From Candidatus Pollutiaquabacter sp. (GTDB taxonomy: Bacteria > Bacteroidota > Bacteroidia > AKYH767-A > 2013-40CM-41-45), in assembly GCA_947465495.1 (NCBI GenBank), contig CANIAS010000008.1, positions 1 to 63,757 on the forward strand: a stretch of DNA of 63,757 nucleotides. Direction: 5' to 3'. Position 1 is the first letter of the stretch. Each line of letters opens with the position of its first letter. This document shows positions 1-63,757 of the stretch, in pieces. Made by a program: the position numbers and the translations under genes. The notes beneath the pieces are model-generated. The model had not been told where the DNA came from, searched no databases, and saw only the letters and a program-made list of their open reading frames with translations.

Positions 1-1392
1 AGGAAGGCCTGCGTCCGCAGGGTTCTTGATTTCAAAAACCTGTTTTCTGTCGTAGTTCATATTGCGGCCTTGTTTGTAACGAAGGTTGCTATTCACGGAC
101 TTGTCGCCAATCAACTTTACGGGTTCTTTAACTCGTATGGTTCCGTGATCGGTGGTGATAATGACTTTTACTTTTCGTTCGGATAAACGCTTGATGGTTT
201 CAAAAAGAGGAGAGTGTTCAAACCAGGAAAGCGTCAGTGAGCGGTAGGCTGCTTCGTCGTCGGCCAGTTCCCGAATCATCTCCATCTCGGTACGCGCATG
301 TGAAAGCATGTCCACGAAATTGTAGACGATTACGTTCAGCTTATTTTCCATGAGATTCGGCACTTCGTCGACGAGCTTCTTTCCGTCGTTGAAGTTGGTA
401 ATCTTTGTATAGGAATATTTGTAGTCCTTACGATGTCGCTTGAGCGTGTCCGCTAAGAATTCAGCTTCGTGCATGTTCTTTCCTCCCTCGTCCTCGTCAT
501 TCATCCATAATTTAGGAAAGCGAGACTCGATATCTGCCGGCATCAGTCCGGCAAAGATGGCGTTGCGAGCATATTGAGTAGCAGTAGGTAAAATGGCACA
601 ATAGAGCTCGTCTTCCAGGGTCCGGAAGTAATCATTTAATACAGGTTGAAGGATTCTCCATTGGTCGTATCGGAGGTTGTCGATCAGAATCATAAATACA
701 GGTTCTTGACTGCTGTCGACCACAGGCAGCACTTTTCGTTTTAAAAGTGTGTGGGATAGGACCGGCACGTCTTTTTCTGGGGCTTTAAGCCATTGCAGAT
801 AATTTTGTTCAATGAACCTAGTAAAAAGGTTGTTGGCTTCATTTTTTTGGGAAGTCAAAATCTCGTACATGCTTTCGTCCGTATTCTTTTCCAGTTCTAG
901 TTCCCAGAAAACTAGCCGACGGTAAACATCCATCCATTCCTGCCAGTTGAGGCGGTCTCCCAAGGTCATACCGATATTTCGGAATTCCTGTTGATAGGCC
1001 GATGCAGTCTTTTCACTGATGATTCGCTTGTTGTCAAGGATCTTCTTAAGGGATAGAAGAATTTGATTGGGATTCACCGGCTTGATTAGGTAATCGGCTA
1101 TTTTGCTGCCAATAGCTTCCTCCATGATGCGCTCTTCTTCACTTTTTGTAATCATGATGACTGGAACATCTGGATGCAAGTTTTTGAGACGATTGAGGGT
1201 CTCGAGTCCTGAAAGTCCAGGCATGTTCTCATCTAGAAACACAATGTCAAAACGCATTTTAGATGCGCGGTCTAAGGCATCTTCTCCATTCGAAACGGTA
1301 GTAACATCATACCCTTTTTCTTGAAGAAACAATTGGTGGGGTTTTAACAGGTCGATTTCATCGTCGGCCCATAGTATGCAGATTTTATCCAT
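1..1392 (-). CDS. porX: PorX, T9SS response regulator with PglZ domain (C-terminus cut off)
   Basis: The reading frame runs from ATG at 1392 off the left edge, so about 464 residues are visible; the family is usually a little over 500. The N-terminus is a CheY-like receiver (acidic pocket in WADDEID, phospho-acceptor Asp in FLDENMP, switch Lys in LIKPVNP). After a helical linker comes a PglZ domain of the alkaline-phosphatase superfamily, with likely metal ligands in LIDNLRYD, FVDML and TTDHG. In known Bacteroidetes PorX partners the histidine kinase PorY and controls type IX secretion; no porY is visible here. It diverges from the HD-phosphohydrolase gene. The family call is firm; the role in this organism is inferred. 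Confidence 0.95.
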   Translation of the reverse strand, partial: MDKICILWADDEIDLLKPHQLFLQEKGYDVTTVSNGEDALDRASKMRFDIVFLDENMPGLSGLETLNRLKNLHPDVPVIMITKSEEERIMEEAIGSKIADYLIKPVNPNQILLSLKKILDNKRIISEKTASAYQQEFRNIGMTLGDRLNWQEWMDVYRRLVFWELELEKNTDESMYEILTSQKNEANNLFTRFIEQNYLQWLKAPEKDVPVLSHTLLKRKVLPVVDSSQEPVFMILIDNLRYDQWRILQPVLNDYFRTLEDELYCAILPTATQYARNAIFAGLMPADIESRFPKLWMNDEDEGGKNMHEAEFLADTLKRHRKDYKYSYTKITNFNDGKKLVDEVPNLMENKLNVIVYNFVDMLSHARTEMEMIRELADDEAAYRSLTLSWFEHSPLFETIKRLSERKVKVIITTDHGTIRVKEPVKLIGDKSVNSNLRYKQGRNMNYDRKQVFEIKNPADAGLP

Positions 1393-1427
1393 AGTCGGAA
1401 ATTGAAAGCCGGTGTCGGCTATGCGGG

Positions 1428-1435
1428 CAAAGTTA
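1428..1435 (-). promoter_or_regulatory. Candidate -7 box for porX
   Basis: CAAAGTTA on the plus strand reads TAACTTTG on the minus strand, an exact match to the Bacteroidetes TAnnTTTG box. It lies 36 nt before the porX start. I see no good TTG box at the expected distance, so this is a moderate call. The rest of the 231-bp divergent region 1393-1623 holds no gene that I can recognise. Confidence 0.45.
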
Positions 1436-1623
1436 GTAATAGCAGGTGTGTACATGGGCTGAGTTATCGGAGATGAAGGATACTTATCAGATGACTTTTT
1501 AACGCATTCCATCCGAGGATATTTGATTTCATCCTCATTTTTAGGGATTGTTACCTAAAAGCTTCTTAGTTATATGGGTAAATCCGATATTTGCGATGGT
1601 TCCGAAGAGGAATTATTTGAATT

Positions 1624-2862
1624 ATGACAGCCGGGTCCAACTACCTCAAAATCATTAACGATCCCGTCTACGGGTTGATTAAGATACCGTTCGATAGTAT
1701 CTTCCGGTTGATTGAGCATCCTTATTTTCAGCGGCTTCGGAGAATACGACAGCTGGGTATGACTCATTTGGTTTATCCTGGAGCACATCATACTCGTTTT
1801 CATCATGCACTTGGGGCGATGCACCTCATGGGAGAGGCTGTTGATGTTCTTCGTTCTAAAGGTCATATGATCACTTCCGATGAGGAGGAAGCGGTTACCA
1901 TGGCCATTCTGCTTCACGATATCGGACATGGGCCGTTTTCACACGCTCTTGAACATAGTATCGTTAAAGGCATTCATCACGAAGAAATATCCGCATTGTT
2001 CATGGATCGTTTGAATGGCGATCTCGGTGGCAGACTCGGAATGGCGTTGGAGATATTTCGTGATCACTACCCGAAACGTTTTCTGCACCAACTGGTCTCT
2101 AGCCAATTGGATATGGACCGCTTAGATTATTTAAATCGCGACTCTTTTTTTACAGGAGTTTCAGAAGGAGTCATCAGCTTTGATCGAATCATCAAGATGC
2201 TAGAGGTGCATGACGACGCACTCGTGATTGAAGAAAAAGGGATTTATTCCATTGAAAAATTCATCGTGGCTCGCCGGCTCATGTATTGGCAAGTGTATCT
2301 TCACAAAACAGTCGTTAGTGCCGAGTGTCTGCTGACGGGAATTCTTCGAAGGGCTAAAGTAATTGCCAGAATGGACGAAACTTTATTTGCAACGCCATCC
2401 TTGAAGTGTTTTTTGTTGAATGATTATGTCAAGGCCGATTTCGATACCAATCCTGAATTGCTAGATCAATTCGCGCAACTCGATGATAGTGATATTTCAA
2501 CTTCGATAAAGATCTGGTCTGACCATGCTGATCCAATTTTATCAGATTTGTGTCGTCGTTTAATCAACCGGAATCTTTTTAAAATTATCCTTCGAAAAGG
2601 TCCGTTTGATTCCGCAGAACGCGATGTGCTTTGGAAAGCAGTTAAAGGGGATCTAAACTTGGATGAATCAGCGATGTCTTATTATTTTCTGGAAGGTAGT
2701 ATAGTTAATAACGCATATTCCACCTCGAATGATAAGATCAGGATTCTGATGAAGAACGGTGAGATTAAGGATGTGACCGAAGCGGCCGATACCTTAAATC
2801 TTAAAGCATTAAGTGAACCGGTTGAAAAATATTTCTGCTGTTTTCCCAAGGCGGAAGAATGA
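1624..2862 (+). CDS. HD-domain phosphohydrolase (dNTPase-like)
   Basis: This 412-residue protein belongs to the HD superfamily related to deoxyguanosinetriphosphate triphosphohydrolases. The metal site is visible: a His in FHHALG (about residue 60), the HD pair in LLHDIGHG (about 98-99), and a downstream Asp in LDMDRLDY. The N-terminal NDPVYG and FQRLRRIRQLG segments are typical of the group. It is the first gene of a plus-strand run ahead of lpxD, an arrangement I know from other Bacteroidetes. The substrate cannot be read from the sequence; hydrolysis of a nucleotide triphosphate is the likely reaction. ATG at 1624 was chosen because homology begins within the first ten residues. Confidence 0.88.
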   Translation: MTAGSNYLKIINDPVYGLIKIPFDSIFRLIEHPYFQRLRRIRQLGMTHLVYPGAHHTRFHHALGAMHLMGEAVDVLRSKGHMITSDEEEAVTMAILLHDIGHGPFSHALEHSIVKGIHHEEISALFMDRLNGDLGGRLGMALEIFRDHYPKRFLHQLVSSQLDMDRLDYLNRDSFFTGVSEGVISFDRIIKMLEVHDDALVIEEKGIYSIEKFIVARRLMYWQVYLHKTVVSAECLLTGILRRAKVIARMDETLFATPSLKCFLLNDYVKADFDTNPELLDQFAQLDDSDISTSIKIWSDHADPILSDLCRRLINRNLFKIILRKGPFDSAERDVLWKAVKGDLNLDESAMSYYFLEGSIVNNAYSTSNDKIRILMKNGEIKDVTEAADTLNLKALSEPVEKYFCCFPKAEE

Positions 2863-2927
2863 TCAACTTGTATCAGTCCTCACTATCTCTTTTTTTGTAA
2901 ATTCGTGCTGAAATCCAACCCCTTTAC

Positions 2928-3959
2928 ATGGAATTTACCGCGCAACAAATCAGCGACCTTCTAGGTGGAATTATTGAAGGTGATCCTGCTTCAAAAGTGA
3001 ATCGTTTAAGTAAGATTGAAGAGGGTGAACCGGGTTCATTGACCTTTCTGGCTAACCCTAAGTATACCGCCTTTATTTACGATACGTTGGCTTCCATCGT
3101 CATTGTTGATCGTGATTTTCAGCCGGAGAAAAAGGTTGCCGCCACGATGGTCCGTGTAGAGAGTGCGTATGCTGCATTTGCTAAATTATTGGATCTCTAC
3201 AATCAGATTCGTCGAGATAAAAAAGGTGTGGAGCAACCTTCGTTTATCGCTACTAGTGCTAAGTTGGGCGATAACTGTTACGTGGGTGCTTTTGCCTACA
3301 TCGGAGAGAATGTACGTATCGGTAATCATGTTAAAATCTACCCCCATGTTTATGTTGGCGATAACGTAATCATTGGGGATAACACCACTTTATTTCCCGG
3401 TGCAAAGATCTATTCTGATTGTGTCGTTGGGAAAGATTGTACCATTCATGCTGGAGTCATCATCGGTGCCGATGGTTTTGGCTTTGCGCCCAACAGTGAA
3501 AATAACTACCAAAAGGTAGCGCAAATCGGTAATGTTATCCTTTATGACCACGTGGAGGTTGGTGCTAACTCAACCATTGACCGAGCCACCTTAGGATCTA
3601 CCATCATCCATAAGGGAGTCAAGCTGGATAACTTGATTCAAGTTGCACACAATGTTGAGATCGGAGAAAATACAGTGGTCGCTGCACAAACGGGCATAGC
3701 TGGTTCAACTAAAATTGGCAGGGATTGCATGATCGGTGGGCAAGTAGGAATAGTTGGACACATTACCATCGCGGATGGCGTCAAAATAGCTGCACAATCT
3801 GGTATCGGCACAAGTATCCTACAATCGGGTGAGATACTTCAAGGATCTCCTGCTTTCAATATCAGTGATTATAAACGCAGCTACGTGGTTTTTCGAAAAT
3901 TGCCAGCCATCGAGAAACGCATACAAGAGGTAGAGAAAAAATCACGTGACGAGGACTAA
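2928..3959 (+). CDS. lpxD: UDP-3-O-acylglucosamine N-acyltransferase LpxD
   Basis: LpxD adds the second hydroxyacyl chain to UDP-3-O-acylglucosamine in lipid A synthesis, in the cytoplasm at the inner membrane. The 343 residues comprise an N-terminal uridine-binding domain (about 1-100, with [11 protein letters not shown]) and a left-handed beta-helix built of hexapeptide repeats (about 105-310) that contains GADGFGFAP and the expected catalytic His in QVAHNV. Length fits the family. It is followed by lpxC/fabZ and lpxA, so the early lipid A steps are clustered. A separate promoter precedes lpxC, so the three genes need not be strictly co-transcribed. Confidence 0.96.
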
Positions 3960-4002
3960 AAATACGTCCAATAGAGGTTGAAAAAGGACCTCAACTAATT
4001 CA

Positions 4003-4031
4003 TTGCCATATCCTTATAATTGTTATTTTTG
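4003..4031 (+). promoter_or_regulatory. Promoter of lpxC/fabZ (TTG-N18-TATTTTTG)
   Basis: TTG at 4003-4005 and TATTTTTG at 4024-4031, 18 nt apart, match the Bacteroidetes -33/-7 pattern. Transcription would begin near 4037, leaving a leader of about 40 nt before ATG 4077. This also argues against the upstream in-frame TTG at 4020, which lies inside the promoter. Confidence 0.6.
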
Positions 4032-4076
4032 AACGACTGTTCGAGCCGTACAAGGACTCCTTTAGCCGTGCACAAA

Positions 4077-5540
4077 ATGACTGAAAATCAATCTATTAAT
4101 AGCAGTATGATCCTGGAGCAGCCAGCCTCCAAAGGAGCTGGCCCTGTATTTCAAACAACCATTCGCGAAGCGGTTTCCATTTCTGGAGTTGGACTTCATA
4201 CGGGTGCCAGTGTAACACTTCGGTTTTTACCGGCTCCTGAAAATCATGGTTATAAGTTTCGCCGTATTGATCTTCCTGGTCAGCCTGTTGTTGAGGCGGA
4301 TGTTGACTTTGTTACCGACACTGATCGTGGCACTACGCTAATGAAAGATGGTGCACGTGTAAGTACGGTTGAACATGTTCTCGCCGCGCTGGTTGGTTTA
4401 GAAATCGATAACGTGTTGATGGAAGTGGATGGTCCGGAAATGCCAATTATGGATGGAAGTTCCAGGCCATTTATTGATTTACTGGATAAAGCTGGAACCA
4501 CCGAGCAGCAGGCGGAGCGTAAGTACATCGTGCTTACCGAAAATCTAACGTATGAAGATACTACCCGTCGTTCTGAAATGCTAGCCGTGCCCAGCGACGA
4601 GTATCGGATCACCGTTATGGTTGATTACAACAGTGATTTACTGGGCACCCAGCATGCCTCACTTTATAATATTAGAGAATTCCGCCAGGAGATCGCGGAT
4701 AGCCGGACCTTTGTGTTCTTGCACGAACTTGAAATGCTATTGCAACACAACTTAATTAAGGGTGGTGATATCAATAATGCGATTGTAGTGGTGGATAAGC
4801 CAATAGCGCAAGAGCAGCTGGATCGCTTAGCAAAGGTCTTTAATAAAGAGAATGTGAAAGCAGATCGAGGCTTTCTCAATAATGTGAAGTTGCGTTACAT
4901 CAATGAGCCTGCCCGACACAAACTCTTGGACATAGTGGGTGATCTTGCCCTTGTGGGCGCACCGATTAAAGGGCACATCCTGGCAGCACGTCCTGGACAT
5001 GTCGCCAATGTAGCTTTTGCAAGACAGATCCGTGAAATGGTGAAGAAGGAACGGTTGAAAGTGAAAGTGCCTGTCTACGATCCAAAGGCTAAGCCATTGT
5101 ACGACATCAATGCCATCATGAATATACTTCCGCACCGTTCCCCCTTCTTGTTTATAGACAAGATCACGGAACTGTCGGATCGCCACGTGGTAGGAGTAAA
5201 GAGTGTGACCATGAATGAATGGTTTTTCCCCGGCCATTTTCCTGGAGCACCTGTAATGCCTGGTGTTATTCAGGTTGAAGCCATGGCTCAAGTAGGAGGT
5301 ATTCTTGTACTAAGTACGGTTCCAGATCCTGAAAATTACCTGACGTATTTCCTGAAAATAGATAATACCAAATTCCGCGATATGGTTGTACCTGGTGATA
5401 CTATCATCTTTCACCTCGAATTGGCTGCGCCAATCCGACGGGGAATCTGCCATATGGTCGGGAAGGCATTTGTAGGAGATCGAGTTGTGATGGAATCAGA
5501 AATGATGGCACAAATTGTCAAACGCGACAAGAAGAAATAA
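4077..5540 (+). CDS. lpxC/fabZ: Bifunctional LpxC deacetylase / FabZ dehydratase
   Basis: This is a natural fusion of 487 residues. The N-terminal part is the zinc-dependent UDP-3-O-acyl-N-acetylglucosamine deacetylase LpxC, the committed lipid A step; zinc-site motifs STVEHVLAAL and GHILAARPGHV are visible. The C-terminal 145 residues are the hot-dog dehydratase FabZ, with HRSPFLFID, catalytic His in FPGHFPG and Glu in VIQVEAMAQ. The fusion is well known in Bacteroidetes and links fatty-acid elongation to lipid A supply. Start: ATG 4077 (MTENQS) is preferred to a TTG at 4020 that falls within the promoter. The lpxA gene follows after a short gap. Confidence 0.96.
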   Translation: MTENQSINSSMILEQPASKGAGPVFQTTIREAVSISGVGLHTGASVTLRFLPAPENHGYKFRRIDLPGQPVVEADVDFVTDTDRGTTLMKDGARVSTVEHVLAALVGLEIDNVLMEVDGPEMPIMDGSSRPFIDLLDKAGTTEQQAERKYIVLTENLTYEDTTRRSEMLAVPSDEYRITVMVDYNSDLLGTQHASLYNIREFRQEIADSRTFVFLHELEMLLQHNLIKGGDINNAIVVVDKPIAQEQLDRLAKVFNKENVKADRGFLNNVKLRYINEPARHKLLDIVGDLALVGAPIKGHILAARPGHVANVAFARQIREMVKKERLKVKVPVYDPKAKPLYDINAIMNILPHRSPFLFIDKITELSDRHVVGVKSVTMNEWFFPGHFPGAPVMPGVIQVEAMAQVGGILVLSTVPDPENYLTYFLKIDNTKFRDMVVPGDTIIFHLELAAPIRRGICHMVGKAFVGDRVVMESEMMAQIVKRDKKK

Positions 5541-5589
5541 TTTTAATTCACCTTTCAATCCTCCACGCGTGACTGCTTCCGCTAATCCG

Positions 5590-6366
5590 ATGTACTGGGC
5601 ACACCCAACCGCTAAAATTGGCAAAGATGTCAAGATTGATCCCTTTGCGGTGATTCATGAAAATGTGGAGATCGGCGATGGCTGTTGGATTGGCAGTAAT
5701 GTATCTATTTTTCCTGGTGCACGCATTGGTAAAAATGTACAGATCTATCCCGGAGCAGTTATTTCAGCGGTTCCGCAAGACCTTAAATTCGCCGGAGAAG
5801 AAACCTTTACTTACATCGGCGACAACACCATTATCCGTGAATACGTAACCATCAATCGTGGTACAGCTGCAGAAGGTAAAACCGTGGTGGGTTCCGATAA
5901 TCTATTGATGGCCTATGTGCATGTTGCGCATGATTGCCAAGTTGGTAGCCATTGCATTCTGGCAAACGGCGTAACACTGGCAGGACATATCACTATTCAT
6001 GATTACGCCATCATCGGCGGACTTACAGCCATTCATCAATTTGTTCATGTAGGTGCGCATGTCATGATTTCCGGAGGTTCTTTGGTTCGAAAAGATGTGC
6101 CGCCATTTGTAAAAGCTGCTCATGATCCTTTGGCCTATGTAGGGGTCAATTCCGTCGGCCTTCGTCGTCGTGGGTTTTCAAACGAAGCGATCGCTACCAT
6201 TCAGGAAATCTATCGGATTCTCTTTATTCGCGGGATCAATACGACCAATGCAATTCATGCAATCGAGTCTGAGATTCCTGAATCAGCCGAACGTAATCAG
6301 ATTCTAGCATTTATCAAACAAGCTTCGCGTGGATTGATGCGCGGTTATTCGAAAGACGAAGATTAA
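5590..6366 (+). CDS. lpxA: UDP-N-acetylglucosamine O-acyltransferase LpxA
   Basis: LpxA transfers a hydroxyacyl chain to UDP-GlcNAc, the first lipid A reaction. The 258-residue product is a left-handed beta-helix of hexapeptide repeats followed by an alpha-helical C-terminus (from about 185). The stretch around HVAHDCQVG carries the catalytic His, and ISAVPQDLKF is a family signature. The frame is open upstream into lpxC; I chose ATG 5590 (MYWAHP) because homology starts at WAHPTAKIG. GTG at 5569 is a possible alternative adding seven residues. The physical order is lpxD, lpxC/fabZ, lpxA. Confidence 0.95.
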   Translation: MYWAHPTAKIGKDVKIDPFAVIHENVEIGDGCWIGSNVSIFPGARIGKNVQIYPGAVISAVPQDLKFAGEETFTYIGDNTIIREYVTINRGTAAEGKTVVGSDNLLMAYVHVAHDCQVGSHCILANGVTLAGHITIHDYAIIGGLTAIHQFVHVGAHVMISGGSLVRKDVPPFVKAAHDPLAYVGVNSVGLRRRGFSNEAIATIQEIYRILFIRGINTTNAIHAIESEIPESAERNQILAFIKQASRGLMRGYSKDED

Positions 6367-6378
6367 TCATTAATCGTT

Positions 6379-7002
6379 GTGCAGATTCTTTTAGCCAATA
6401 CCGGTAAGAAATTCGTTCGTGAATGGATTTTCAGAGGAATCGATCTTGATATCAAATCGGGTGAACGGGTTGTTGTACTGGGTCCGAATGGGTCTGGGAA
6501 GTCTACGTTTCTGCAGCTAATGTCTGGATATGTACTTCCTTCTGTCGGGACCATTCGTTGGCTGTCGAATGGAGTGGTGGTGCCAGACGATGAGGTGTTC
6601 AGACATGTTTCCTTAGCTGCGCCATATCTTGAAGTCCCTGAAGAATTATCCCTGAACGAACTTGTGCAATTTCATTTTCGGTTCAAACCCCTACTAGCTG
6701 GACTTACCACTGCCGATGTGATTCTGCGTAGTGGATTGGAAAAACATGCTGATAAGCCAGTTCGGACCTTTTCCTCAGGAATGAAGCAAAGAGTACGTCT
6801 CATGCTAGCTTTTTGCAGCGATACTTCACTCTTATTGCTGGATGAACCATGTTCCAATTTTGATCGGCAGGCCGTGGATTGGTATCAAGCGATAGCTGCT
6901 CAATTTTTGGGTAATAGGACCGTGGTGGTTTGTTCTAATCACCAAGATCAAGAATATACTTTTTGCCATCGTCAATTGAATGTAGGGGAATGGAAAGTAT
7001 GA
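6379..7002 (+). CDS. ABC transporter ATP-binding protein, no permease nearby
   Basis: A 207-residue ABC ATPase with Walker A GPNGSGKST (about residues 37-45), a variant signature FSSGMKQR in place of LSGGQ, and Walker B LLLLDEPCSNFD. The FSSGMKQR form and short length resemble ABC-2 exporter ATPases and CcmA. The start is GTG at 6379, just after lpxA; no better ATG exists before Walker A. It overlaps tsaE by the ATGA at 6999-7002, so the two are probably translationally coupled. No membrane component is encoded in the window, so the substrate is unknown. A link to the envelope is suggested only by the lipid A neighbours. Confidence 0.88.
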   Translation: MQILLANTGKKFVREWIFRGIDLDIKSGERVVVLGPNGSGKSTFLQLMSGYVLPSVGTIRWLSNGVVVPDDEVFRHVSLAAPYLEVPEELSLNELVQFHFRFKPLLAGLTTADVILRSGLEKHADKPVRTFSSGMKQRVRLMLAFCSDTSLLLLDEPCSNFDRQAVDWYQAIAAQFLGNRTVVVCSNHQDQEYTFCHRQLNVGEWKV

Positions 7003-7427
7003 GTATGCCTCAGGTACATGTGGTGGATCATCTAGATCAACTACCTACAATCGCGGAGCAATTACTCCAGTTGTGTGGTGATTGCAGAATTGTCGCGTTC
7101 ATTGGTCCAATGGGAGCCGGCAAGACGACTTTTATCCGGTCAATTTGTGCAATTATGGGAGTAAAAGAAAATGTTAGCAGTCCTACGTTTTCAATTGCGA
7201 ATGAATATCGTTCTGAATCGATGGGGCGTATTTTTCACTTTGATTTTTATCGCTTGAACCGTCCTGAAGAGGCATTCCAAATTGGTGTGGATGAATATTT
7301 TACATCTGGTGATTGGTGCTTCATCGAATGGCCCGAAAAAATATTAAATTTATTGCCAGAACAGCGGGTGGAGGTACGAATCGAATCGAATGGTACTACC
7401 CGAATGATCACTTTAAATAATGGCTGA
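6999..7427 (+). CDS. tsaE: TsaE, t6A tRNA modification ATPase
   Basis: TsaE (YjeE) is the ATPase that works with TsaB and TsaD to place threonylcarbamoyl on A37 of ANN-decoding tRNAs. The product of about 142 residues carries Walker A GPMGAGKTTF, the SSPTFSI switch region, and the HFDFYRL and FIEWPE motifs typical of the family. ATG 6999 was chosen because it forms an ATGA overlap with the preceding stop; ATG 6990 and 7005 are alternatives. It overlaps the alanine dehydrogenase gene by 8 nt. The synthase gene tsaC is near 38 kb in this window; tsaB and tsaD are not seen. Confidence 0.93.
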   Translation: MSMPQVHVVDHLDQLPTIAEQLLQLCGDCRIVAFIGPMGAGKTTFIRSICAIMGVKENVSSPTFSIANEYRSESMGRIFHFDFYRLNRPEEAFQIGVDEYFTSGDWCFIEWPEKILNLLPEQRVEVRIESNGTTRMITLNNG

Positions 7428-8643
7428 ATCAAAAAATCCCGGGATGTCCTCTTTCACTTCGTCGATGCTTTTGCCCCAGGAGCAGATGCTTGAGGTGAAG
7501 AAGCAGCGACGCCAACTTTTTATTGGTATTCCTAAGGAAATTTCATTCCAGGAGAATCGGATTCCCTTGGTTCCTGATGCTGTGATGCAACTGGTTAATA
7601 ACGGCCATGAAATACTGATCGAAGCAGGGGCGGGTGTAGCCTCCAACTTCCAGGATGCCGACTATAGCGAGGCGGGTGCCCAAATCTGCTATTCTCCCGA
7701 AGAAGTTTATAAAGCGGATATCATTTTGAAGGTAGCTCCCCCTTCCGATGCCGAGGTTGAACTCATCCAGACACGACAAACGTTGATTTCGATTTTACAG
7801 ATGAGTACTCAAAATGAGCCATTCATCCGAAAATTGTCTTCCAAAAAAGTAACGGCCATTGGGTATGAATTCATTCACGATGAAACCGGAGCATATCCAA
7901 TTATCCAAGCGATGAGTGAAATTGTTGGCAGCGCATCCATCCTGATTGCGGGTGAGTATCTTAGTAATGCCTTCAACGGCAAGGGCGAGCTCTTGGGCGG
8001 TGTAGCTGGTGTTCCACCTGCGCAAGTAGTTATCATCGGCGCTGGAACAGTTGGTGAATTTGCGGCACGTGCAGCGTTAGGACTTGGTGCTGATGTGAAA
8101 GTCTTCGATAATTCCATTGCGCGCCTTCGCCGTATTCAATCCCGACTCGGTCAGCGTATTTTTACCTCCATTATATCGCCTAATCTATTACTCAAAGAAT
8201 TGCGTACTGCGGACGTTGCGCTTGGAGCATTGCGAAGTAGTGAAGGTCGCACTCCCGTGGTTGTAACCGATGAGATGGTGGGAGAGATGCGAACTGGTTC
8301 GGTCATCATTGATGTTAGTATCGACCAGGGTGGTTGTTTTGAAACTTCTGAAGTCACCAATCACTCACAGCCGGTCTTTAAGAAACATGGGGTCGTGCAT
8401 TATTGTGTTCCTAATATTGCTTCACGCGTTAGTCGTACCGCTTCCATGGCGCTTAGTAATATTTTCACTCCGATATTAATTCGTGCCGGAGAAGAGGGAG
8501 GTGTCGAGGAGATGCTTTGGAAAGATAAGTCGGTCCGAAAAGGTGTTTTTATGTACCGTGGCTCGATTACCAATCGATTTGTTGCTGAAACTTGCAAACT
8601 CCCTTACAAAGACCTGGAGTTGCTCATGGCGGCTAGGATCTGA
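7420..8643 (+). CDS. ald: Alanine dehydrogenase family protein
   Basis: A 407-residue member of the alanine dehydrogenase / NAD(P) transhydrogenase alpha family, which interconverts L-alanine and pyruvate with NAD and ammonia. Visible motifs are GIPKEISFQENRIPL near residue 35, the GAGTVGEFAARAALGLGADV Rossmann loop near 207, and VPNIASRVSRTASMALSN near the C-terminus. It carries an N-terminal extension of about 30 residues compared with classical alanine dehydrogenases, which I recall as usual for Bacteroidetes homologues. It overlaps tsaE, so the ABC ATPase, tsaE and ald form one coupled string. Its stop directly abuts the convergent proline dehydrogenase gene with no intervening base. Confidence 0.88.
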   Translation: MAESKNPGMSSFTSSMLLPQEQMLEVKKQRRQLFIGIPKEISFQENRIPLVPDAVMQLVNNGHEILIEAGAGVASNFQDADYSEAGAQICYSPEEVYKADIILKVAPPSDAEVELIQTRQTLISILQMSTQNEPFIRKLSSKKVTAIGYEFIHDETGAYPIIQAMSEIVGSASILIAGEYLSNAFNGKGELLGGVAGVPPAQVVIIGAGTVGEFAARAALGLGADVKVFDNSIARLRRIQSRLGQRIFTSIISPNLLLKELRTADVALGALRSSEGRTPVVVTDEMVGEMRTGSVIIDVSIDQGGCFETSEVTNHSQPVFKKHGVVHYCVPNIASRVSRTASMALSNIFTPILIRAGEEGGVEEMLWKDKSVRKGVFMYRGSITNRFVAETCKLPYKDLELLMAARI

Positions 8644-9819
8644 TTATTTTCCACGCCGTTTTCGCTCGGCAAGAATCAGTTTTAGCTCCCTGCCTGTCTG
8701 TCCCGAAACCGAGGTGTTCTCTTGTGCTCTACGGATCAGATAGGGAAGTACTGCTGTTACTGGTCCGTAAGGAACATATTTACAGACATTGTACTTCTGT
8801 TTGGAAAGGTTGAAACTGATGTGATCACTCATTCCGTAAAGTTGCGAAAACCAGATATTCGGGTGGTTGTTCGGCAAGCCTGCTTCCTGCATCAATTGTG
8901 TCAATAGTAAATTGCTTTCCTCGTTATGGGATCCTGCACAAATGGATACTCGCTGAGTATTTGACAGGCAGAGGCGCAGTGCTGCGTTGTAATCGCGATC
9001 TGTAGCTGACTTGTCCGGCTGAATAGGAGAGGCATATCCCATTTTCAAGGCACGGGCACGTTCTTTTTCCATATACGCGCCACGAACCAATTTGAATCCA
9101 GCATAAAAGCCAGTAGCGTTTGCTTCCGCTATGCACGCAGTCAGATACGCCAATCGATCGTGGCGGTAAAGTTGCAAAGTGTTGAAAACAATAGCGTGAT
9201 TTCTGTTGTATTTTCGCATCATTTCCATCGCAACCTCGTCAATGGTAGATTGAATCCAGGATTCTTCAGCATCGATGAATATGGGTACGTTGTTCTCAGC
9301 TCCTTTTTTACAAATTCGATCGAAACGATCTATGAAGCGAGCGTATTCTTCTTGCTCAGACTGGCTCAACATGAAACCAGCGTTCTTCTTTTCAAGCAGC
9401 GCGAAGCGCGCGATTCCCGTAGGTTTAAAGACTGAAAAAGGAATGGCAGCATCTCCTTTGGCACGATCAATCGTTGCTAATGTCTGCTGAAGACAAGACT
9501 CGAAATCTGCTTCTGACTCTTTTCCTTCTACGGAATAATCAAGGATAGTACCGATGCCAAATTCGTGTAACTTCTGTATGGTTGATTCACAATCGGTAAT
9601 TTTCTCGCCGCCACAGAAATGTTTGAATACGGTGGCGCTGATCAATCCTTTGATTGGAAGTCGCAATGCCAATGCGGTATGAACTAGCGGCGGACTGATA
9701 CGGACCAGCCAATTAAATCCGATAATTTTGAAAAGCCAGTAAGCGCGCAATAAGTCTTTGTCTGATTTTGAGGCAAAGGCAGTCTGCGTATCATCAAAGG
9801 AGACTTGAATATTCTTCAT
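8644..9819 (-). CDS. Proline dehydrogenase
   Basis: A 391-residue FAD-dependent proline dehydrogenase (PRODH barrel), oxidising proline to pyrroline-5-carboxylate. Conserved elements include GTILDYSVEG, the FVKPTG-like FSVFKPTGIAR, FIDAEESWIQ, LQLYRHDR, FKLVRGAYMEKER, and the C-terminal YGPVTAVLPYLIRRAQEN helix that binds proline. It is the stand-alone form, without the aldehyde dehydrogenase half of PutA. The start ATG 9819 (MKNIQV) is preferred to the in-frame start at 9879 because a good promoter lies between them. Pairing with alanine dehydrogenase suggests amino-acid catabolism, although the genes are convergent. Confidence 0.92.
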   Translation of the reverse strand: MKNIQVSFDDTQTAFASKSDKDLLRAYWLFKIIGFNWLVRISPPLVHTALALRLPIKGLISATVFKHFCGGEKITDCESTIQKLHEFGIGTILDYSVEGKESEADFESCLQQTLATIDRAKGDAAIPFSVFKPTGIARFALLEKKNAGFMLSQSEQEEYARFIDRFDRICKKGAENNVPIFIDAEESWIQSTIDEVAMEMMRKYNRNHAIVFNTLQLYRHDRLAYLTACIAEANATGFYAGFKLVRGAYMEKERARALKMGYASPIQPDKSATDRDYNAALRLCLSNTQRVSICAGSHNEESNLLLTQLMQEAGLPNNHPNIWFSQLYGMSDHISFNLSKQKYNVCKYVPYGPVTAVLPYLIRRAQENTSVSGQTGRELKLILAERKRRGK

Positions 9820-9830
9820 GCTAGCGGGTG

Positions 9831-9861
9831 CAAACCTACGGGATTCTCCTTGAACCTCCAA
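9831..9861 (-). promoter_or_regulatory. Promoter of proline dehydrogenase (TTG-N20-TAGGTTTG)
   Basis: On the minus strand TTG (9861-9859) and TAGGTTTG (9838-9831) are separated by 20 nt, matching the Bacteroidetes consensus. The box ends only 12 nt before ATG 9819, giving a very short leader and supporting that start. Confidence 0.6.
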
Positions 9862-9929
9862 GGTAGATTTTGTTCGCAATCATGATTTCCGATTGTCATG
9901 TGCGGTCATTTATTTTAATGGTTTAATAG

Positions 9930-9937
9930 TACCTTTG
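9930..9937 (+). promoter_or_regulatory. Candidate -7 box for DAHP synthase-chorismate mutase
   Basis: TACCTTTG matches TAnnTTTG exactly and ends 9 nt before ATG 9946. No clear TTG box is seen about 20 nt upstream. If real, the transcript would be nearly leaderless. Confidence 0.45.
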
Positions 9938-9945
9938 GTAAAATC

Positions 9946-11061
9946 ATGTCAAACACCTTGAAAATTCAGCCTTCCAATACTTGGTGGGATCCTAGCGGTC
10001 AGCCGTTGTTGATTGCAGGTCCTTGTGGTGTGGAATCTCCGGAACAGGTGCTCTCGGTGGCTGGCGACCTATCTGCATTAGGCATTAAGTACTTGCGCGG
10101 AGGTATTTGGAAACCCCGCACACGACCAGATTCCTTTCAAGGTATTGGTGAAGTTGGACTGTCATGGCTAAGCGATGCAGGTCATGCTCATGGTATGCAG
10201 GTAATGACAGAAGTGGCGGATCCCGATCACCTCGAAGCTGCGCTGAAAGCTGGTATCGACATGGTTTGGATAGGTGCACGGACTGTCGTCAATCCATTTC
10301 AAGTTCAACGTATTGCCGATGCTCTAAAAGGTGTCTCGATACCAGTATTGGTCAAAAATCCTATTGCGCCTGATCTTGAATTGTGGATAGGTGCTCTTGA
10401 GCGGATGAACCGTTCTGGAATAGATCGGTTAGCAGCTATTCATCGCGGTTTCACTGCGTATGAAAGGTCTCATTACAGAAACGCTCCGAACTGGCAAATT
10501 CCCATTGAGTTGAAGCGAAGGTTCCCGGAATTGACCTTGTTCTGTGATCCTAGCCATATTGCCGGTAAAACCTCTATGATAGCTCCAGTCGCTCAAACGG
10601 CATTGGATCTTGGTTACGAAGGTTTGATGGTGGAGGTTCATCCTAATCCTTTGAAGGCACTTAGTGATAGCGAGCAGCAATTAACTCCCGCAGCGTTTGA
10701 AGAATTTATTGGCGAATTGGTGGTTCGTAGCAAGTCTATGATGGATGCCATTTCGCGGTCTCACCTTGCTGAAATGAGAAGTCGAATAGATGAGTTCGAT
10801 CAGTTGCTGCTGGATGTCGTAGCGAAACGTATGGAGTTGTCACGTGAAATCGGAACCTTGAAGAAGGAGCAAAATGTAACCATCTATCAACTGGATAGGT
10901 GGAATGAGATTCTGCGCACACGTACCCAATACGATGCTGCATCAGGATTGACCTTGAACAAGGATTTTATCATAAAATTTTTTGAATTGATTCACGAGGA
11001 GTCGATACATCAACAGACGCAAGTCATGAACAGTCGCGACTTACCCGGAGAGAACGTCTGA
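9946..11061 (+). CDS. Bifunctional DAHP synthase / chorismate mutase
   Basis: The 371-residue product fuses a 3-deoxy-D-arabino-heptulosonate 7-phosphate synthase (about 1-265) to a C-terminal AroQ-type chorismate mutase (about 270-355). The synthase part has IAGPCGVESPEQ, LRGGIWKPRTRPDSFQG, VMTEV and CDPSHIAGK; the mutase part starts at MRSRIDEFDQLLLDVVAKRMEL. It covers the first shikimate step and the branch step toward phenylalanine and tyrosine; feedback control by aromatic compounds is typical of such fusions but is not visible here. It starts the aromatic run: aroB follows after 8 bp and aroA after a further 9 bp. Confidence 0.94.
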   Translation: MSNTLKIQPSNTWWDPSGQPLLIAGPCGVESPEQVLSVAGDLSALGIKYLRGGIWKPRTRPDSFQGIGEVGLSWLSDAGHAHGMQVMTEVADPDHLEAALKAGIDMVWIGARTVVNPFQVQRIADALKGVSIPVLVKNPIAPDLELWIGALERMNRSGIDRLAAIHRGFTAYERSHYRNAPNWQIPIELKRRFPELTLFCDPSHIAGKTSMIAPVAQTALDLGYEGLMVEVHPNPLKALSDSEQQLTPAAFEEFIGELVVRSKSMMDAISRSHLAEMRSRIDEFDQLLLDVVAKRMELSREIGTLKKEQNVTIYQLDRWNEILRTRTQYDAASGLTLNKDFIIKFFELIHEESIHQQTQVMNSRDLPGENV

Positions 11062-11069
11062 TCTATGCC

Positions 11070-12149
11070 ATGAATATCATCGAACTAAAGTCGGAAACCT
11101 ATTCGGTACATATCGCAGCAGGGGCTTCCACGTTGTTACAATCCTATATTCAATCTCGTCCAGCTACTTCAAGAAGTTTCATCTTGGTCGATTCGAATAC
11201 TGGTAAACATTGCCTTCCCAGGTTGGTTGCTGCTGTACCGGCATTGTCGAATGTAACCGTCATTACGTTGCAAGCGGGAGAAGCTAATAAGCATCTGGCC
11301 TCTGTAGAGGGTGTCATTGGTGTTCTCCTTTCCCAAGGAGCTGATCGCCATTCTTTATTGGTGAATCTTGGCGGAGGATTGATTACTGATTTAGGTGGAT
11401 TGTCTGCCTCCTTGTTCATGCGAGGTATTGATTTTGTGAATTTGCCTACATCTTTGCTTGGAATGGTTGATGCTGCTGTTGGTGGCAAGACGGGCGTGAA
11501 TTTCAGTGGTAATAAAAATAGTATCGGCCTTTTCTCTAATCCGAGTAAGGTTATCGTTGATTTGAATTACTTGGAGTCATTACCTGAGCGAGAGTTTCGT
11601 TCCGGTGTGTCTGAGGTAATCAAGCATCAACTGATTTCTGGTGAAATAGGGAAAACCAATTGGCAAGCTGTTCCTTGGTCGCAGTTCGATTGGGCAACGC
11701 TGATTGCTCAGAGTATCGCTTTTAAACAAAATGTGGTCGCGTCTGATTTTCAAGATCACCATCTTCGTAAAATATTAAATTTCGGACATACTGTTGGCCA
11801 TGCTCTGGAAACGTATTCATTGACCACTGGCTTGTCTCCGCTACTTCATGGCGAAGCAGTAGCCTTAGGTATGCAATTGGAGCTAGTCTTGTCGCATCAT
11901 CTGACTGAACTCGACGAAAAATTATTAAAGGATTATCTCCGCTTGATCCAAGGTGTTTTTCCGGAACTTTCATTCAATATGTTCGATCACTCTTGGATGA
12001 ATCACCTTCAAACAGATAAAAAAAATCAGGATCGTGAAATACGATGTGTTTTGCTTGAAGGTTTAGGTAAAGTGCGTGTGGATGTTCCCATAGCAGAAGC
12101 GGATATTCATAAAGCACTTCAATACCTTGTAGTTAACAGCATCAACTGA
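11070..12149 (+). CDS. aroB: 3-dehydroquinate synthase
   Basis: AroB converts DAHP to 3-dehydroquinate using NAD and a divalent metal. The 359-residue sequence shows LVNLGGGLITDLGG, NLPTSLLGMVDAAVGGKTGVNF (active-site Lys), and metal-binding HGEAVALGM and FGHTVGHALE. Length is normal. It sits in the three-gene aromatic operon, 8 bp after the DAHP synthase fusion, supplying the second shikimate-pathway step. The remaining pathway enzymes (dehydroquinase, shikimate dehydrogenase, shikimate kinase, chorismate synthase) are not in this window. Confidence 0.95.
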   Translation: MNIIELKSETYSVHIAAGASTLLQSYIQSRPATSRSFILVDSNTGKHCLPRLVAAVPALSNVTVITLQAGEANKHLASVEGVIGVLLSQGADRHSLLVNLGGGLITDLGGLSASLFMRGIDFVNLPTSLLGMVDAAVGGKTGVNFSGNKNSIGLFSNPSKVIVDLNYLESLPEREFRSGVSEVIKHQLISGEIGKTNWQAVPWSQFDWATLIAQSIAFKQNVVASDFQDHHLRKILNFGHTVGHALETYSLTTGLSPLLHGEAVALGMQLELVLSHHLTELDEKLLKDYLRLIQGVFPELSFNMFDHSWMNHLQTDKKNQDREIRCVLLEGLGKVRVDVPIAEADIHKALQYLVVNSIN

Positions 12150-12158
12150 TCAAAGCAG

Positions 12159-13361
12159 ATGGATTCACGGGAACAGTCGCTCGCTGTTAAAATCAGTCTT
12201 CCGTCATCGAAAAGTATATCGAACCGATTGTTGTTACTTCGGAAAGTGAGTGGCGTTTCTTTTTCCATCCATGGAATTTCTGAAGCCGATGATACCGTTC
12301 GGATGAATGAACTGCTGGAAAATCTTTCACCGGTAGTGAATGCAATGGATGGCGGCACCACCTTGCGTTTTCTACTGCCTTTCTTATGCATGTTGCCAGG
12401 CGAATTCCTGCTTACGGGAACAGAGCGAATGCAGGAGCGTCCTATCAAAGAGCTGGTTGATGCTTTGGTATCACTTGGAGCAGATATTCGCTACGTTGAA
12501 AAATCAGGATACCCACCGTTGCTGATTACTGGTGGTTCGCTTCATGGTGGAGATGTGTTTATTGACCCTTCTCGCAGTAGTCAATTTGTAAGTGCTTTAC
12601 TCTTGGTAGCGCCGTTTCTCAAAGGTGGACTTCGGCTACGACTTTCAATGCATCCGGTTTCCGCAACCTATATCGAGATGACGCTTAAGACGCTGAGTTA
12701 TTTCTCCATAGCTTATCAGCAGTCCTCCGATACCATTGATATTCTCCCCCAAACAATTGCTCCTCGGGATATTACGGTCGAAGCCGATTGGAGCGCCGCT
12801 GCTTTTTGGTTTCAGTTAGCGGCTCTATTGCCAGGACGTACATTTATACTCAAGGATCTGTGCGAAAGTGGATGGCAAGGAGATCAAGCAGCCCTTTGTC
12901 ATTTTGAAAAAATGGGTGTCAAGGCGATTCGTTCGGAGGAAGGTATTTCAATTTGTTCTGATGGCGCTCCATCTCATGGGAAAGAGTGGTATTTTGATCT
13001 TAATCATACGCCAGACTTAGCGCCTGCTATCATCTTAACCGTTGTGGGGCTTCGAAGCAAAGCGATATTTAAAGGACTTGAGCATTTGAGGTATAAAGAA
13101 AGTGACCGGGTGGAAATAATAGCAGGGTATATTCGATCTTGCGGTGTAACGATGGTGCACGAAGATGACGTTTGGAAATTAGATGCTACAAATGCTATTC
13201 GTTCGAAGTTGGTCATTGATCCTCATAATGATCATCGATTGGCGATGTCTTTTGCAATGTTGTCAGTAGCGGGTTGGCCTGTATCTGTGATTCACCCCAC
13301 GGTCGTTAGTAAATCATATCCGAATTTCTGGGATGAAGTAGGTAAGGTGCAAGCTTTGTAA
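12159..13361 (+). CDS. aroA: 3-phosphoshikimate 1-carboxyvinyltransferase (EPSP synthase)
   Basis: AroA joins phosphoenolpyruvate to shikimate 3-phosphate. The 400-residue protein has the PEP/shikimate site SSKSISNRLLLL near the N-terminus, MDGGTTLRFLLPF, RPIKELVDALVSLGADI, YKESDRVE, and DPHNDHRLAMSFAM. It is slightly shorter than the 427-residue E. coli enzyme, as Bacteroidetes forms often are. It is the last gene of the aromatic operon, and its stop lies 4 nt from the stop of the convergent barrel gene with no room for a terminator between them. Confidence 0.94.
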   Translation: MDSREQSLAVKISLPSSKSISNRLLLLRKVSGVSFSIHGISEADDTVRMNELLENLSPVVNAMDGGTTLRFLLPFLCMLPGEFLLTGTERMQERPIKELVDALVSLGADIRYVEKSGYPPLLITGGSLHGGDVFIDPSRSSQFVSALLLVAPFLKGGLRLRLSMHPVSATYIEMTLKTLSYFSIAYQQSSDTIDILPQTIAPRDITVEADWSAAAFWFQLAALLPGRTFILKDLCESGWQGDQAALCHFEKMGVKAIRSEEGISICSDGAPSHGKEWYFDLNHTPDLAPAIILTVVGLRSKAIFKGLEHLRYKESDRVEIIAGYIRSCGVTMVHEDDVWKLDATNAIRSKLVIDPHNDHRLAMSFAMLSVAGWPVSVIHPTVVSKSYPNFWDEVGKVQAL

Positions 13362-13365
13362 TGTA

Positions 13366-15372
13366 TCATAGTTGCCAACGAAGTTGTAGGGCTAAATCTC
13401 GCCTAACATTCCCCGTGGTTTGTGATAGTTCATCGGTAAACAGACGATCAACTACTGTTGTATTTCCAATTCGTATCCATCCGTCCAGATTTCGAAGTAA
13501 TGCTATATGGACAAGTAAGTAATATCTTGTTCCTTGTCCATAATAGGCGCTCGTTGCATACGTTAGTGGCAAATCACTTTCCTGGGCATAAATGGCGGTT
13601 TCGTAGCTTTCTGAATGGAAAACTGCTAATCTGAAAGTAAACGAAATTGGGTACTTGTTAGATTGATAGTGAATGTCCTGAAAAGCCATGCTGGCAGTCG
13701 GACTTATTACATTGCCACCATGCGTCCATTTAAATTCTACTCGGTATTTGACCTGCCATCCGAAGGACGGCTGTATGGTCAGTTGATACCGAGCTTGACT
13801 AACTATGTAATCATCAATTTCAGGTATAACATCCCTAGTAATATTGTTTTCTACAGTAGATTTAGTTCGATAGGATAAATATGTTTCGATTTTCTTACCA
13901 ATATTGCATGTCAGTTTGATTCCTTGAATACATCCTCGTTGCGGTGAATCTATGCCATATTGCAGCCATGAAATGTGAAAACGGTCTGCATAGGCATTCA
14001 GTTGGAAGGATGGTGTGATTCTAAAATTAATTCCCGCATAAAGTGACTGCATGCCGTTTTGCGACAGGCCGAAAGGTGAATTGTAGTTGGATGAGTAATT
14101 TTTATTACTCACCCTGTGATTTAGACCTACTGAAATGCGTTTGTCAGGGTTTATCAAAATTCCATTTACAGCGGAAAGGTGCAAGCCATTGATAAATGCG
14201 CATTCTCCAAAAAGTAAGAAACGATCTGTAGCAAATTGGTAGTTTAATTCGCCGACTAGATTTCGTAAAGTCGTGGGATTATCCATTTCATTAAGTAAGT
14301 CAGCTGGTGGCGAAGGATATTTTTCGTTGCAGCTAGCTAAAAGTACACCCACGGTTGTATTAGCGTTCCTATAGGAAATGGATCCGCCAAAACATGTTCG
14401 AGCTGAAGTGTTAATACGGGTTTGTTCTAAATCGGTTCGATGAAGCCCGCTTAGGTCTTCTTTGAAATAACATACGGAGGAATCTGCTGACCATTGTTTG
14501 CTACCATCTAAGCGTGTATGTGAACTGAATACGAGTGCCTGCAATTTTGAGAACTGCATGGTAAGAGCTCCTCCGCGTAGGTAGCCACTTTCCGCCATGG
14601 AAGAAAAAGGGTAGGCCCCGAATCCATTACGCTTCAGGGTAATTAAATCGTTCGAAACTCCTCCAATGGAGGACCGCCCGTATACTAGTCCTTGGCCGAT
14701 TTGCAAACGATAATCACCAACTATCAATCGGAATGGATGCTCGGATGGTTTCCATTGAATGAAATAACCGATGTGATCAGGCCCCGTTTTGTTCCACCAA
14801 GATTCTCCAGCATCCTTTTCTGCATTGATTCCTAGTTTTAGACAATCGTCTATTCTTATTCTTGCTCTGAATGCTGCTTTCCAGGGGTCAAATGCTTCTG
14901 AAAAAGCAGTTGGAGTTGCTGCATTCAATTGGATTTTTCTGACTGACTGTGTGATTTCAGTATGTATATCATTTTTGTCTGACAAGGTGTTTGGAATGTT
15001 TGCGCGAAAGGGATCTGGAAATAAAATATATCCGCTCAAACATTCGATTTCTTGTTTAGTAAAGCCTGAAATGACTTGCAACTCCTCCTTGCAAAGTAAT
15101 TCACCACATTCTTCGATATGTCTATAAATAGCAGCCAATTTTAGTGGGTCGGTACATGGAAGTGATTCTAAAAAAGAAATGGTTGTTTCATTCCACTTCT
15201 TCCGTTGTTTGCTTGATTCGTCCAGGTCATTAAGCGAACTTTCAATATCTCCATTTGAATTTTCCGTCTCAAGGAATTCAGCCTGTCGCTCGAGGGCATC
15301 GGTATCCGGTGTTTGCCCAAATGAGACTTGTTGCAGTATAAGAATAGCTGCCATTATCTGAATCTTTCTCAT
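13366..15372 (-). CDS. Predicted outer-membrane barrel protein with N-terminal helix-hairpin-helix-like region
   Basis: This 668-residue protein starts with a signal peptide ending near FGQ (residue 20). Residues about 45-120 are helical and contain segments like ETTISFLESLP and LQVISGFTKQEIECLSGYI that resemble the paired helix-hairpin-helix units of ComEA-like proteins. The rest, from about 165 to the end, is aromatic-rich alternating sequence (for example IVGDYRLQIGQGLVYG) ending LALQLRWQL, as expected of an outer-membrane beta barrel. Proteins with this architecture are common in Bacteroidetes but I know of no proven function. Its ATG overlaps the upstream stop by 4 nt (ATGA), so it is translationally coupled to the PorV-like gene. 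DNA binding is conjecture. Confidence 0.75.
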   Translation of the reverse strand: MRKIQIMAAILILQQVSFGQTPDTDALERQAEFLETENSNGDIESSLNDLDESSKQRKKWNETTISFLESLPCTDPLKLAAIYRHIEECGELLCKEELQVISGFTKQEIECLSGYILFPDPFRANIPNTLSDKNDIHTEITQSVRKIQLNAATPTAFSEAFDPWKAAFRARIRIDDCLKLGINAEKDAGESWWNKTGPDHIGYFIQWKPSEHPFRLIVGDYRLQIGQGLVYGRSSIGGVSNDLITLKRNGFGAYPFSSMAESGYLRGGALTMQFSKLQALVFSSHTRLDGSKQWSADSSVCYFKEDLSGLHRTDLEQTRINTSARTCFGGSISYRNANTTVGVLLASCNEKYPSPPADLLNEMDNPTTLRNLVGELNYQFATDRFLLFGECAFINGLHLSAVNGILINPDKRISVGLNHRVSNKNYSSNYNSPFGLSQNGMQSLYAGINFRITPSFQLNAYADRFHISWLQYGIDSPQRGCIQGIKLTCNIGKKIETYLSYRTKSTVENNITRDVIPEIDDYIVSQARYQLTIQPSFGWQVKYRVEFKWTHGGNVISPTASMAFQDIHYQSNKYPISFTFRLAVFHSESYETAIYAQESDLPLTYATSAYYGQGTRYYLLVHIALLRNLDGWIRIGNTTVVDRLFTDELSQTTGNVRRDLALQLRWQL

Positions 15373-16190
15373 GGAGTGTGTGCGTTGTTGTTAAACAAAT
15401 ACGTCAAAGCAATTCCGGTTGAGAAACCTAAATAGGGGTGTTGTTCCACGGAGGCGTCAATGGTCCATTTATCATAAGTAATTCCGATGCCTCCTGAAAT
15501 CTGTTTTCCAATACTAGCGTATCCAAATCTGCATTTTGCATGAGGTATTGGTGCATATTCTAATCCGATGCAGAAGGAACTTGCGTCCCATAGTTGATGG
15601 AATTCACACAGAAGTTGAAATATTTCGTTTGGTCGGAAGTTAATGCCGGCATGAATTGAAGGTCCATTCTGCGGAACTAATTTGTTAGTATTTAGAATTA
15701 CCTGTGCGTCATCTAGAGATAGTCCCGCTATCAGGTTCGTTGTTAAACGTGACATAAATCCTAGACTTGTGCTGAATGTTGTACGGTTATCCGCTATAGT
15801 ATAATCGTTAGCTCGACGGATCACGGAGGTGCGAAGACCAAGCCCGGACCTCTTACCAACTTTTAGGCTTATAGCAATCGGACATTGAAAGTCCCGTATT
15901 CCAGCGAATCCTTCCATGCGGATTCCTGTTCCGAACCTAACTTGATTTTTCACAGGCGCACAGAACGACATCGCAACATCGTTCCAGTTTCCAATGCGGT
16001 AGTGATTGCGTTGTAAAATTGAAACGAGGGTTGATTCAGTCTGGCTTAATCCTGCCGGATTGACGAACGTTGACCACGCATCACCGCTTGTGGTGCCAAT
16101 CATTCCCATGGACTGTGATCGTATGCTTTGCGCATCGATCCGGAGGATTGTTAGAACTCCTACTAGAAGAAGGATCGCTTGTAGCTTCAT
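15369..16190 (-). CDS. PorV/FadL-like small outer-membrane protein
   Basis: A 273-residue exported protein: signal peptide with hydrophobic core ILLLVGVLTIL ending near DAQS, then MGMIGTTSGDAWSTFVNPAGLS, the N-terminal signature of PorV/PorQ/FadL-type barrels. Alternating hydrophobic strands continue to a C-terminal ALTYLF. PorV-type proteins are outer-membrane barrels, some of which act as T9SS shuttle components. This one is shorter than true PorV, so I call only the fold. It is directly followed, with a 4-nt overlap, by the large barrel gene, suggesting a joint role at the outer membrane. Confidence 0.75.
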   Translation of the reverse strand: MKLQAILLLVGVLTILRIDAQSIRSQSMGMIGTTSGDAWSTFVNPAGLSQTESTLVSILQRNHYRIGNWNDVAMSFCAPVKNQVRFGTGIRMEGFAGIRDFQCPIAISLKVGKRSGLGLRTSVIRRANDYTIADNRTTFSTSLGFMSRLTTNLIAGLSLDDAQVILNTNKLVPQNGPSIHAGINFRPNEIFQLLCEFHQLWDASSFCIGLEYAPIPHAKCRFGYASIGKQISGGIGITYDKWTIDASVEQHPYLGFSTGIALTYLFNNNAHTP

Positions 16191-16197
16191 CAGCGGA

Positions 16198-16226
16198 CGA
16201 AACTACATCGTCAGCAGAAATTGCAA
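16198..16226 (-). promoter_or_regulatory. Candidate promoter of the barrel pair
   Basis: On the minus strand TTG at 16226-16224 and TAGTTTCG at 16205-16198 are 18 nt apart. The -7 box differs from TAnnTTTG in one base, and lies 8 nt before ATG 16190. Confidence 0.35.
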
Positions 16227-16337
16227 AACCAAGGAATGATGGTTAATTTAAGAAACAGCGCAGTGCTTCAATTGCCGGAATGGGGTAGTGTGCTGAGCCT
16301 TTGTGCTAGCACTAACGTACATGAAATCAAAAAGTGG

Positions 16338-16829
16338 TTATTGAGCTAACCCTTTGTTAGCATCAATGACTTTTTCCTTCAAGTTATTTTTGAATTCTTC
16401 AATCTTTTTGAAAAGGGAGTTGTCGGAAGTTGCAATTATTTGTGCAGCCAGTATTCCTGCATTTTGTGCAGCATTTAAAGCCACAGTCGCAACGGGTACT
16501 CCGTTGGGCATTTGAAGTATGGAAAGGATGGAGTCCCATCCGTCAATAGAATTGCTGGAGCGCACTGGTACACCAATTACGGGTAAGGAGGTCATCGATG
16601 CAGTCATTCCTGGCAAGTGTGCTGCGCCGCCGGCCCCTGCGATAATTACTTTAATGCCACGTCCTGCAGCAGAACGTGCGTATTCCATCATCCATTCTGG
16701 CGTACGGTGCGCTGAAACGATTTGTACTTCGTGTGGCACGTTGAAACTGATGAGAATTTCAGCAGCAGCTTTCATCACATCCATATCGGATGAACTTCCC
16801 ATGATAATACCTACGAGTGGCTTCGACAT
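16338..16829 (-). CDS. purE: 5-(carboxyamino)imidazole ribonucleotide mutase
   Basis: PurE class I moves the carboxylate of N5-CAIR to C4 in purine synthesis. The 163-residue protein has the family signature IIMGSSSDMDVMKAA at the N-terminus, SAHRTPEWM with the catalytic His, and IIAGAGGAAHLPGM. It lies 25 nt after purK on the same strand, so the two consecutive steps are co-transcribed. The 147-bp gap downstream, before the barrel-pair promoter, contains only a 10-bp palindrome near 16303 and no strong terminator. Confidence 0.96.
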   Translation of the reverse strand: MSKPLVGIIMGSSSDMDVMKAAAEILISFNVPHEVQIVSAHRTPEWMMEYARSAAGRGIKVIIAGAGGAAHLPGMTASMTSLPVIGVPVRSSNSIDGWDSILSILQMPNGVPVATVALNAAQNAGILAAQIIATSDNSLFKKIEEFKNNLKEKVIDANKGLAQ

Positions 16830-16854
16830 GACGTATAGTTCTTGTTAGTTATTG

Positions 16855-18012
16855 TCAACTGATTGGGTTCTTACCGACTGCTTTTAATAATCGTTGTACC
16901 TGTTTGGCTTTATTAATGGCAGATTCTAACTGGCCGTCACAAATGGTTACATGTCCCATTTTGCGAAACGGTTTGGTGTTCGTCTTTCCGTACAAGTGAA
17001 TGTGTACTCCTGAGATGGAAAGACATTCGTTCATACCGGCATAAGAAACGGGTCCCTCGCTGCCTTTTTCACCCAGTAGGTTCACCATTACATTAGCCTG
17101 CAAGAGTGATGTGTCACCTAAAGGAAGGTCCAGGATGGCTCTCAAATGTTGTTCGTATTGTGAGGTGACATTTGCTTCAATGGTCGTATGTCCACTGTTG
17201 TGCGGACGAGGAGCTATTTCATTGACCAATAAATGTCCATCTCTGGTTACGAATAATTCAACAGCAAGAATTCCTTCCAGTTGAAGAGCTTCAGCGAGTT
17301 GGATGGCAATGTCATTAGCCTCATTGGCAGTTGCTAATGAAATCGAGGCGGGTGCGAATAAGAATTCCACCAGATTGGCCTCTGAATTAAACTCCATTTC
17401 TACAGCAGGGTAGGTGATGCAGCTTCCGTCAGGTCGCCGTGCAACAATTACCGCAATCTCTTTTTCAAAATCTACCATCTTCTCCAGCACACTAGGAGCA
17501 TTGAAGGCGGTATTGAAATCTTGAGCTGTGCGAATTGGCGTTACGCCTTTTCCATCGTATCCACCGGTACGGAGTTTTTGCATGACAGGCAATAAACCAG
17601 TGTGCTGAGTCAGCTCGTTGGCTGATTGAATTAAATGGAATTCAGCGGTAGGAATTCCATGAGTGCGGTAAAAAATCTTTTGGAGTCCTTTGTCTTGCAC
17701 CAAGCGCAAGGTCTTGGAGGATGGTCGAACTACCTTTCCGGCTTTTTCAAGGGTTTCCAGTGCGTTCACGTTGACGTGTTCGATTTCAACCGTAAGTATA
17801 TCAACATTTTGCCCAAAGGCCATTACTGTATCGTAGTCCTTGAATGAACCCAAGTGAAAGACGTCAGCTAATGAAGCGCAAGGAGCAGCTGGATCAGGAT
17901 CAAGCACAGAGATGTGAATGTCGAGATTTACGGCCTCTTGGATGAGCATTCGTCCGAGCTGGCCACCTCCAAGGATGCCTAAACGGGTTGAGCGGTACGT
18001 CGATGATTGCAT
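16855..18012 (-). CDS. purK: 5-(carboxyamino)imidazole ribonucleotide synthase
   Basis: PurK is the ATP-grasp enzyme that carboxylates AIR with bicarbonate to form N5-CAIR. The 385-residue sequence has LGILGGGQLGRMLIQEA at residue 10, EIEHVN, QKLRTGGYDGKGV, and EIAPRPHNSGHTTIEA, all diagnostic. The ATG at 18012 lies 94 bp from the divergent hpt start, so purine synthesis and purine salvage share one promoter region. A near-match -7 box, TAATTTCG on the minus strand (18028-18021), lies 9 nt before the start. Confidence 0.95.
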   Translation of the reverse strand: MQSSTYRSTRLGILGGGQLGRMLIQEAVNLDIHISVLDPDPAAPCASLADVFHLGSFKDYDTVMAFGQNVDILTVEIEHVNVNALETLEKAGKVVRPSSKTLRLVQDKGLQKIFYRTHGIPTAEFHLIQSANELTQHTGLLPVMQKLRTGGYDGKGVTPIRTAQDFNTAFNAPSVLEKMVDFEKEIAVIVARRPDGSCITYPAVEMEFNSEANLVEFLFAPASISLATANEANDIAIQLAEALQLEGILAVELFVTRDGHLLVNEIAPRPHNSGHTTIEANVTSQYEQHLRAILDLPLGDTSLLQANVMVNLLGEKGSEGPVSYAGMNECLSISGVHIHLYGKTNTKPFRKMGHVTICDGQLESAINKAKQVQRLLKAVGKNPIS

Positions 18013-18057
18013 TTCGAGCTCGAAATTAAGGAATCCCGAAAGAACCTGCTCGATAAA

Positions 18058-18088
18058 TTGCGAACTCGCCGACTATCTTGTATTTTTG
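18058..18088 (+). promoter_or_regulatory. Promoter of hpt (TTG-N20-TATTTTTG)
   Basis: TTG at 18058-18060 and TATTTTTG at 18081-18088 with a 20-nt spacer fit the Bacteroidetes vegetative consensus well. The leader to ATG 18107 would be about 12 nt. It lies in the 94-bp divergent region shared with purK. Confidence 0.6.
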
Positions 18089-18106
18089 GACTTTACCGCC
18101 CGCACT

Positions 18107-18643
18107 ATGAATCGTATCACCATCAAGGATAAAACCTTTGAGGTCAATTTGTCAGCTGAGACCATTCAGGAGCGGATCCAGGAGGTTGCAGACCTCATTA
18201 ATGCTGATTTTAAGGATAAAAACCCTCTTTTTATCGTTGTTCTGAATGGAGCCTTCTTGTTTGCTGCGGATGTATTCCGGCGTCTCAACATCGCTTGCGA
18301 GATATCTTTCATCCGAGTTTCGTCCTACGCCGGCACACAATCTACCGGCTTTGTTCGTTCTATTTTAGGATTAGATGGTTCCGTGGAAGGTCGACCGGTA
18401 ATTTTATTGGAAGACATTGTTGATTCTGGTGATACGGCTGTTTACCTGGTAGAGGAGATAACAAAGTCCCGACCTTCGGAATTACGGTTTGCCTCCTTAC
18501 TCCTTAAACCCGATGCGCTCAAGCATGATTTTCGTCCGGATTATGTGGGCTTTGAAGTGCCTAATGATTTTCTGGTTGGATATGGTCTTGACTATGACGG
18601 CTACGGAAGAAACTTGAATGAAATCTATAAATTATCCTCCTGA
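18107..18643 (+). CDS. hpt: Hypoxanthine phosphoribosyltransferase
   Basis: The enzyme salvages hypoxanthine (and probably guanine) with PRPP. The 178-residue protein has the family loop LNGAFLFAADV, the flexible-loop ISFIRVSSY, and the PRPP motif VILLEDIVDSGDTA. The frame is open much further upstream through the purK region on the other strand; ATG 18107 (MNRITIKDK) was chosen because the promoter lies just before it and the length then fits the family. It is followed by adk, 13 nt after the stop, and then obgE. Confidence 0.94.
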   Translation: MNRITIKDKTFEVNLSAETIQERIQEVADLINADFKDKNPLFIVVLNGAFLFAADVFRRLNIACEISFIRVSSYAGTQSTGFVRSILGLDGSVEGRPVILLEDIVDSGDTAVYLVEEITKSRPSELRFASLLLKPDALKHDFRPDYVGFEVPNDFLVGYGLDYDGYGRNLNEIYKLSS

Positions 18644-18656
18644 TATTCTCCAAAGC

Positions 18657-19241
18657 ATGCTTAACATCGTACTCTTTGGTCCTCCCGGCGCTGGTAAAGG
18701 AACCCAATCTGAAAAACTAATTGAACGGTTTAAATTAGTTCATCTTTCTACCGGCGATATCCTTCGATCAGAGGTAGCTAACCAAACTGAGCTTGGTCTT
18801 GAAGCGAAGAAGCTCATGGACCAGGGTTTGTTGGTTCCGGATGAAGTGGTTATCGGGATGATTGAGTCTAAGGTAGATTCAAATGCTTCGTCAAATGGAT
18901 TTATCTTCGACGGTTTTCCACGTACTTCAGCACAGGCAAAAGCACTGGATGAGTTGTTACATCGTAAAGGGACCTCGATTACCCGCATGTTGGCGCTTGA
19001 AGTTTCAGAAGAAGAATTGATTACTCGCTTACTCCTGCGCGGAAAAGATTCTGGTCGTGCTGACGATCAGGACGAATCCATCATCCGCAAGCGTATCCAC
19101 GAATATACTACTAAAACAGCTCCTGTTCGTGACTATTATGAAGCACAGGGTAAGTACACTGGCGTGAATGGCATTGGTTCCATCGATTCAATTTTTGAAT
19201 CACTTTGTACAGCTATTGAGGCTTCCGCTGCTACGCGTTGA
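18657..19241 (+). CDS. adk: Adenylate kinase
   Basis: Adk interconverts AMP, ADP and ATP. The 194-residue product has the P-loop GPPGAGKGTQ at residues 8-17, STGDILRSE, the AMP-site motif FIFDGFPRT, and the RLLLRGKDSGRADD lid. It lacks the zinc-finger LID insertion, i.e. the short-lid form common in Bacteroidetes. ATG 18657 (MLNIVLFG) is preferred; an in-frame ATG at 18618 would overlap the end of hpt and add 13 unconserved residues. It lies between hpt and obgE in a plus-strand run. Confidence 0.95.
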   Translation: MLNIVLFGPPGAGKGTQSEKLIERFKLVHLSTGDILRSEVANQTELGLEAKKLMDQGLLVPDEVVIGMIESKVDSNASSNGFIFDGFPRTSAQAKALDELLHRKGTSITRMLALEVSEEELITRLLLRGKDSGRADDQDESIIRKRIHEYTTKTAPVRDYYEAQGKYTGVNGIGSIDSIFESLCTAIEASAATR

Positions 19242-19284
19242 ATGACAACCGTAATATTTCACAGTACCTGATTGAATAACATCC

Positions 19285-20277
19285 ATGGCTTCCAATTTTG
19301 TTGATTACGTAAAGATCTGTTGTAGGAGTGGAGCAGGTGGGGCGGGTTCGGTCCATTTTCACCGTGACAAGAATACAGCCAAAGGCGGACCAGATGGCGG
19401 AGACGGTGGGGAAGGCGGGAGCATCATCCTTCGAGGTAACAAGCAACTCTGGACATTGCTTCACCTAAAATATCGTAAGCATGTTATTGCAGAACCAGGA
19501 GGCAATGGGTCATCTAGTCTAAAGACTGGTTTCGATGGTAAAGATGAAATTCTAGACGTCCCATTAGGAACGGTAGCGCGCGATGCGGAAACTGGCGAAC
19601 TGTTGTTTGAAATAACCGACGATGGAGAAGAGCGAGTGCTACTTCCTGGAGGTCGGGGTGGTAAAGGCAATAATTTTTTTAAGACATCCACCTTGCAAAC
19701 TCCGCGCTTCGCACAACCTGGCGAACCCGGACAAGAAGTTTGGAAAGTTCTCGAATTGAAGTTGCTTGCCGATGTCGGTTTGGTAGGTTTTCCGAATGCC
19801 GGTAAATCTACATTGCTATCCGTGGTCTCTGCAGCTAAACCAGAAATTGCTGATTATCCATTTACCACGTTAGTTCCGAATTTAGGGATGGTTTCCTACC
19901 GCGATGGAAAATCATTCATCATGGCGGATATTCCAGGGATTATTGAAGGTGCTCATTTAGGGAAAGGGTTAGGGGTTCGATTCCTACGTCATATTGAGCG
20001 TAACTCCATCTTGCTTTTTATGATTCCTTGTGATGCTGCCGATATCAAGAAAGAGTACGCAATTCTTTTAAATGAATTGGAAAAATACAATCCTGAATTG
20101 CTGGATAAACGCCGGTTGTTAGCGATTACCAAATGCGATATGCTGGACCAAGATCTTTTGAAGGAGTTGAAAAAGGATACTCCTTCCGACCTCCCTGTAA
20201 TCCTAATTTCTTCGGCGAGTGGTTTGGGCATTTCTTCCTTGAAAGATGAAGTCTGGAAAGCCATCAATCACGAATGA
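19285..20277 (+). CDS. obgE: GTPase ObgE/CgtA
   Basis: Obg is an essential GTPase tied to late 50S ribosome assembly and stress signalling. The 330-residue protein has the glycine-rich Obg fold (about 1-158, with [15 protein letters not shown] and [12 protein letters not shown]), then a G domain with G1 GFPNAGKST, switch DYPFTTL, G3 DIPGI, and TKCD. It lacks the variable C-terminal domain of some homologues. It follows adk by 43 nt, and its stop overlaps the PAP2 start by 4 nt (ATGA at 20274), implying translational coupling. Confidence 0.96.
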
Positions 20278-20870
20278 TACTATCATTTTTGCATACGATT
20301 GATTCCCTGGATGCGTCGTTGCTAGTGCTTTTAAATGGTTGTAATTGCCCCGCAGCTGATACGTTTTTTACCTATGTAACAGATCGTTTTTTCTGGATTC
20401 CTGCTTATGCGGTGTTGGCACTTTTTCTTTACAAGCAACTTGGAAAGCAGCGGTTCTTATACCTGTTATTGTCAATTCTTTTAATGGTAATTTGTACCGA
20501 CCAGCTTACTTCAACGATTATTAAACCAATGGCTCATCGCATGCGACCTTGTCATGACCCACTACTCGCACCCCGATTACACCTTTTGGATGGAGTCTGC
20601 GGGGGGAGCTACGGATTCGTCTCCTCACATGCAGCGAATACCTTTGCATTGTGTTCGTTGCTTTTCATGGCGCTTGGTAGTCGATGGAAAAAAGTAATGA
20701 TACTTTTATTCAGCTGGGCCGCCGTTGTTTCATTCAGTCGCATTTACCTGGGAGTACATTATCCAGGAGATGTAATTGTAGGTGCACTCATTGGTTTCGC
20801 AATTGGCAGATTGTTTGGCTACATATACCTTCGAATTATACATCGTCATACCCTCAATAAAACTATCTAA
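20274..20870 (+). CDS. PAP2-family membrane phosphatase
   Basis: A 198-residue integral membrane phosphatase with about five or six hydrophobic helices. The three acid-phosphatase motifs are present: KPMAHRMRP (C1), SSHAANTF (C2, catalytic His) and [12 protein letters not shown] (C3, nucleophile His). Such enzymes dephosphorylate undecaprenyl diphosphate, phosphatidate or lipid A groups; the substrate here cannot be told. Coupled to obgE by a 4-nt overlap and followed closely by a secreted alkaline phosphatase. Confidence 0.88.
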
Positions 20871-20874
20871 TACC

Positions 20875-22551
20875 ATGGCATTAGTTAAAAAAAATCAGCG
20901 CAGTTTCACACTTTTTGGACAGTTTGTTTTAGTAATTTTCTGGTCGTTTATCTCGAATGTCAATGCTGCGGATAAATCGACACCATCAAAATTTCGCCGA
21001 CCAAAGCTTGTTGTTGGTATTGTAGTCGATCAGATGCGGTTCGATTATCTTTATCGGTATTCTAAGGGATATACTGATCGTGGATTTAAGCGGCTGTTGC
21101 GTGAAGGATTTTCCTGCGAAAACGCACACTTTGACTATGTTCCCACTTACACAGCTCCTGGTCACGCATGCATTTACACTGGTACAACGCCTGCTGTGAA
21201 TGGAATTATTAGCAATGAATGGTACGACCGCCCGTCCAAAGCATCAGTGTATTGTGTCAACGATACTTCCGTATCTGCTGTCGGCACAACTTCTGTATCC
21301 GGAAAAATGTCACCTCGTAGGTTGTTATCGACTACTATTACCGATGAGCTGCGTTTTGCTACTAATTATCGATCGAAAGTTATTTCTATTTCATTGAAAG
21401 ACCGTGGTGCAATTTTACCTGGAGGGTTTTCAGCCAATGCGGCTTACTGGCATGATCCTTATTTGAATAATTGGGTGACGAGCACCTATTATATGAACGA
21501 ACTTCCAGCTTGGGTGAGGGATTTTAATGCCCGAAAGCTTCCTGATTCCTTGACATCAAAACCTTGGGAATTGCTCTTGCCTCTTGCTGAATATTCTGGA
21601 AGTACCGCTGATAATTCACCGTACGAAGGTTCCTTCAAAGGCGAGACCGCTCCTGTTTTCCCACACGATCTACCGAAACTCAAGGCTACCGATTCGGAAT
21701 TGATTCGTCGTACACCCATGGGAAATACCTATACGTTGGAGTTTGTAAAAGATGCTATAGAATCGGAGAGATTGGGTGAAGGTGCAGAAACGGATTTCCT
21801 GGCATTTAGTCTCTCCTCAACGGACTATGTTGGACACCAATTTGGAATAAATGCCTTAGAGACAGAGGATACTTACCTTCGTTTAGATAGGGAATTAGCT
21901 GACTTAATTGATTTCATAGACAAAAAACTGGGCCGGGATAATTATGTGTTATTTCTTACTGCCGATCATGGTGCTTGTGCTAATCCTGAGTTTAATGCCG
22001 ACCATCAAATTCCAAGTGGAAATGTAGATGAGTCGTTGATTCGCGATTCATTGAAAGTGTTTTTTCAGCGGCAATTTGGTGACAGTAGTTTGCTGCTAAA
22101 TGCTGATGCAACGGGTATCTTCCTGAATCGCTCTGTGATGGAAATAAAAAAACTTGATCCGGAAAAGGTTGAATCCTTGTGTTCACAGTACGTGTTGCAA
22201 TTTGATGGCGTTTCCTCTGCCTGGACAGGAACGGAGCTGTCGCGTTCCTTGCAGCGCGATGGAATCGCTAGGCTGGTTCAACGTGGCTTTAATTTTCAGC
22301 GTTCTGCAGATGTTTGTATACAGCTGCAACCAGGTTGGATAGATTGGTTCCGTAAAACGGGTACCACACATGGGACATCGTATGCCTACGACACGCATGT
22401 GCCAGTCCTCTTTTTTGGGGCCGGAATTTCTCCAGGTGCTACCTTTTTACCTGTTTCTGTTTGTGATATCGCTCCAACGATTGCCAGTCTATTGCATATC
22501 CAAGAGCCGAGTGGCACTGTTGGTAAACCCATCCTTCCTGTATTGGAATGA
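20875..22551 (+). CDS. PafA-type alkaline phosphatase, exported
   Basis: A 558-residue member of the alkaline-phosphatase superfamily, with an N-terminal signal peptide (hydrophobic 14-26, cleavage near VNAA). The nucleophile Thr lies in TYTAPGHACIYTG (about T93), with Asn about 21 residues later (GIISNEW, N114) and a Lys-x-Arg pair in SLKDRGA (about 175-177). These match the spacing of the PafA phosphomonoesterase active site, so a periplasmic phosphomonoesterase is likely rather than a diesterase. Metal-site motifs TADHGA and THGTSYAYDTHVPVLFFG are also present. ATG 20875 was chosen over an earlier in-frame start inside PAP2 because the signal peptide starts there. Confidence 0.9.
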   Translation: MALVKKNQRSFTLFGQFVLVIFWSFISNVNAADKSTPSKFRRPKLVVGIVVDQMRFDYLYRYSKGYTDRGFKRLLREGFSCENAHFDYVPTYTAPGHACIYTGTTPAVNGIISNEWYDRPSKASVYCVNDTSVSAVGTTSVSGKMSPRRLLSTTITDELRFATNYRSKVISISLKDRGAILPGGFSANAAYWHDPYLNNWVTSTYYMNELPAWVRDFNARKLPDSLTSKPWELLLPLAEYSGSTADNSPYEGSFKGETAPVFPHDLPKLKATDSELIRRTPMGNTYTLEFVKDAIESERLGEGAETDFLAFSLSSTDYVGHQFGINALETEDTYLRLDRELADLIDFIDKKLGRDNYVLFLTADHGACANPEFNADHQIPSGNVDESLIRDSLKVFFQRQFGDSSLLLNADATGIFLNRSVMEIKKLDPEKVESLCSQYVLQFDGVSSAWTGTELSRSLQRDGIARLVQRGFNFQRSADVCIQLQPGWIDWFRKTGTTHGTSYAYDTHVPVLFFGAGISPGATFLPVSVCDIAPTIASLLHIQEPSGTVGKPILPVLE

Positions 22552-22765
22552 TTGGTCATTTGAAAAAAAATCAAGGATTGAAGGATAAAAAACATTAAAA
22601 AAATCGCTGATTTTCAACAGCTTTAGGGCGTTTTTTTACCCCTATTTTTTAGGCCTTTACAAAAGAACCTTAATTGGTGATAAATTTTAATGTATATTTA
22701 TGATAACTAGGCGTTTGATGTTTTTTTTTTACTATTTTTCGCATAGTAGTTAATACCTCGAAATC

Positions 22766-25700
22766 ATGGTCAAATTAAACGATCAGTTTTTTATCATCGG
22801 ACGTGGAGCTCTCAGATGGATAAGCGCTGTCATTTTGATAGTACTCTGTAACAACGACCGTTTGGTTGCATCGCATGCAATGGGAGCAGATTTAACCTAC
22901 ACGTGCCTGGGTGGAAATCAGTACGAGGTAACCTATTCGTTCTATCGGTATTGCGATGGTATTCCAGCACCAAGTACATTTACTGTGAATGTGGTAGCGC
23001 CGGGATGCTCCAATGCCAACTTGAATGTTATTTTAAATTGTACCAATTTTAATAATCCTACTGAAATTTCTCCAGTATGCCCGACAGCCACTTCGAATTG
23101 CAACGGAGGTACGTTCATAGGTGTTCAAGAGTATATTTATACGGGTATCATCACTTTACCTGCTGCTTGTGCCAATTGGACATTAAGCGTTTCGGAATGT
23201 TGCCGTAATTCCACCATTACTACCGTAGCCAATCCTTCTGGCTATAATTTGTTTTTGTATTCAACGTTGAATAACACTTCGGGTATTTGTAATAATTCGC
23301 CTACGTTTGCCAACAATCCTGTTCCATTCGCTTGTACTGGTCAGCGTTTCTGTTTCAATCATGGAGCCTTCGATGTTGATGGCGATTCACTGGTGTATCA
23401 GTTAATTACTCCTCGCTCAGGTCCAGCTGCTGCTGATACTGTATCCTACGTTGCTGGATACTCAGCTAGTCAGCCAGTCCTTTCTCAACCTGGCAATCCT
23501 GCGGTTCAGGTTCGCTTTGATCCGGTGACGGGTGACATGTGTATGGATCCTATACAAGCTGACAATACCGTCTTTGCGGTGTTGGTGAGTGAATATCGTA
23601 ATGGTGTATTGATCGGTCAAGTTGAACGCGACATTCAGTTGAGCGTTTTGGCTTGTAGTAATCGATTGCCACTCTTATCTGGTATCAATGGATTGCCAAG
23701 TCCTCAGCCTTACACCATCAACGCATGCGCTGGCTCAGTTGTTAATTTCTTCATTGCTTCTATTGATCCAGATCCTACTAATTCTACTTACCTGAATTGG
23801 GACTATGCAATTCCTGGTGCAACTTTTACCACCTACGGTGGGTCGAATCCTTTTGGTGGACATCGTGATAGTGCTCGTTTTACGTGGATTCCAACTGTTG
23901 GAGATATTGGTCATTCCAACTGCTTCACGGTGTCGGCCTCTGATGATAATTGCCCAATCCTAGGAACTACGTATTCGTCGTATTGTATCAATGTTATAGG
24001 TGTAGATGTGGACGCAGGTGCGGATGTTTCTGTTTCTTGCGGACAATGTACTTCGTTGACAGCAACGCCAGTGGGAGGGACCGGACCGTATACTTATACT
24101 TGGAATCCTGGTAATGTTCAATCAGCCACATTGAGCCCCGCTTGCGTGGGACAGTACATTGTTAGTATTCGGGACAACAGTACCTGTACGAATACTGATA
24201 CTATTAATGTTATTCCATCAGCAGGCAGTATCGCGGCAGCATTTAATGCTACTAGCAATTGCAGCGGTGCGCCGGTGCAATTCACCGATCAGTCATCAGG
24301 AGGTGCAGTCAATAGCTGGTCTTGGACGTTTGGTGATGGTGGAACATCCAACCTTCAGAATCCTACTCACCAGTATGCTTCAAACGGAAATTATAATGTA
24401 ACACTTATTATTACTGCTGCTGGTGGCTGCATCGATACTGTCGTGCAGCAGATTACCATAGCTACCAATATTCCTGTTGCTCAAATTGCTGCTACAAATG
24501 TATGTCAGGGTACTACCATGAATTTTTCAAGTAACGCAAGTACCGGAGGTCCTATTGCTACGTATGCATGGGATTTTGGAGACCCTGGTTCGGGCGCATC
24601 CAATACGGATGCCACGGCTAATCCAAGCCATTATTTCATTACTCCAGGGACATATACTGTTACACTCGACATCACCAACACGGCAGGTTGCTCGGATAAT
24701 CAACAACAGACAGTTACGGTCTATGCCAATCCAACTTGTTCAGTTCCTCCGCAGCAGATTTGCGCGGGGCAACAAGCCGTATTGTCTGCCCCTGCTGGAT
24801 TTAGTAGTTATGCATGGAGCAATGGTGGGAATTCACAAACCATAAGCGTGAGTCCTGCAAATACTGCGACCTATACCATAACCGTAACGGATGCTAATAA
24901 TTGTTCAGTTACCTCAAATACCCAGGTGAACGTTAATCCTGTTCCTGTGGCAAACGCCGGAACCAATCAGACTATTTGTGCCGGTACATCAACCAACCTT
25001 ACCGCTAGCGGTGGTTCTGCAGGAAGCGTTTATACCTGGAGTCCTGGATCGCTTGGTGGAGCTACAGTTACAGTGACACCAGCAATTACTACTCGTTATA
25101 CTGTTGAAGTAACGTCAGGAGCAGGATGTTCTTCAACGGCATCTGTAACTGTTGATGTGAATCCTATGCCTCAAGTTTCAGCAGATAACGATGCAGCCAT
25201 TTGTAAGGGTACATCAATTATTATTAATGCAAATTCTGGAACAGCGAATTATTCCTGGCAGCCCGGCAGTTTAACCGGTGCGAATATTGCAGTTACACCT
25301 TTGGTTACAACTACCTATACGGTTACTGTCAGTGATGCTATTGGTTGTTCGGGTAGTGATCAGATTACGATTACTGTAAATCCATTGCCAGCAGCAGCAT
25401 TTAGTTCAGACGCTCCGCAATGTGAAGGTTTTTCTGTCTCATTTTCGGATGCATCCTCTGTTCCAACGGGATCTGTTTCTGCTTGGTCTTGGGATTTTGC
25501 CAATGGCCAAACCTCTCAAACTCAAAACCCAGCTTCACAATATTCCAACTCGGGTAATTACAACGTTCGTCTCATTGTAACCTCCGACGGAGGCTGCAAG
25601 GATACCATTGAAAATGCGATAATCATTAACGCAACTCCCGTAGTTGATGCAGGAGTAAGTCAAGATATTTGTCCGGGAGGAAGTGCTAGTCTGACGGCCT

Positions 25701-27577
25701 CCGGTGGAAGTCAGTATTCTTGGAGTCCGGGTGGATTCTCGTCTGCGACAATAAACGTTAGTCCTGCTGTTACTACAGATTATACCGTTACAGTAACGGA
25801 TGCCAATGGATGTATCAATTCGGATGCTGCACGTATTGCAGTTCAACCTGTGCCCGTGGCAAATGCGGGAACGGATCAATCCATTTGTTATGGCGAGTCA
25901 ACCAGTCTGGTTGCTTCCGGTGGTGATACCTACCTTTGGTCGCCAGGTAACGTTGCCACTGCAGTTGTGAACATTACACCATCAGCAACCGCGACTTATA
26001 CCGTCATTGCTCAAAATACATTCGGTTGCCGCGATACGGATGATGTTCAAGTGAGAGTTAATCCTTTGCCCATAGCTTCCTTTGCTCAAACAGGTCCGGT
26101 ATGTCAGTCTATTCCGGTTTCATTTACCGACCAATCGTCCGTGGGAACGGGCACTATCAGTGCTTGGAACTGGGATCTTGGTAATAATATTATTAGCACC
26201 AACCAGGACCCTCAACTTTTATATTCATCACCTGGTAATTATACGGTGAGGTTGATAGTAACTACGTCTGATGGATGTAGAGATACGGTGAGCGAACCAT
26301 TATCTATTTATGCGGAACCAGTTGCCGAATTTACCTCCGTGGATGTTTGTGATGGATTGCCGGTTCAGTTTACGGATGTGTCTACCATTTCCGACGCTAC
26401 TCCGCTCTCGTATTCATGGGATCTTGGAGACAATTCCATGGCCTACAGCCAATCATTTTCGCATACTTATGGTACCTATGGTACCTACCCGGTTACATTG
26501 GTGGTTGCCTCAAACCGTAACTGCCGTGATTCGATAAGCCGTTTAGCCAATGTCTTCGCGCTTCCTGATGCGGCATTTGTCACTGACTTTACTTGTACTG
26601 ACGAGCCAGCTGATTTTATGGACCAGTCTGTCATTCCACAAGGACTCATCAGTAATTGGTTTTGGCAATTTGGAGATGGTTCCGTTGAGTCGGTTCCTAA
26701 TCCTCAGCACATTTATAATGTACCAGGGTATTACGACATTGACCTATTAGTTACGAGTGATCATGGATGTCTGGATAGTACCAACGGATTAATTCGGGTA
26801 GTGCCGCTGCCTATGGCTGATTTCGAAACGCAGGATGTATGTTTTGGGTTAGAATCCCCACTAAGTGATTTATCCTCATCGCCTACAGGTAGTATTGTGT
26901 CTTATTCCTGGAATTTTGGGGACGGTCGCACCTCTACCGATCAGAATAATTTGCACCAATATGCTGCTCCTGGATTTTATCAAGTTTCTTTGACGGTAAC
27001 AACTGATAGTGGATGTGTCAATACCTTAGTTCGTCCAAATGCGCTTCAAGTATATGCTCCGCCACCGGCTAGCTTTTTAGATAACGCCGTCTTGGCAAGT
27101 GATATTTATCCAATTGTCAATTTCACCAATCAGACTGGTACGCTGGGTACATATTCCTGGGACTTTGGAGATGGTGCTCTCTCAACGGAATATTCGCCTA
27201 CGCATGAGTATGCTTCCATAGGCATTTACGAAGTCCAGATGATTGCCATTGATTTAAATGGTTGCGTAGACACCTTGCTCAGAAGCATCGAAATTAGACC
27301 TACGTCAAATGTATACATTCCCAATTCTTTTACCCCTAATGGTGATTTGAAGAATGACTTATTCCAGGTTTATACGTATAATGTGGTATCTGTGAATAGT
27401 CAGATTTTTGATCGTTGGGGCTTGGAGATATTTACCTGGGATGGTGTATCTGGTGGATGGGATGGAACAATAGAGGGTCAACCAGTTCAAAATGATGTTT
27501 ATGTTTACAGAATAGTAACTACAGACGTTAATAATAAACGTGAAGTTCACGTCGGACACGTTTCGCTGGTTCGATGA
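22766..27577 (+). CDS. Giant secreted PKD-repeat protein with CHU_C sorting domain
   Basis: This 1603-residue protein has an N-terminal membrane segment (about 15-35) acting as signal peptide, then a conserved Bacteroidetes module beginning ASHAMGADLTYTCLGGNQY. From about residue 410 come many PKD and Ig-like units: PKD copies show WSWTFGDGG or YSWNFGDGR cores, and the Ig-like copies repeat ICAGTSTNLTASGG/YTWSPGS. The last 90 residues (VYIPNSFTPNGDLKNDLF, FDRWG, GWDGTIEGQPVQNDVYVY) are the gliding-motility-associated CHU_C domain, a type B T9SS signal. It is probably a surface adhesin or matrix protein. The 214-bp AT-rich upstream gap contains TTTG at 22714 and a near -7 box TATTTTTC at 22733, a weak promoter candidate. 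Confidence 0.9.
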   Translation: MVKLNDQFFIIGRGALRWISAVILIVLCNNDRLVASHAMGADLTYTCLGGNQYEVTYSFYRYCDGIPAPSTFTVNVVAPGCSNANLNVILNCTNFNNPTEISPVCPTATSNCNGGTFIGVQEYIYTGIITLPAACANWTLSVSECCRNSTITTVANPSGYNLFLYSTLNNTSGICNNSPTFANNPVPFACTGQRFCFNHGAFDVDGDSLVYQLITPRSGPAAADTVSYVAGYSASQPVLSQPGNPAVQVRFDPVTGDMCMDPIQADNTVFAVLVSEYRNGVLIGQVERDIQLSVLACSNRLPLLSGINGLPSPQPYTINACAGSVVNFFIASIDPDPTNSTYLNWDYAIPGATFTTYGGSNPFGGHRDSARFTWIPTVGDIGHSNCFTVSASDDNCPILGTTYSSYCINVIGVDVDAGADVSVSCGQCTSLTATPVGGTGPYTYTWNPGNVQSATLSPACVGQYIVSIRDNSTCTNTDTINVIPSAGSIAAAFNATSNCSGAPVQFTDQSSGGAVNSWSWTFGDGGTSNLQNPTHQYASNGNYNVTLIITAAGGCIDTVVQQITIATNIPVAQIAATNVCQGTTMNFSSNASTGGPIATYAWDFGDPGSGASNTDATANPSHYFITPGTYTVTLDITNTAGCSDNQQQTVTVYANPTCSVPPQQICAGQQAVLSAPAGFSSYAWSNGGNSQTISVSPANTATYTITVTDANNCSVTSNTQVNVNPVPVANAGTNQTICAGTSTNLTASGGSAGSVYTWSPGSLGGATVTVTPAITTRYTVEVTSGAGCSSTASVTVDVNPMPQVSADNDAAICKGTSIIINANSGTANYSWQPGSLTGANIAVTPLVTTTYTVTVSDAIGCSGSDQITITVNPLPAAAFSSDAPQCEGFSVSFSDASSVPTGSVSAWSWDFANGQTSQTQNPASQYSNSGNYNVRLIVTSDGGCKDTIENAIIINATPVVDAGVSQDICPGGSASLTASGGSQYSWSPGGFSSATINVSPAVTTDYTVTVTDANGCINSDAARIAVQPVPVANAGTDQSICYGESTSLVASGGDTYLWSPGNVATAVVNITPSATATYTVIAQNTFGCRDTDDVQVRVNPLPIASFAQTGPVCQSIPVSFTDQSSVGTGTISAWNWDLGNNIISTNQDPQLLYSSPGNYTVRLIVTTSDGCRDTVSEPLSIYAEPVAEFTSVDVCDGLPVQFTDVSTISDATPLSYSWDLGDNSMAYSQSFSHTYGTYGTYPVTLVVASNRNCRDSISRLANVFALPDAAFVTDFTCTDEPADFMDQSVIPQGLISNWFWQFGDGSVESVPNPQHIYNVPGYYDIDLLVTSDHGCLDSTNGLIRVVPLPMADFETQDVCFGLESPLSDLSSSPTGSIVSYSWNFGDGRTSTDQNNLHQYAAPGFYQVSLTVTTDSGCVNTLVRPNALQVYAPPPASFLDNAVLASDIYPIVNFTNQTGTLGTYSWDFGDGALSTEYSPTHEYASIGIYEVQMIAIDLNGCVDTLLRSIEIRPTSNVYIPNSFTPNGDLKNDLFQVYTYNVVSVNSQIFDRWGLEIFTWDGVSGGWDGTIEGQPVQNDVYVYRIVTTDVNNKREVHVGHVSLVR

Positions 27578-27600
27578 TAAAAAAAACACCTGAAATAGTT

Positions 27601-27630
27601 GAAAGCCGTCTGTGTAAACAGGCGGCTTTC
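27601..27630 (+). terminator. Hairpin terminator after the PKD protein
   Basis: GAAAGCCGTCTG (27601-27612) pairs with CAGGCGGCTTTC (27619-27630) around a TGTAAA loop, with one G-T pair. The T-run after it is poor, so efficiency is uncertain. Confidence 0.65.
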
Positions 27631-27690
27631 GTGTTAATAAGCGTGGTGATAACTTAGGAGCCCACTAAAGGCCTTGGCTACAGTCAGTTC

Positions 27691-27698
27691 TAACTTTG
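27691..27698 (+). promoter_or_regulatory. Candidate -7 box for the PLP enzyme
   Basis: TAACTTTG matches TAnnTTTG; a TTG at 27674 is only 14 nt upstream, shorter than usual. The leader to ATG 27739 would be about 35 nt. Confidence 0.4.
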
Positions 27699-27738
27699 TA
27701 GGATAAGTGTATTCTAAGTATACTCAACCAAATACCGC

Positions 27739-29007
27739 ATGGCAGAATCAAAAAACAAGCATGAGATCGTCAGGGAGTTGATTAATAAGGTGGCTGATAT
27801 AACGATTCGGCTCGGAATTGTCCATCAAACTACTGAAGACGTATCGTTGGATGGTAGACACATTACTGTGAATGGGGAACGCTTACTCTATTTTGGTTCG
27901 TGCGGATACCTCGGTCTTGAACATGATTCACGACTTAAATTGGGTGCCATTCGCGCAATTCAAAAGTATGGAACTCAGTTTTCAAGTTCGAGGGCGTATG
28001 TTTCCTCCGCTTTCTACGCAGAATCTGAACAATTGCTATCCCAGATGTTCGGTAAGCCTTCGTTACTCTTGCAGTCGTTAACTGTTGGACACACAACCAA
28101 CATTCCATTGATTGTATCAAACGACGATGCCATCATTCTTGACGCGCAAGTGCATGATAGTGTTCAAAATGCTGTGTTGATGTTGAATTCAAGAGGCATA
28201 CACGTAGAAGTGGTTCGGCACAATCGTTTGGATATGTTGGAATCCAGGATCAAAGCGTTGAAGGACCGATATAAGAAAATTTGGTACATGGCGGATGGAG
28301 TGTATTCAATGCAAGGTGACTTCGCGCCGGTTAAAGAATTGTATCGTCTAGCTGATCAATACGAGCAGCTGTATTTATATATCGATGATATACATGGAAT
28401 GAGTTGGACAGGCCCGAATGGTACTGGTTACGTAATGAGCCAAGGTGAATATCATTCTAAATTATATTTGACTACTGGATTGACCAAAGGATTTGGAACC
28501 GCAGGAGGATTGTTGTTGTTCCCGGATGAGGAGTCGCAAAAAATGGTAAAGACGAACGGGAAGTCTTTTATTTTTTCCATCCAGATGCCACCAATGATTC
28601 TTGGTGCAACCATTGAATCGGCGTTGTTGCATTTGACTCCTGAAATCACAGACATGCAACTCGAGTTGAATTCGCGAATTGCGTTTTTCAATCGCACGGC
28701 AATGGAACTTGGGTTGCCATTGATTCATGATAATGAATCTCCCATTCGATTTATCGGAGTAGGGAAGCCCGAGACGGGTTATAATATGGTCCGTCGAATG
28801 ATGAACTTGGGTTATTTTTTCAATTTAAGTGTATTCCCAAGTGTTTCCTATAACCGTACTGGCTTAAGGATTCCTCTGAATAGGTTGAATACGTATGAGG
28901 ATATAGAGCGGTTGCTAACAGAGATTTCAAAGCAGCTGCCTCAGGCTTTGGCAGATTCTAATAGTAGTTTGACAGAAATTCAAAAGCACTTCCGGAAAGT
29001 GGCATAA
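27739..29007 (+). CDS. Alpha-oxoamine synthase-like PLP enzyme
   Basis: A 422-residue fold-type I PLP enzyme of the family that includes serine palmitoyltransferase, AONS and KBL, which join an amino acid to an acyl-CoA with loss of CO2. The cofactor-stacking His (DAQVHDS, H139), the DDIH motif in place of the usual DEAH (216-219), and the Schiff-base Lys in TTGLTKGFG (K250) align with family positions. It differs from classical serine palmitoyltransferase in the DDIH and in SSRAYVSSAFYAE in place of GSR-NGT. No acyl-carrier protein or lipid genes are adjacent, so the substrate is unknown. It is monocistronic, with its own promoter and terminator. Confidence 0.85.
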   Translation: MAESKNKHEIVRELINKVADITIRLGIVHQTTEDVSLDGRHITVNGERLLYFGSCGYLGLEHDSRLKLGAIRAIQKYGTQFSSSRAYVSSAFYAESEQLLSQMFGKPSLLLQSLTVGHTTNIPLIVSNDDAIILDAQVHDSVQNAVLMLNSRGIHVEVVRHNRLDMLESRIKALKDRYKKIWYMADGVYSMQGDFAPVKELYRLADQYEQLYLYIDDIHGMSWTGPNGTGYVMSQGEYHSKLYLTTGLTKGFGTAGGLLLFPDEESQKMVKTNGKSFIFSIQMPPMILGATIESALLHLTPEITDMQLELNSRIAFFNRTAMELGLPLIHDNESPIRFIGVGKPETGYNMVRRMMNLGYFFNLSVFPSVSYNRTGLRIPLNRLNTYEDIERLLTEISKQLPQALADSNSSLTEIQKHFRKVA

Positions 29008-29034
29008 AAAAAGGGGCGAAGGCCCCTTTTTTTT
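29006..29034. terminator. Bidirectional terminator between PLP enzyme and response regulator
   Basis: GGGGC-GAAG-GCCCC stem-loop flanked by an A-run and a T-run (A7 before, T8 after). It can serve the PLP enzyme on plus and the response regulator on minus. Confidence 0.85.
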
Positions 29035-29050
29035 GCGATGCAATATTCGC

Positions 29051-29482
29051 TTAAAGCTTTTCACATAACTGCCAGAAATTATTCAGCGTTGAAACGGCTG
29101 TTACGAATTTTTCTGGAGATAATGGTTTAACAATATAGCCCGCAACATTGTAGTTATAGGCTTCAATTTTGTCGGAGTCACTGTTTGAGGTAGTCATTAC
29201 GAAAATACTGATGTTGTGCAGTTCGACATCCTCACGGATTTCTTTTAGGAACTCCAGTCCATTCATTCGTGGCATATTGATGTCGAGTAGGATGATACGA
29301 GGCGTCGGTTGAATTTTTTTCATGCCGTTTGTTCCGCGCAACATGTCTAATGCGTCTATACCATCATGCGCTACGAAAAGCGGATTCATGATGTTGTTTT
29401 TTTTAAAGGCGTTTCGTACGCTCATGCAATCCACATCGTCGTCGTCGACCAGTAGGATGTTTACGATGTTATTCATGGTCAT
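29051..29482 (-). CDS. Single-domain response regulator (Rcp-like)
   Basis: A 143-residue stand-alone CheY-like receiver with acidic pocket LLVDDDDVDC, phospho-acceptor Asp in ILLDINMP (D67), Thr in VMTTS and Lys in YIVKPL (K119). No output domain is present. The MNGLEFL and YIVKPLSPEKF segments place it with Rcp-type receivers that accept phosphate from membrane or phytochrome-type kinases. It diverges from the histidine-kinase gene across 122 bp, so the two are a likely pair. An ATG at 29476 is an alternative start. Confidence 0.92.
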   Translation of the reverse strand: MTMNNIVNILLVDDDDVDCMSVRNAFKKNNIMNPLFVAHDGIDALDMLRGTNGMKKIQPTPRIILLDINMPRMNGLEFLKEIREDVELHNISIFVMTTSNSDSDKIEAYNYNVAGYIVKPLSPEKFVTAVSTLNNFWQLCEKL

Positions 29483-29604
29483 TTTTACCCTAATCGACTT
29501 GCTTTTGTTTCGGGTGTAGTTATAGGGGTTCTCCCCGAAATGTCTCGAAAATTGGTTTCTAAAATGGTCGTTTCCTTACAGTTTGGTATCTGACGACTGC
29601 TTCA

Positions 29605-31029
29605 ATGGGTATTAATCTACAACTAGTAACGACCATGATGAAACTGTTTTTCAAAAAGTTAATCCGACAGGATTTTTACCAATCGATTCCTCACGATCAT
29701 ATTCTTGTTCGCCATCAGTTTATGATTTTTCGGATTTTCGTGTTGGCCTTGGTAGCTTCAAGTTTAGCGACTGCTTCTCGGATTTTATCGTTGAATATAT
29801 ACGGGGAAATAATCGGCTTCAGTCTCATTGGTTTGTCCCTGCTTACCATTGCCTGTTTTTACTTGGTTAAAAATGTTGCACGCCTACGTATTGCTTATTT
29901 TCTCACCCTTTCTATTGGTTGTTTGATTTTGCACTTGCAAGCATATCCCGCTGGTGGTGTTTTAAATTCAGGCACCATTTATTTTTGTGCGGCTATCATG
30001 ACTGCCTATATGTTGCTGGGCAAAAAGATGGGTATTCTGTATTCCAGTTTGGCTATTGGTAGCATATTGTTTTTTCAATTTGTGGCTGATCAATATGGCT
30101 GGAGCAGTTTTGCGTTGTTTGGTAGTTTGCAGGATTACCCAGCATTAATCGAGTCCTTTCGTAGTGATACAACAGTGACGTATTTGATGGGCATTTTTTT
30201 CGTTTCCGCATTTTGCTACTATATTAATGGGAATGACAATGTGATTATTCAAGAAATCACGGAACAGAAAAATGAATTGAAAAGGAATAATTTAGTGTTG
30301 CAAGCCTATACAGACAACCTGGAGAAAAAGAATAAGGAACTCGATAAATTTGCTTCGATTGTTTCCCATGATTTAAAAGCTCCATTGAGAGCCATCGGCA
30401 GTTTGACCGGTTGGATTGAAGAGGAGAGTGGACCAACTATGTTGCCTGATACTCGTGCCAATTTTGATTTAATAAAACAGCGAGTTGCTCGCATGGAAGG
30501 TTTAATTAATGCGATTCTGGAATATTCCCGGGCAGATCGTACACAAGCCAATGAAGAAATGGTGGATACTTATCAATTGATTAAGGAATCGATGGATCTC
30601 ATTGGATCACCATCACACGTTCGATTGGATTTTCAAACACTATTGCCTGTCGTGGAAGGTGATCGTACACGATTAAGTCAGGTGTTTTCTAATTTCCTGG
30701 TAAATGCTATCCGCTATTGCAATAAACCAGAAGTATTAATACAACTCAGCGCTCATCAAGTGGAAGGTGGTTGGATCTTTTCGGTGAAAGATAATGGGCC
30801 GGGAATTGACCCACGTTTTCACGAAAAGATCTTTGTTATTTTTCAAACGCTTCATCGTCGCGATGAAGTGGAGAGCACAGGGGTTGGATTAGCAATCGTC
30901 AAGAAGATTATTGAAGACCAGGGTGGTAAGGTTTGGGTCGAATCAAAGCCTGGTGAAGGAGCAGATTTTCGCTTTTTCTGGCCTACAGTCAGGAAATCAA
31001 TGGATACATTACTGGTGAAAGCAGCGTAA
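29605..31029 (+). CDS. Membrane sensor histidine kinase
   Basis: A 474-residue kinase. Residues about 40-208 contain five or six transmembrane helices with little periplasmic sequence, so it probably senses a signal within or at the membrane. A coiled coil (about 215-248) leads into the HisKA box FASIVSHDLKAPLRAIGSL (phospho-His H255) and the HATPase domain (N box VFSNFLVNAIRYC, G1 DNGPGID, G2 STGVGLAIVKKI). It resembles kinases that pair with Rcp-type receivers, one of which is encoded divergently. ATG 29635 or 29638 are alternative starts that remove about ten unconserved residues. Confidence 0.9.
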   Translation: MGINLQLVTTMMKLFFKKLIRQDFYQSIPHDHILVRHQFMIFRIFVLALVASSLATASRILSLNIYGEIIGFSLIGLSLLTIACFYLVKNVARLRIAYFLTLSIGCLILHLQAYPAGGVLNSGTIYFCAAIMTAYMLLGKKMGILYSSLAIGSILFFQFVADQYGWSSFALFGSLQDYPALIESFRSDTTVTYLMGIFFVSAFCYYINGNDNVIIQEITEQKNELKRNNLVLQAYTDNLEKKNKELDKFASIVSHDLKAPLRAIGSLTGWIEEESGPTMLPDTRANFDLIKQRVARMEGLINAILEYSRADRTQANEEMVDTYQLIKESMDLIGSPSHVRLDFQTLLPVVEGDRTRLSQVFSNFLVNAIRYCNKPEVLIQLSAHQVEGGWIFSVKDNGPGIDPRFHEKIFVIFQTLHRRDEVESTGVGLAIVKKIIEDQGGKVWVESKPGEGADFRFFWPTVRKSMDTLLVKAA

Positions 31030-31109
31030 GCGGTGTAAGAACTGCTTGGAAGTTCCTTCAACTCTTGGATTAGATTGTAGTAAACTAGTATAAGTTAAAA
31101 CTAGCTCTA

Positions 31110-31451
31110 ATGTTATACAACGCCAAGAACACGAATTTGTCATCCAACCCCAAGCAGGATACCAAGGTTATTCCGATCTACCGGGAAGCAGCACATTTAG
31201 AACGTGAGATCAATCAGCATATCCAAACTATAAAGTCGCTTATTTCTGAATTACGTCCTTCAGATCGTCAACAGTATTTTAATGGACTTCTGAATTACTT
31301 GTTAAGTTCCGAAGTAACATACCCCTTGGTTTTAGAGAATTCATCCACTGCTGATGCTGATATCAGCGCACTTTCACAAGATGAGCTATCGCTTATCCGC
31401 GAACTTTCCACGACGCTTCACCGATTGCACGTAGAAGCAGATGGTGATTGA
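31110..31451 (+). CDS. Small protein of unknown function
   Basis: A 113-residue hydrophilic protein that I do not recognise. It has no signal peptide or membrane helix. The middle (about 28-70: REAAHLEREINQHIQTIKSL) is predicted helical, and the C-terminus (LSQDELSLIRELSTTLHRLHVE) is a second amphipathic helix. A well-formed terminator follows 40 nt after the stop, and the codon use resembles the neighbours, so it is probably real. It lies 80 nt after the histidine kinase on the same strand and may be part of that transcript, which makes a role near the two-component pair possible but unproven. Confidence 0.6.
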   Translation: MLYNAKNTNLSSNPKQDTKVIPIYREAAHLEREINQHIQTIKSLISELRPSDRQQYFNGLLNYLLSSEVTYPLVLENSSTADADISALSQDELSLIRELSTTLHRLHVEADGD

Positions 31452-31491
31452 AGAAGGAATTAGACCACAAAAATAACCTCACAACATTCAG

Positions 31492-31524
31492 CGGGCACGG
31501 CATTAGCCGAGGCCCGTTTTTTGT
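31492..31524 (+). terminator. Terminator after the small unknown gene
   Basis: CGGGC-A-CGGC, loop ATTA, GCCG-AG-GCCCG, followed by TTTTTTG. A stem of about 9 bp with a small internal bulge and a good T-run. Confidence 0.8.
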
Positions 31525-31633
31525 TTTTATAAATATTTATTGATCAATTAGTTAGCGATAATTGCACGGTCATTTTTTTTGGTGTAATTGGGTTTTGAAG
31601 TGTAATTTGGCGTTTCCAAACCAACCAACAATT

Positions 31634-34432
31634 ATGAAACGTTTATTGCTCTTATTGGCAGCTTCGCTTTTGGCGTCGAACATTCACGCTCAATCAGACC
31701 TCCAATCGACTCTATTGCTCGATCCAGCCGTGCGAACAGGCCAACTCAGTAATGGAATGCGGTACTATATTCGAAAAAATTCACGCCCCGAAAAAAGAGC
31801 TGAATTCCGGCTTGCTGTCAATGCGGGTTCAACTGCTGAGAATGACGACCAGCAGGGACTTGCCCATTTGGTTGAACACATGGCCTTCAATGGGACCAAA
31901 AATTTTAAGAAAAGTGAAATCGTCGATTACCTGGAATCGGTCGGAACAAAATTCGGTGCGCATTTGAATGCCTATACCAGTTTCGATGAAACTGTTTACA
32001 TGTTACAATTGCCAACGGACAAGGAAGAGATTGTCAATAAGGGGCTTCAAATTCTTGAGGACTGGGCGCACAACTTGTCATTTGATTCGGTTGAGGTGGA
32101 GAAGGAGCGTGGTGTAGTTGTGGAAGAATGGCGCTTAGGCCAAGGCGCAGACGAGCGGATGCGTCGCGAATATTGGCCAGTACTCTTTCGTGATTCACGC
32201 TATCAAAATCGACTTCCTATCGGTAAAAAAGAAATCATCCAAGGATGTAAACAATCGACATTGCGCAATTTTTATTTCGACTGGTACCGTCCGGATTTAA
32301 TGGCAGTAATAGCTGTCGGTGATTTTGATGTAGATGCGATGGAGGCCAAGATCAAGGCTCAGTTTTCTTCCATTCCGGTGAAGGATAATGAACGAAAGCT
32401 TCAGGTTTGGCCCGTTCCTGACGAACCCAAATTAGCGGTTTCTACTGTCACTGACAAAGAGGCTATGTATGCAGAGATTGAGTTGATTTATAAACAACCC
32501 GTCGAAGTGGAAAAGACCGTTGGCGACTATCGTCGAGTAATGGCTGAGCAGTTGTTTTCGGGAATGATCAGCGCTCGACTTTCTGAACTTCAACGACAAG
32601 CGGATCCACCATTCATGTATGCCGGTAGCGATTATAGTAATCTGGTGCGAAATAAGGATGCCTATATGTCTATTGCGGTTTCAAAGGAAGACGGAATAAC
32701 ACGGGCATTGGAAACAATAGTTGCAGAGAATGAACGTGTGCGTAGATACGGGTTTACAGCTACGGAATTACAACGGCAAAAAGCTGATATGATGAGTCGT
32801 ATCGAAAAGCTGTACAATGAGCGCAACAAAACAGAGTCTCGTAATTTTGCCACTGAATATGTCAGCAATTTTCTAAAGCAGGAGCCTGCTCCTGGAATCG
32901 ATGTAGAATATTCCATTTATAAGAATTTTCTGAGCGGCATCACTCTCGATGAGGTTAATGCGTTTTCTAAACAGTGGATTACTGATGGGGCTAATTGTGT
33001 AGTCATTATCACTGCTCCTGATAAGCCAACACTCCATATGCCTTCCGATCAAGTAATCCGTGATATTGTCGGTGGAATGCAAAAGCTGGATGTAAAACCT
33101 TATGAAGATAAAGTCATAGCCAAACCGCTAGTGGATATCAAAGCAATCAAAGCGGGGGCTGTCGTAAATGCTACCACTAACAAAAATTTGGGTATAACAG
33201 AGTGGAAGCTTTCTAACGGTGCTCGAGTGATCCTCAAGCCAACTGATTTCAAAAATGAAGTTGGTTTTACAAGTTATAGTTGGGGTGGTTGGTCGTTGTA
33301 TAATGAGAAAGATTTCATGTCAGCAGCTTCTTGTGATGAAATTGTTGATGAGTCTGGATTGGGTGAATTTGATGCAACAGCACTTGGTAAAGCACTTTCC
33401 GGAAAAATAGTTTCCTGTTCACCCTACGTGTCCGAATTGCAGCAAGGAATGCGTGGCAGTTGTGCGCCAGTTGATTTGGAAACGATGTTTCAGCTGATTC
33501 ATAAATCATTTACTGAGCCTCGTTTGGATGAAGCTGCATTCGAATCCTACATGGCAAAGAAAACGGCGGCCCTTCAAAATCGTGGATCTGATCCTCAGTC
33601 TGTTTATATGGATACAATGTCCTATGCCATGAGAGGATACAACTCTCGTTTTAGTCCGATGACAGTAGATCGGTTGAAAGAAATTGATCTAAATAAGTCA
33701 CTTCAGATTTACAAAGAAAGATTCGCTGATGCTTCTTCGTTTACGTTTGTCTTTGTCGGTAATTTCAATACGGATTCCATTCGTCATTATGCTGAAATGT
33801 ATATTGCTAGTCTGCCTGCTACAACTAAAAACCAACGATGGGTAGATATTAATGCCAGTTATCCCAAAGGAAATTTTGAAAGACTTGTCTATAAAGGAAG
33901 TGAGCCAAGAAGTACCGTCATGATGCGTTTCAACATGCCATTCGAATTTAATAGGGTGAATAGGAATGAAGTTTCTTCGTTGACCAAGCTTTTGTCAATT
34001 CGTTTGCGTGAAGTGCTCCGAGAAGAAAAGAGCGGTGTTTATGGAGTGTCCTGTTATGCCAATCCATCGCACTATCCCAAACAGAATCTTGAGTTGATTA
34101 TTAATTATTCCTGCTCGCCTGAAAATGTGGAAATGTTAACGCGTGCATCGTTAGATGTTATTCAAGAGGTAAAAGACAAGGGGTGTGATGAAAAGAACTT
34201 GGTCAAAATAAAAGAAACTGCTCTTCGTGAGCGTGAAACAAGTCTAATGGAAAATCAATTTTGGATGAATACGATTAATTCCAATGACCAGAATGGTGAG
34301 AACATCGACGATATCAGTCATTATGCAGAATGGGTGAATGCCATGAAGGCGGATGATTTCAAACGCTTCGCAGCGAAATACCTGCAATCTGATAACTATG
34401 CTCGCTTTGTGCTTTTGCCGGAGAAAAAGTAA
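31634..34432 (+). CDS. Zinc peptidase of the M16 family, exported
   Basis: A 932-residue insulinase-type peptidase with signal peptide MKRLLLLLAASLLASNIHAQ. The inverted zinc motif HXXEH is HLVEH at residues 78-82, within LAHLVEHMAFNGT, and the third ligand is expected in the KERGVVVEEW segment near 158. A second M16 half follows (C-terminal R/Y region, YGVSCYANPSHYP). This matches the long, two-half periplasmic pitrilysin-like enzymes of Bacteroidetes. ATG 31634 was chosen because the signal peptide starts there; the frame is open 72 nt further upstream. Substrates cannot be inferred. Confidence 0.92.
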   Translation: MKRLLLLLAASLLASNIHAQSDLQSTLLLDPAVRTGQLSNGMRYYIRKNSRPEKRAEFRLAVNAGSTAENDDQQGLAHLVEHMAFNGTKNFKKSEIVDYLESVGTKFGAHLNAYTSFDETVYMLQLPTDKEEIVNKGLQILEDWAHNLSFDSVEVEKERGVVVEEWRLGQGADERMRREYWPVLFRDSRYQNRLPIGKKEIIQGCKQSTLRNFYFDWYRPDLMAVIAVGDFDVDAMEAKIKAQFSSIPVKDNERKLQVWPVPDEPKLAVSTVTDKEAMYAEIELIYKQPVEVEKTVGDYRRVMAEQLFSGMISARLSELQRQADPPFMYAGSDYSNLVRNKDAYMSIAVSKEDGITRALETIVAENERVRRYGFTATELQRQKADMMSRIEKLYNERNKTESRNFATEYVSNFLKQEPAPGIDVEYSIYKNFLSGITLDEVNAFSKQWITDGANCVVIITAPDKPTLHMPSDQVIRDIVGGMQKLDVKPYEDKVIAKPLVDIKAIKAGAVVNATTNKNLGITEWKLSNGARVILKPTDFKNEVGFTSYSWGGWSLYNEKDFMSAASCDEIVDESGLGEFDATALGKALSGKIVSCSPYVSELQQGMRGSCAPVDLETMFQLIHKSFTEPRLDEAAFESYMAKKTAALQNRGSDPQSVYMDTMSYAMRGYNSRFSPMTVDRLKEIDLNKSLQIYKERFADASSFTFVFVGNFNTDSIRHYAEMYIASLPATTKNQRWVDINASYPKGNFERLVYKGSEPRSTVMMRFNMPFEFNRVNRNEVSSLTKLLSIRLREVLREEKSGVYGVSCYANPSHYPKQNLELIINYSCSPENVEMLTRASLDVIQEVKDKGCDEKNLVKIKETALRERETSLMENQFWMNTINSNDQNGENIDDISHYAEWVNAMKADDFKRFAAKYLQSDNYARFVLLPEKK

Positions 34433-34457
34433 AAAGTAGTATTGATTTTAAGAATTT

Positions 34458-34488
34458 AAGCGCAGTGATTCTCCACTGCGCTTTTTTT
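34458..34488. terminator. Bidirectional terminator, M16 peptidase and miaA
   Basis: AAGCGCAGTG (34458-34467) pairs with CACTGCGCTT (34474-34483) around ATTCTC, followed by a T-run. The two flanking genes converge on it. Confidence 0.85.
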
Positions 34489-34492
34489 ATGC

Positions 34493-35395
34493 CTAATTAG
34501 CAAGATTACGTTCAATGAAATCGATGATATTAGGGAAATCTTCTGGTTTGAACCAGGTGTAGTCTGAGCGATTCCTAAACCAGGTCAGCTGACGCTTAGC
34601 ATAATTACGCGTGTGTTGCTTGATGAGTGAAACAGCTTCTTCCAGTGAGTGTTTTCCAGACAGGTAATCAAACAGTTCGGTGTAGCCTACTGTACGAAGT
34701 GCATTGTAGTGGCTGTAGGGAAGTAGCATTCGAACTTCTTCCAACAGGCCGTTCTTCATCATATTGTCTACTCGTTGGTTGATTCGTTCGTATAATACGT
34801 CTCGATCAGGTGTGATGGCAATTAGTAGGCTGTTGAAAGTTCGCTTGGGTGCAGCACTTTGTTGCAGTGTGGAGTAGGGTATGCCAGTTGCCAGGCAAAT
34901 TTCTAGAGCACGAATTACCCGTCGCGGATTATTCAAATCTATTTTACTGGCACCTGCTGGATCTTTTTTGATTAGTTCGTCTTGCAGTGCAATAAGCCCT
35001 TTTGTTTTTAAAATTTGTTCAAGATTGTTCCGTATAGCTTCGTCACGGCCAGGAAGTTTGTCCAGACCTTTGGTTACCGCTTCCAAATATAATCCGCTAC
35101 CACCCACCATGATAACAGTGTCGTTGGATTTGAAAAGCCGTTCTAATAATTTCAGGGTTTCAGTTTCAAAGCGGGCTATATCATAATCATCGGTAACACT
35201 GAGTGTATCGATGAAATGATGCGTCACTGCTGCAAGTTCATGTTGATCGGGTTTGGCAGTCCCGATATTCATTTCTTTGTAAAATTGTCTGGAGTCTGCG
35301 GAAATTATTGACGTGCCAAGTATTCGTGCGATCTGGATCGCCAAAGCGGTTTTTCCTGCGGCAGTAGGGCCTCCTATTACTAGTAGTGACTTCAT
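34493..35395 (-). CDS. miaA: tRNA dimethylallyltransferase
   Basis: MiaA adds the dimethylallyl group to A37 of tRNAs that read UNN codons. The 300-residue protein has P-loop GGPTAAGKT at residues 7-15, SADSRQFYKEMNIGTAKP, HHFIDTL, and GGSGLYLEAVTKGLD. ATG 35395 (MKSLLVIGG) was chosen; the open frame upstream runs into a hairpin and lacks homology. That hairpin ends 11 nt before the start, leaving no room for a promoter between them. Whether it is a terminator of the upstream gene or part of the miaA leader is discussed as a finding. Confidence 0.94.
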   Translation of the reverse strand: MKSLLVIGGPTAAGKTALAIQIARILGTSIISADSRQFYKEMNIGTAKPDQHELAAVTHHFIDTLSVTDDYDIARFETETLKLLERLFKSNDTVIMVGGSGLYLEAVTKGLDKLPGRDEAIRNNLEQILKTKGLIALQDELIKKDPAGASKIDLNNPRRVIRALEICLATGIPYSTLQQSAAPKRTFNSLLIAITPDRDVLYERINQRVDNMMKNGLLEEVRMLLPYSHYNALRTVGYTELFDYLSGKHSLEEAVSLIKQHTRNYAKRQLTWFRNRSDYTWFKPEDFPNIIDFIERNLAN

Positions 35396-35406
35396 GATAA
35401 AAGAAA

Positions 35407-35426
35407 ACCCCTCGCTAGAGGGGTTC
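35407..35426 (-). terminator. Hairpin between pRiA4b-type gene and miaA
   Basis: AACCCCTC and GAGGGGTT form an 8-bp stem with loop GCTA; on the minus strand it is followed by TTCTTTT. It lies 20 nt after the stop of the upstream gene. Confidence 0.75.
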
Positions 35427-35445
35427 ACTAATATGGTATTAGCAG

Positions 35446-36114
35446 TTAAAATTCGTCATTCTCTTGAGCGTCTTCGTCTGCCATTTCATCATCGGCGCTT
35501 TCAAACTCGTCATCGTCGCCTGATTTTTCTTCTTCGTTCGTGTCCAGTTCACCCATGTTGCTTACCTCTTCTGCATCGGCAACAACAAGTTCTTCCGATT
35601 CGCTTTCTTCTTCTTCGTCTTCCAAGTCATCATCCAAAAGATTATCCAAGTTATCTGGATCAAAGTCTTCAGGAATGGGTAATGCTCCGGCTGCCATAAT
35701 GCCGAATTGCTTAGGAGCTTCTCCGGTAGTTTTTGTGCAGCGTGGGTAGTTTACACCTATTTCCTCTTGTGAAAGAATCTTGATCAGTTCAATGCGGAAT
35801 GTCCATTCATTGGATGGGTCGAAGATGTAATATATTTTCTGGTGTGGATCTGCGATGAAATCGCACAAACGAGCACGACGGAAAGACGCTACATGATCCT
35901 TCTCAGTGTCGTTCAATTCACGGTTAGTAATCTCTTTGCCTTTCTTCCAATAATCATCGCTCATGTAAAACGATGCTTGTTTACCGCCATCAAATCCAAT
36001 GGCTTGGTGGATGGCGTGATGCAGGTCTTCAAACGATTGTACAGAACGGATTTCGACATCCCGGGAGACGTCGTCATGATCTTCAAAGGTGACACGGAAA
36101 CGGTAAATGGCCAT
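35446..36114 (-). CDS. pRiA4b ORF-3 family protein with acidic tail
   Basis: A 222-residue protein whose first 145 residues match the pRiA4b ORF-3 / IS1096 passenger family (YRFRVTFEDHDDVSRDVEI, SFEDLHHAIHQAIGFD, FYMSDDYWKKGKEI, YYIFDPSNEWTFRIEL). The name reflects where the family was first found, not transposition. Residues about 149-222 are nearly all Asp, Glu and Ser, giving a strongly acidic, probably disordered tail. No function is established for these chromosomal copies. A -7 box TATTTTTG (minus strand 36144-36137) lies 23 nt upstream. A nucleic-acid-mimic or chaperone-like role for the tail is speculation. Confidence 0.8.
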   Translation of the reverse strand: MAIYRFRVTFEDHDDVSRDVEIRSVQSFEDLHHAIHQAIGFDGGKQASFYMSDDYWKKGKEITNRELNDTEKDHVASFRRARLCDFIADPHQKIYYIFDPSNEWTFRIELIKILSQEEIGVNYPRCTKTTGEAPKQFGIMAAGALPIPEDFDPDNLDNLLDDDLEDEEEESESEELVVADAEEVSNMGELDTNEEEKSGDDDEFESADDEMADEDAQENDEF

Positions 36115-36136
36115 AATTATACGGATGATTACTTCC

Positions 36137-36144
36137 CAAAAATA
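36137..36144 (-). promoter_or_regulatory. Candidate -7 box for the pRiA4b-type gene
   Basis: CAAAAATA on plus reads TATTTTTG on minus, an exact TAnnTTTG match 23 nt before ATG 36114. No TTG box is seen at the usual distance. Confidence 0.4.
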
Positions 36145-36204
36145 ATAAGAAAATCGTAATGAGCGTGTAGTAGTGTATCAAATTAACTTTAAGAGCTGCC
36201 TGAT

Positions 36205-37611
36205 TTATTTTCCTTGCAAACCAAGCTCCTTGCCTTTGATTAGCATAAAGTCAAAAGCTTCTTGATAATCATTGCGGATCTCGCCTTCAAGAATCGCTTC
36301 TCGAATAGCAGTTTTAATAAGGCCAACTTCTCTACCAGGACCTATGTTGAAGTATTCCATGATGTGTTCGCCTGTGATGGGTGGCTGCCAATTCCGGATC
36401 CTGTCCTTTTCTTCGACCTCTTTTAGTTTTTCCTGTACTTTCCGGAAGTTGTCTTGATAACGTCTGATCTTGTATTCGTTCTTAGTGGTTACATCTGCAT
36501 GACAAAGCAACATCAGGGCATCAATATCTTCTCCAGCATCGAATAGCAATCTTCGGATCGCAGAATCTGTGATGTGATCTTGTGCCAAAACAATTGGTCT
36601 CAGGTGCAACAATACAAGCTTTTCCACGAATTTCATTTTCTCATTCATCGGCAACTTTAGTTGACGAAAGATATGCTTGACCATTCTGGCGCCTTTGTCT
36701 TCGTGACCATGGAACGTCCATCCATGTCCTGGTTCGAAACGCTTGGTAGCAGGCTTGGCGATATCGTGAAGCAATGCTGCCCAACGAAGCCAAAGGTCAT
36801 CGGATTTTCTGGCCAGGTTGTCCAGTACTTGTAAAGTGTGATAGAAATTGTCCTTGTGACCTTTTCCGTTGACATAATCTACTCCGTATAAGTCTTGGAG
36901 CTGGGAGAAGATTATTTTCAACAGTCCTGACTTGAACAACTGATCAAGTCCGATGGACGGTTGTTTGGACAACATAATCTTGTTGAATTCATCTGTGATA
37001 CGTTCGGTAGATACAATTTCGATACGTTGGGCGTTGCGTTGTATAGCCGCGAATTCCCTTTCGCCAACTTTGAAGTTCAATTGGGAGGAAAAACGAATGG
37101 CTCGCATCATGCGCAATGGATCATCGGAAAAGGTAATGTCCGGATCCAAGGGTGTACGCAGCATTTGGTCTTGAAGGTCCTGGATGCCATTAAACGGATC
37201 TACCAATTCGCCGAAACGCTCAGGTGAAAGTCTGATAGCCATCGCATTGACGGTGAAGTCACGCCGCTGTTGATCATCTTCCAACGTTCCTGTTTCAACA
37301 ATGGGTTTGCGGGATTCTCTTCTGTAGGATTCTTTTCGAGCTCCAACAAATTCGATTTCAAGTCCATCGTAATGAATCATTGCAGTACCGAAGTTCTTGA
37401 AGTAATTAACCGATACGTTGGGTCCTATTTCACCAGCAACGTGGTGCGCAAGATCAATTCCGCTGCCCAAAACTACGATATCAATGTCTTTGGAATTTCG
37501 TTTTAAAAATATATCGCGAACATAACCACCAACTACGAAAGCCTCAGTGCCCATAGCATGGGCAGACTTAGCAATCACTTCGAAAATCGGATGTTGAAGG
37601 TGTTGCTTCAT
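36205..37611 (-). CDS. cca: CCA tRNA nucleotidyltransferase / poly(A)-polymerase-type protein with HD domain
   Basis: A 468-residue class II nucleotidyltransferase. The head domain shows AFVVGGYVRDIFLKRNSKDIDIVV, with the catalytic Asp pair in DIDIV, and RRDFTVNAMA and DPFNGIQDL; the neck follows (LRMMRAIRFSSQLNF). A C-terminal HD domain has LHDIAKPATK and GHEDKGARM. It most likely adds or repairs the 3' CCA of tRNA; a poly(A) polymerase cannot be excluded by sequence. It is the last gene of the dapD-GT9-tsaC-cca operon, 4 nt after tsaC. Confidence 0.88.
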   Translation of the reverse strand: MKQHLQHPIFEVIAKSAHAMGTEAFVVGGYVRDIFLKRNSKDIDIVVLGSGIDLAHHVAGEIGPNVSVNYFKNFGTAMIHYDGLEIEFVGARKESYRRESRKPIVETGTLEDDQQRRDFTVNAMAIRLSPERFGELVDPFNGIQDLQDQMLRTPLDPDITFSDDPLRMMRAIRFSSQLNFKVGEREFAAIQRNAQRIEIVSTERITDEFNKIMLSKQPSIGLDQLFKSGLLKIIFSQLQDLYGVDYVNGKGHKDNFYHTLQVLDNLARKSDDLWLRWAALLHDIAKPATKRFEPGHGWTFHGHEDKGARMVKHIFRQLKLPMNEKMKFVEKLVLLHLRPIVLAQDHITDSAIRRLLFDAGEDIDALMLLCHADVTTKNEYKIRRYQDNFRKVQEKLKEVEEKDRIRNWQPPITGEHIMEYFNIGPGREVGLIKTAIREAILEGEIRNDYQEAFDFMLIKGKELGLQGK

Positions 37612-37615
37612 GGTT

Positions 37616-38194
37616 TTAGGAACGTATGAATTCGATCTGACCGTTGATTTTTAATCGAAGGACGGTCGATGGTTTCATTTCCGTTCGTTCATCGCGGCGC
37701 AAATTTACGATATAATCGACACCGGACTTTACTTCCTCTTCAATGTCAGCAAATGCGGTAGCAAAGGGTCGGCCGCTGATATTGGCCGATGTGGAAACAA
37801 TCGGTTTGCGAAGTTTTTCCACAAGGCTTTGGCAGAATTCATTTTTAGTGATGCGTATTCCGACACTGCCATCAGAAGCCCTTACAGAATCAGCTACGCC
37901 ATATACGCCTTCGTAGATGATCGTCAATGGTTTATCAGAAAACTCAATTAAATCCCAGGCAGTTGCTGGTACATCTCTTACGAATGATGCTAGTCGCCCT
38001 GGTTGATCCAATAATAGTATCAAACCTTTATCAGAGATACGACCTTTCAATTGCAATAGTTTTTGGACGGCGGTTTCATTCGAGGCATCACAACCGATTC
38101 CCCAGATGGTGTCGGTCGGGTAGAGGATTAGTCCGCCAGCTTTTAAGGTCTGAACAGTTTTTTCAATTTCTTCTTTAATATCCATGGAATTCAT
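37616..38194 (-). CDS. tsaC: Threonylcarbamoyl-AMP synthase (Sua5/YrdC family)
   Basis: The enzyme makes threonylcarbamoyl-AMP from threonine, bicarbonate and ATP for the t6A37 modification. The 192-residue protein has the YrdC signature LKAGGLILYPTDTIWGIGCDA, KGRISDKGLILLL, SVGIRITKN and PIVSTSANISGRP. It is the short form without the Sua5 domain. The start may be ATG 38194 or ATG 38185 (MDIKEE). It adjoins the GT9 gene with no spacer and is 4 nt from cca, so tRNA maturation genes are co-transcribed. TsaE, from the same pathway, is near 7 kb. Confidence 0.93.
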   Translation of the reverse strand: MNSMDIKEEIEKTVQTLKAGGLILYPTDTIWGIGCDASNETAVQKLLQLKGRISDKGLILLLDQPGRLASFVRDVPATAWDLIEFSDKPLTIIYEGVYGVADSVRASDGSVGIRITKNEFCQSLVEKLRKPIVSTSANISGRPFATAFADIEEEVKSGVDYIVNLRRDERTEMKPSTVLRLKINGQIEFIRS

Positions 38195-39184
38195 TCAAGT
38201 AATTATGTCAGTAATTTTAATACTCTTTGCACAAATGAAATGTCCTTCCGGACAACCTTTGTGTCCATGGAGCCCACATGGTCTGCAGCCTAAAGTTTGA
38301 GAAGTCTCCACGGTTTTTGAATTCGTTGAAAGTGGACCAAATCCGAAGGCGGGGATGGTTGAACAATAGATTGCAGTGACTGGAGCATTCATGGAACTGG
38401 CCAGGTGCATGGGTGCTGAATCGTTCACGTAGTTCATGCTCGCTTTTTCCATCAGTGCGGCTGATTCCAACAGGGAAAGTCTTCCGGCTAGATTGATGCA
38501 GCGATTTTCGCCCAGAGCTTTTGAGATTCGTTCGCAAAGTGGTTGCTCACCAGGTGCGCCAAGGAGGTAAATTAGTTCTGTGCTCTTTCGTGTTGTAATT
38601 TCTGTTGCCAATTCAATCCATTGGTCTTCCGGCCAGGTTTTGGTGAACCACACCGATCCTGGGGCCATACAACTGTAGTTGGATTGCTGATATTTTTTGA
38701 TGGCCAGCCGGTCCGCATCCGTTGGGTATAGCTTTGGTTTTGATATTTCATTGCCAGCTAAATGGGTAATGAGTTCAGCATTGCGCGCAATTTCGTGACG
38801 ACCATCACCAATCACGTGTTTTATTTTTTTGCTGAAGAGTGACGACAATGGATTCTTATCAAAACCGATGGTTTCTTTTCCTTTTGAAAAAGCAGTAAGG
38901 AAGCCCGATCCGGCAAATCGTTGCAGATTGATGACGTGGTCATACTGCTCTTTTCGGATTGCAAGCAACAAACTAAAAAGGTTCCAAAGTTTAGCTTTCT
39001 TCTTTTCCCAGACATACAACTTTCGGAGAAAAGGGTGTCCATTAAACAATCCCTCGTTTCCTTTACGAATCAATAAATCTATGTCGTAATTCGGAAATTT
39101 AGTGCGAAGTTGTTCTAGCAACGAGGTCGCTAATATCGCATCACCGGTAAAAGCGGTTTGAATGACGAGAATTTTTTTTTTCAT
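38195..39184 (-). CDS. Glycosyltransferase family 9 (heptosyltransferase-like)
   Basis: A 329-residue GT-B enzyme of family 9, the group of LPS heptosyltransferases. N-terminal VIQTAFTGDAILATSLLEQL, central APGSVWFTKTWPEDQW and C-terminal YVNDSAPMHLASSMNAPVTAIYCST are family features. The likely role is adding a sugar to the LPS core at the cytoplasmic face of the inner membrane; the sugar is unknown. Cysteines cluster near the C-terminus (GCRPCGLHGHKGCPEGHFIC), as in several Bacteroidetes homologues. It lies 3 nt after dapD and abuts tsaC. Confidence 0.88.
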   Translation of the reverse strand: MKKKILVIQTAFTGDAILATSLLEQLRTKFPNYDIDLLIRKGNEGLFNGHPFLRKLYVWEKKKAKLWNLFSLLLAIRKEQYDHVINLQRFAGSGFLTAFSKGKETIGFDKNPLSSLFSKKIKHVIGDGRHEIARNAELITHLAGNEISKPKLYPTDADRLAIKKYQQSNYSCMAPGSVWFTKTWPEDQWIELATEITTRKSTELIYLLGAPGEQPLCERISKALGENRCINLAGRLSLLESAALMEKASMNYVNDSAPMHLASSMNAPVTAIYCSTIPAFGFGPLSTNSKTVETSQTLGCRPCGLHGHKGCPEGHFICAKSIKITDIIT

Positions 39185-39187
39185 GGA

Positions 39188-39994
39188 TTAAACAGCGACA
39201 CTATGATCGCGTAAAGCGTCGTTCAGCGAGGTTTTTTTATCGGTACTTTCTTTCCGTTTACCAATAATCAAAGCGCAGGGTACTTGAAAGGTTCCAGCAG
39301 TAAATTCTTTGGAATAGGATCCGGGAATAACTACGGAACGTTCAGGTACGATGCCAATGTATTCCACCGGGGTATCTCCGGTTACGTCAATAATTTTGGT
39401 AGACATGGTCAGTACCACGTTGGCACCCAGCACGGCTTCTTTACACACGCGTACTCCCTCGACTACAATACTTCTTGAGCCAATGAAGCAATTGTCCTCA
39501 ATAATAACCGGTGCTGCTTGTACGGGCTCAAGTACCCCACCGATTCCTACTCCGCCACTTAAATGCACATGTTTTCCAATTTGGCCACAGGAGCCGACCG
39601 TCGCCCAGGTATCTACCATGGTGCCTTCGTCCACATATGCGCCTATATTGACGTAAGAAGGCATTAGAATAACTCCTTTAGCCAGATAGCTGCCGTACCT
39701 GGCCACGCCATGTGGAACTACGCGTACACCTAATTCGGCATAGTTGGATTTAAGCTTCATTTTATCGTGGAATTCCATCGGGCCGGCATGAAGAGTTTCC
39801 ATCGGCTGAATGGGGAAATAGAGAATGACGGCCTTTTTCACCCATTCATGAACGGTCCAGCCACAATTCGTGGGTTCAGCGACCCGCAGGCGACCTTTGT
39901 CCAATTCTTCAATTACGTGCCTGATGGCGTCTTGTGTGACGACATCTTTCAACAGACTTTTGTCTTCCCAGGCCTTTTCAATCAGATTTTGCAT
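39188..39994 (-). CDS. dapD: Tetrahydrodipicolinate N-succinyltransferase
   Basis: DapD succinylates tetrahydrodipicolinate in the succinylase branch of lysine and diaminopimelate synthesis. The 268-residue trimeric left-handed beta-helix enzyme shows GARYGSYLAKGVILMPSYVNIGAYVDEGTM-like repeats (seen as GVARYGSYLAKG, PSYVNIGAY, MVDTWATVGSCGQIG) and IEDNCFIGSRS. It is the first gene of a tight four-gene minus-strand operon. Its promoter must lie in the 76-bp divergent gap to ruvX; CAAAGAAA at about 40010 is only a partial match to a minus-strand -7 box. Confidence 0.95.
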   Translation of the reverse strand: MQNLIEKAWEDKSLLKDVVTQDAIRHVIEELDKGRLRVAEPTNCGWTVHEWVKKAVILYFPIQPMETLHAGPMEFHDKMKLKSNYAELGVRVVPHGVARYGSYLAKGVILMPSYVNIGAYVDEGTMVDTWATVGSCGQIGKHVHLSGGVGIGGVLEPVQAAPVIIEDNCFIGSRSIVVEGVRVCKEAVLGANVVLTMSTKIIDVTGDTPVEYIGIVPERSVVIPGSYSKEFTAGTFQVPCALIIGKRKESTDKKTSLNDALRDHSVAV

Positions 39995-40056
39995 TGTTTC
40001 TTAAATTAATGACAAAGAAAAGCGTCAAATGGCAAACTTCAAACGCTGTAGGACTT

Positions 40057-40064
40057 TATCTTTG
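40057..40064 (+). promoter_or_regulatory. -7 box immediately before ruvX
   Basis: TATCTTTG is an exact TAnnTTTG match whose last base is 7 nt before the A of ATG 40071. Transcription would start at or within a couple of bases of the start codon. Confidence 0.5.
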
Positions 40065-40070
40065 CACGGT

Positions 40071-40484
40071 ATGGCAAGAATTGTTGCAATCGACTATGGC
40101 ACCAAGCGAGTGGGTCTGGCAGTTACAGATCCTTCTAGGATCATCGCGACAGCGTTGGATACTGTAATGGTGCATGAGGTTATGTCGTATTTAAAGTCGT
40201 ATTCCGAACGGGAAGGCATAGAGCGATTTGTAGTGGGCGAACCCAAGAATACGAACAATACGCCATCGGAAGTTGCTCCTGCCGTTGAGAGATTTGTCCA
40301 ACATCTACATAAATTATTTCCACATATTCCTGTTGACCGCATCGATGAGCGGTTTACTTCCAAAATGGCGGCCCAGGCCATGATCGATTCGGGTCTTAAG
40401 AAAAAAGACCGGATGAGAAAAGAACTTGTGGACCAGACCAGTGCGGTCATCATTCTTCAATCCTGGATGGCTCAAAAATCCTGA
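40071..40484 (+). CDS. ruvX: Putative pre-16S rRNA nuclease / Holliday junction resolvase RuvX
   Basis: A 137-residue YqgF-fold protein: IVAIDYGTKRVGLAVTDPS at the N-terminus (catalytic Asp), VVGEPKNTNNTPSE, VDRIDERFTSKMAAQAMI and the C-terminal DQTSAVIILQSWM. The family processes the 5' end of 16S rRNA and was earlier called a Holliday junction resolvase. ATG 40071 was chosen over the upstream in-frame ATG at 40029 because conserved sequence starts there and the -7 box lies between the two. It is followed by def after 14 nt. Confidence 0.9.
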   Translation: MARIVAIDYGTKRVGLAVTDPSRIIATALDTVMVHEVMSYLKSYSEREGIERFVVGEPKNTNNTPSEVAPAVERFVQHLHKLFPHIPVDRIDERFTSKMAAQAMIDSGLKKKDRMRKELVDQTSAVIILQSWMAQKS

Positions 40485-40498
40485 TCAATCAATCCATT

Positions 40499-41062
40499 AT
40501 GCTCATACCGATCCTTGCCTACGGAGATCCCGTACTTAAAAAGAAAGCGGTGGAAATCTCCCGCGATTATCCTGACCTGCAAGTCTTGATAGATAATATG
40601 TTTGAGACGATGTATTATAAGGAAATTGGAGTTGGTTTAGCGGCTCCGCAAATTGGTCTTTCCATCCGATTGTTTGTTGTTGACGGATCACCCTACGACG
40701 ATGAGGATGAATCATTGACTGGATTTAAAAAAGTATTCATCAATGCAAAAATTGTGGAAACCAGTGGTGAAATCTGCAAGATGAACGAAGGATGCCTAAG
40801 TATTCCCACCATCCGGGAATCGATTCCACGTCCCGATAACATTGTTGTCGAATACTATGATCGTGATTGGAATCACCATCGGGAGGCTTACAGTGGCATT
40901 GGAGCTCGCATTATCCAGCACGAATACGATCACATCGAAGGAGTTTTGTTTACCGATCGCATTTCTCCGTTGCGTAGAAGATTGTTGCAAAAGAAATTAA
41001 ACGACATTTCGCGCGGCAATGTCAACGTCGAGTATAAGATGAAGTTTCCTGTAAAAAAATAA
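40499..41062 (+). CDS. def: Peptide deformylase
   Basis: The metalloenzyme removes the formyl group from the initiator Met of new proteins. In the 187-residue product the three family motifs are GVGLAAPQIG (44-53), EGCLS with metal-binding Cys99, and HEYDH (141-145) with two His ligands and the catalytic Glu (here in QHEYDHIEG). Length is normal. It lies between ruvX and the TPR lipoprotein gene, whose start follows its stop by 4 nt. Confidence 0.96.
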   Translation: MLIPILAYGDPVLKKKAVEISRDYPDLQVLIDNMFETMYYKEIGVGLAAPQIGLSIRLFVVDGSPYDDEDESLTGFKKVFINAKIVETSGEICKMNEGCLSIPTIRESIPRPDNIVVEYYDRDWNHHREAYSGIGARIIQHEYDHIEGVLFTDRISPLRRRLLQKKLNDISRGNVNVEYKMKFPVKK

Positions 41063-41066
41063 AAAA

Positions 41067-41615
41067 ATGAATTCCTCCTTTCGTTTCATTACTCTTGGCT
41101 TACTAGGAATAGTTGTTCTGCTTGCTTGCAAATCAGGGCGACAGCAAGAATTGGATCAAATAACGGGTATGGAGCAAGCCCTAAAAAACGACACAGCGGA
41201 TACGCCGGATATCAATAAGGCAGTGGCCTTGGTGGGTTTGTACGATCAATTTGTGACCGCACATCCCGACGATTCTATGTCGTCCGAATACTTATTCCGT
41301 GCTGCGGATATTTCGCAAGGTGTACATCATGATAGTCTGGCGGTTGCCTATTACCAACGTATTTGTACAAATTATCCGACCAGTCGAAAGGCAGCGGCTT
41401 CGCTGTTCATGATGGCATTTGTGTATCAGAACAATTTATCGGACAACGATAAAGCGAAAGCTGCTTATACGGATTTTTTAGGAAAATATCCTGAACATCA
41501 ACTGGCGGCTTCAGCACAAGGAGCCTTGCAGCAGTTGGAGATGGGACTTTCGGATGAAGAACTGATCCGCATGTTTCAGCAAAAACAGGATTCGTTAGAT
41601 ACTGCAGCGAACTGA
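41067..41615 (+). CDS. Tetratricopeptide-like lipoprotein
   Basis: A 182-residue predicted lipoprotein: hydrophobic start ending LLAC with lipid-modified Cys at residue 21. The mature part is helical with TPR-like pairs (SSEYLFRAADISQGVHHDSLAVAYYQRICTNYP, and KAAYTDFLGKYPEHQLAASAQGAL). YbgF/CpoB or BamD-like proteins have similar repeats, but I do not assign either. It ends the ruvX-def run, and its stop lies 3 nt from the stop of the convergent cdaA gene. Confidence 0.75.
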   Translation: MNSSFRFITLGLLGIVVLLACKSGRQQELDQITGMEQALKNDTADTPDINKAVALVGLYDQFVTAHPDDSMSSEYLFRAADISQGVHHDSLAVAYYQRICTNYPTSRKAAASLFMMAFVYQNNLSDNDKAKAAYTDFLGKYPEHQLAASAQGALQQLEMGLSDEELIRMFQQKQDSLDTAAN

Positions 41616-41618
41616 CGT

Positions 41619-42419
41619 TTACTTTGTAAACTCTTCAGCCAGCACACGCTCAAGATCCTCCACGGAAACGTTCAATCTTATCTGACCTTCTTTAGCGATG
41701 GCAATTTCACCAGTTTCCTCTGAAACTGCTACCGCCAATGCATCGCTTTGCTCTGTTATGCCCACCGCAGCGCGATGACGCATCCCGAGATGAGCCGGTA
41801 ATTCGACGTTTTCTGTTACCGGTAATATGCACCGTGCCGCTTTGATCTTATTGTTTACGACGATAATGGCGCCGTCGTGCAATGGAGAATTCTTAAAAAA
41901 GATGCTTTCGATTAGCCGCTGCGAAATTGCAGCACCCATAAAATCGCCGGTGTTTGAATAGTATTTAAGTTCCGATGATTTAGCAAGCACGATGATAGCG
42001 CCGGTCTTTTCCTTTGACATCTGCCGACAAGATTTTACAATGGCGCTGATATCAAGTTGTCGGATACCTTTCGTTTGCCAATTCCAGGGAAGTAATTTTT
42101 TGGTGAAAGTATTTCTGTTTAAAATGTTGTTCGTGCCTAATACCAGTAAGAACCTACGTACTTCTTGTTGGAAAACGATAATGAGGGCAATGAAACCAAG
42201 GCTAATGAATTGTCCTAGAATGGACCCGAGCAGTTCCATGTTCAGCACCTTCACGCAAATCCAATACAAGGCGTAAACGGTTAGTAAGCCAATAAAGATG
42301 TTGATAGCAACCCCGCCTCGTAGTAAGTGATAGAGTCGGTAAAGTAGAAACGTGACGATGAGGACGTCGATGACGTCGATAAAGCGAATATTTAGAAAGC
42401 CGAAATGAAACAGGTCCAT
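41619..42419 (-). CDS. cdaA: Diadenylate cyclase CdaA (DisA_N family)
   Basis: Makes cyclic di-AMP from two ATP at the membrane. The 266-residue protein has three N-terminal transmembrane helices (about 10-85) followed by the DAC domain, with the catalytic DGA motif in SPLHDGAIIV (182-184) and the RHR motif in LGMRHRAAVG (214-216). Both active-site motifs are intact. In Firmicutes the partner CdaR lies adjacent, but none is seen here. It is 39 nt downstream of folP on the same strand. Targets in this organism are unknown. Confidence 0.92.
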   Translation of the reverse strand: MDLFHFGFLNIRFIDVIDVLIVTFLLYRLYHLLRGGVAINIFIGLLTVYALYWICVKVLNMELLGSILGQFISLGFIALIIVFQQEVRRFLLVLGTNNILNRNTFTKKLLPWNWQTKGIRQLDISAIVKSCRQMSKEKTGAIIVLAKSSELKYYSNTGDFMGAAISQRLIESIFFKNSPLHDGAIIVVNNKIKAARCILPVTENVELPAHLGMRHRAAVGITEQSDALAVAVSEETGEIAIAKEGQIRLNVSVEDLERVLAEEFTK

Positions 42420-42458
42420 GGTAATCGATCACTAAATTGGTGAATTAACTGATACCTT

Positions 42459-43316
42459 TTACAGGTTGGTTGGTTGGATTACACCGGCCTGTTTGTAGGC
42501 CATAAATAGCTTAACTGCTTCTACAGCTGGTTTTACATCGTGTACCCGCAAGATGGAGGCGCCGCCCATCAACGCAATTGTATTCAAAACCGTAGTCCCG
42601 TTGAGCGCCGCTTCTGGTGCAACGTTTAATACTCTGTTAATCATGGATTTTCGAGAAAGTCCGACTAATAATGGAGCTGCTAATGCTTCAAAACGTCGAA
42701 GTCCATGGAGGATCTCGTAATTCTGTTGCATTGATTTACCAAATCCAAAGCCTGGATCAATGATGATCTGATTTAATCCGGCATCTCGAAGATGCTGTAG
42801 TTTGTCAGATAATGAGGATAGGATGTCTTCAATTACATTTTCGTAACGCGGAGACACTTGCATTGTTTGGGGAGTTCCCTGTATGTGCATCAGAATATAA
42901 GGCACTTGAAGTCGCGCTACCGTCGCGAACATATCTTGATCAAGAGTTCCACCTGAAATATCGTTGATGATGGTGACTCCGTGATCAAAGGCCTTTTCAG
43001 CTATTTCTGCATGAAATGTATCAATCGAGAAAATCGAATTGGGGAAAGTATCAGTTAGTGGTTTTAAAACTGGTTCCAGACGTTGCCATTCTTCGTTGGC
43101 CGACAAGTATTCGGCGCCAGGTCGTGTTGATTGAGCTCCGATATCGATGATTGTCGCACCTTCCTCCAAATACACGTGTGTTTGGTGTATGATATCTTGC
43201 AGGTTGGAGAATCGACTTGCTTCATGGAAGGAATCCGGGGTGAGGTTCAGTATCCCCATGACTGCCGGTGTTGATAAATCCAATGGCCGACCTCCGGCGT
43301 TTAACAGTTTTTTCAT
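42459..43316 (-). CDS. folP: Dihydropteroate synthase
   Basis: FolP condenses the pterin pyrophosphate with p-aminobenzoate in folate synthesis, and is the sulfonamide target. The 285-residue barrel has VMGILNLTPDSFHEASRF near the N-terminus, IDIGAQSTRPGAEY, INDISGGTLD, IIDPGFGFGKS and VGLSRKSMI, covering pterin, phosphate and pABA sites. It is transcribed with cdaA and diverges from the DUF1599 gene across 86 bp. The folP-cdaA arrangement is one I have seen in other Bacteroidetes. Confidence 0.95.
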   Translation of the reverse strand: MKKLLNAGGRPLDLSTPAVMGILNLTPDSFHEASRFSNLQDIIHQTHVYLEEGATIIDIGAQSTRPGAEYLSANEEWQRLEPVLKPLTDTFPNSIFSIDTFHAEIAEKAFDHGVTIINDISGGTLDQDMFATVARLQVPYILMHIQGTPQTMQVSPRYENVIEDILSSLSDKLQHLRDAGLNQIIIDPGFGFGKSMQQNYEILHGLRRFEALAAPLLVGLSRKSMINRVLNVAPEAALNGTTVLNTIALMGGASILRVHDVKPAVEAVKLFMAYKQAGVIQPTNL

Positions 43317-43402
43317 GAGATTCTACGTATCTTCGATGGCGCTAAATTAAGCCCAATCTTCTATTCTTCAGCTGATTAATACTTGTTGAATTAAGCTCTA
43401 TC

Positions 43403-43996
43403 ATGTCCGGCCAACCCATAGAATCCGAAGCGCTGCTTGCTACTATGACTTCATCCGAATTACCTACGTCGGTTTCTTACGATCTGCAAATAGACCGTTG
43501 CAAAGATATCTTTCTAAAGAAAATGAAAGATTATGGAACTGCTTGGCGCGTGCTTCGCGTGAGTTCTATCACTGACCAGATCTTTATTAAAGCGCAACGG
43601 ATTCGAAGCATCGAAGAGAAGGGAAGTCAGAAAGTGGAAGAAGGTGTGGAGTCTGAGTTCCTGGGAATTATTAACTACGCAGTTATCGCGCTGATTCAGC
43701 TTGAACTTGGCACTGATACTAAATTAGAAATGCAGAGTGATGAAGTAATCGGTTACTTTGACTTTCATATTCGTGAGTCCAAACGACTTATGGAAGATAA
43801 GAATCATGATTACGGCGAGGCATGGCGTGGTATGCGTACTAGTTCAATGACGGATTTAATCCTCATGAAACTCTTACGTATTAAACAAATTGAGGATAAC
43901 CAGGGACAAACATTGATTAGTGAGGGGGTTGCCGCCAACTATTACGATATCATCAACTATGCGGTTTTTGCTTTAATCAAACTGTCTGGTAATTGA
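43403..43996 (+). CDS. DUF1599 protein with an internal duplication
   Basis: A 197-residue protein of the DUF1599 family; function unknown. Its two halves are clearly related: the first repeats KDIFLKKMKDYGTAWRVLRVSS with TDQIFIKAQRIRSIE and FLGIINYAVIALIQLE, the second LMEDKNHDYGEAWRGMRTSS with TDLILMKLLRIKQIE and YYDIINYAVFALIKLS. Each unit is about 70 residues and mostly helical, resembling all-alpha nucleotide-pyrophosphohydrolase folds only in a loose sense. It diverges from folP and lies 49 nt before the DoxX-like gene, the usual Bacteroidetes order. Confidence 0.85.
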   Translation: MSGQPIESEALLATMTSSELPTSVSYDLQIDRCKDIFLKKMKDYGTAWRVLRVSSITDQIFIKAQRIRSIEEKGSQKVEEGVESEFLGIINYAVIALIQLELGTDTKLEMQSDEVIGYFDFHIRESKRLMEDKNHDYGEAWRGMRTSSMTDLILMKLLRIKQIEDNQGQTLISEGVAANYYDIINYAVFALIKLSGN

Positions 43997-44045
43997 TCGT
44001 GTTTCTTTGCTTTGAATCCATCGCTCTAACACAATACAGTAACTT

Positions 44046-45164
44046 ATGAAAATCATCGCTCAAATTTCCCGTGTCCTCGTTGGTACGTTGTTCATCTTTT
44101 CCGGATGGATAAAAGCGAACGATCCATTGGGCTTCTCCTATAAACTTGACGAATATTTTAATGTATTTGGAACTCCTTGGATGTCTTCGGTATCCTTGGC
44201 TATGGCCATCGGTATCTGTGTATTTGAAATTGCTCTGGGAGTCGCCTTACTTCTTGGAGCTAAAATGCGATTTACGAGCTGGTCGTTGCTACTGCTAATT
44301 GTATTCTTCACCTTTCTGACCTTCTGGTCGTGGAAGTTTGATGTGGTAAAAGATTGTGGATGCTTTGGTGATTTTATGCATCTGAAGCCATTTACATCGT
44401 TTATGAAAGACATTGTTTTATTGGTATTAATTCTTTTCGTTTTTGCTAACAGGAATAATATACGTCCGTTGTTCGGCGAAAAAGGATCTAACGTAATGGC
44501 ACTTGCCGGTGTAATTGCATCCTGCTGGTATACGATTTATTGTTATAACCATCTACCGGTTGTTGATTTTCGTCCATATGCAATTGGAAAGAGTATTCCA
44601 GATGGTATGAAACTTCCTACTGGTGCGAAAACGGATAGTGTCTTGATGGTTTTCATTTACAAAAAGAATGGCAAGGAAATCGAATTGACTACTGAACAAA
44701 TCGTAGATGTTGACAGTACCTATGAATTCGTTGATCGTAAAGACAAGGTAATTCGTGAGGGCGATAAGCCTCCCATTCATGATTTTACGATCACTTCTTC
44801 GGATGGAACTGATATTACGGAAGACGTTCTTTCCATGGAACAGGTTTTCCTGTTTGTTGCTTATGATATCAATCACGCGGATGCAGGTGTGCAAGGGAAG
44901 GTGAATGATTTCGTAGCCTTGTCTCAGCGCGAGGGCATAGAATTCATTGGTATGACAGCTTCATCTCCAGCAGATGTTGAGAAGTTCGTAACTGCTCATG
45001 CTTCTAAATTTCCTTATTACTTTACAGATGCTACAACCTTGAAAACCATGATCCGGTCCAATCCTGGGTTGATGCTGCTCAAAAAAGGTAAAGTAATTGC
45101 TATGTGGCATTACAACGACTTCCCGGCTTTTGATGATGTAAAGAAGTCGTTCCTGGTGAAGTGA
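44046..45164 (+). CDS. BT_3928-like DoxX/MauE membrane protein with thioredoxin-like C-terminus
   Basis: A 372-residue inner-membrane protein. Residues about 1-155 form four or five transmembrane helices of the DoxX/MauE type, including the DCGCFGDFM motif whose cysteines suggest redox activity. A further hydrophobic segment precedes a C-terminal domain (about 230-372) with a thioredoxin-like pattern (EQVFLFVAYDIN, KFPYYFTDATTLKTMIRSNPGLMLLKKGKVI) but no CXXC. MauE-like proteins are linked to disulfide handling; that role here is inferred. It follows DUF1599. Confidence 0.82.
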   Translation: MKIIAQISRVLVGTLFIFSGWIKANDPLGFSYKLDEYFNVFGTPWMSSVSLAMAIGICVFEIALGVALLLGAKMRFTSWSLLLLIVFFTFLTFWSWKFDVVKDCGCFGDFMHLKPFTSFMKDIVLLVLILFVFANRNNIRPLFGEKGSNVMALAGVIASCWYTIYCYNHLPVVDFRPYAIGKSIPDGMKLPTGAKTDSVLMVFIYKKNGKEIELTTEQIVDVDSTYEFVDRKDKVIREGDKPPIHDFTITSSDGTDITEDVLSMEQVFLFVAYDINHADAGVQGKVNDFVALSQREGIEFIGMTASSPADVEKFVTAHASKFPYYFTDATTLKTMIRSNPGLMLLKKGKVIAMWHYNDFPAFDDVKKSFLVK

Positions 45165-45183
45165 TGCATAAGTTTCCGGTAGT

Positions 45184-45873
45184 ATGATTTCAGACCGCAT
45201 CCTTTACGAAGACAATCACCTGATTGCCGTGAATAAATTGCCCGGTGAAATCGTGCAAGGCGATAAGACTGGCGACGAGCCACTTGGGGAGACGTTGAAA
45301 CGCTATGTTAAAGCAAAGTATGATAAGCCAGGAGAGGTTTTTCTTGGTGTAGTTCATCGTCTTGACCGTCCCGTTAGTGGGGTAGTGGTATTTGCTCGAA
45401 CTTCCAAGGCGCTTGCTCGGATGAATGAGTTGTTTCGTGAACGTAGAACCAAAAAGGTGTATTGGGCCGTGGTGCAAAAAACGCCCGCGGAACAACGTGC
45501 CACACTGATTGATTATCTGGTCAAGATTGAAGCGAAAAATAAAAGTTTCGTGACAACAGAAGACCGTCCGGGAGCATCCAGGTCGTGGCTGGACTATCAG
45601 GTGTTGGCTACATCCGATCGATATACCTTACTCGAAGTCCATCCTCATACAGGCCGTCATCATCAAATTCGTGTGCAGTTGTCCAATATCGGATGTGTCA
45701 TCAAGGGTGACTTAAAATACGGCGCGGATAGGAGTAATGACGATGGTTCAATCCATCTGCATGCCCGGAGTTTAACGTTTTTTCATCCGGTTAAACAGGA
45801 AGAGTTGGTCATTACTGCGCCCGTTCCTGACGATAAACTTTGGAAGTTCTTCGAACAGTCGCTGAAAAAGTAA
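45184..45873 (+). CDS. RluA-family pseudouridine synthase
   Basis: A 229-residue enzyme that isomerises uridine in RNA. The catalytic motif is VHRLDRPVSGVVVFARTSKA, with Asp in HRLD, and the C-terminal TGRHHQIRVQLSNIGCVIKGDLKYG segment is typical. There is no N-terminal S4 domain, so it belongs to the short RluA-like clade; whether it acts on 23S rRNA or tRNA cannot be decided. It lies 19 nt after the DoxX-like gene and converges on panB across 38 bp with no clear terminator. Confidence 0.9.
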   Translation: MISDRILYEDNHLIAVNKLPGEIVQGDKTGDEPLGETLKRYVKAKYDKPGEVFLGVVHRLDRPVSGVVVFARTSKALARMNELFRERRTKKVYWAVVQKTPAEQRATLIDYLVKIEAKNKSFVTTEDRPGASRSWLDYQVLATSDRYTLLEVHPHTGRHHQIRVQLSNIGCVIKGDLKYGADRSNDDGSIHLHARSLTFFHPVKQEELVITAPVPDDKLWKFFEQSLKK

Positions 45874-45911
45874 CTGAACCATATTCACGTCCTTGTTTAG
45901 TAGGAAGGAGT

Positions 45912-46730
45912 TTAATACTGTTCCTTTTCATTTGGAAAATCTTTCGACTTCACATCCCGAATGTAATGTTGTGTGGCGGATTTGATATCGTCGTATAAGT
46001 TCATGTAACGTCGCAGAAAGCGTGGGCTGAATTCATGGGTGACGCCTAACATATCGTGCAAGACGAGCACCTGTCCATCGACACCATTGCCAGCCCCGAT
46101 ACCGATAATGGGTACTTTTACCTCAGCCGCTACTTTATTAGCAAGAGCTGCTGGGATTTTTTCAAGAACAATGGCAAAGCATCCTGTCTCTGCCAGCAGG
46201 TGAGCGTCTTCTAATAAGCGCTGGGCTTCCAACTCTTCTTTGGCACGCACAACATAGGTGCCGAACTTATAGATGGATTGTGGTGTTAGTCCGAGGTGTC
46301 CCATGACAGGGACTCCAGCTGAAAGTATCCGCTCTATGGAGTCCTTGATCTCACGACCACCTTCCATCTTTACTGCATGGGCACCGGATTCTTTCATGAT
46401 GCGGATGGAAGAGTTAAGCGCTTCCTTTGAATTACCTTGATAGGAGCCGAATGGAAGGTCGACAACTACCAGGGCGCGTTTTACTGCTCTAACTACGGAG
46501 GATGCGTGATAGATCATTTGATCCAACGTGATTGGTAACGTCGTTTCATGACCTGCCATGACATTGGAGGCGGAGTCGCCTACCAGCAGCACATCGACAC
46601 CGGCATCATCCAAGATTTTTGTAAAGGAGTAGTCGTAAGCGGTAAGCATGCTAATCTTCTCGCCCCGTTTCTTCATTTCCTGAAGGGTGTGGGTGGTAAT
46701 CTTTTTCTCTTCGTTTTTGGCCGTTGACAT
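45912..46730 (-). CDS. panB: 3-methyl-2-oxobutanoate hydroxymethyltransferase
   Basis: PanB makes ketopantoate from alpha-ketoisovalerate and methylene-tetrahydrofolate, the first step of pantothenate synthesis. The 272-residue TIM barrel shows [51 protein letters not shown] and [21 protein letters not shown]. It diverges from the DUF4249 gene across 73 bp. A -7 box TAGCTTTG lies upstream on the minus strand. The other pantothenate genes are not in this window. Confidence 0.96.
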
Positions 46731-46762
46731 GGATCAGAGTTTTTTAGGGGTATCGCCGGATT

Positions 46763-46770
46763 CAAAGCTA
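46763..46770 (-). promoter_or_regulatory. Candidate -7 box for panB
   Basis: CAAAGCTA on plus reads TAGCTTTG on minus, an exact TAnnTTTG match 33 nt before ATG 46730. It is divergent with and next to the DUF4249 box. Confidence 0.45.
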
Positions 46771-46789
46771 CGAATTAAGGTAAAACTCC

Positions 46790-46797
46790 TACTTTTG
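46790..46797 (+). promoter_or_regulatory. -7 box immediately before the DUF4249 gene
   Basis: TACTTTTG matches TAnnTTTG and ends 7 nt before ATG 46804, the same spacing as at ruvX. A leaderless or nearly leaderless transcript is predicted. Confidence 0.5.
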
Positions 46798-46803
46798 TTC
46801 TGC

Positions 46804-47799
46804 ATGAAAATCCGCCTCGCTAGTATTCTTTCCGGGCTCCTGTTAGTATGGGGTTGTTCTGATGAAATTGATTTGACTGCCCCTTATCGGGAAATTTCTG
46901 CAGTCTATGGCTTTTTGAATACGAACGATTCCGTTCAATACATCCGGGTCAGCAAGGCTTTCTTGGGCGATGGAAATGTCTATGTCATGGCTCAACAAGA
47001 GGATTCGATCAACTATGGCAATATTCTGAATGTAAAAATGGAGCGGATTCGGAATAATTCGGTGGTCGATTCTTTTCAGCTTACCCGAATAGATACCCTC
47101 CCAAAAGATTCTGGCACATTTTACTATCCGGGACAGGTCTTGTATGCCTTGGATCATCCAATCTTGGATGATGGAAGTAAATACCGTATCACAGTGAGGA
47201 ATACAGTGACTGGCTATGTTGCCACTTCAACGACAAACATTATTCCCGATATCCGAGTTGATGTACCTTCACCGTCTGATGCGGATTTCGCTACCCGTTT
47301 ACCGATTACCTACTATTATTTACCAACCCAATATTCAAAGATTCACGACCTTGTAATTGTTTTTCGGTATAGGGAAATAAGTTCCTCTGGATTAGTTAGT
47401 TATCATGAAGTGGATATACCTTTTAATGAAAAGATAAATAGCTCCAGTTTATCGCTTCCTATCGAGTTTCAGTACTATCGACCAGATTTTTTCATCACCC
47501 TTGGGCAAACGATTCCGGAAGATCCGACTGTAATTAGGAGGGTGGATAACCTGCCGAATGGCTACAAGGCCGTAGAGTATCGATTTTACTGTGGCTCGGA
47601 CGATTTGTATACCTACTATCAGCTGACCCGTCCGAGTGATGGTATTGTTCAGGATCGGCCGCTCTTTACTACTGTTGAAAATGGAGTGGGATTGTTTACA
47701 TCACGATTGGTGCATTCAGAATTCAGGAATCTAAGTGCCAATACCAGAGCTGCTTTTGATACATCCGCGTATACCCGGAACCTCAATTTTGTCTTCTAA
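46804..47799 (+). CDS. DUF4249 lipoprotein
   Basis: A 331-residue predicted lipoprotein; lipobox LLLVWGC places the acylated Cys at residue 18. The mature sequence begins DEIDLTAPYREISAVYGFLNTNDSVQYIRVSKAFLG, typical of DUF4249, and ends with conserved strands. DUF4249 genes usually sit beside a TonB-dependent receptor, forming an uptake system, but none is found here. ATG 46804 was chosen because the signal starts there and the -7 box is just ahead; the frame is open further upstream into panB. A role at the cell surface is likely, the ligand unknown. Confidence 0.85.
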   Translation: MKIRLASILSGLLLVWGCSDEIDLTAPYREISAVYGFLNTNDSVQYIRVSKAFLGDGNVYVMAQQEDSINYGNILNVKMERIRNNSVVDSFQLTRIDTLPKDSGTFYYPGQVLYALDHPILDDGSKYRITVRNTVTGYVATSTTNIIPDIRVDVPSPSDADFATRLPITYYYLPTQYSKIHDLVIVFRYREISSSGLVSYHEVDIPFNEKINSSSLSLPIEFQYYRPDFFITLGQTIPEDPTVIRRVDNLPNGYKAVEYRFYCGSDDLYTYYQLTRPSDGIVQDRPLFTTVENGVGLFTSRLVHSEFRNLSANTRAAFDTSAYTRNLNFVF

Positions 47800-47802
47800 A
47801 AA

Positions 47803-47895
47803 TGTCGCTTTGACAGCAATTTTCAAGCATTAGGACAATTATTCTCTCTTACTGCCATTTTTACTGACATTCTGCCAATGGCATATTAATTGACT
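47803..47895 (+). promoter_or_regulatory. dnaK upstream region with TGNCA repeat cluster
   Basis: The 141-bp gap before dnaK holds TGTC-N5-GACA at 47803-47815, then TGCCA (47853), TGACA (47865), TGCCA (47873) and inverted TGGCA (47879). TGACA-N3-TGCCA is followed directly by TGGCATATTAATTGA, which loosely resembles a sigma-54 type -24/-12 element (GG-N10-GA rather than GG-N10-GC). Regulation by heat or stress is inferred from the gene, not proven. Confidence 0.45.
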
Positions 47896-47940
47896 TTCGA
47901 GGGGCGTATTCATTCAGAAACAATTAATAACCCCATACTC

Positions 47941-49845
47941 ATGAGAAAAGTAATTGGCATTGACTTAGGAACAACGAACTCCTGCGTGGCTGTCATGGAA
48001 GGCAATGAGCCTGTCGTGATTCCAAACAGTGAAGGACGTCGCACAACCCCTTCGGTTGTCGCATTCCTCGATAATGGTGAACGTAAAGTGGGAGATCCTG
48101 CTAAGCGTCAGTCCATTACCAACCCACGCAACACGGTATTTTCCATCAAACGCTTTATGGGCGAAACCTACGATCATTCCAGCAAGGAAAAAGATCGAGT
48201 TCCGTATGAAGTGGTGAAAGGTGATAACAATACGCCCCGCGTAAAAATCACTGATCGTAATTATACACCTCAGGAGATCTCAGCCATTATCCTTCAAAAG
48301 ATGAAAAAAACTGCTGAAGATTATCTTGGTTATGAAGTCAGCGAAGCGGTCATCACCGTTCCTGCGTATTTCAACGATGCACAACGTCAGGCAACCAAAG
48401 AAGCAGGAGAGATAGCCGGATTGAAAGTACTTCGCATAATCAATGAACCTACCGCAGCTTCCTTGGCCTATGGTTTGGACAAAAAGACGAAAGACGAAAA
48501 GATCGCTGTTTTCGACTTGGGTGGTGGTACTTTTGATATTTCCATTCTGGAGCTTGGAGATGGTGTTTTTGAGGTGAAATCCACCAATGGAGATACCCAT
48601 CTTGGCGGTGATGATTTCGACCAGAAAATCATTGACTGGTTGGCTGACGAATTTAAAAATGACGAGGGAATTGATCTCCGCAGAGATCCAATGGCATTGC
48701 AACGCTTGAAAGAGTCTGCTGAAAAGGCCAAGATTGAACTTTCTAGTTCTACTCAAACGGAAATCAATTTGCCGTACATCATGCCGGTAGATGGCATTCC
48801 GAAGCACTTGGTTAAAACCCTTACTCGTTCTAAGTTTGAGCAATTGTGCGACGACCTAATCCGACGCACCTTGGAGCCTTGTAAGAAGGCTTTGAGTGAT
48901 GCAGGAATGTCTCCTGCCGATATCGACGAAGTCATCTTGGTCGGTGGTTCAACGCGTATTCCTGCCATCCAGCAAGTAGTAGAGAAGTTTTTTGGCAAAT
49001 CCCCTAACAAGGGTGTCAACCCGGATGAAGTAGTGGCCATCGGTGCTGCTATCCAAGGAGCCGTACTCACCGGTGAAGTGAAAGATGTATTGTTACTTGA
49101 TGTAACACCACTTTCTCTTGGAATCGAGACCATGGGAGGTGTTATGACCAAGTTGATCGAATCGAATACCACAATTCCTTCGAAGAAAAGCGAAGTGTTT
49201 TCCACGGCATCCGACAACCAGCCTTCTGTCGAAATTCACATTCTTCAAGGGGAGCGTTCTATGGCCCGTGATAACCGTACCATTGGTCGTTTCCACCTCG
49301 ATGGTATTCCACCGGCACCTCGTGGTGTTCCTCAAATTGAAGTTATTTTTGATATCGACGCCAACGGTATTCTACACGTCACAGCAAAAGATAAAGCGAC
49401 GGGTAAGTCTCAAAATATCCGCATCGAAGCATCCTCTGGACTTTCCGACGAGGAGATTAAGCGCATGAAGACTGAAGCCGAAGCAAATGCTGAGACGGAT
49501 CGTAAAGCCAAGGAAGAAGCTGATAAGTTCAATCAGGCAGATACACTCATTTTCCAAAGCGAAAAGCAATTGACGGAGTTTGGCGATAAGTTACCAGCTG
49601 ACAAGAAAGAAGCTATTCAAAAGGCCCTCGCTGATTTGAAAGATGCTCACAAAGAGCGTGACCTTGCCAAAATGGACACGACACTTGCTGCACTAAATGC
49701 GGCTTGGTCGGCAGCTTCTGAAGAAATGTACAAGGCAACTCAGAGCGCTGGTGAACCTGGCCCTGATGCTGGAAACACTAATGCGAAAGCCGATGGCGAA
49801 GTCACCGATGTCGACTTCGAAGAAGTTAAAGACGAGAAAAAGTGA
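47941..49845 (+). CDS. dnaK: Molecular chaperone DnaK (Hsp70)
   Basis: The 634-residue ATP-dependent chaperone is textbook: N-terminal phosphate loop [55 protein letters not shown], and a substrate-binding domain starting near residue 390 ([16 protein letters not shown]). The C-terminus ends in an acidic tail ([13 protein letters not shown]). ATG 47941 was chosen over an in-frame start at 47890 because it begins the conserved sequence. No dnaJ or grpE is adjacent. It is monocistronic, closed by a strong terminator, and preceded by the unusual repeat region. Confidence 0.98.
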
Positions 49846-49863
49846 TTCAATTAGTATGCAATA

Positions 49864-49895
49864 AAAAACGGGAGCCAATCAGCTCCCGTTTTTTT
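49864..49895. terminator. Bidirectional terminator after dnaK
   Basis: AAAAACGGGAGC (49864-49875) pairs with GCTCCCGTTTTT (49882-49893) around CAATCA, with an A-run and a T-run on both sides. It also suits the convergent barrel gene. Confidence 0.9.
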
Positions 49896-49914
49896 ATAAC
49901 TAAAAGAATGGTTC

Positions 49915-50538
49915 TTAGTTAAGCAAGGCGATACCCAACTGAAAACTGAGGGTTTTGATCTTGCTGATGTTGAATTCGGTGCGTTCTCCGCTGGCGTAGC
50001 TGTAACGAACACCAATTAAAGCTGCGGCTTGCGAATCATGTCCAAATTTGATTAACGCACCAGCTTCTGGACGAACTAGAAACGACCAGCTGTTATCCTG
50101 CAACGAATAGATGTTGAAGTAAATCTCTTGCTCAGAATACATGCCACCCAATGCTAGTCCAGCATACGGCATTATCATCTGGTCGGTAGAAAGATAATAG
50201 TGGGCATTCACTGCGAAAGGCAGGTTGTACATGTAACGATACAAATCGGTAGTTACAGCCAACTGATCGAATGAGTAGGTGGCTTGCGGAGTGTATTCAT
50301 ACAATGAACTCCAGTTGATTTCACCGCCGACAGAAAAGTGTGGATTGATGAAATAACGTCCTTCTACTTTAGCTCCATACGTACTGGTTCGAGAAATGAA
50401 GTCTTTGTTGTTCAAAGGCACGGTGATATCCCACGCGAAGGAGTATAATCCTTGGGTCAGGTAACGAGTTTGAGCGGACGACTGAAACGAGCACAGCAGA
50501 CCAATAGAAAGCAAGTAAAGAGAGAGTATTCTTTTCAT
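49915..50538 (-). CDS. Small outer-membrane beta-barrel protein
   Basis: A 207-residue exported protein (signal peptide MKRILSLYLLSIGLLCSFQSSAQ) made of alternating strands with aromatic girdles, for example FAWDITVPLNNKDFI, VEGRYFINPHFSVGGEINW and MIMPYAGLALGGMYSEQE. It resembles the OmpA/OMP_b-brl family barrels of eight or ten strands. The C-terminal SFQLGIALLN fits a final strand. It lies 14 nt downstream of the DUF4136 gene on the same strand, and likely shares its transcript. Function unknown. Confidence 0.75.
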   Translation of the reverse strand: MKRILSLYLLSIGLLCSFQSSAQTRYLTQGLYSFAWDITVPLNNKDFISRTSTYGAKVEGRYFINPHFSVGGEINWSSLYEYTPQATYSFDQLAVTTDLYRYMYNLPFAVNAHYYLSTDQMIMPYAGLALGGMYSEQEIYFNIYSLQDNSWSFLVRPEAGALIKFGHDSQAAALIGVRYSYASGERTEFNISKIKTLSFQLGIALLN

Positions 50539-50552
50539 GGTATCTGTGTGTT

Positions 50553-51182
50553 TTAACGTTGGATATAGGGTGATTGTGTGAAGGACTGATCGATGGCGTA
50601 AAGGGCGTTTTGCGTGTTGGAGTAGGTAGTGCCCAGTATTCCGTTAGAAATAGAGGTCCAAATGATTTCCAGTTTGTTGTTATTAAGCGTTAGGTTCTTT
50701 AGGTCAACCATTTCCATAACAATGGTACCTGTGTTATAGGTATACGTATAGGAGAAAGGATAATAGTAATACGAGTCGTAATAGCCCCAATAACCTGGAT
50801 CATAATACCCAGGATAACCCCAGTAGGAGCCTGGAGTTATTATGCTGGTTTGGTTTATGGTTTTGATGGTAAAAATATTCATCGCCAAGTCGGCGGTGTC
50901 ATTGGCACCTGCTTCACGATATCCGCGGCTGTTCATGTTGCTGCGGACTTGATTGAGCAATTGGTTCGCTTGATTTGTACTCAACATCGTATCGTTTGTA
51001 GTGCCACTGCCTACGATAGCAACGTAGGAGGGAAGTTCGTAGGTTTGGTAGGAAGCGAACTGTGCGCTTGGCTCATACAAGGTGCCAACCAGGAAGTCGT
51101 CCGTCAGTTGCGACAAGTTTGGCTCTTTTCGACAGCTGAACGCGGTTACGGCAATCAGCGCTAGAAATAGGATTTTTTTCAT
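50553..51182 (-). CDS. DUF4136 lipoprotein A
   Basis: A 209-residue predicted lipoprotein of the DUF4136 family, with lipobox AVTAFSC (Cys at about 17). Features are FASYQTYELP, LLNQVRSNMNSRGYREAGANDTADLAMNIF, a Tyr/Gly-rich insert (YYDPGYWGYYDSYYYYPFSYTYTY), and TIVMEMVDLKNLTLNNNKLEIIW. The family occurs in Gram-negative envelopes; no function is known. ATG 51182 was chosen over an upstream start because the signal peptide begins there. It diverges from a second DUF4136 gene across 84 bp. Confidence 0.82.
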   Translation of the reverse strand: MKKILFLALIAVTAFSCRKEPNLSQLTDDFLVGTLYEPSAQFASYQTYELPSYVAIVGSGTTNDTMLSTNQANQLLNQVRSNMNSRGYREAGANDTADLAMNIFTIKTINQTSIITPGSYWGYPGYYDPGYWGYYDSYYYYPFSYTYTYNTGTIVMEMVDLKNLTLNNNKLEIIWTSISNGILGTTYSNTQNALYAIDQSFTQSPYIQR

Positions 51183-51266
51183 AGAATTGGTTGAATGGTG
51201 TTGGTGGCAAATGAAGGTATAATTGTCTATTTTTACAAGCATTAGTTTTAACTCAAACTCATAACG

Positions 51267-51833
51267 ATGAACATGAAACGCTACCTTTTTGTAGGAGTAT
51301 TGTTAGCACTTGCCAGTTGTTCGACTTACCAGGTTTCTTTTGAACGAACTCCGGGAGTTGATTTTTCCAAATACAAAACGTATGCATGGGCTCAACCAGA
51401 TAATTCAGCTGGTAAATATGTAAATAAGCAATACCTGAATGACCGGGTTATCTATTATTCCAATCAGCAACTAGCTAAGAAGGGTATGACAATCGATGTC
51501 AATAAACCGGATGTGGTTTTCAGTTTTCAGTCTTATTCTCAGGATAAAGTAGAATACCAATACAATCCGCCACCAGCGTATGTTAATTTTGGATTTGGTG
51601 GTCCTGGTTACTACATGGGATACGCCGCTCCAATGGCACCGGCTACCGTTACGGCCAATAACTATACAGAGGGAACCTTGGTGATGTACATGACAGATCC
51701 TTCCAACCAACAGGTTTTGTGGAAAGGATTCGTTTCAAAGGCTCTTGATCAAGCGTATGATCTTGACGCCGAATTACAGCCTGCCATTACCAAGGTAATG
51801 TACACCTTGCCGTTGAAACCTGCTACGAAGTAA
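51267..51833 (+). CDS. DUF4136 lipoprotein B
   Basis: A 188-residue predicted lipoprotein of the same DUF4136 family as its divergent neighbour: lipobox LLALASC (Cys 18), then DFSKYKTYAWAQPD, a Gly/Tyr/Pro-rich centre (FGFGGPGYYMGYAAP), TEGTLVMYMTDPSNQQVLWKGF and a helical C-terminus. ATG 51273 is a possible alternative start. Its stop lies 10 nt from that of the convergent 736-residue envelope gene. Similarity to protein A suggests local duplication, with later divergence. Function unknown. Confidence 0.82.
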   Translation: MNMKRYLFVGVLLALASCSTYQVSFERTPGVDFSKYKTYAWAQPDNSAGKYVNKQYLNDRVIYYSNQQLAKKGMTIDVNKPDVVFSFQSYSQDKVEYQYNPPPAYVNFGFGGPGYYMGYAAPMAPATVTANNYTEGTLVMYMTDPSNQQVLWKGFVSKALDQAYDLDAELQPAITKVMYTLPLKPATK

Positions 51834-51843
51834 TTCCACTCAA

Positions 51844-54054
51844 TTACCTTCTTCCACCGCCGCCACGCATTGGTGGTCCTGATGGACGATCAAATGATCC
51901 CGCAGGACGAGCATTGTTGATGTTGTTGAAGTTATTGGTGCGCATATCTCCTCGATCACGATTCATCTGTTGCTGGTTTAAATCACTGATAGACGAGGCT
52001 CCTCTTGCTGGATTTCCTCCTGATTGAACGTTCTGCCAGGAGTTACCCGTGTTTTGTTGCCATTGGTTTGCTTGGCCGCGAAACACGTTCCCGTTCGGAT
52101 CTGAATACACGTTATTCTGCATGTTGTTAGGCCGTGGAGTATTTGAGGACGGACGCTGAAACCCGTTAGGGTTACCATTCATGGAAGGACCGCCTGAAGG
52201 AACAGGACGTGGAGCATTTCCGGATGGGCGAACCGTTGATGTTGGGCGAACGGCTGTGCCCCGGGAGTTGTACATGTTATTGGAATAACTGCCGTATGGA
52301 CCGGCTGGACGTGGGCCATAGGCAGGAGGACGGTAACCAGGAGGAGGTGCTCCATAATATCCAGGTCTTCCGTAAGGACCATAATATCCTCCATACGGCG
52401 GACGGTAATAATAGGGCGGTCTATAAACAGGACCGTACCACCCGCCATAATATCCAGGTCCACGGTAACCATAGGACATTGAGAATCCATAGCTCCATCC
52501 AGAGTATGGACTGTAGTGTAGGTTGAACCCATACGTTACTGGACGGGGGTAATAATAAGTGCCGTACCATCCCGGATAATAATATCCTGTGCCATAAACA
52601 ATCGTTGGTCCGTTGATATAGCAGCCAGTATATCCAGGTGTGTAACCAACGTACACAATGTCAGGAGTCGAATCGTAGATGTACACATATTTCACATTGT
52701 ACACAGGACATGATGATGGGATTTTCTTGACATCGGCAGGCACCGATGTGGCAACGCTCCAGGGACCGTTAGGCGTGTAACCCATAAACCATATGCCTTT
52801 GTCGCATACATAGAACGTGTTTACGTCTTTAATCACCGAGCTGGCTGTATTAGTCGCATACGATAAACTGGTGTTTTCAATCTGTGTGAAGGAAGGGGTG
52901 CCATCGTAGGTTACTGTGCAAGTAGCGTCTTGGCGACTTACAGCAGCCGTTTGTGGAACCTGTGCATCCATCACCGCCTCTTTCGCAGCTGGAGTACCTG
53001 CAATACTCGCCAGTACTTCATCCTTTGCACTGCCCTCTGGAATCTTTGTGAAGTCAGCTGGTAATTTATCGGATGCAATGTAGGTCCAAGGACCTTTTAA
53101 CGATTTAGATGAATACCATCTACCGGAAAGAAGGATGTAATTCGACTGGTCCGGGATGTACATGAAAATATTGCTTTGCGTATTGCTGACGTAGAGCAGC
53201 TGTGTGGTTTCAATGGCAGTATAGTTCGGCTCTCCATTAACCTGCAAAAGTTCGGCTTGAGTTGTCCGAACAATAATTTCAGTGGAAGGGTCTGTATGGA
53301 TGTTTAAAATAGAATCTGAAACCGTAGAGTCTTTTCGCTGATCTGCTATTACTTGCTGTTGCAACTGAACCAATTCGGCAGGCACGTTATTCGCTGCGGT
53401 CCAGCCTTGATTGAACTGTTTGGAATTGAACCATTGGTTGGAGCCAAGCAAATAGTAGGAATTGTCAGCCGGGTTCTGCAGAAGTAGTGCGGGTGTGTTT
53501 ACAATGCGTTTCATGGAGGAATTGTCCATGGTGCCATATTTTGGATCACCATCCAGAATCACTAACATAGCAGGCTTGGTGCGGTAGATGATTTCCGGTG
53601 CGTCTGTTTTTAGTCCCTCATCCGACGCCGGGTTGTTTTGCTCGATGGAGGCCAGTAGTGCATCCAACGAAAGTACCAGGTCCCACGAAGGCACTTCGTC
53701 TGCAATCGACTTTTTCAATAACTCGATCTTTGTGGAGTCGACTTGTTGCGGAAATTTCACGTCGGTTACTTTGGTGTCGATCAAGATTACTTCACGTTTC
53801 TCACGGTCTGTAGATACTCTAGAGTCTGCCCACAATGCACCAAATATTGGAGCGTCACTTCCGGTAGGAGTGACCGAAAACGCAGCCCTTGCTCTCAATT
53901 TATCTCCTGATAGCGATTCAGGTTGCGGTTGGTAAATGACTATTTTTCCATCTGGTCGTTCGATTACTTTAGGCCACGTGTTTTGTGCCGAGCTGACATG
54001 CGAAATCAAGAACAGTAAAAGTGATGCTAAGAAAGCAATGGTGTTTTTATTCAT
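51844..54054 (-). CDS. Exported protein with three tandem repeats and Tyr/Gly/Pro-rich tail
   Basis: A 736-residue protein with signal peptide MNKNTIAFLASLLLFLISHVSSAQ. Residues about 154-231, 259-339 and 378-446 are three diverged copies of a unit that has a Trp-rich core (QWFNSKQFNQGW, RWYSSKSLKGPW, IWFMGYTPNGPW) and ends in a P-A-D/E motif. From about 460 on it is Tyr/Gly/Pro-rich (YYGGWYGPVYRPPYYYRPP), then Asn/Gln/Gly/Arg-rich to a GGGGRR end. Related proteins are annotated as carbohydrate-binding family V/XII, but I see no firm proof of sugar binding. Probably an extracellular or envelope matrix protein. Confidence 0.72.
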   Translation of the reverse strand: MNKNTIAFLASLLLFLISHVSSAQNTWPKVIERPDGKIVIYQPQPESLSGDKLRARAAFSVTPTGSDAPIFGALWADSRVSTDREKREVILIDTKVTDVKFPQQVDSTKIELLKKSIADEVPSWDLVLSLDALLASIEQNNPASDEGLKTDAPEIIYRTKPAMLVILDGDPKYGTMDNSSMKRIVNTPALLLQNPADNSYYLLGSNQWFNSKQFNQGWTAANNVPAELVQLQQQVIADQRKDSTVSDSILNIHTDPSTEIIVRTTQAELLQVNGEPNYTAIETTQLLYVSNTQSNIFMYIPDQSNYILLSGRWYSSKSLKGPWTYIASDKLPADFTKIPEGSAKDEVLASIAGTPAAKEAVMDAQVPQTAAVSRQDATCTVTYDGTPSFTQIENTSLSYATNTASSVIKDVNTFYVCDKGIWFMGYTPNGPWSVATSVPADVKKIPSSCPVYNVKYVYIYDSTPDIVYVGYTPGYTGCYINGPTIVYGTGYYYPGWYGTYYYPRPVTYGFNLHYSPYSGWSYGFSMSYGYRGPGYYGGWYGPVYRPPYYYRPPYGGYYGPYGRPGYYGAPPPGYRPPAYGPRPAGPYGSYSNNMYNSRGTAVRPTSTVRPSGNAPRPVPSGGPSMNGNPNGFQRPSSNTPRPNNMQNNVYSDPNGNVFRGQANQWQQNTGNSWQNVQSGGNPARGASSISDLNQQQMNRDRGDMRTNNFNNINNARPAGSFDRPSGPPMRGGGGRR

Positions 54055-54210
54055 GATGTTTAATGGACTTTTTATTCGGGCTTGTGATAGAAAATTGTGC
54101 ATTTAAATAGGATCGGTAAAAGTTGGTAGGTGCGGGATGCTGCGTGAAATTAAGCAACAAGTTTAATTCATCAGCTGACATGTATCAATCTTGATAAAAC
54201 ATTTAACGAA

Positions 54211-54240
54211 AAAAAAGACCAGGATGCGCCCGGTCTTTTT
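54211..54240 (-). terminator. Terminator after the 228-residue barrel gene
   Basis: On the minus strand GACCGGG-CGCAT-CCTGGTC is followed by a T-run (one G-T pair). It separates the barrel gene from the 736-residue gene; the 202-bp gap contains nothing else I recognise. Confidence 0.8.
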
Positions 54241-54256
54241 TGAAAAGTAGATGAGA

Positions 54257-54943
54257 TCAGAAGGAGAGACTCAGGCCGGCGATTCCGCCAAATTGAGTGA
54301 TGGTAGAGTATCCGGAAACACCCACGCTAGAGCCACCAGATCCAACAAATACACTGGCTCCCAGTGATTGGATAGGGATATACAGTTGTGGCTGAAGTTT
54401 AATCCCAATCAATTCAGTGACTTTGATTTTAACACCGGCCTTGGCAGCTACTGCGAAACGAACCGTTGCTGCAATATCAAGTGTACGTGGTGTAAACACA
54501 ACAATACCAGCACTAAGTCCGCCATACAGTGAAATTCGCTCATCCGGATGCTTGATGGCATTCATGCCCAGCATGAAATAGTCGATGGCAAGCTCGGAAG
54601 GAATGTTGTTTTCGTACCAATTTTGTCCATATGTATAATACAACGAACCAGTCGCGTTGGTCACTTGGTGTTGCCAGGTTCCTTCGAATTCAGCCCAGTC
54701 GGTAACATCTTTTGCAAGGCTGACTCCATAAACACTTCCCTGTTCCAAATAAACGGAGCCGTAATCAATTTGAAAAGTTTCATCGAAGTTATACCCGTAA
54801 AAAGGAGTGATACTAAGTTTTGTGTCGCTGACCGTGCGTTTCATTGGAACTGGTGGTGGGCCAGAAGAATAAACTTGGGCGTTTACCGATTGATTATGGA
54901 ATAAAAAAGCAACCAAGGCAAGGAGTAGTAGTCTGTGTGGCAT
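54257..54943 (-). CDS. Outer-membrane beta-barrel protein
   Basis: A 228-residue exported protein. The signal peptide starts MPHRLLLLALVAFLFHNQSVNAQ; the rest is alternating beta strands (ITPFYGYNFDETFQIDYG, AEFEGTWQHQVTNATGSLYYTYG, KHPDERISLYGGLSAGIVVF) ending GLSLSF with a terminal Phe, as expected of a Bam substrate. It belongs to the broad outer-membrane beta-barrel class. ATG 54943 is preferred to an upstream in-frame start because the signal peptide and a promoter both fit. Function unknown. Confidence 0.75.
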   Translation of the reverse strand: MPHRLLLLALVAFLFHNQSVNAQVYSSGPPPVPMKRTVSDTKLSITPFYGYNFDETFQIDYGSVYLEQGSVYGVSLAKDVTDWAEFEGTWQHQVTNATGSLYYTYGQNWYENNIPSELAIDYFMLGMNAIKHPDERISLYGGLSAGIVVFTPRTLDIAATVRFAVAAKAGVKIKVTELIGIKLQPQLYIPIQSLGASVFVGSGGSSVGVSGYSTITQFGGIAGLSLSF

Positions 54944-54958
54944 ATTGAATTGTTTTCC

Positions 54959-54991
54959 CAAATGTATTGTTTTTTGATAATAATTGAACAA
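54959..54991 (-). promoter_or_regulatory. Promoter of the 228-residue barrel gene
   Basis: Minus strand TTG (54991-54989), 22-nt spacer, TACATTTG (54966-54959). The -7 box ends 16 nt before ATG 54943. Confidence 0.5.
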
Positions 54992-54992
54992 A

Positions 54993-55023
54993 AAAAAGCG
55001 GCCCTGATCAGACCGCTTTTTTC
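54993..55023 (-). terminator. Terminator after the metalloprotease gene
   Basis: AAAAAGCGG and CCGCTTTTT flank a loop containing TGATCA; on the minus strand a T-run follows the stem. Good terminator, about 85 nt after the stop. Confidence 0.8.
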
Positions 55024-55107
55024 TCTAATTGCTATTTATCGTGGGAGCGAATACTTTTTAAATCAGATGCCTTTGTGGTCGCTTTCAGATGACACAAGTA
55101 CTATTTT

Positions 55108-57483
55108 TTAGCGTTTGAAAAGGCGCTTGTTTAAGGCCTTTCCTTTTTCATCAATGACTTGAACCATGTAAATCCCGTTTGCTAATTCCGCAATATCTAT
55201 TTCTGTTTTTTCATCTGTAAATGGTGCTGTCATTTGCAGTTTACCGACCATGTCTGTGATATACACGTGTGTAGCTATTCCGAAGTCTTCCACCTTGCCT
55301 ACTTCGATGACAATTTTCGAGCTGGCAGGATTTGGGAAGATGGTCACCGGCTCGGAGCTTTCTTGTCCGAATAGGGTCGGTAATTGAGTGGTCGTACTGA
55401 ACTGTAAGGGAGTGGTGTAGTTGGAACAATTCGCCTTTACTTTCCAGTCATATACGGTTGCCGCCGCAAGTCCGGTAAGATTTACTGTTGTCGAATTTTG
55501 GGGTCCAACTTGCGTCCATTTCGTTTCGGACGACTTTTTATAACCGATGGTATAACTGCTGGCACCTGGAACGGCAGACCAACCCAAGGTCGCATTGGTA
55601 CGACTTATATTGGAAGAGTTCAATCCGAAAGGAATTAAACATCCTGAAGATGCGGTAGTGAAATTTGCTTGGGTGCTTGCGCCGGAACAATTTGCAGAGA
55701 CCGTCCAGTTATAGGTGGTTGATGAAGTTAGTCCGGATAATGTCAATGTGGTTCCTGTTTGTGCGGAGCAGGTGATCCAATTACTTGCTCCGGATCGCTT
55801 GTATTTAACCGTGTAGTTGTTAGCACCTGCGACAGGTAGCCACGATACAAGAGCGGACACTCCGGAAATGTAAGTTGTTGCTAAGCCTATGGGTGCTGTA
55901 CAATTGCTAACCGCAGGTGTGTTGAAATAATTACTGGAAGAAAACTCCGAGCAGTTCGATTTGACTTGCCATTCATAGGATGTGGAGCTATTTAGTGAAT
56001 TAAGTGTGCTGCTATTACTGGTGGTCGTTCCGCCAAAAATCCAGGCAGAACTACCTCTAATTCGAAACTGCACAGTATAGTCAGTCGCTCCGATGACCGT
56101 ATTCCAAGAAATGGTTGCGGTGGAGGCAGTGATGTTGTTTGCACAAATTCCAGTAGGAGCCGTTCCAGTGGCAGTGATACAGGATGCATTGACTAATCTG
56201 CTGCGAATCAGGTTTCCGGGGATGCTTCCAAATCCGTTGGTGAAGTTTATTCCATTGGTGGTCATGTGGCAATAACTCATGATAGTGCCGCCATTCACTG
56301 GTGTTGCTCCTGCGGGGCAGCCTCCTTCCGTCGTGTAACAATTATCGAGGGCTCCTGTAGTGCCGTCACTCTTTGTCCATCCACACCAGTGTGTATGGTT
56401 GGCGCCGAAGTTGTGTCCCAGCTCATGGGTTATAACTTGAACAGACCATGAGTAGGTAGAAATGTTGCTAAAAGTATTTTGAATGTAACTGACGCCGTGC
56501 GCATAGGATTTGTTGCACAATACATCCAGATATGCAATTCCTCCACCGATATTACGCGTGGTTAGAAAATGCGCAACCGTACCATTGAAATTAGATCCAA
56601 CATTTGTTCGGAATGCCGGTAGTAGATTTGCTGAACTCGTGTAACTCGCATAAGGATCACTGGTGGTCCAAATATTCATGGATTGTAGTTGAAGCTCGAT
56701 GTTCTCATTGCTGTATAACGCAGCCACTTGATTGAAAAGCGAAGTGACGTAATTAGTCACGTTGGTGGTACTTGATCCCTTGTCGGTATACAAGCGATAG
56801 TCGCATTCAAAGTAAACATTGACCCGTTTGCAGCCCACTCCATCCGTGGTATTTACTGTAGTTGGCTTTTGAACCCCAGGAGGTGACACCGCTTCACATT
56901 CGAAATTTGGTAATACCGGCAATTGCTTTGCATCCAACAGTCGGTACTGGTCCGTGCTATTTTCTTTTTTGATCAATTCATAATTCGCTTGATCAATGGC
57001 AATCATGGCCGACATGTCATCGTCGAAAAAAGTAACTGCTACTACTGAATTTGAAGCATCTGCTACGACACCTCGATAGTAGGTTCCTTTTTCGAAGGCT
57101 ATCGTTGAAGTGGCATTGGTTCCTAATGTGCCTAAATTGAAATCTGGTGTTACTAATTCTATTTTACCCAGCAATAGTTCCATGTGGTCATGGTCATTCA
57201 TGGGAATGTCAAGCGTAATTGCAGCAGGCTGTTGTAGTCGAATCAGTGCAAGTTGTTGTGGATTGATGGTAAGCGATACCGAATTAAAACGATTTCGTTC
57301 CTGAGTACCGTTGACAACTGTCTTTTTTAGAAGAGGAATAGCGACGAATTGACGTGATTCTTGTAAGGTGGTAATCCACGCGCTGACTCCATCTTGCGAA
57401 TAGGTTGTTGTTACGCCAAGGAGTGTTACGGCAACTATTAACAGGAATCGTTTGAAACGTAAATCGAGAGAGAAAGAGGGCAT
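55108..57483 (-). CDS. Secreted M12-type zinc metalloprotease with FnIII repeats and T9SS type A sorting domain
   Basis: A 791-residue secreted protein: signal peptide (about 10-30), a propeptide-like region to about 210, then a reprolysin-type metalloprotease domain with HELGHNFGANH at 353-363 (HEXXHXXGXXH) and MSYC as Met-turn. Three fibronectin type III units follow (about 445-705; each with a GLxSSTTYxWxVxxNCS pattern). The last 75 residues (PVTIFPNPASSKIVIEVG to LNKRLFKR) are a type A T9SS sorting domain, so the enzyme should be exported by T9SS and attached or released at the surface. The zinc site is complete. PorX-controlled secretion is plausible but unproven. Confidence 0.9.
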   Translation of the reverse strand: MPSFSLDLRFKRFLLIVAVTLLGVTTTYSQDGVSAWITTLQESRQFVAIPLLKKTVVNGTQERNRFNSVSLTINPQQLALIRLQQPAAITLDIPMNDHDHMELLLGKIELVTPDFNLGTLGTNATSTIAFEKGTYYRGVVADASNSVVAVTFFDDDMSAMIAIDQANYELIKKENSTDQYRLLDAKQLPVLPNFECEAVSPPGVQKPTTVNTTDGVGCKRVNVYFECDYRLYTDKGSSTTNVTNYVTSLFNQVAALYSNENIELQLQSMNIWTTSDPYASYTSSANLLPAFRTNVGSNFNGTVAHFLTTRNIGGGIAYLDVLCNKSYAHGVSYIQNTFSNISTYSWSVQVITHELGHNFGANHTHWCGWTKSDGTTGALDNCYTTEGGCPAGATPVNGGTIMSYCHMTTNGINFTNGFGSIPGNLIRSRLVNASCITATGTAPTGICANNITASTATISWNTVIGATDYTVQFRIRGSSAWIFGGTTTSNSSTLNSLNSSTSYEWQVKSNCSEFSSSNYFNTPAVSNCTAPIGLATTYISGVSALVSWLPVAGANNYTVKYKRSGASNWITCSAQTGTTLTLSGLTSSTTYNWTVSANCSGASTQANFTTASSGCLIPFGLNSSNISRTNATLGWSAVPGASSYTIGYKKSSETKWTQVGPQNSTTVNLTGLAAATVYDWKVKANCSNYTTPLQFSTTTQLPTLFGQESSEPVTIFPNPASSKIVIEVGKVEDFGIATHVYITDMVGKLQMTAPFTDEKTEIDIAELANGIYMVQVIDEKGKALNKRLFKR

Positions 57484-57605
57484 TAGGAAGTTGAAATTAG
57501 GGCGTATTAAAGCCTTACTATGCTTCCGTAAAATTACCCTGATACCTGCCTTTAGGGGGTAATTAATTGGTAAAACATTACATTTTTTGGCGATCAGACA
57601 TTATT

Positions 57606-58481
57606 CTAAGCCATTTTTGACCGTTTATAGCGATGCCATGTATGTAAAATAACAGTAGTCAGGATGATTGCAGCACCGGTTAGGAAACCACCATTGATGA
57701 CTTTCCCTTCATTGGCAAAGAGAATAGCCAATAAAATACCATAAACAGGTTCGAGGTTCATGGATAAAGCCATTGTGTAGGCAGAAACTTTTCGAAGCGC
57801 TTGCAGCGATAGTATCCATGTTAGTACTGTGCAGAAAATCGATAGAATCATCAAATAGAACCAATCTTTCATGTCCGGAAGGAAGTAGGTGGTTGGTTGT
57901 ATGTGAATATAAATCGGTAGCAATATGGTCAATGCCAACCAGCCGGCTCCTAATTCGATAAATGAGATGGTCAATGGTTCATGATCGGAAGCAATGCGCT
58001 GGTTGAGAATATTAAATACAGCACTCAACATCGCGCTGAATATGCCTACCAGGATTCCGGTTGATGCTGAAACATCAGAAAAATAAATGAAGGAAATTCC
58101 GACAACAGCTAAAATGGAAAAGAGAATTTCTGTGAAATCAAACTTTTTTCGATTCATTAATGGTTCAAGCAACGAGGCAAACAACGCAGTAGAAGAAAGA
58201 CAAATCATTGCTACCGAAATACTCGATAGTTTAATCGAGCCGTAAAAAGCTACCCAATGGATCATCACAACAACGCCAATCGCACTAAGTTGTATCCATT
58301 TTTTTGAGGGAAGTTTCGGAAGTGATTTACGCCAAAGTAGCACCAGAAAAAGTACGAATGCGCTGATTAACATTCTGTACCATACCAACATCCCTTCGTT
58401 TAATCGAATGAATTTACCTAGCACACCCGTAAATCCCCATAGTAGGATGGCCGAGTGCATCCGCAGGTAAGCACCTTTCAT
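57606..58481 (-). CDS. EamA/DMT-family transporter
   Basis: A 291-residue inner-membrane protein with about ten transmembrane helices in two homologous EamA halves. The N-terminal LLWGFTGVLGKFIRLNEGMLVWYRMLISA and the second-half start AVVGISFIYFSDVSAS are characteristic of drug/metabolite exporters. The substrate is unknown. ATG 58481 overlaps the Maf stop by 4 nt (ATGA), so translation is likely coupled; it is the final gene of the minus-strand operon. The 122-bp gap upstream of the metalloprotease start contains nothing I recognise. Confidence 0.88.
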   Translation of the reverse strand: MKGAYLRMHSAILLWGFTGVLGKFIRLNEGMLVWYRMLISAFVLFLVLLWRKSLPKLPSKKWIQLSAIGVVVMIHWVAFYGSIKLSSISVAMICLSSTALFASLLEPLMNRKKFDFTEILFSILAVVGISFIYFSDVSASTGILVGIFSAMLSAVFNILNQRIASDHEPLTISFIELGAGWLALTILLPIYIHIQPTTYFLPDMKDWFYLMILSIFCTVLTWILSLQALRKVSAYTMALSMNLEPVYGILLAILFANEGKVINGGFLTGAAIILTTVILHTWHRYKRSKMA

Positions 58482-59170
58482 CGGTCGCTTTTGCTGAAAA
58501 GGTGCAGTTCATCCCACAACTCCGCAATCGGTAAACCCATCACATTGAAATAACTCCCGTTGATAGTAGCAATGATTGGGACTTGCCGACTTGGGTCGAC
58601 AGCTAACGACTCTTCAAAAAGATGCGGCTTGCCGATTTTAACGAGAAATTCGTGCTCATAGGGAGACAACGGATTGAAACCTGGCGGTAGGCCTTCTTGC
58701 GCTCCGTATGAACCAGCTTTGTCGAAAGGCTGGTAATGTTGAACATACATTTCGATGTCAGATCGCCTAAGTGTCTGGAATGTGACATGGGTACAAGTTT
58801 GAAAACAATGACGTTGACCGTCATGTGTCAGGCAGACACCAGTATAAACCTGATGTGTTTTTCCTTGTAGTCGTTCAAGCATTTGAACGGCATCCAATGC
58901 GTCGATGGGTTTCCCCAAAACAGCCTCCTCCAGCCAAACAATTGTATCGGCAGTAATCAGCAACTCATCCTCTTTCAACATTCCATCGAATGCCATGGCT
59001 TTCAACTCAGCAAGATGCATTGGAATGTCACCGCGTTTCAAATGGAGCGGGAATAGTTCTTCAACGTCGGGTTTTCGCACCTCGACTGGCCATCCGAGTC
59101 CTTCCAGTAGTTGCTTTCTACGAGGTGAACCAGATCCCAAAATGATTGTTTGAAAAGCAGGGACACTCAT
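58478..59170 (-). CDS. Maf-family nucleotide pyrophosphatase with an insertion
   Basis: A 230-residue Maf protein, a pyrophosphatase that hydrolyses non-canonical nucleoside triphosphates. Family motifs: GSGSPRRKQLL at 12-22, LLITADTIVWLEEAVLGKP, GKTHQVYTGV, PFDKAGSYGAQ and GSYFNVMGLP. Bacteroidetes Maf proteins are typically near 190 residues; here about 35 extra residues (about 160-198) separate GAQ and GSYFNV. The core active site is intact. It overlaps the UbiA stop by 4 nt and the EamA start by 4 nt. Confidence 0.9.
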   Translation of the reverse strand: MSVPAFQTIILGSGSPRRKQLLEGLGWPVEVRKPDVEELFPLHLKRGDIPMHLAELKAMAFDGMLKEDELLITADTIVWLEEAVLGKPIDALDAVQMLERLQGKTHQVYTGVCLTHDGQRHCFQTCTHVTFQTLRRSDIEMYVQHYQPFDKAGSYGAQEGLPPGFNPLSPYEHEFLVKIGKPHLFEESLAVDPSRQVPIIATINGSYFNVMGLPIAELWDELHLFSKSDR

Positions 59171-60084
59171 CGAAGGAAGTAAAACCAGAATGGAAAAATG
59201 GATAAAACTCCGAACAACATAAAGCCTTTGGCGAATATACTTGCAAAATGATAATCCTTCTTCTCATTCGCAGTAACAACCAAGTAAATGAGTCCGCAAA
59301 GTGGTGCCAGGAAAATGAGCAGTAGGTTCCACCAGGCAATTACGGTGTTGTCTTCGAATCCGTTGCGAACGATATAGGTAATGAATCCGCCGGTTACTAT
59401 CAACACTGTGGTCGCCGCTATTTTGGCTGATTTAATTCCATACCGAATGGGAAGGGTCTTGCATTGCATACGTTCGTCGCCATCTAAATCTTCAATGTCT
59501 TTGATGATCTCACGTGCTAAAGAAACCATGAATGCCAGTACTGCGAACACGAACAGATAAACGATATTCGGATAGTACTCCGGCTCAAAAAGTCCTGGCA
59601 GTAGGACCATTAAGAATGTTAGAAATGCAATTAGAAAATTACCGCTTAATAGTCTGCGTTTGTAATAGGATGAATACATCCATAGCGACGAAGCTGAAAA
59701 TAAGTGTATCATCCCGATGGCTGGCTTTTCAATGGCAAATCCAACCCACATTCCAAGCAATGTACCCATGGAACTCAAAACGTAAAAGGCGTTTTTGCCA
59801 GTTTTCTTGCTAAGCCGATTTTCGAATATGTTTTTCCCAGGACGATTGATAGCATCGGTAGTTACATCAAATACATCGTTGATAATATTGCCTGCGGCTG
59901 CTATGAGTACGGTCGCTCCGGTAAGCAGCAGGAAATACAATCGACTCATGTGTGCCGGAAATTCTCCCGTGATATTTTCGGTGGTTTGAAATGTTGGAAG
60001 AATCAAGCAGTACCTCACCAGGAACATGGTGAGTGAAATCATGATCAAATTTGGAATGCGAAGAAGTCGGAGGTAGGATAGCAT
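59167..60084 (-). CDS. UbiA-family prenyltransferase (GGGP-synthase-like)
   Basis: A 305-residue integral membrane prenyltransferase with about eight or nine helices. The first Asp-rich motif is NIINDVFDVTTDAINRP and the second KDIEDLDGDERM, matching the UbiA superfamily. Similarity to geranylgeranylglycerol-phosphate geranylgeranyltransferases suggests a lipid-linked aromatic or glycerol acceptor; the real acceptor is unknown. ATG 60084 (MLSYLRLL) was chosen over an in-frame start at 60141 that would overlap kdsC. It is coupled to Maf by a 4-nt overlap. Confidence 0.85.
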   Translation of the reverse strand: MLSYLRLLRIPNLIMISLTMFLVRYCLILPTFQTTENITGEFPAHMSRLYFLLLTGATVLIAAAGNIINDVFDVTTDAINRPGKNIFENRLSKKTGKNAFYVLSSMGTLLGMWVGFAIEKPAIGMIHLFSASSLWMYSSYYKRRLLSGNFLIAFLTFLMVLLPGLFEPEYYPNIVYLFVFAVLAFMVSLAREIIKDIEDLDGDERMQCKTLPIRYGIKSAKIAATTVLIVTGGFITYIVRNGFEDNTVIAWWNLLLIFLAPLCGLIYLVVTANEKKDYHFASIFAKGFMLFGVLSIFPFWFYFLR

Positions 60085-60100
60085 CAAGCAGTTTTTAGCA

Positions 60101-60619
60101 TCAACGATGTTCACTTTGAAAGGGCCAACGACCATGTACACGCATTACCTGCTCAATCACATCGCGCACACAACCCTTTCCTCCAGTGTAAGGGGAAACA
60201 TAGTGACAAAGACGTTTGATTTCAGGAATAGCATCTGAAGGGCATACTTTCATTCCAGCTAATTGAATTACCCGATAATCAGGGAGGTCATCGCCCATGT
60301 ACATGACTTCTTTCGTTTGCAATCCATGCTTACTAAGCAATTCGTTAAACATGGCTGATTTGTCGCTAATGCCTAAATGTACTTCTCGAACGCCTAAGCC
60401 ATTCAGTCGTTCACGTACACTGTCTGAATCGCCACCTGAAATCACCATCACATGATACCCTGCCTTGATTGCTTCCACTATCGCGTATCCATCCCTGATA
60501 TTCATGACACGGTATTGTTCACCCTCCATAAGATAGAGTGACCCATCTGTCATCACGCCATCAACATCAAAAACAAACGCACGGATGTCGTTTAATAGGT
60601 GCTTGTAGCTTGGTTCCAT
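60101..60619 (-). CDS. KdsC-like HAD phosphatase
   Basis: A 172-residue HAD hydrolase without a cap domain: motif I FVFDVDGVMTDG (nucleophile Asp), motif II VISGGDS, motif III Lys in GISDKSAM, motif IV YMGDDLPD. This is the KdsC layout that dephosphorylates Kdo 8-phosphate for LPS inner core. Such proteins occur with UbiA, DUF2520 and Maf genes in Bacteroidetes. ATG 60619 is preferred to GTG 60625. Kdo8P phosphatase is the likeliest role, but related short HAD proteins act on other sugar phosphates. Confidence 0.88.
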   Translation of the reverse strand: MEPSYKHLLNDIRAFVFDVDGVMTDGSLYLMEGEQYRVMNIRDGYAIVEAIKAGYHVMVISGGDSDSVRERLNGLGVREVHLGISDKSAMFNELLSKHGLQTKEVMYMGDDLPDYRVIQLAGMKVCPSDAIPEIKRLCHYVSPYTGGKGCVRDVIEQVMRVHGRWPFQSEHR

Positions 60620-60640
60620 TCTCACAATATTAACTAAAAA

Positions 60641-61414
60641 TCAGTAGCGAGGACCTTGTAGCGATTCGATACTTTCCGACAACAGGCGGTAGATTTCCTG
60701 CAACTGCGGCTCATTTGCGAGCAACCTGAGGTGTTCCTCGACCGTCGTGGAGTCTCCTCGTCGTGCAGGGCCGGTCTGGACAGATGCCGGTGATGCATGT
60801 TGAACTTTCTTAGCAGTTTCTTGTATTAAAGGACGCAATACATCGAAGGATATTCCTTTAGTAGTCAACAAACGTTCAGCTAGCGCGAAAAGATGATTCG
60901 GAAAATTATTCACTAGTACAGCTGCCAAATGCATCCAGCGTCGCTCGTCGGAATTTACGCTAATTACTTGTTTAGATATACTAGAACCAACTTTTTTCAA
61001 CCGGTTTAGTGCAAGTTTGGAACGTGCTTCAATGCAAATGGGTACCTTCTCGAAGTTGACGGACGTGTTTTTGGTAATGGTTTGTAGCGGCCAGAACACA
61101 CCTATGTTTTCAAAGGTTGAGGGGAATACAGACAGTGATACTGCGCCCGAAGTGTGAGCGACACAGCGATCGATAAAGGGTAATTGGGCAATTACTGCGG
61201 CTATTTCTCCGTCTGGTACGGCGATGATGTACAGATCGGCTTTCGTCGTTAGCAAGGATAGGTCATACACCGGCTCTGCATGCAGTTTTTTAGCAAGCGA
61301 GGTAACAGTAGACTTCGTTCGGCCACCGACTTGTTTGATCACATGTCCGGCTTTGAACAGGGCAGGTCCCAAGTGACTGGCAATATTTCCTGCTCCGATC
61401 AGTACGACCTTCAT
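60641..61414 (-). CDS. DUF2520 Rossmann-fold oxidoreductase-like protein
   Basis: A 257-residue protein: an N-terminal NAD(P)-binding Rossmann domain with VVLIGAGNIASHLGPALFKAGH, then a helical DUF2520 domain (from about 125). The general layout is that of F420-dependent NADP reductases and ketopantoate-reductase-like dehydrogenases, but no substrate is known. It sits between the haem lyase and the KdsC-like gene, an arrangement common in Bacteroidetes. Since panB is in this window, a ketopantoate-related role could be asked, but nothing here links the two. Confidence 0.85.
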   Translation of the reverse strand: MKVVLIGAGNIASHLGPALFKAGHVIKQVGGRTKSTVTSLAKKLHAEPVYDLSLLTTKADLYIIAVPDGEIAAVIAQLPFIDRCVAHTSGAVSLSVFPSTFENIGVFWPLQTITKNTSVNFEKVPICIEARSKLALNRLKKVGSSISKQVISVNSDERRWMHLAAVLVNNFPNHLFALAERLLTTKGISFDVLRPLIQETAKKVQHASPASVQTGPARRGDSTTVEEHLRLLANEPQLQEIYRLLSESIESLQGPRY

Positions 61415-61427
61415 AGCGTCTGAAAAT

Positions 61428-63757
61428 TTATGTGGTTATGTTTCCTTTTTTCTTGGTACGCTGTCGGATCGCCATAACAGTGCCTATGATCATCAAGAAA
61501 CAGCCAATCCAAAGTATGTTGATTCCGGGAAAGACGATGGCTTTCATAATGATAAATGGTTTTTTATTGGACTTCTTCTCAAAGGAAGAAATCCTGATTT
61601 TACCGGTCGCAGGATCAATTTTGGCGAATTCAAATTTCAATCCAAGTTCCGGGACTTCTTCAGCCATTGCATAGATAGAGAAGTTACGGATCAGGAATAT
61701 TGGTTCCACCGTGTGGCGGCTCTTGTTGAGGTCTTCTACAATCAGCTTTGCACTAACAGCTACATCTGAATCGTTCAGGTGATATTTTACTTTATCAAGA
61801 TTCTTGTTTAGTCCTTCCAGAATGACATAGCTGTTGCTTGTGAAGAAGGTGTCGCCAATAGCTATGTCGTGTTCTTTTGCAGGTAGCCACGATGCAGTAT
61901 CATCGGCACTTGGTTCCGTTTCAGCATAGGTGACGTGGGTATAGATGTCACGGGAAAGGAAATGCATGGTAGCTGGCTCGGCAACATTGCCCATGCGTGG
62001 GTTAAGTTGAATTAAAGGGCGCAACCGGAATTCGAATTCTTTTTGTCCGGTCGATTCATTGACTTTGAAATAGTCGATGTTATAATAAATGTTCTTGTCT
62101 ACTTTTTCTTTCCCGGCATAGGTTACATAATAGCTGCCCATCGGAAGCGTGTCTGTGCGCTCCTCGATCATGATATTTTCGTTATTCTTAAAGTCTTTGC
62201 CAAGGTCGATGGCTTTCATGTTGCGTGAAATGACTTCCTGTTTGCCATTTGCAATCAGTGCTCCAAGAATGATCAATCCAATACCAATGTGGGCTACGGT
62301 GGATCCTGCCTTGGCGTAAGTTCCTTTGAAACGCAGGAGCATGTATTCTAAGTTTCCAAGCACGGCGAAGATGGAAGCGAATAGCAGGATGTAGTAGTGG
62401 ATCCTGAAGTCACCAATCAGGTATATGGCTCCAGAGGTTGCCAATGAGCTAAGTAGAAATGGTCTGGCCAATTGTTTGCCAAAGTCTTTTCCATCGTTTA
62501 TTTTGTATCGTAGGAATTGCGTCGCGCCAATCAATAAGCACACGAAAATACCTACAGGGACTTGCCAGCGGTTGTAATGGTCAATCACGTCAGCAGGTGG
62601 AGCTAGTTTGCTACCAAAAATTTTATTGATGACTGGCAATGAGGTGGTGAAGGTAATTTGGATGCTGCCCAAAAGCAGAACCAACATGCCGATAAACATC
62701 CAAAATTCCCTGGAGGTGAGATGTTCCTCTTCGGGTAACGTTGGAATTTCTTTCCGTCGAATAAAGAGTAGCCCAATCGCTAACACCATGAAAAAAAACA
62801 GGTAAATAACCAGTTGCCCTGACATTCCAAGATCGGTAAAAGCATGTACCGAAGAATTGCCCAGAATACCGCTACGCGTCAGGAAAGTAGAATAGAGGAT
62901 CAATACAAACGTAAGTGTAGCCAGGATGAAAGCGGACCAAAGTGAACGTCCTCGGTGCTGGTAGATGAGCATGACGTGACCAAGGCCAGCTACAGTCATC
63001 CAGGGAACAAGCGATGCATTTTCAACGGGATCCCATGCCCAGAATCCACCAAAACTAAGTGCTTCATAGGCCCAAGCGGCTCCCATTAAAATACCTGTGC
63101 CAAGTATCATAATACTGAAGAAGGTCCAAGGAAGTGCTGGCTTGACCCATTCACCGTATTTTCTTTGAATTAGACCTCCCATGGCAAATGCGAACGGCAC
63201 CAAGGTAGATGCGAAGCCTAAAAAGAGCGTAGGAGGATGAATGGTCATCCAGTAGTTCTGTAACAATGGATTCAATCCTCGGCCATCGTTGATCTTGCTC
63301 AGGTAATCAGGCATATTAATAAATGGCAGATTAGCAAAGTCGGGATGCTTTCTCAACAATACGAAAGGATTACTACCCAGTTTATAATTCAGGAATACGA
63401 TTCCCAATAACATGGACGCAAGAAAGGCTTGCACCATACTGAAAGTCAGCATAACACTACTTTCCCATTCCTTGCCTTTACGAATGAGAATAATCCCGAG
63501 TACGCAATGCCAGAATGACCAGAGTAAAAAGCTGCCTTCTTGTCCTTCCCAAAGACAAGAAAAAATGTAACGCAGCGGCATTGTAGTACTGCTGTGTTGC
63601 CAAACATAATAGTATTCGAATCGATGTTGTACGATGAGGTACATCAATAGCCCAATCACGGAGATTACGGAAAAGGACTGAATGTAGAAGGCGATTCGGG
63701 CAAGCTTTTTCCAGCTTTCGTCGCTGGTACGAATTGCGTAATAATACCCGATGGATG
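61428..63757 (-). CDS. CcmF/CcsA-type cytochrome c haem lyase, N-terminus cut off
   Basis: At least 776 residues; the frame stays open to the right edge, where the first visible residues are SIGYYYAIRTSDESWKKLARIA. The GTG at 63659 is thus internal and not a start. It is an integral membrane protein with about a dozen helices; the tryptophan-rich WWD-type haem site reads SFGGFWAWDPVENASLVPW. A periplasmic soluble domain lies near the C-terminus (about residues 480-700), followed by a final helix. The likely role is attaching haem to apocytochrome c. It heads the minus-strand operon. Confidence 0.92.
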   Translation of the reverse strand, partial: SIGYYYAIRTSDESWKKLARIAFYIQSFSVISVIGLLMYLIVQHRFEYYYVWQHSSTTMPLRYIFSCLWEGQEGSFLLWSFWHCVLGIILIRKGKEWESSVMLTFSMVQAFLASMLLGIVFLNYKLGSNPFVLLRKHPDFANLPFINMPDYLSKINDGRGLNPLLQNYWMTIHPPTLFLGFASTLVPFAFAMGGLIQRKYGEWVKPALPWTFFSIMILGTGILMGAAWAYEALSFGGFWAWDPVENASLVPWMTVAGLGHVMLIYQHRGRSLWSAFILATLTFVLILYSTFLTRSGILGNSSVHAFTDLGMSGQLVIYLFFFMVLAIGLLFIRRKEIPTLPEEEHLTSREFWMFIGMLVLLLGSIQITFTTSLPVINKIFGSKLAPPADVIDHYNRWQVPVGIFVCLLIGATQFLRYKINDGKDFGKQLARPFLLSSLATSGAIYLIGDFRIHYYILLFASIFAVLGNLEYMLLRFKGTYAKAGSTVAHIGIGLIILGALIANGKQEVISRNMKAIDLGKDFKNNENIMIEERTDTLPMGSYYVTYAGKEKVDKNIYYNIDYFKVNESTGQKEFEFRLRPLIQLNPRMGNVAEPATMHFLSRDIYTHVTYAETEPSADDTASWLPAKEHDIAIGDTFFTSNSYVILEGLNKNLDKVKYHLNDSDVAVSAKLIVEDLNKSRHTVEPIFLIRNFSIYAMAEEVPELGLKFEFAKIDPATGKIRISSFEKKSNKKPFIIMKAIVFPGINILWIGCFLMIIGTVMAIRQRTKKKGNITT

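Follow-up and report, generated by a model that had tools for sequence, protein, structure and literature searches.

Two exported proteins encoded by overlapping genes raise the question of what an outer membrane does with a barrel that carries a domain resembling a DNA-binding protein. The genes lie in a 63,757-nucleotide stretch of DNA from Candidatus Pollutiaquabacter sp., a member of the Bacteroidota (henceforth the window). A first-pass annotation, made from the letters alone, had described them as a PorV-like barrel coupled to a larger barrel with a ComEA-like helix-hairpin-helix (HhH) region, and had left DNA uptake, secretion and protein docking as possible functions.

The gene pair and its predicted folds

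The features on which the analysis is based are the following.

13366..15372, minus strand: open reading frame of a 668-aa predicted outer-membrane protein (the large barrel), with a signal peptide at residues ~1-20, an (HhH)2-like periplasmic region and a ~24-strand barrel
15010..15246, minus strand: ComEA-like (HhH)2 region, residues ~43-121 of the 668-aa protein, assigned from HHH_3 matches in homologues, the family profile against 8dss and predicted helices
13369..14967, minus strand: predicted barrel domain, residues ~136-668 of the 668-aa protein, from the DSSP assignment of the AlphaFold model and a structural match to the ushers FimD and PapC
15369..16190, minus strand: open reading frame of a 273-aa predicted PorV/FadL-fold barrel with 14 strands (the partner), from its NF033709 PorV_fam match, its model and Foldseek
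15369..15372, minus strand: ATGA stop/start overlap of the two genes, read in the sequence

Both open reading frames and their overlap were recovered as first described. The stop codon TGA of the PorV-like gene overlaps the ATG of the large-barrel gene, bases 15372-15369 of the minus strand reading ATGA, and both proteins have a signal-peptide-like start without a lipobox cysteine. Scans for promoters and terminators gave signals below background, and a scan of viral contigs retrieved no relatives of the window protein. Upstream of the pair and on the same strand are purE and purK; downstream and in opposite orientation is a shikimate cluster whose last gene is aroA. In this cluster (9946-13361), which stops just before the pair, aroB and aroA come after a gene whose DAHP-synthase-like product has a fused chorismate-mutase-like C-terminus. 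Among 80 loci from named genomes, the recurring neighbours were purE, adk, obgE, aroA and aroB, all of them housekeeping genes, and we dropped them as a functional clue for that reason. The window's purE (16338-16829) has counterparts near the pair in 23 of the 80 loci, L055 among them, and purK has them in 8; the arrangement is old and conserved but has no clear meaning. The genes aroA or aroB are near the large barrel in six to seven other loci. The longest open reading frame of the window, of 1603 aa, is elsewhere (22766-27577, plus strand).

Confident structure predictions support both folds. The AlphaFold model of the 668-aa protein, built with 78 homologues, has a pLDDT of 87.0 and a pTM of 0.85. 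It places helices at residues 43-55, 65-69, 76-89, 95-100 and 106-113, in the order of an (HhH)2 unit, followed by ~24 long strands (counted from the DSSP strand list) that form a barrel of more than 500 residues. The first-pass annotation had expected some 500 residues of barrel, and the model indeed predicts a membrane barrel and not a soluble fold. Attempts to assign the barrel to a specific family by structure failed, as the match lists contain common large-barrel shapes only. Foldseek returned generic large barrels with TM-scores of at most ~0.46 on either length and up to 0.40 on the length of the model. Whole-barrel matches include the 24-strand ushers FimD and PapC (rmsd 3.7-5.6 over 357-376 residues). 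The feature shared with these ushers is the size of the barrel, ~24 strands by structural alignment; unlike them, the large barrel stands in a locus where we saw no chaperone-usher genes, and we found no sequence relation between the two. The barrel is net-basic, with a median of +2.7 per 100 aa vs +0.4 for SusC-like and +1.1 for PorV-like neighbouring proteins, an excess that is weak evidence for the passage of DNA.

A helix-hairpin-helix region of ComEA-like ancestry

The window protein is too divergent to reveal its N-terminal relationship when searched alone. It had no Pfam match and a weak match to TIGR01259 comE (E 0.065), and Pfam, NCBIfam and PDB searches with this single sequence were uninformative; the HhH relation emerged from family profiles only. 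At the family level the resemblance proved real. HHH_3 of Pfam was matched by 21 of 30 large-barrel homologues; outside the class, some members exceed the Pfam cut-off by a wide margin (for L123, 67.9 bits and E 8.3e-19). The family profile matched the ComEA structure 8dss over profile positions 63-124 (E 4.2e-8), as well as ComEA 8dfk and both HhH domains of 9yi2. Together with the (HhH)2 order of the predicted helices, these homologies identify the region as helix-hairpin-helix by descent.

GxG hairpins make the contacts of HhH domains with the DNA backbone; an HhH domain that lacks GxG can serve to dock proteins. In the Bacteroidia copies, GxG occurs in hairpin 1 of none of 78 sequences and in hairpin 2 of a single one. 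The motif survives in ~7 of 37 sequences from two phylum-wide samples, L136 being an example of a lineage that keeps it, and some deep branches of the family have a canonical second hairpin. The first-pass suggestion of a DNA-handling domain on an outer-membrane protein thus stands as to HhH ancestry and domain order, but the hairpins that would contact DNA are lost in nearly all Bacteroidia copies, and for that reason the domain's binding partner may be a protein rather than DNA. It is nonetheless under constraint, since none of the 78 sequences varies at N61, G90 or E97, and Q99 is nearly invariant. We also considered the net charge of the HhH domain (~-3.6) as an argument against DNA binding and gave it little weight, because a slight negative charge is also seen in ComEA domains 8dss and 8dfk (counted from sequence).

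The large barrel therefore resembles ComEA in its exported (HhH)2 domain, its profile matches to 8dss and 8dfk, and a tie to comEC described below. It differs from ComEA in the loss of the GxG hairpins in Bacteroidia and in not being a small soluble or membrane-anchored periplasmic protein, as its HhH domain is fused to a ~24-strand barrel and not to a membrane anchor. Moreover, the window genome (G000) encodes a separate ComEA-like multi-HhH protein on another contig (C26:11931-12542; ~310 aa, three HHH_3 repeats).

Distribution of the pair and comparison with known export systems

Across the class, 57 of 61 relatives have the large barrel, usually in single copy. A profile of 30 members (A1), run against 392 genomes of the phylum, detected it in 326 at E<=0.001. 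A strong match (E < 1e-20, reaching beyond the HhH part; counted from the listed rows) was present in 284. Within the class, a PorV-like gene lies directly upstream in 30 of 30 loci, with a gap of -86 to +135 nt. A clustered PorV-like neighbour was found in 68 of the 80 further loci from named genomes, and in 14/18 and 14/19 loci of two more samples, mostly from more distant genomes. This gene order is conserved far beyond chance. Checking it across the Bacteroidetes had been proposed with the first-pass annotation. The pairing is conserved, but with exceptions: in green sulfur bacteria the large barrel has no adjoining PorV-like gene. From these neighbour counts we regard the large barrel as the core and the PorV-like partner as common but not universal.

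The model of the partner is a 14-strand FadL-type barrel (pLDDT 90.9). Its best Foldseek match was PorV of the type IX secretion system (T9SS; 8gl6_F, TMq 0.77), followed by FadL (TMq ~0.7). It matched NF033709 PorV_fam with 26.8 bits (E 3.5e-6), below the curated cut-off of 90 bits. Among the 30 partner members, 22 matched PorV_fam at E<=0.01 and two matched BamG. The latter raised membership of the BAM complex as a candidate; the partner in the window matches PorV_fam only. Two reports describe SprA-PorV and BamA-BamG, in each of which a FadL-fold protein accompanies a large barrel (PMC12611786, PMC12578637). The pair studied here shares this combination of a large barrel and a PorV/FadL-fold partner with both, whereas by sequence we found nothing that relates the large barrel to either.

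These likenesses suggest a machine for protein export or surface assembly akin to T9SS or BAM, in which the PorV-like protein would act as shuttle or scaffold, proteins would pass through the large barrel, and the HhH region would be a docking module. The loss of GxG would suit such a module, as would the match of four of 30 large-barrel members to T2SSK_1st. Distribution argues against it. SprA was absent from five of five tested genomes of the green sulfur bacteria (family f40, recognized by the FMO protein in the three genomes tested for it) and from genome G296, all of which have the large barrel and ComEC. Conversely, of 12 genomes tested that have neither the large barrel nor ComEC, all 12 carry SprA. 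SprA is thus distributed independently of the large barrel, which sets the pair apart from SprA-PorV, and we rejected the pair as a part of T9SS on these grounds. The purified Bacteroidota BAM complexes, as listed in the available text of the same two reports, include no such protein (PMC12611786, PMC12578637), and no secreted cargo is evident beside the pair. We therefore consider an export machine unlikely.

We also compared the large barrel with PilQ-type secretins, whose role as a wide outer-membrane pore for DNA entry is the one proposed for it below. Unlike a multimeric secretin, the large barrel is predicted to be a single-chain pore, and it had no Pfam match to a secretin domain, PF00263 included. 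PF00263 was not found anywhere in the window genome, nor in the other 12 of the 13 out of 14 tested barrel-bearing Bacteroidia that lacked a detectable copy. Four of six green sulfur genomes had a PF00263 secretin and two were without.

Association with ComEC and a proposed DNA-uptake gate

ComEC is the importer for transformation in characterised systems. Neighbour clustering of the 80 named loci placed a ComEC gene directly 3' of the large barrel in six Sphingobacteriales loci, with a gap of -12 to +9 nt; these include Pedobacter psychrophilus, Pedobacter frigoris, Sphingobacterium paucimobilis and Pelobium manganitolerans. PF03772 and DUF4131 confirmed the identity of the downstream genes. 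One family of the phylum-wide set (that of G180 and G138) has both genes in 37 of 46 sampled genomes, and ComEC directly follows the large barrel in 34 of the 37. This family is probably Sphingobacteriaceae, since the named loci show the same gene arrangement. We saw no such linkage outside this family and the Sphingobacteriales group in the loci examined, and in the window genome ComEC is on another contig (C36). Confined to one family, the linkage may be a single rearrangement.

The presence and absence of the two genes provide a second line of evidence. ComEC was detected in 380 of the 392 genomes. A strong large barrel is absent from 11 of the 12 ComEC-less genomes vs 97 of the 380 ComEC-bearing ones (Fisher p 4e-6, a value that ignores phylogeny). 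Independent cases are few, as nine of the 12 ComEC-less genomes (G225, G265, G273, G304, G316, G328, G336, G429 and G441) belong to a single family, f60. The genes are unlinked in three cases of co-absence: f60, G373 and G428. Within family f46, G373 alone among the sampled genomes was found without ComEC, and it alone was seen without the large barrel. Further co-absences occur in the family with adjacent genes (G475, genus g223 and, in a second sample, G478). A clear ComEA-like multi-HhH protein, as in other genomes, was not found in G225, G373, G428 or G475. One counter-example, the fragmented draft G318 (290 contigs), has the large barrel without detected ComEC. The reverse case, ComEC without the large barrel, was seen in Flavobacteriaceae (f28) and family f27, so another DNA route must exist there. 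The label Flavobacteriaceae is based on ribosomal protein L2 of G264, which is nearly identical to that of 7jil, a Flavobacterium johnsoniae ribosome.

These data bear on a different explanation, in which the large barrel conducts a small molecule or polymer, as a general transporter or diffusion channel of the outer membrane, and its link to comEC is accidental. Such a channel would fit the very wide distribution in the phylum, a barrel that belongs to no sequence family of known function, the generic structural matches to porins and transporters, and the housekeeping neighbours in many genomes (purE, adk and aroA). It would not account for the three unlinked co-absences, for the tight operon with comEC in one family or for the retention of an HhH domain of ComEA-like ancestry, and we consider it quite unlikely. 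The ancestry of that domain and the tie to comEC would fit any traffic of DNA across the envelope, including the release of DNA or the use of extracellular DNA as food. Given that characterised ComEC proteins import DNA for transformation, and that no nuclease gene was noticed among the annotated neighbours of the pair, we regard roles of this kind as very improbable.

The ComEC operon in one family, the co-absence with ComEC, the independence of T9SS and the lack of a secretin in most carriers lean towards DNA uptake among the functions that the first-pass annotation had left side by side. Our preferred reading, to which we assign a rough probability of 0.58, is that the pair is an outer-membrane DNA-uptake gate for natural transformation, with the PorV-like protein as partner of the large barrel. 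Weighing against it are the restriction of the ComEC linkage to one family, the loss of GxG in Bacteroidia, the families that have ComEC but no large barrel, the secretins of some barrel-bearing genomes and the different outer-membrane genes found essential in Riemerella (see below). Fold and domain order, conserved pairing, the ComEC operon, the co-absence, the independence of T9SS and the lack of a secretin are computed results; from them we infer DNA as the cargo, inward transport, a handover to the ComEA-like protein and ComEC, and a supporting role of the partner. In this model the ~24-strand barrel, wide and net-basic, would admit double-stranded DNA. On its periplasmic side the (HhH)2 region would either retain the DNA or provide a docking site for the separate ComEA-like protein and its three HhH repeats, after which transport of one strand through the inner membrane would fall to ComEC. 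By analogy with PorV for SprA and BamG for BamA, the PorV/FadL-like partner may attach laterally to the large barrel and act as its scaffold or gate.

In a more tentative extension, to which we give somewhat less than an even chance, the family would represent a new type of gate: a single-chain ~24-strand barrel that incorporates a domain derived from ComEA and is joined by a PorV-like partner. Across much of the Bacteroidota it would take the place of the pilus secretin; in green sulfur bacteria, where the large barrel is also present, it may share the role with secretins. Most genomes tested have ComEC without a secretin, and the large-barrel family is a concrete candidate for the outer-membrane DNA gate of Bacteroidota, deletable in one step. 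If the reading is correct, genes are transferred without a pilus secretin in a phylum that is dominant in many environments, the gut among them, and the architecture of large barrel plus FadL-fold partner serves a third kind of cargo.

We found no earlier description of the large-barrel protein family. A literature search, with most subscription journals and preprints outside its scope, returned no description of it as a DNA-uptake part and no mutant. Natural transformation is a standard method in the green sulfur bacterium Chlorobaculum tepidum (PMC3842273). A transposon screen in Riemerella anatipestifer identified other outer-membrane genes as essential for transformation and led to the conclusion that this machinery differs from those already known (PMC8459023). 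The Riemerella system (RA0C_RS04915, RA0C_RS04920 and RA0C_RS02645) resembles the one proposed here in combining an outer-membrane part with an HhH protein, both needed for transformation (PMC8459023). It differs in that the description of RA0C_RS04915 includes a carboxypeptidase regulatory-like domain but no HhH, and in that the essential HhH protein, RA0C_RS02645, is separate and predicted to be periplasmic (PMC8459023). RA0C_RS02645 is in this respect like the three-HHH_3 ComEA-like protein of the window genome.

Two minor observations concern the genomes at the edges of this distribution. Family f60, with no detectable ComEC or large barrel in nine genomes, has SprA in six of six members tested and is perhaps a clade that lost transformation. 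In two 2 Mb genomes of genus g228 (G459:C154 and G479:C5), the large-barrel match is weak and in pieces (E ~1e-36), one piece with a stop, and adjoins a ComEC of ordinary score; their large-barrel gene may be decaying or very divergent.

Follow-up and report, generated by a model that had tools for sequence, protein, structure and literature searches.

Introduction

The YceB protein of Escherichia coli, a lipoprotein of 186 aa, is one of the bacterial TULIPs, together with P47/OrfX2, DUF4403, DUF2140 and DUF2993 (PMC6791001), and in its available passages that report does not mention the family described here; the word "carbohydrate" does not occur in it. The protein that we analysed can be compared with YceB as a domain of this predicted kind, fused to repeats and a tail. 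A second described relative is the Pfam family WXXGXW (PF12779), which a published table, in its available part, carries without a template entry. In the databases some relatives carry the name "carbohydrate-binding family V/XII", a label that steers experimenters to sugar binding, and for which we did not find the sequence evidence. Literature searches returned nothing under "carbohydrate-binding family V XII", nothing joining DUF4136 with carbohydrate-binding, and nothing combining two or more of DUF1254, arylsulfatase, DUF4136 and "carbohydrate-binding family". As far as these searches show, the family is common, apparently secreted, and unstudied.

The gene and its family

The window, by which we mean the whole analysed stretch of 63,757 nucleotides from Candidatus Pollutiaquabacter sp., carries the family gene on its minus strand. 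The open reading frame covers 51844-54102 from the first ATG (752 codons), and an in-frame ATG at 54054, directly before a signal-peptide-like N-terminus, gives a reading of 736 aa (51844-54054), to which residue numbers refer unless the 752-aa reading is stated. The initial annotation had described a real protein here, with repeats and a compositionally biased tail, which both the sequence and the profiles bear out; what is new is an ordered N-terminal domain, conserved Tyr/Gly/Pro stretches and a hairpin in the tail. The AlphaFold model, built from 75 sequences, has a mean pLDDT of 73.8, and the protein is divided as follows:

53983..54054 (-): signal-peptide-like N-terminus, residues 1-24 (sequence and family alignment)
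53641..53982 (-): N-terminal ordered domain, residues 25-138 (AlphaFold model, structure rows, profile comparison)
53365..53583 (-): Trp-centred repeat 1, residues ~158-230 (profile comparison and repeat model)
53035..53265 (-): Trp-centred repeat 2, residues ~264-340 (profile comparison and repeat model)
52717..52929 (-): Trp-centred repeat 3, residues ~376-446 (profile comparison and repeat model)
52375..52707 (-): Tyr/Gly/Pro-rich block, residues 450-560 (entropy and conservation)
52126..52374 (-): variable Pro/Asn/Gly/Ser/Arg region, residues 561-643 (mostly low confidence, predicted disordered)
52021..52125 (-): C-terminal hairpin mini-domain, residues 644-678 (AlphaFold and hairpin profile)
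51844..52020 (-): helix predicted at 689-714, then Gly/Arg terminus and stop codon (AlphaFold and composition)

Searches with the window protein gave no match in Pfam and no sequence relative of solved structure up to E 1, nothing above noise in NCBIfam, and nothing in PHROG up to E 0.1. Judged by its sequence it is nonetheless a member of a known, uncharacterised family and not an orphan. Full-length homology and domain order place it among the proteins annotated as carbohydrate-binding family V/XII, one of which, Pseudoalteromonas WP_217877173.1, has 39.4% identity to it over residues 43-543 of the 752-aa reading. The domain order and the tail hairpin are common to these proteins and ours, whereas the composition of the tail differs from member to member. 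Both rhizobial members that were read (L004 and L006) differ by an extra SH3-like extension at the N-terminus, confirmed by Pfam as SH3_3 for L004 only, a Rhizobium protein in which this domain lies ahead of the family part and fits an extracytoplasmic site.

The N-terminal domain

Residues 25-138 are predicted to form a beta-meander and a long helix, with block means of pLDDT of 79-93 over residues 31-130. Foldseek placed E. coli YceB in the first row (E 0.012, probability 1.00), with no row at E 0.001 or better. A second structural alignment again had YceB (3l6i) first, with 108 residues aligned at 3.3 A over residues 24-132 of the model and a Z of 7.6, where the tool warns that values below 8 can be a common arrangement, or common for unmatched models; polo-box rows, which are unrelated, score up to Z 3 over this part of the model. 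Ranks 1-11 were held by YceB, OrfX2, LBP, BPI, the OrfX1-OrfX3 complex, P47 and BPIFA1/SPLUNC1, and we take those beyond YceB, OrfX2 and P47 to be filed in the TULIP superfamily as well.

The predicted fold likeness to YceB/DUF1439 (PF07273) is accompanied by a profile similarity that is weak but non-random. Compared with a profile of yceB and eight DUF1439 sequences (from 8 of 8 loci; one sequence lies below the Pfam cut-off and two ORFs were chosen by length alone), the domain scored 25.7 with P 0.0018 and an HHalign probability of only 15%, whereas the highest score was 18.9 in 100 column shuffles and 16.4 among the five other segments of the window protein. By default 61 columns were aligned; a laxer realignment covered 97 collinear columns. 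As a single sequence yceB gave no signal against the domain, and DUF1439 was found neither in the window protein up to E 1 nor in its genome (G000) at E 0.001. From the model and the profiles we regard a TULIP-like fold as likely, not proven, and if the domain is a TULIP, a large family would be added to the few known bacterial candidates for lipid transfer.

The Trp-centred repeats

The three Trp-core repeats of the initial annotation are homologous to each other by profile comparison, at E 1.9e-18 or better. With profiles made from the alignment columns of relatives (residues 150-230, 255-342 and 376-450), the pairings gave E 8.9e-20 for repeats 1 and 2, 1.9e-18 for 1 and 3, and 1.2e-18 for 2 and 3, against E 0.01 for the best pairing of column-shuffled profiles (one shuffle of each). 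Of 100 family ORFs (from 97 loci, of which two are duplicates), 95 contain three units by the repeat model. Two split genes (L057 and L113) account, as halves, for four of the remaining ORFs, and the last, from Paraburkholderia (L005), has three units over the whole open frame. The gene of L113 (G035) is split around the second repeat and that of L057 after it, with the halves as adjacent ORFs, and the open frame of L005 is broken upstream of the N-terminal domain.

The unit also occurs singly, at loci L103-L110, in small proteins from a single family (f22) within the phylum, and these match the repeat units at profile E 6.2e-11 to 1.2e-12. Three of three such proteins scanned match Pfam WXXGXW, whose cut-off the window protein does not reach. 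The units are homologous by profile, but the small proteins have a single one where ours has three, and their tail is charged and often repetitive.

No defined enzyme and no known fold, either of which would have spoken against the initial annotation, was found over the repeats. For the repeat model, Foldseek ranked polo-box domains highest (E 2.3e-3 at best, with a probability of 0.84); when realigned they reached Z 4.8 at best, with 80 residues at 3.8 A, a weak likeness at the noise level of the tool. A beta-propeller was discarded, as propeller entries had a probability of at most 0.13 among the 50 Foldseek rows listed for the full model.

The Tyr/Gly/Pro block

The entropy over 20 residues is below 3.0 bits in 76% of the windows of residues 450-560 and in 74% of those of residues 560-640, against 6.3% in 1057 neighbouring ORFs, and the run of 140 windows below 3.3 bits in the window protein is equalled or exceeded by only 3 of 1017 neighbouring ORFs of at least 100 aa. 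In the full AlphaFold model, confidence is mostly low for residues 494-643, and in the repeat model it is mostly low for the final 76 residues (473-548 in full-length numbering). In the family alignment, the majority residue makes up 72-80% of each 20-residue block over residues 441-520 and 55-58% in the more weakly conserved residues 521-560. Many Tyr, Gly and Pro are invariant, and residues 481-500 and 501-520 are the best conserved blocks of the whole protein, so the Tyr/Gly/Pro block is not filler. The more than 250 residues of low complexity that had been described from the sequence are therefore real as regards the low entropy at 450-560 and 560-640, but the description overstates the featureless part, since 441-520 is strongly conserved and 644-678 is predicted to be an ordered hairpin.

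The tail and its hairpin

The tail after about residue 548 is 131-389 residues long in 75 relatives (median 187), and in our model it has stretches with pLDDT below 50. A survey of its composition in homologues, as the initial annotation had proposed, showed a biased, Arg-rich tail across the 75 relatives, with mean percentages of G 14.0, N 13.7, R 12.4, S 8.4, P 8.2, Q 7.9, Y 4.8, K 2.3 and C 0.0 (rounded). The suggested likeness to byssal or eggshell matrix proteins was one of composition only and is not borne out by these Gly/Asn/Arg-rich tails, with 4.8% Tyr, 2.3% Lys and a Cys share that rounds to zero, nor by the Tyr/Gly/Pro part, which is a conserved block and not a repetitive matrix sequence. 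The net charge is positive in 73 of the 75 (median +19), which does not by itself point to a named ligand, and in 72 of 75 relatives two or more of the last five residues are R or K, as is so for 228 of 1057 neighbouring ORFs. The tail of the Paraburkholderia member mentioned above has several degenerate "YNPxTGxYxxG"-like repeats, none of which was seen in the window protein.

The hairpin has the consensus core NNVYxDRxGNVYR....GxWQQR....W, and pLDDT block means of 87-89 for residues 651-670. G655 is conserved in 68, D652 in 66, W673 in 61 and W665 in 57 of 75 alignment rows; these are counts by alignment column, which we used because the motif as a regular expression (27 of 75) was too strict. 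A hairpin profile made from 30 of 57 suitable rows and searched over 20 genomes at E 1 had 17 matches below E 0.07 in 16 genomes, all of them in family-like ORFs. The 17 include a 193-aa piece beside the family ORF of G335, and a second match in G348, in a 751-aa ORF that was left unaligned and is taken for a paralogue. No match was found in three genomes that bear the family gene (G294, G142 and G358), and the best value in G007, which is without it, was E 0.29. A general sorting signal was considered and dropped, since the matches are confined to family-like ORFs in the 20 genomes. The conserved hairpin and the basic end are targets for studying how a disordered tail fixes a protein to bacterial surfaces.

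In the single-contig genome G335 (L095, contig C1) the family gene has a frame shift in the tail region, near a short run of G, which leaves the hairpin in a separate ORF, the 193-aa piece above. This could be slippage, phase variation or a sequence error.

The genomic neighbourhood

The gene order in the window is Hsp70 (dnaK), a small barrel, two DUF4136 genes (a and b), the family gene, a 244-aa protein and an M12-type peptidase with FnIII and a T9SS tail. The four small neighbours are:

49915..50538 (-): small outer-membrane beta-barrel (OMP_b-brl, by Pfam), homologues near 5 of 84 relative loci
50553..51242 (-): DUF4136 protein a, with a Tyr/Gly/Pro-rich loop (Pfam)
51267..51833 (+): DUF4136 protein b, convergent, 10 bp from the stop of the family gene (Pfam)
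54257..54991 (-): 244-aa protein without a Pfam match; two relatives that were scanned match OMP_b-brl

Homologues of these four lie near 5, 6, 6 and 10 of the 84 relative loci, against 0 for eleven other window genes, and the two DUF4136 genes adjacent to the family gene are the only ones found in its genome. DUF4136 genes were found in 11 of 95 distinct loci (the duplicates L018 and L062 dropped, the window counted) against 1.0 expected, with a Poisson P of ~1e-8 that ignores relatedness among the loci, which are not independent; the expectation comes from 132 genes over the cut-off in 41 genomes of ~179 Mb (rounded sizes, summed by hand), 27 of which were our own choice and were reached through the loci. 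All 13 of these neighbouring DUF4136 genes are confirmed by Pfam, and in 84 of the 95 loci the flanks that were read lack any member of the DUF4136 cluster. A 40-residue stretch rich in Y/G/P/W/F (at least 0.55) occurs in 6 of the 13 DUF4136 proteins, against 12 of 1186 other neighbours. Both DUF4136 proteins of the window have Tyr/Gly/Pro-rich loops, with a composition resembling that of the Tyr/Gly/Pro block. A DUF4136 protein is in the core list of outer-membrane vesicles of Chlorobaculum tepidum (PMC12285230), and such proteins are reported from a biofilm-regulating operon in Burkholderia (PMC5192318); in their available passages these reports fit an envelope setting and are silent on the window protein.

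Sulfatases (9 of 9 confirmed by Pfam) occur in 9 of the 95 distinct loci, where ~2.4 would be expected by a hand calculation (171 genes, 23 genomes, ~95 Mb), and AI-2E permeases (6 of 6 confirmed) in 6 distinct loci against ~0.9, likewise by hand (66 genes). Four loci (L117, L072, L025 and L060) adjoin parts of a common group of asparaginase, aspartase-like lyase, C4-dicarboxylate transporter, DcaP porin, glutaminase and amidohydrolase, not every gene being present in each. Far from the family gene of G335, a stretch (C1:3702887-3721003) holds three DUF4136 genes, a sulfatase of ~800 aa and an AI-2E permease, which suggests a loose guild of accessory envelope genes.

In a genome of the same genus (G008), the barrel, both DUF4136 genes, the homologue of the 244-aa protein and the peptidase lie on the dnaK side with ~210 bp at the position of the family gene, and a family gene with 57% identity is found on another contig, cut at the contig end. 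Adjacency is thus not obligatory. In G007 and G009 dnaK and the EamA/Maf side are present, in G010 and G001 dnaK, and none of these four has any of the small block in the stretch that was read. The pattern in the five genomes means that the block is accessory, and the gene accessory within the block. No direct repeats flank the gene among those listed; an imperfect inverted pair (85%, 20 nt) has one arm at the 3' end of the gene (51829-51848) and its partner in the peptidase gene. No T9SS sorting domain (Por_Secre_tail or CHU_C) was matched in the family protein, and two other window proteins carry one. The 1603-aa product of window positions 22766-27577 contains eight PKD stretches and, for type IX secretion, a CHU_C domain.

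Possible function

The reading that we prefer, with a probability of roughly 0.38, is that of an accessory secreted protein of the outer envelope, which would bind a lipid or LPS-like ligand as well as an anionic surface. The TULIP-like N-terminal domain would hold a lipid, or LPS by its lipid part; the repeats, together with the Tyr/Gly/Pro block, may dock on a partner at the outer membrane, for which the DUF4136 proteins and the small barrels are plausible candidates, and the Arg-rich tail could anchor the protein to an anionic surface such as LPS phosphates, a polymer or DNA. Such a protein would have a role in altering or shielding the outer surface in certain niches, and not in housekeeping. 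Here the secretion, the lipid binding, the surface tethering and the partnership with DUF4136 proteins and barrels are what we infer, while the repeats, the basic tail and the hairpin are read from the sequence. We put forward, still more tentatively, that the family might be a further class of lipid-binding bacterial TULIPs, present in eight phyla or more. In it a half-TULIP would be joined to three repeats and to a disordered, basic tail serving as a tether to the cell surface, and the carbohydrate-binding name in the databases would be a mislabel.

It is rather unlikely that we are instead dealing with a surface adhesin or matrix protein, with repeats that would attach to glycans or peptidoglycan and with segments, Tyr/Gly/Pro as well as Arg/Asn/Gln, that would self-associate or coat the cell. 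Such a function would go well with the signal-like N-terminus and the low-entropy segments, aromatic/Gly/Pro as well as Arg-rich, and also with the similar stretches in 6 of 13 neighbouring DUF4136 proteins and the excess of sulfatases (9 of 95 distinct loci, ~2.4 expected), but the Tyr/Gly/Pro block is conserved in order, adhesin, CBM and matrix families were all unmatched in the Pfam, NCBIfam and solved-structure sequence searches, and so was a T9SS sorting domain. We find it unlikely, and slightly more doubtful than an adhesin, that the protein is a periplasmic scaffold or stress factor without a lipid ligand, with repeats acting as protein-protein modules and a tail that phase-separates or chaperones. 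The topology of the repeats is weakly polo-box-like (strands, then a helix; Z 4.8 at best) and parts of the tail have pLDDT below 50, as could be expected of such a factor; however, the polo-box rows are at the noise level of the tool, and no partner is known.

A true carbohydrate binder, with CBM5/12-like modules for chitin or a related glycan, is what the label on deposited relatives implies, and the aromatic pattern of the repeat core presumably resembles that of CBM5/12. Even so we consider it improbable, as neither CBM_5_12 nor any other Pfam family was matched up to E 1 in the window protein, in L003, which bears the label, or in L011, and the Pfam matches of L004 are SH3 domains only. 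No CBM was seen among the listed fold rows, which is not proof of absence, and the repeat instead matches the single-repeat proteins that Pfam scores as WXXGXW. The tie to CBM family 5/12 is a database label without a sequence match in the window protein, and we could not support the name from the sequences, in agreement with the doubt about it in the initial annotation.

Distribution

A scan of a genome collection gave at least 592 candidate stretches, at least 580 of which encode relatives. The 80 loci that were kept, mostly metagenome-assembled, belong by record title to eight phyla (Bacteroidota, Ignavibacteria, Krumholzibacteria, Gemmatimonadota, Verrucomicrobia, Planctomycetota, Gammaproteobacteria and Aminicenantes). 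Relatives were also found in 39 of 72,556 plasmid records, which added alpha-, beta- and gammaproteobacteria, none of these records having 80% of the query in one place. The gene is present in 4 of the 42 genomes of its own order, its own genome counted, and this patchy occurrence speaks for an accessory protein. In a sample of the phylum 43 of 296 genomes had matches, namely its own, 11 others (E below 1e-100) and 31 of family f22, in which the matches are short and weak (E 5e-7 to 1e-3); the eight of these that were read are single-repeat proteins.

The GC content (0.41-0.50) gives no clear island. Phyla cluster on a quick tree of 87 rows, with 7 changes where the minimum is 6 and the shuffled mean 10.9, so the wide spread alone does not show frequent transfer between phyla. 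Genes for IS200-like (Y1_Tnp) transposases lie near the family gene at two loci (L011:12129-12680 and L023:15595-16065).
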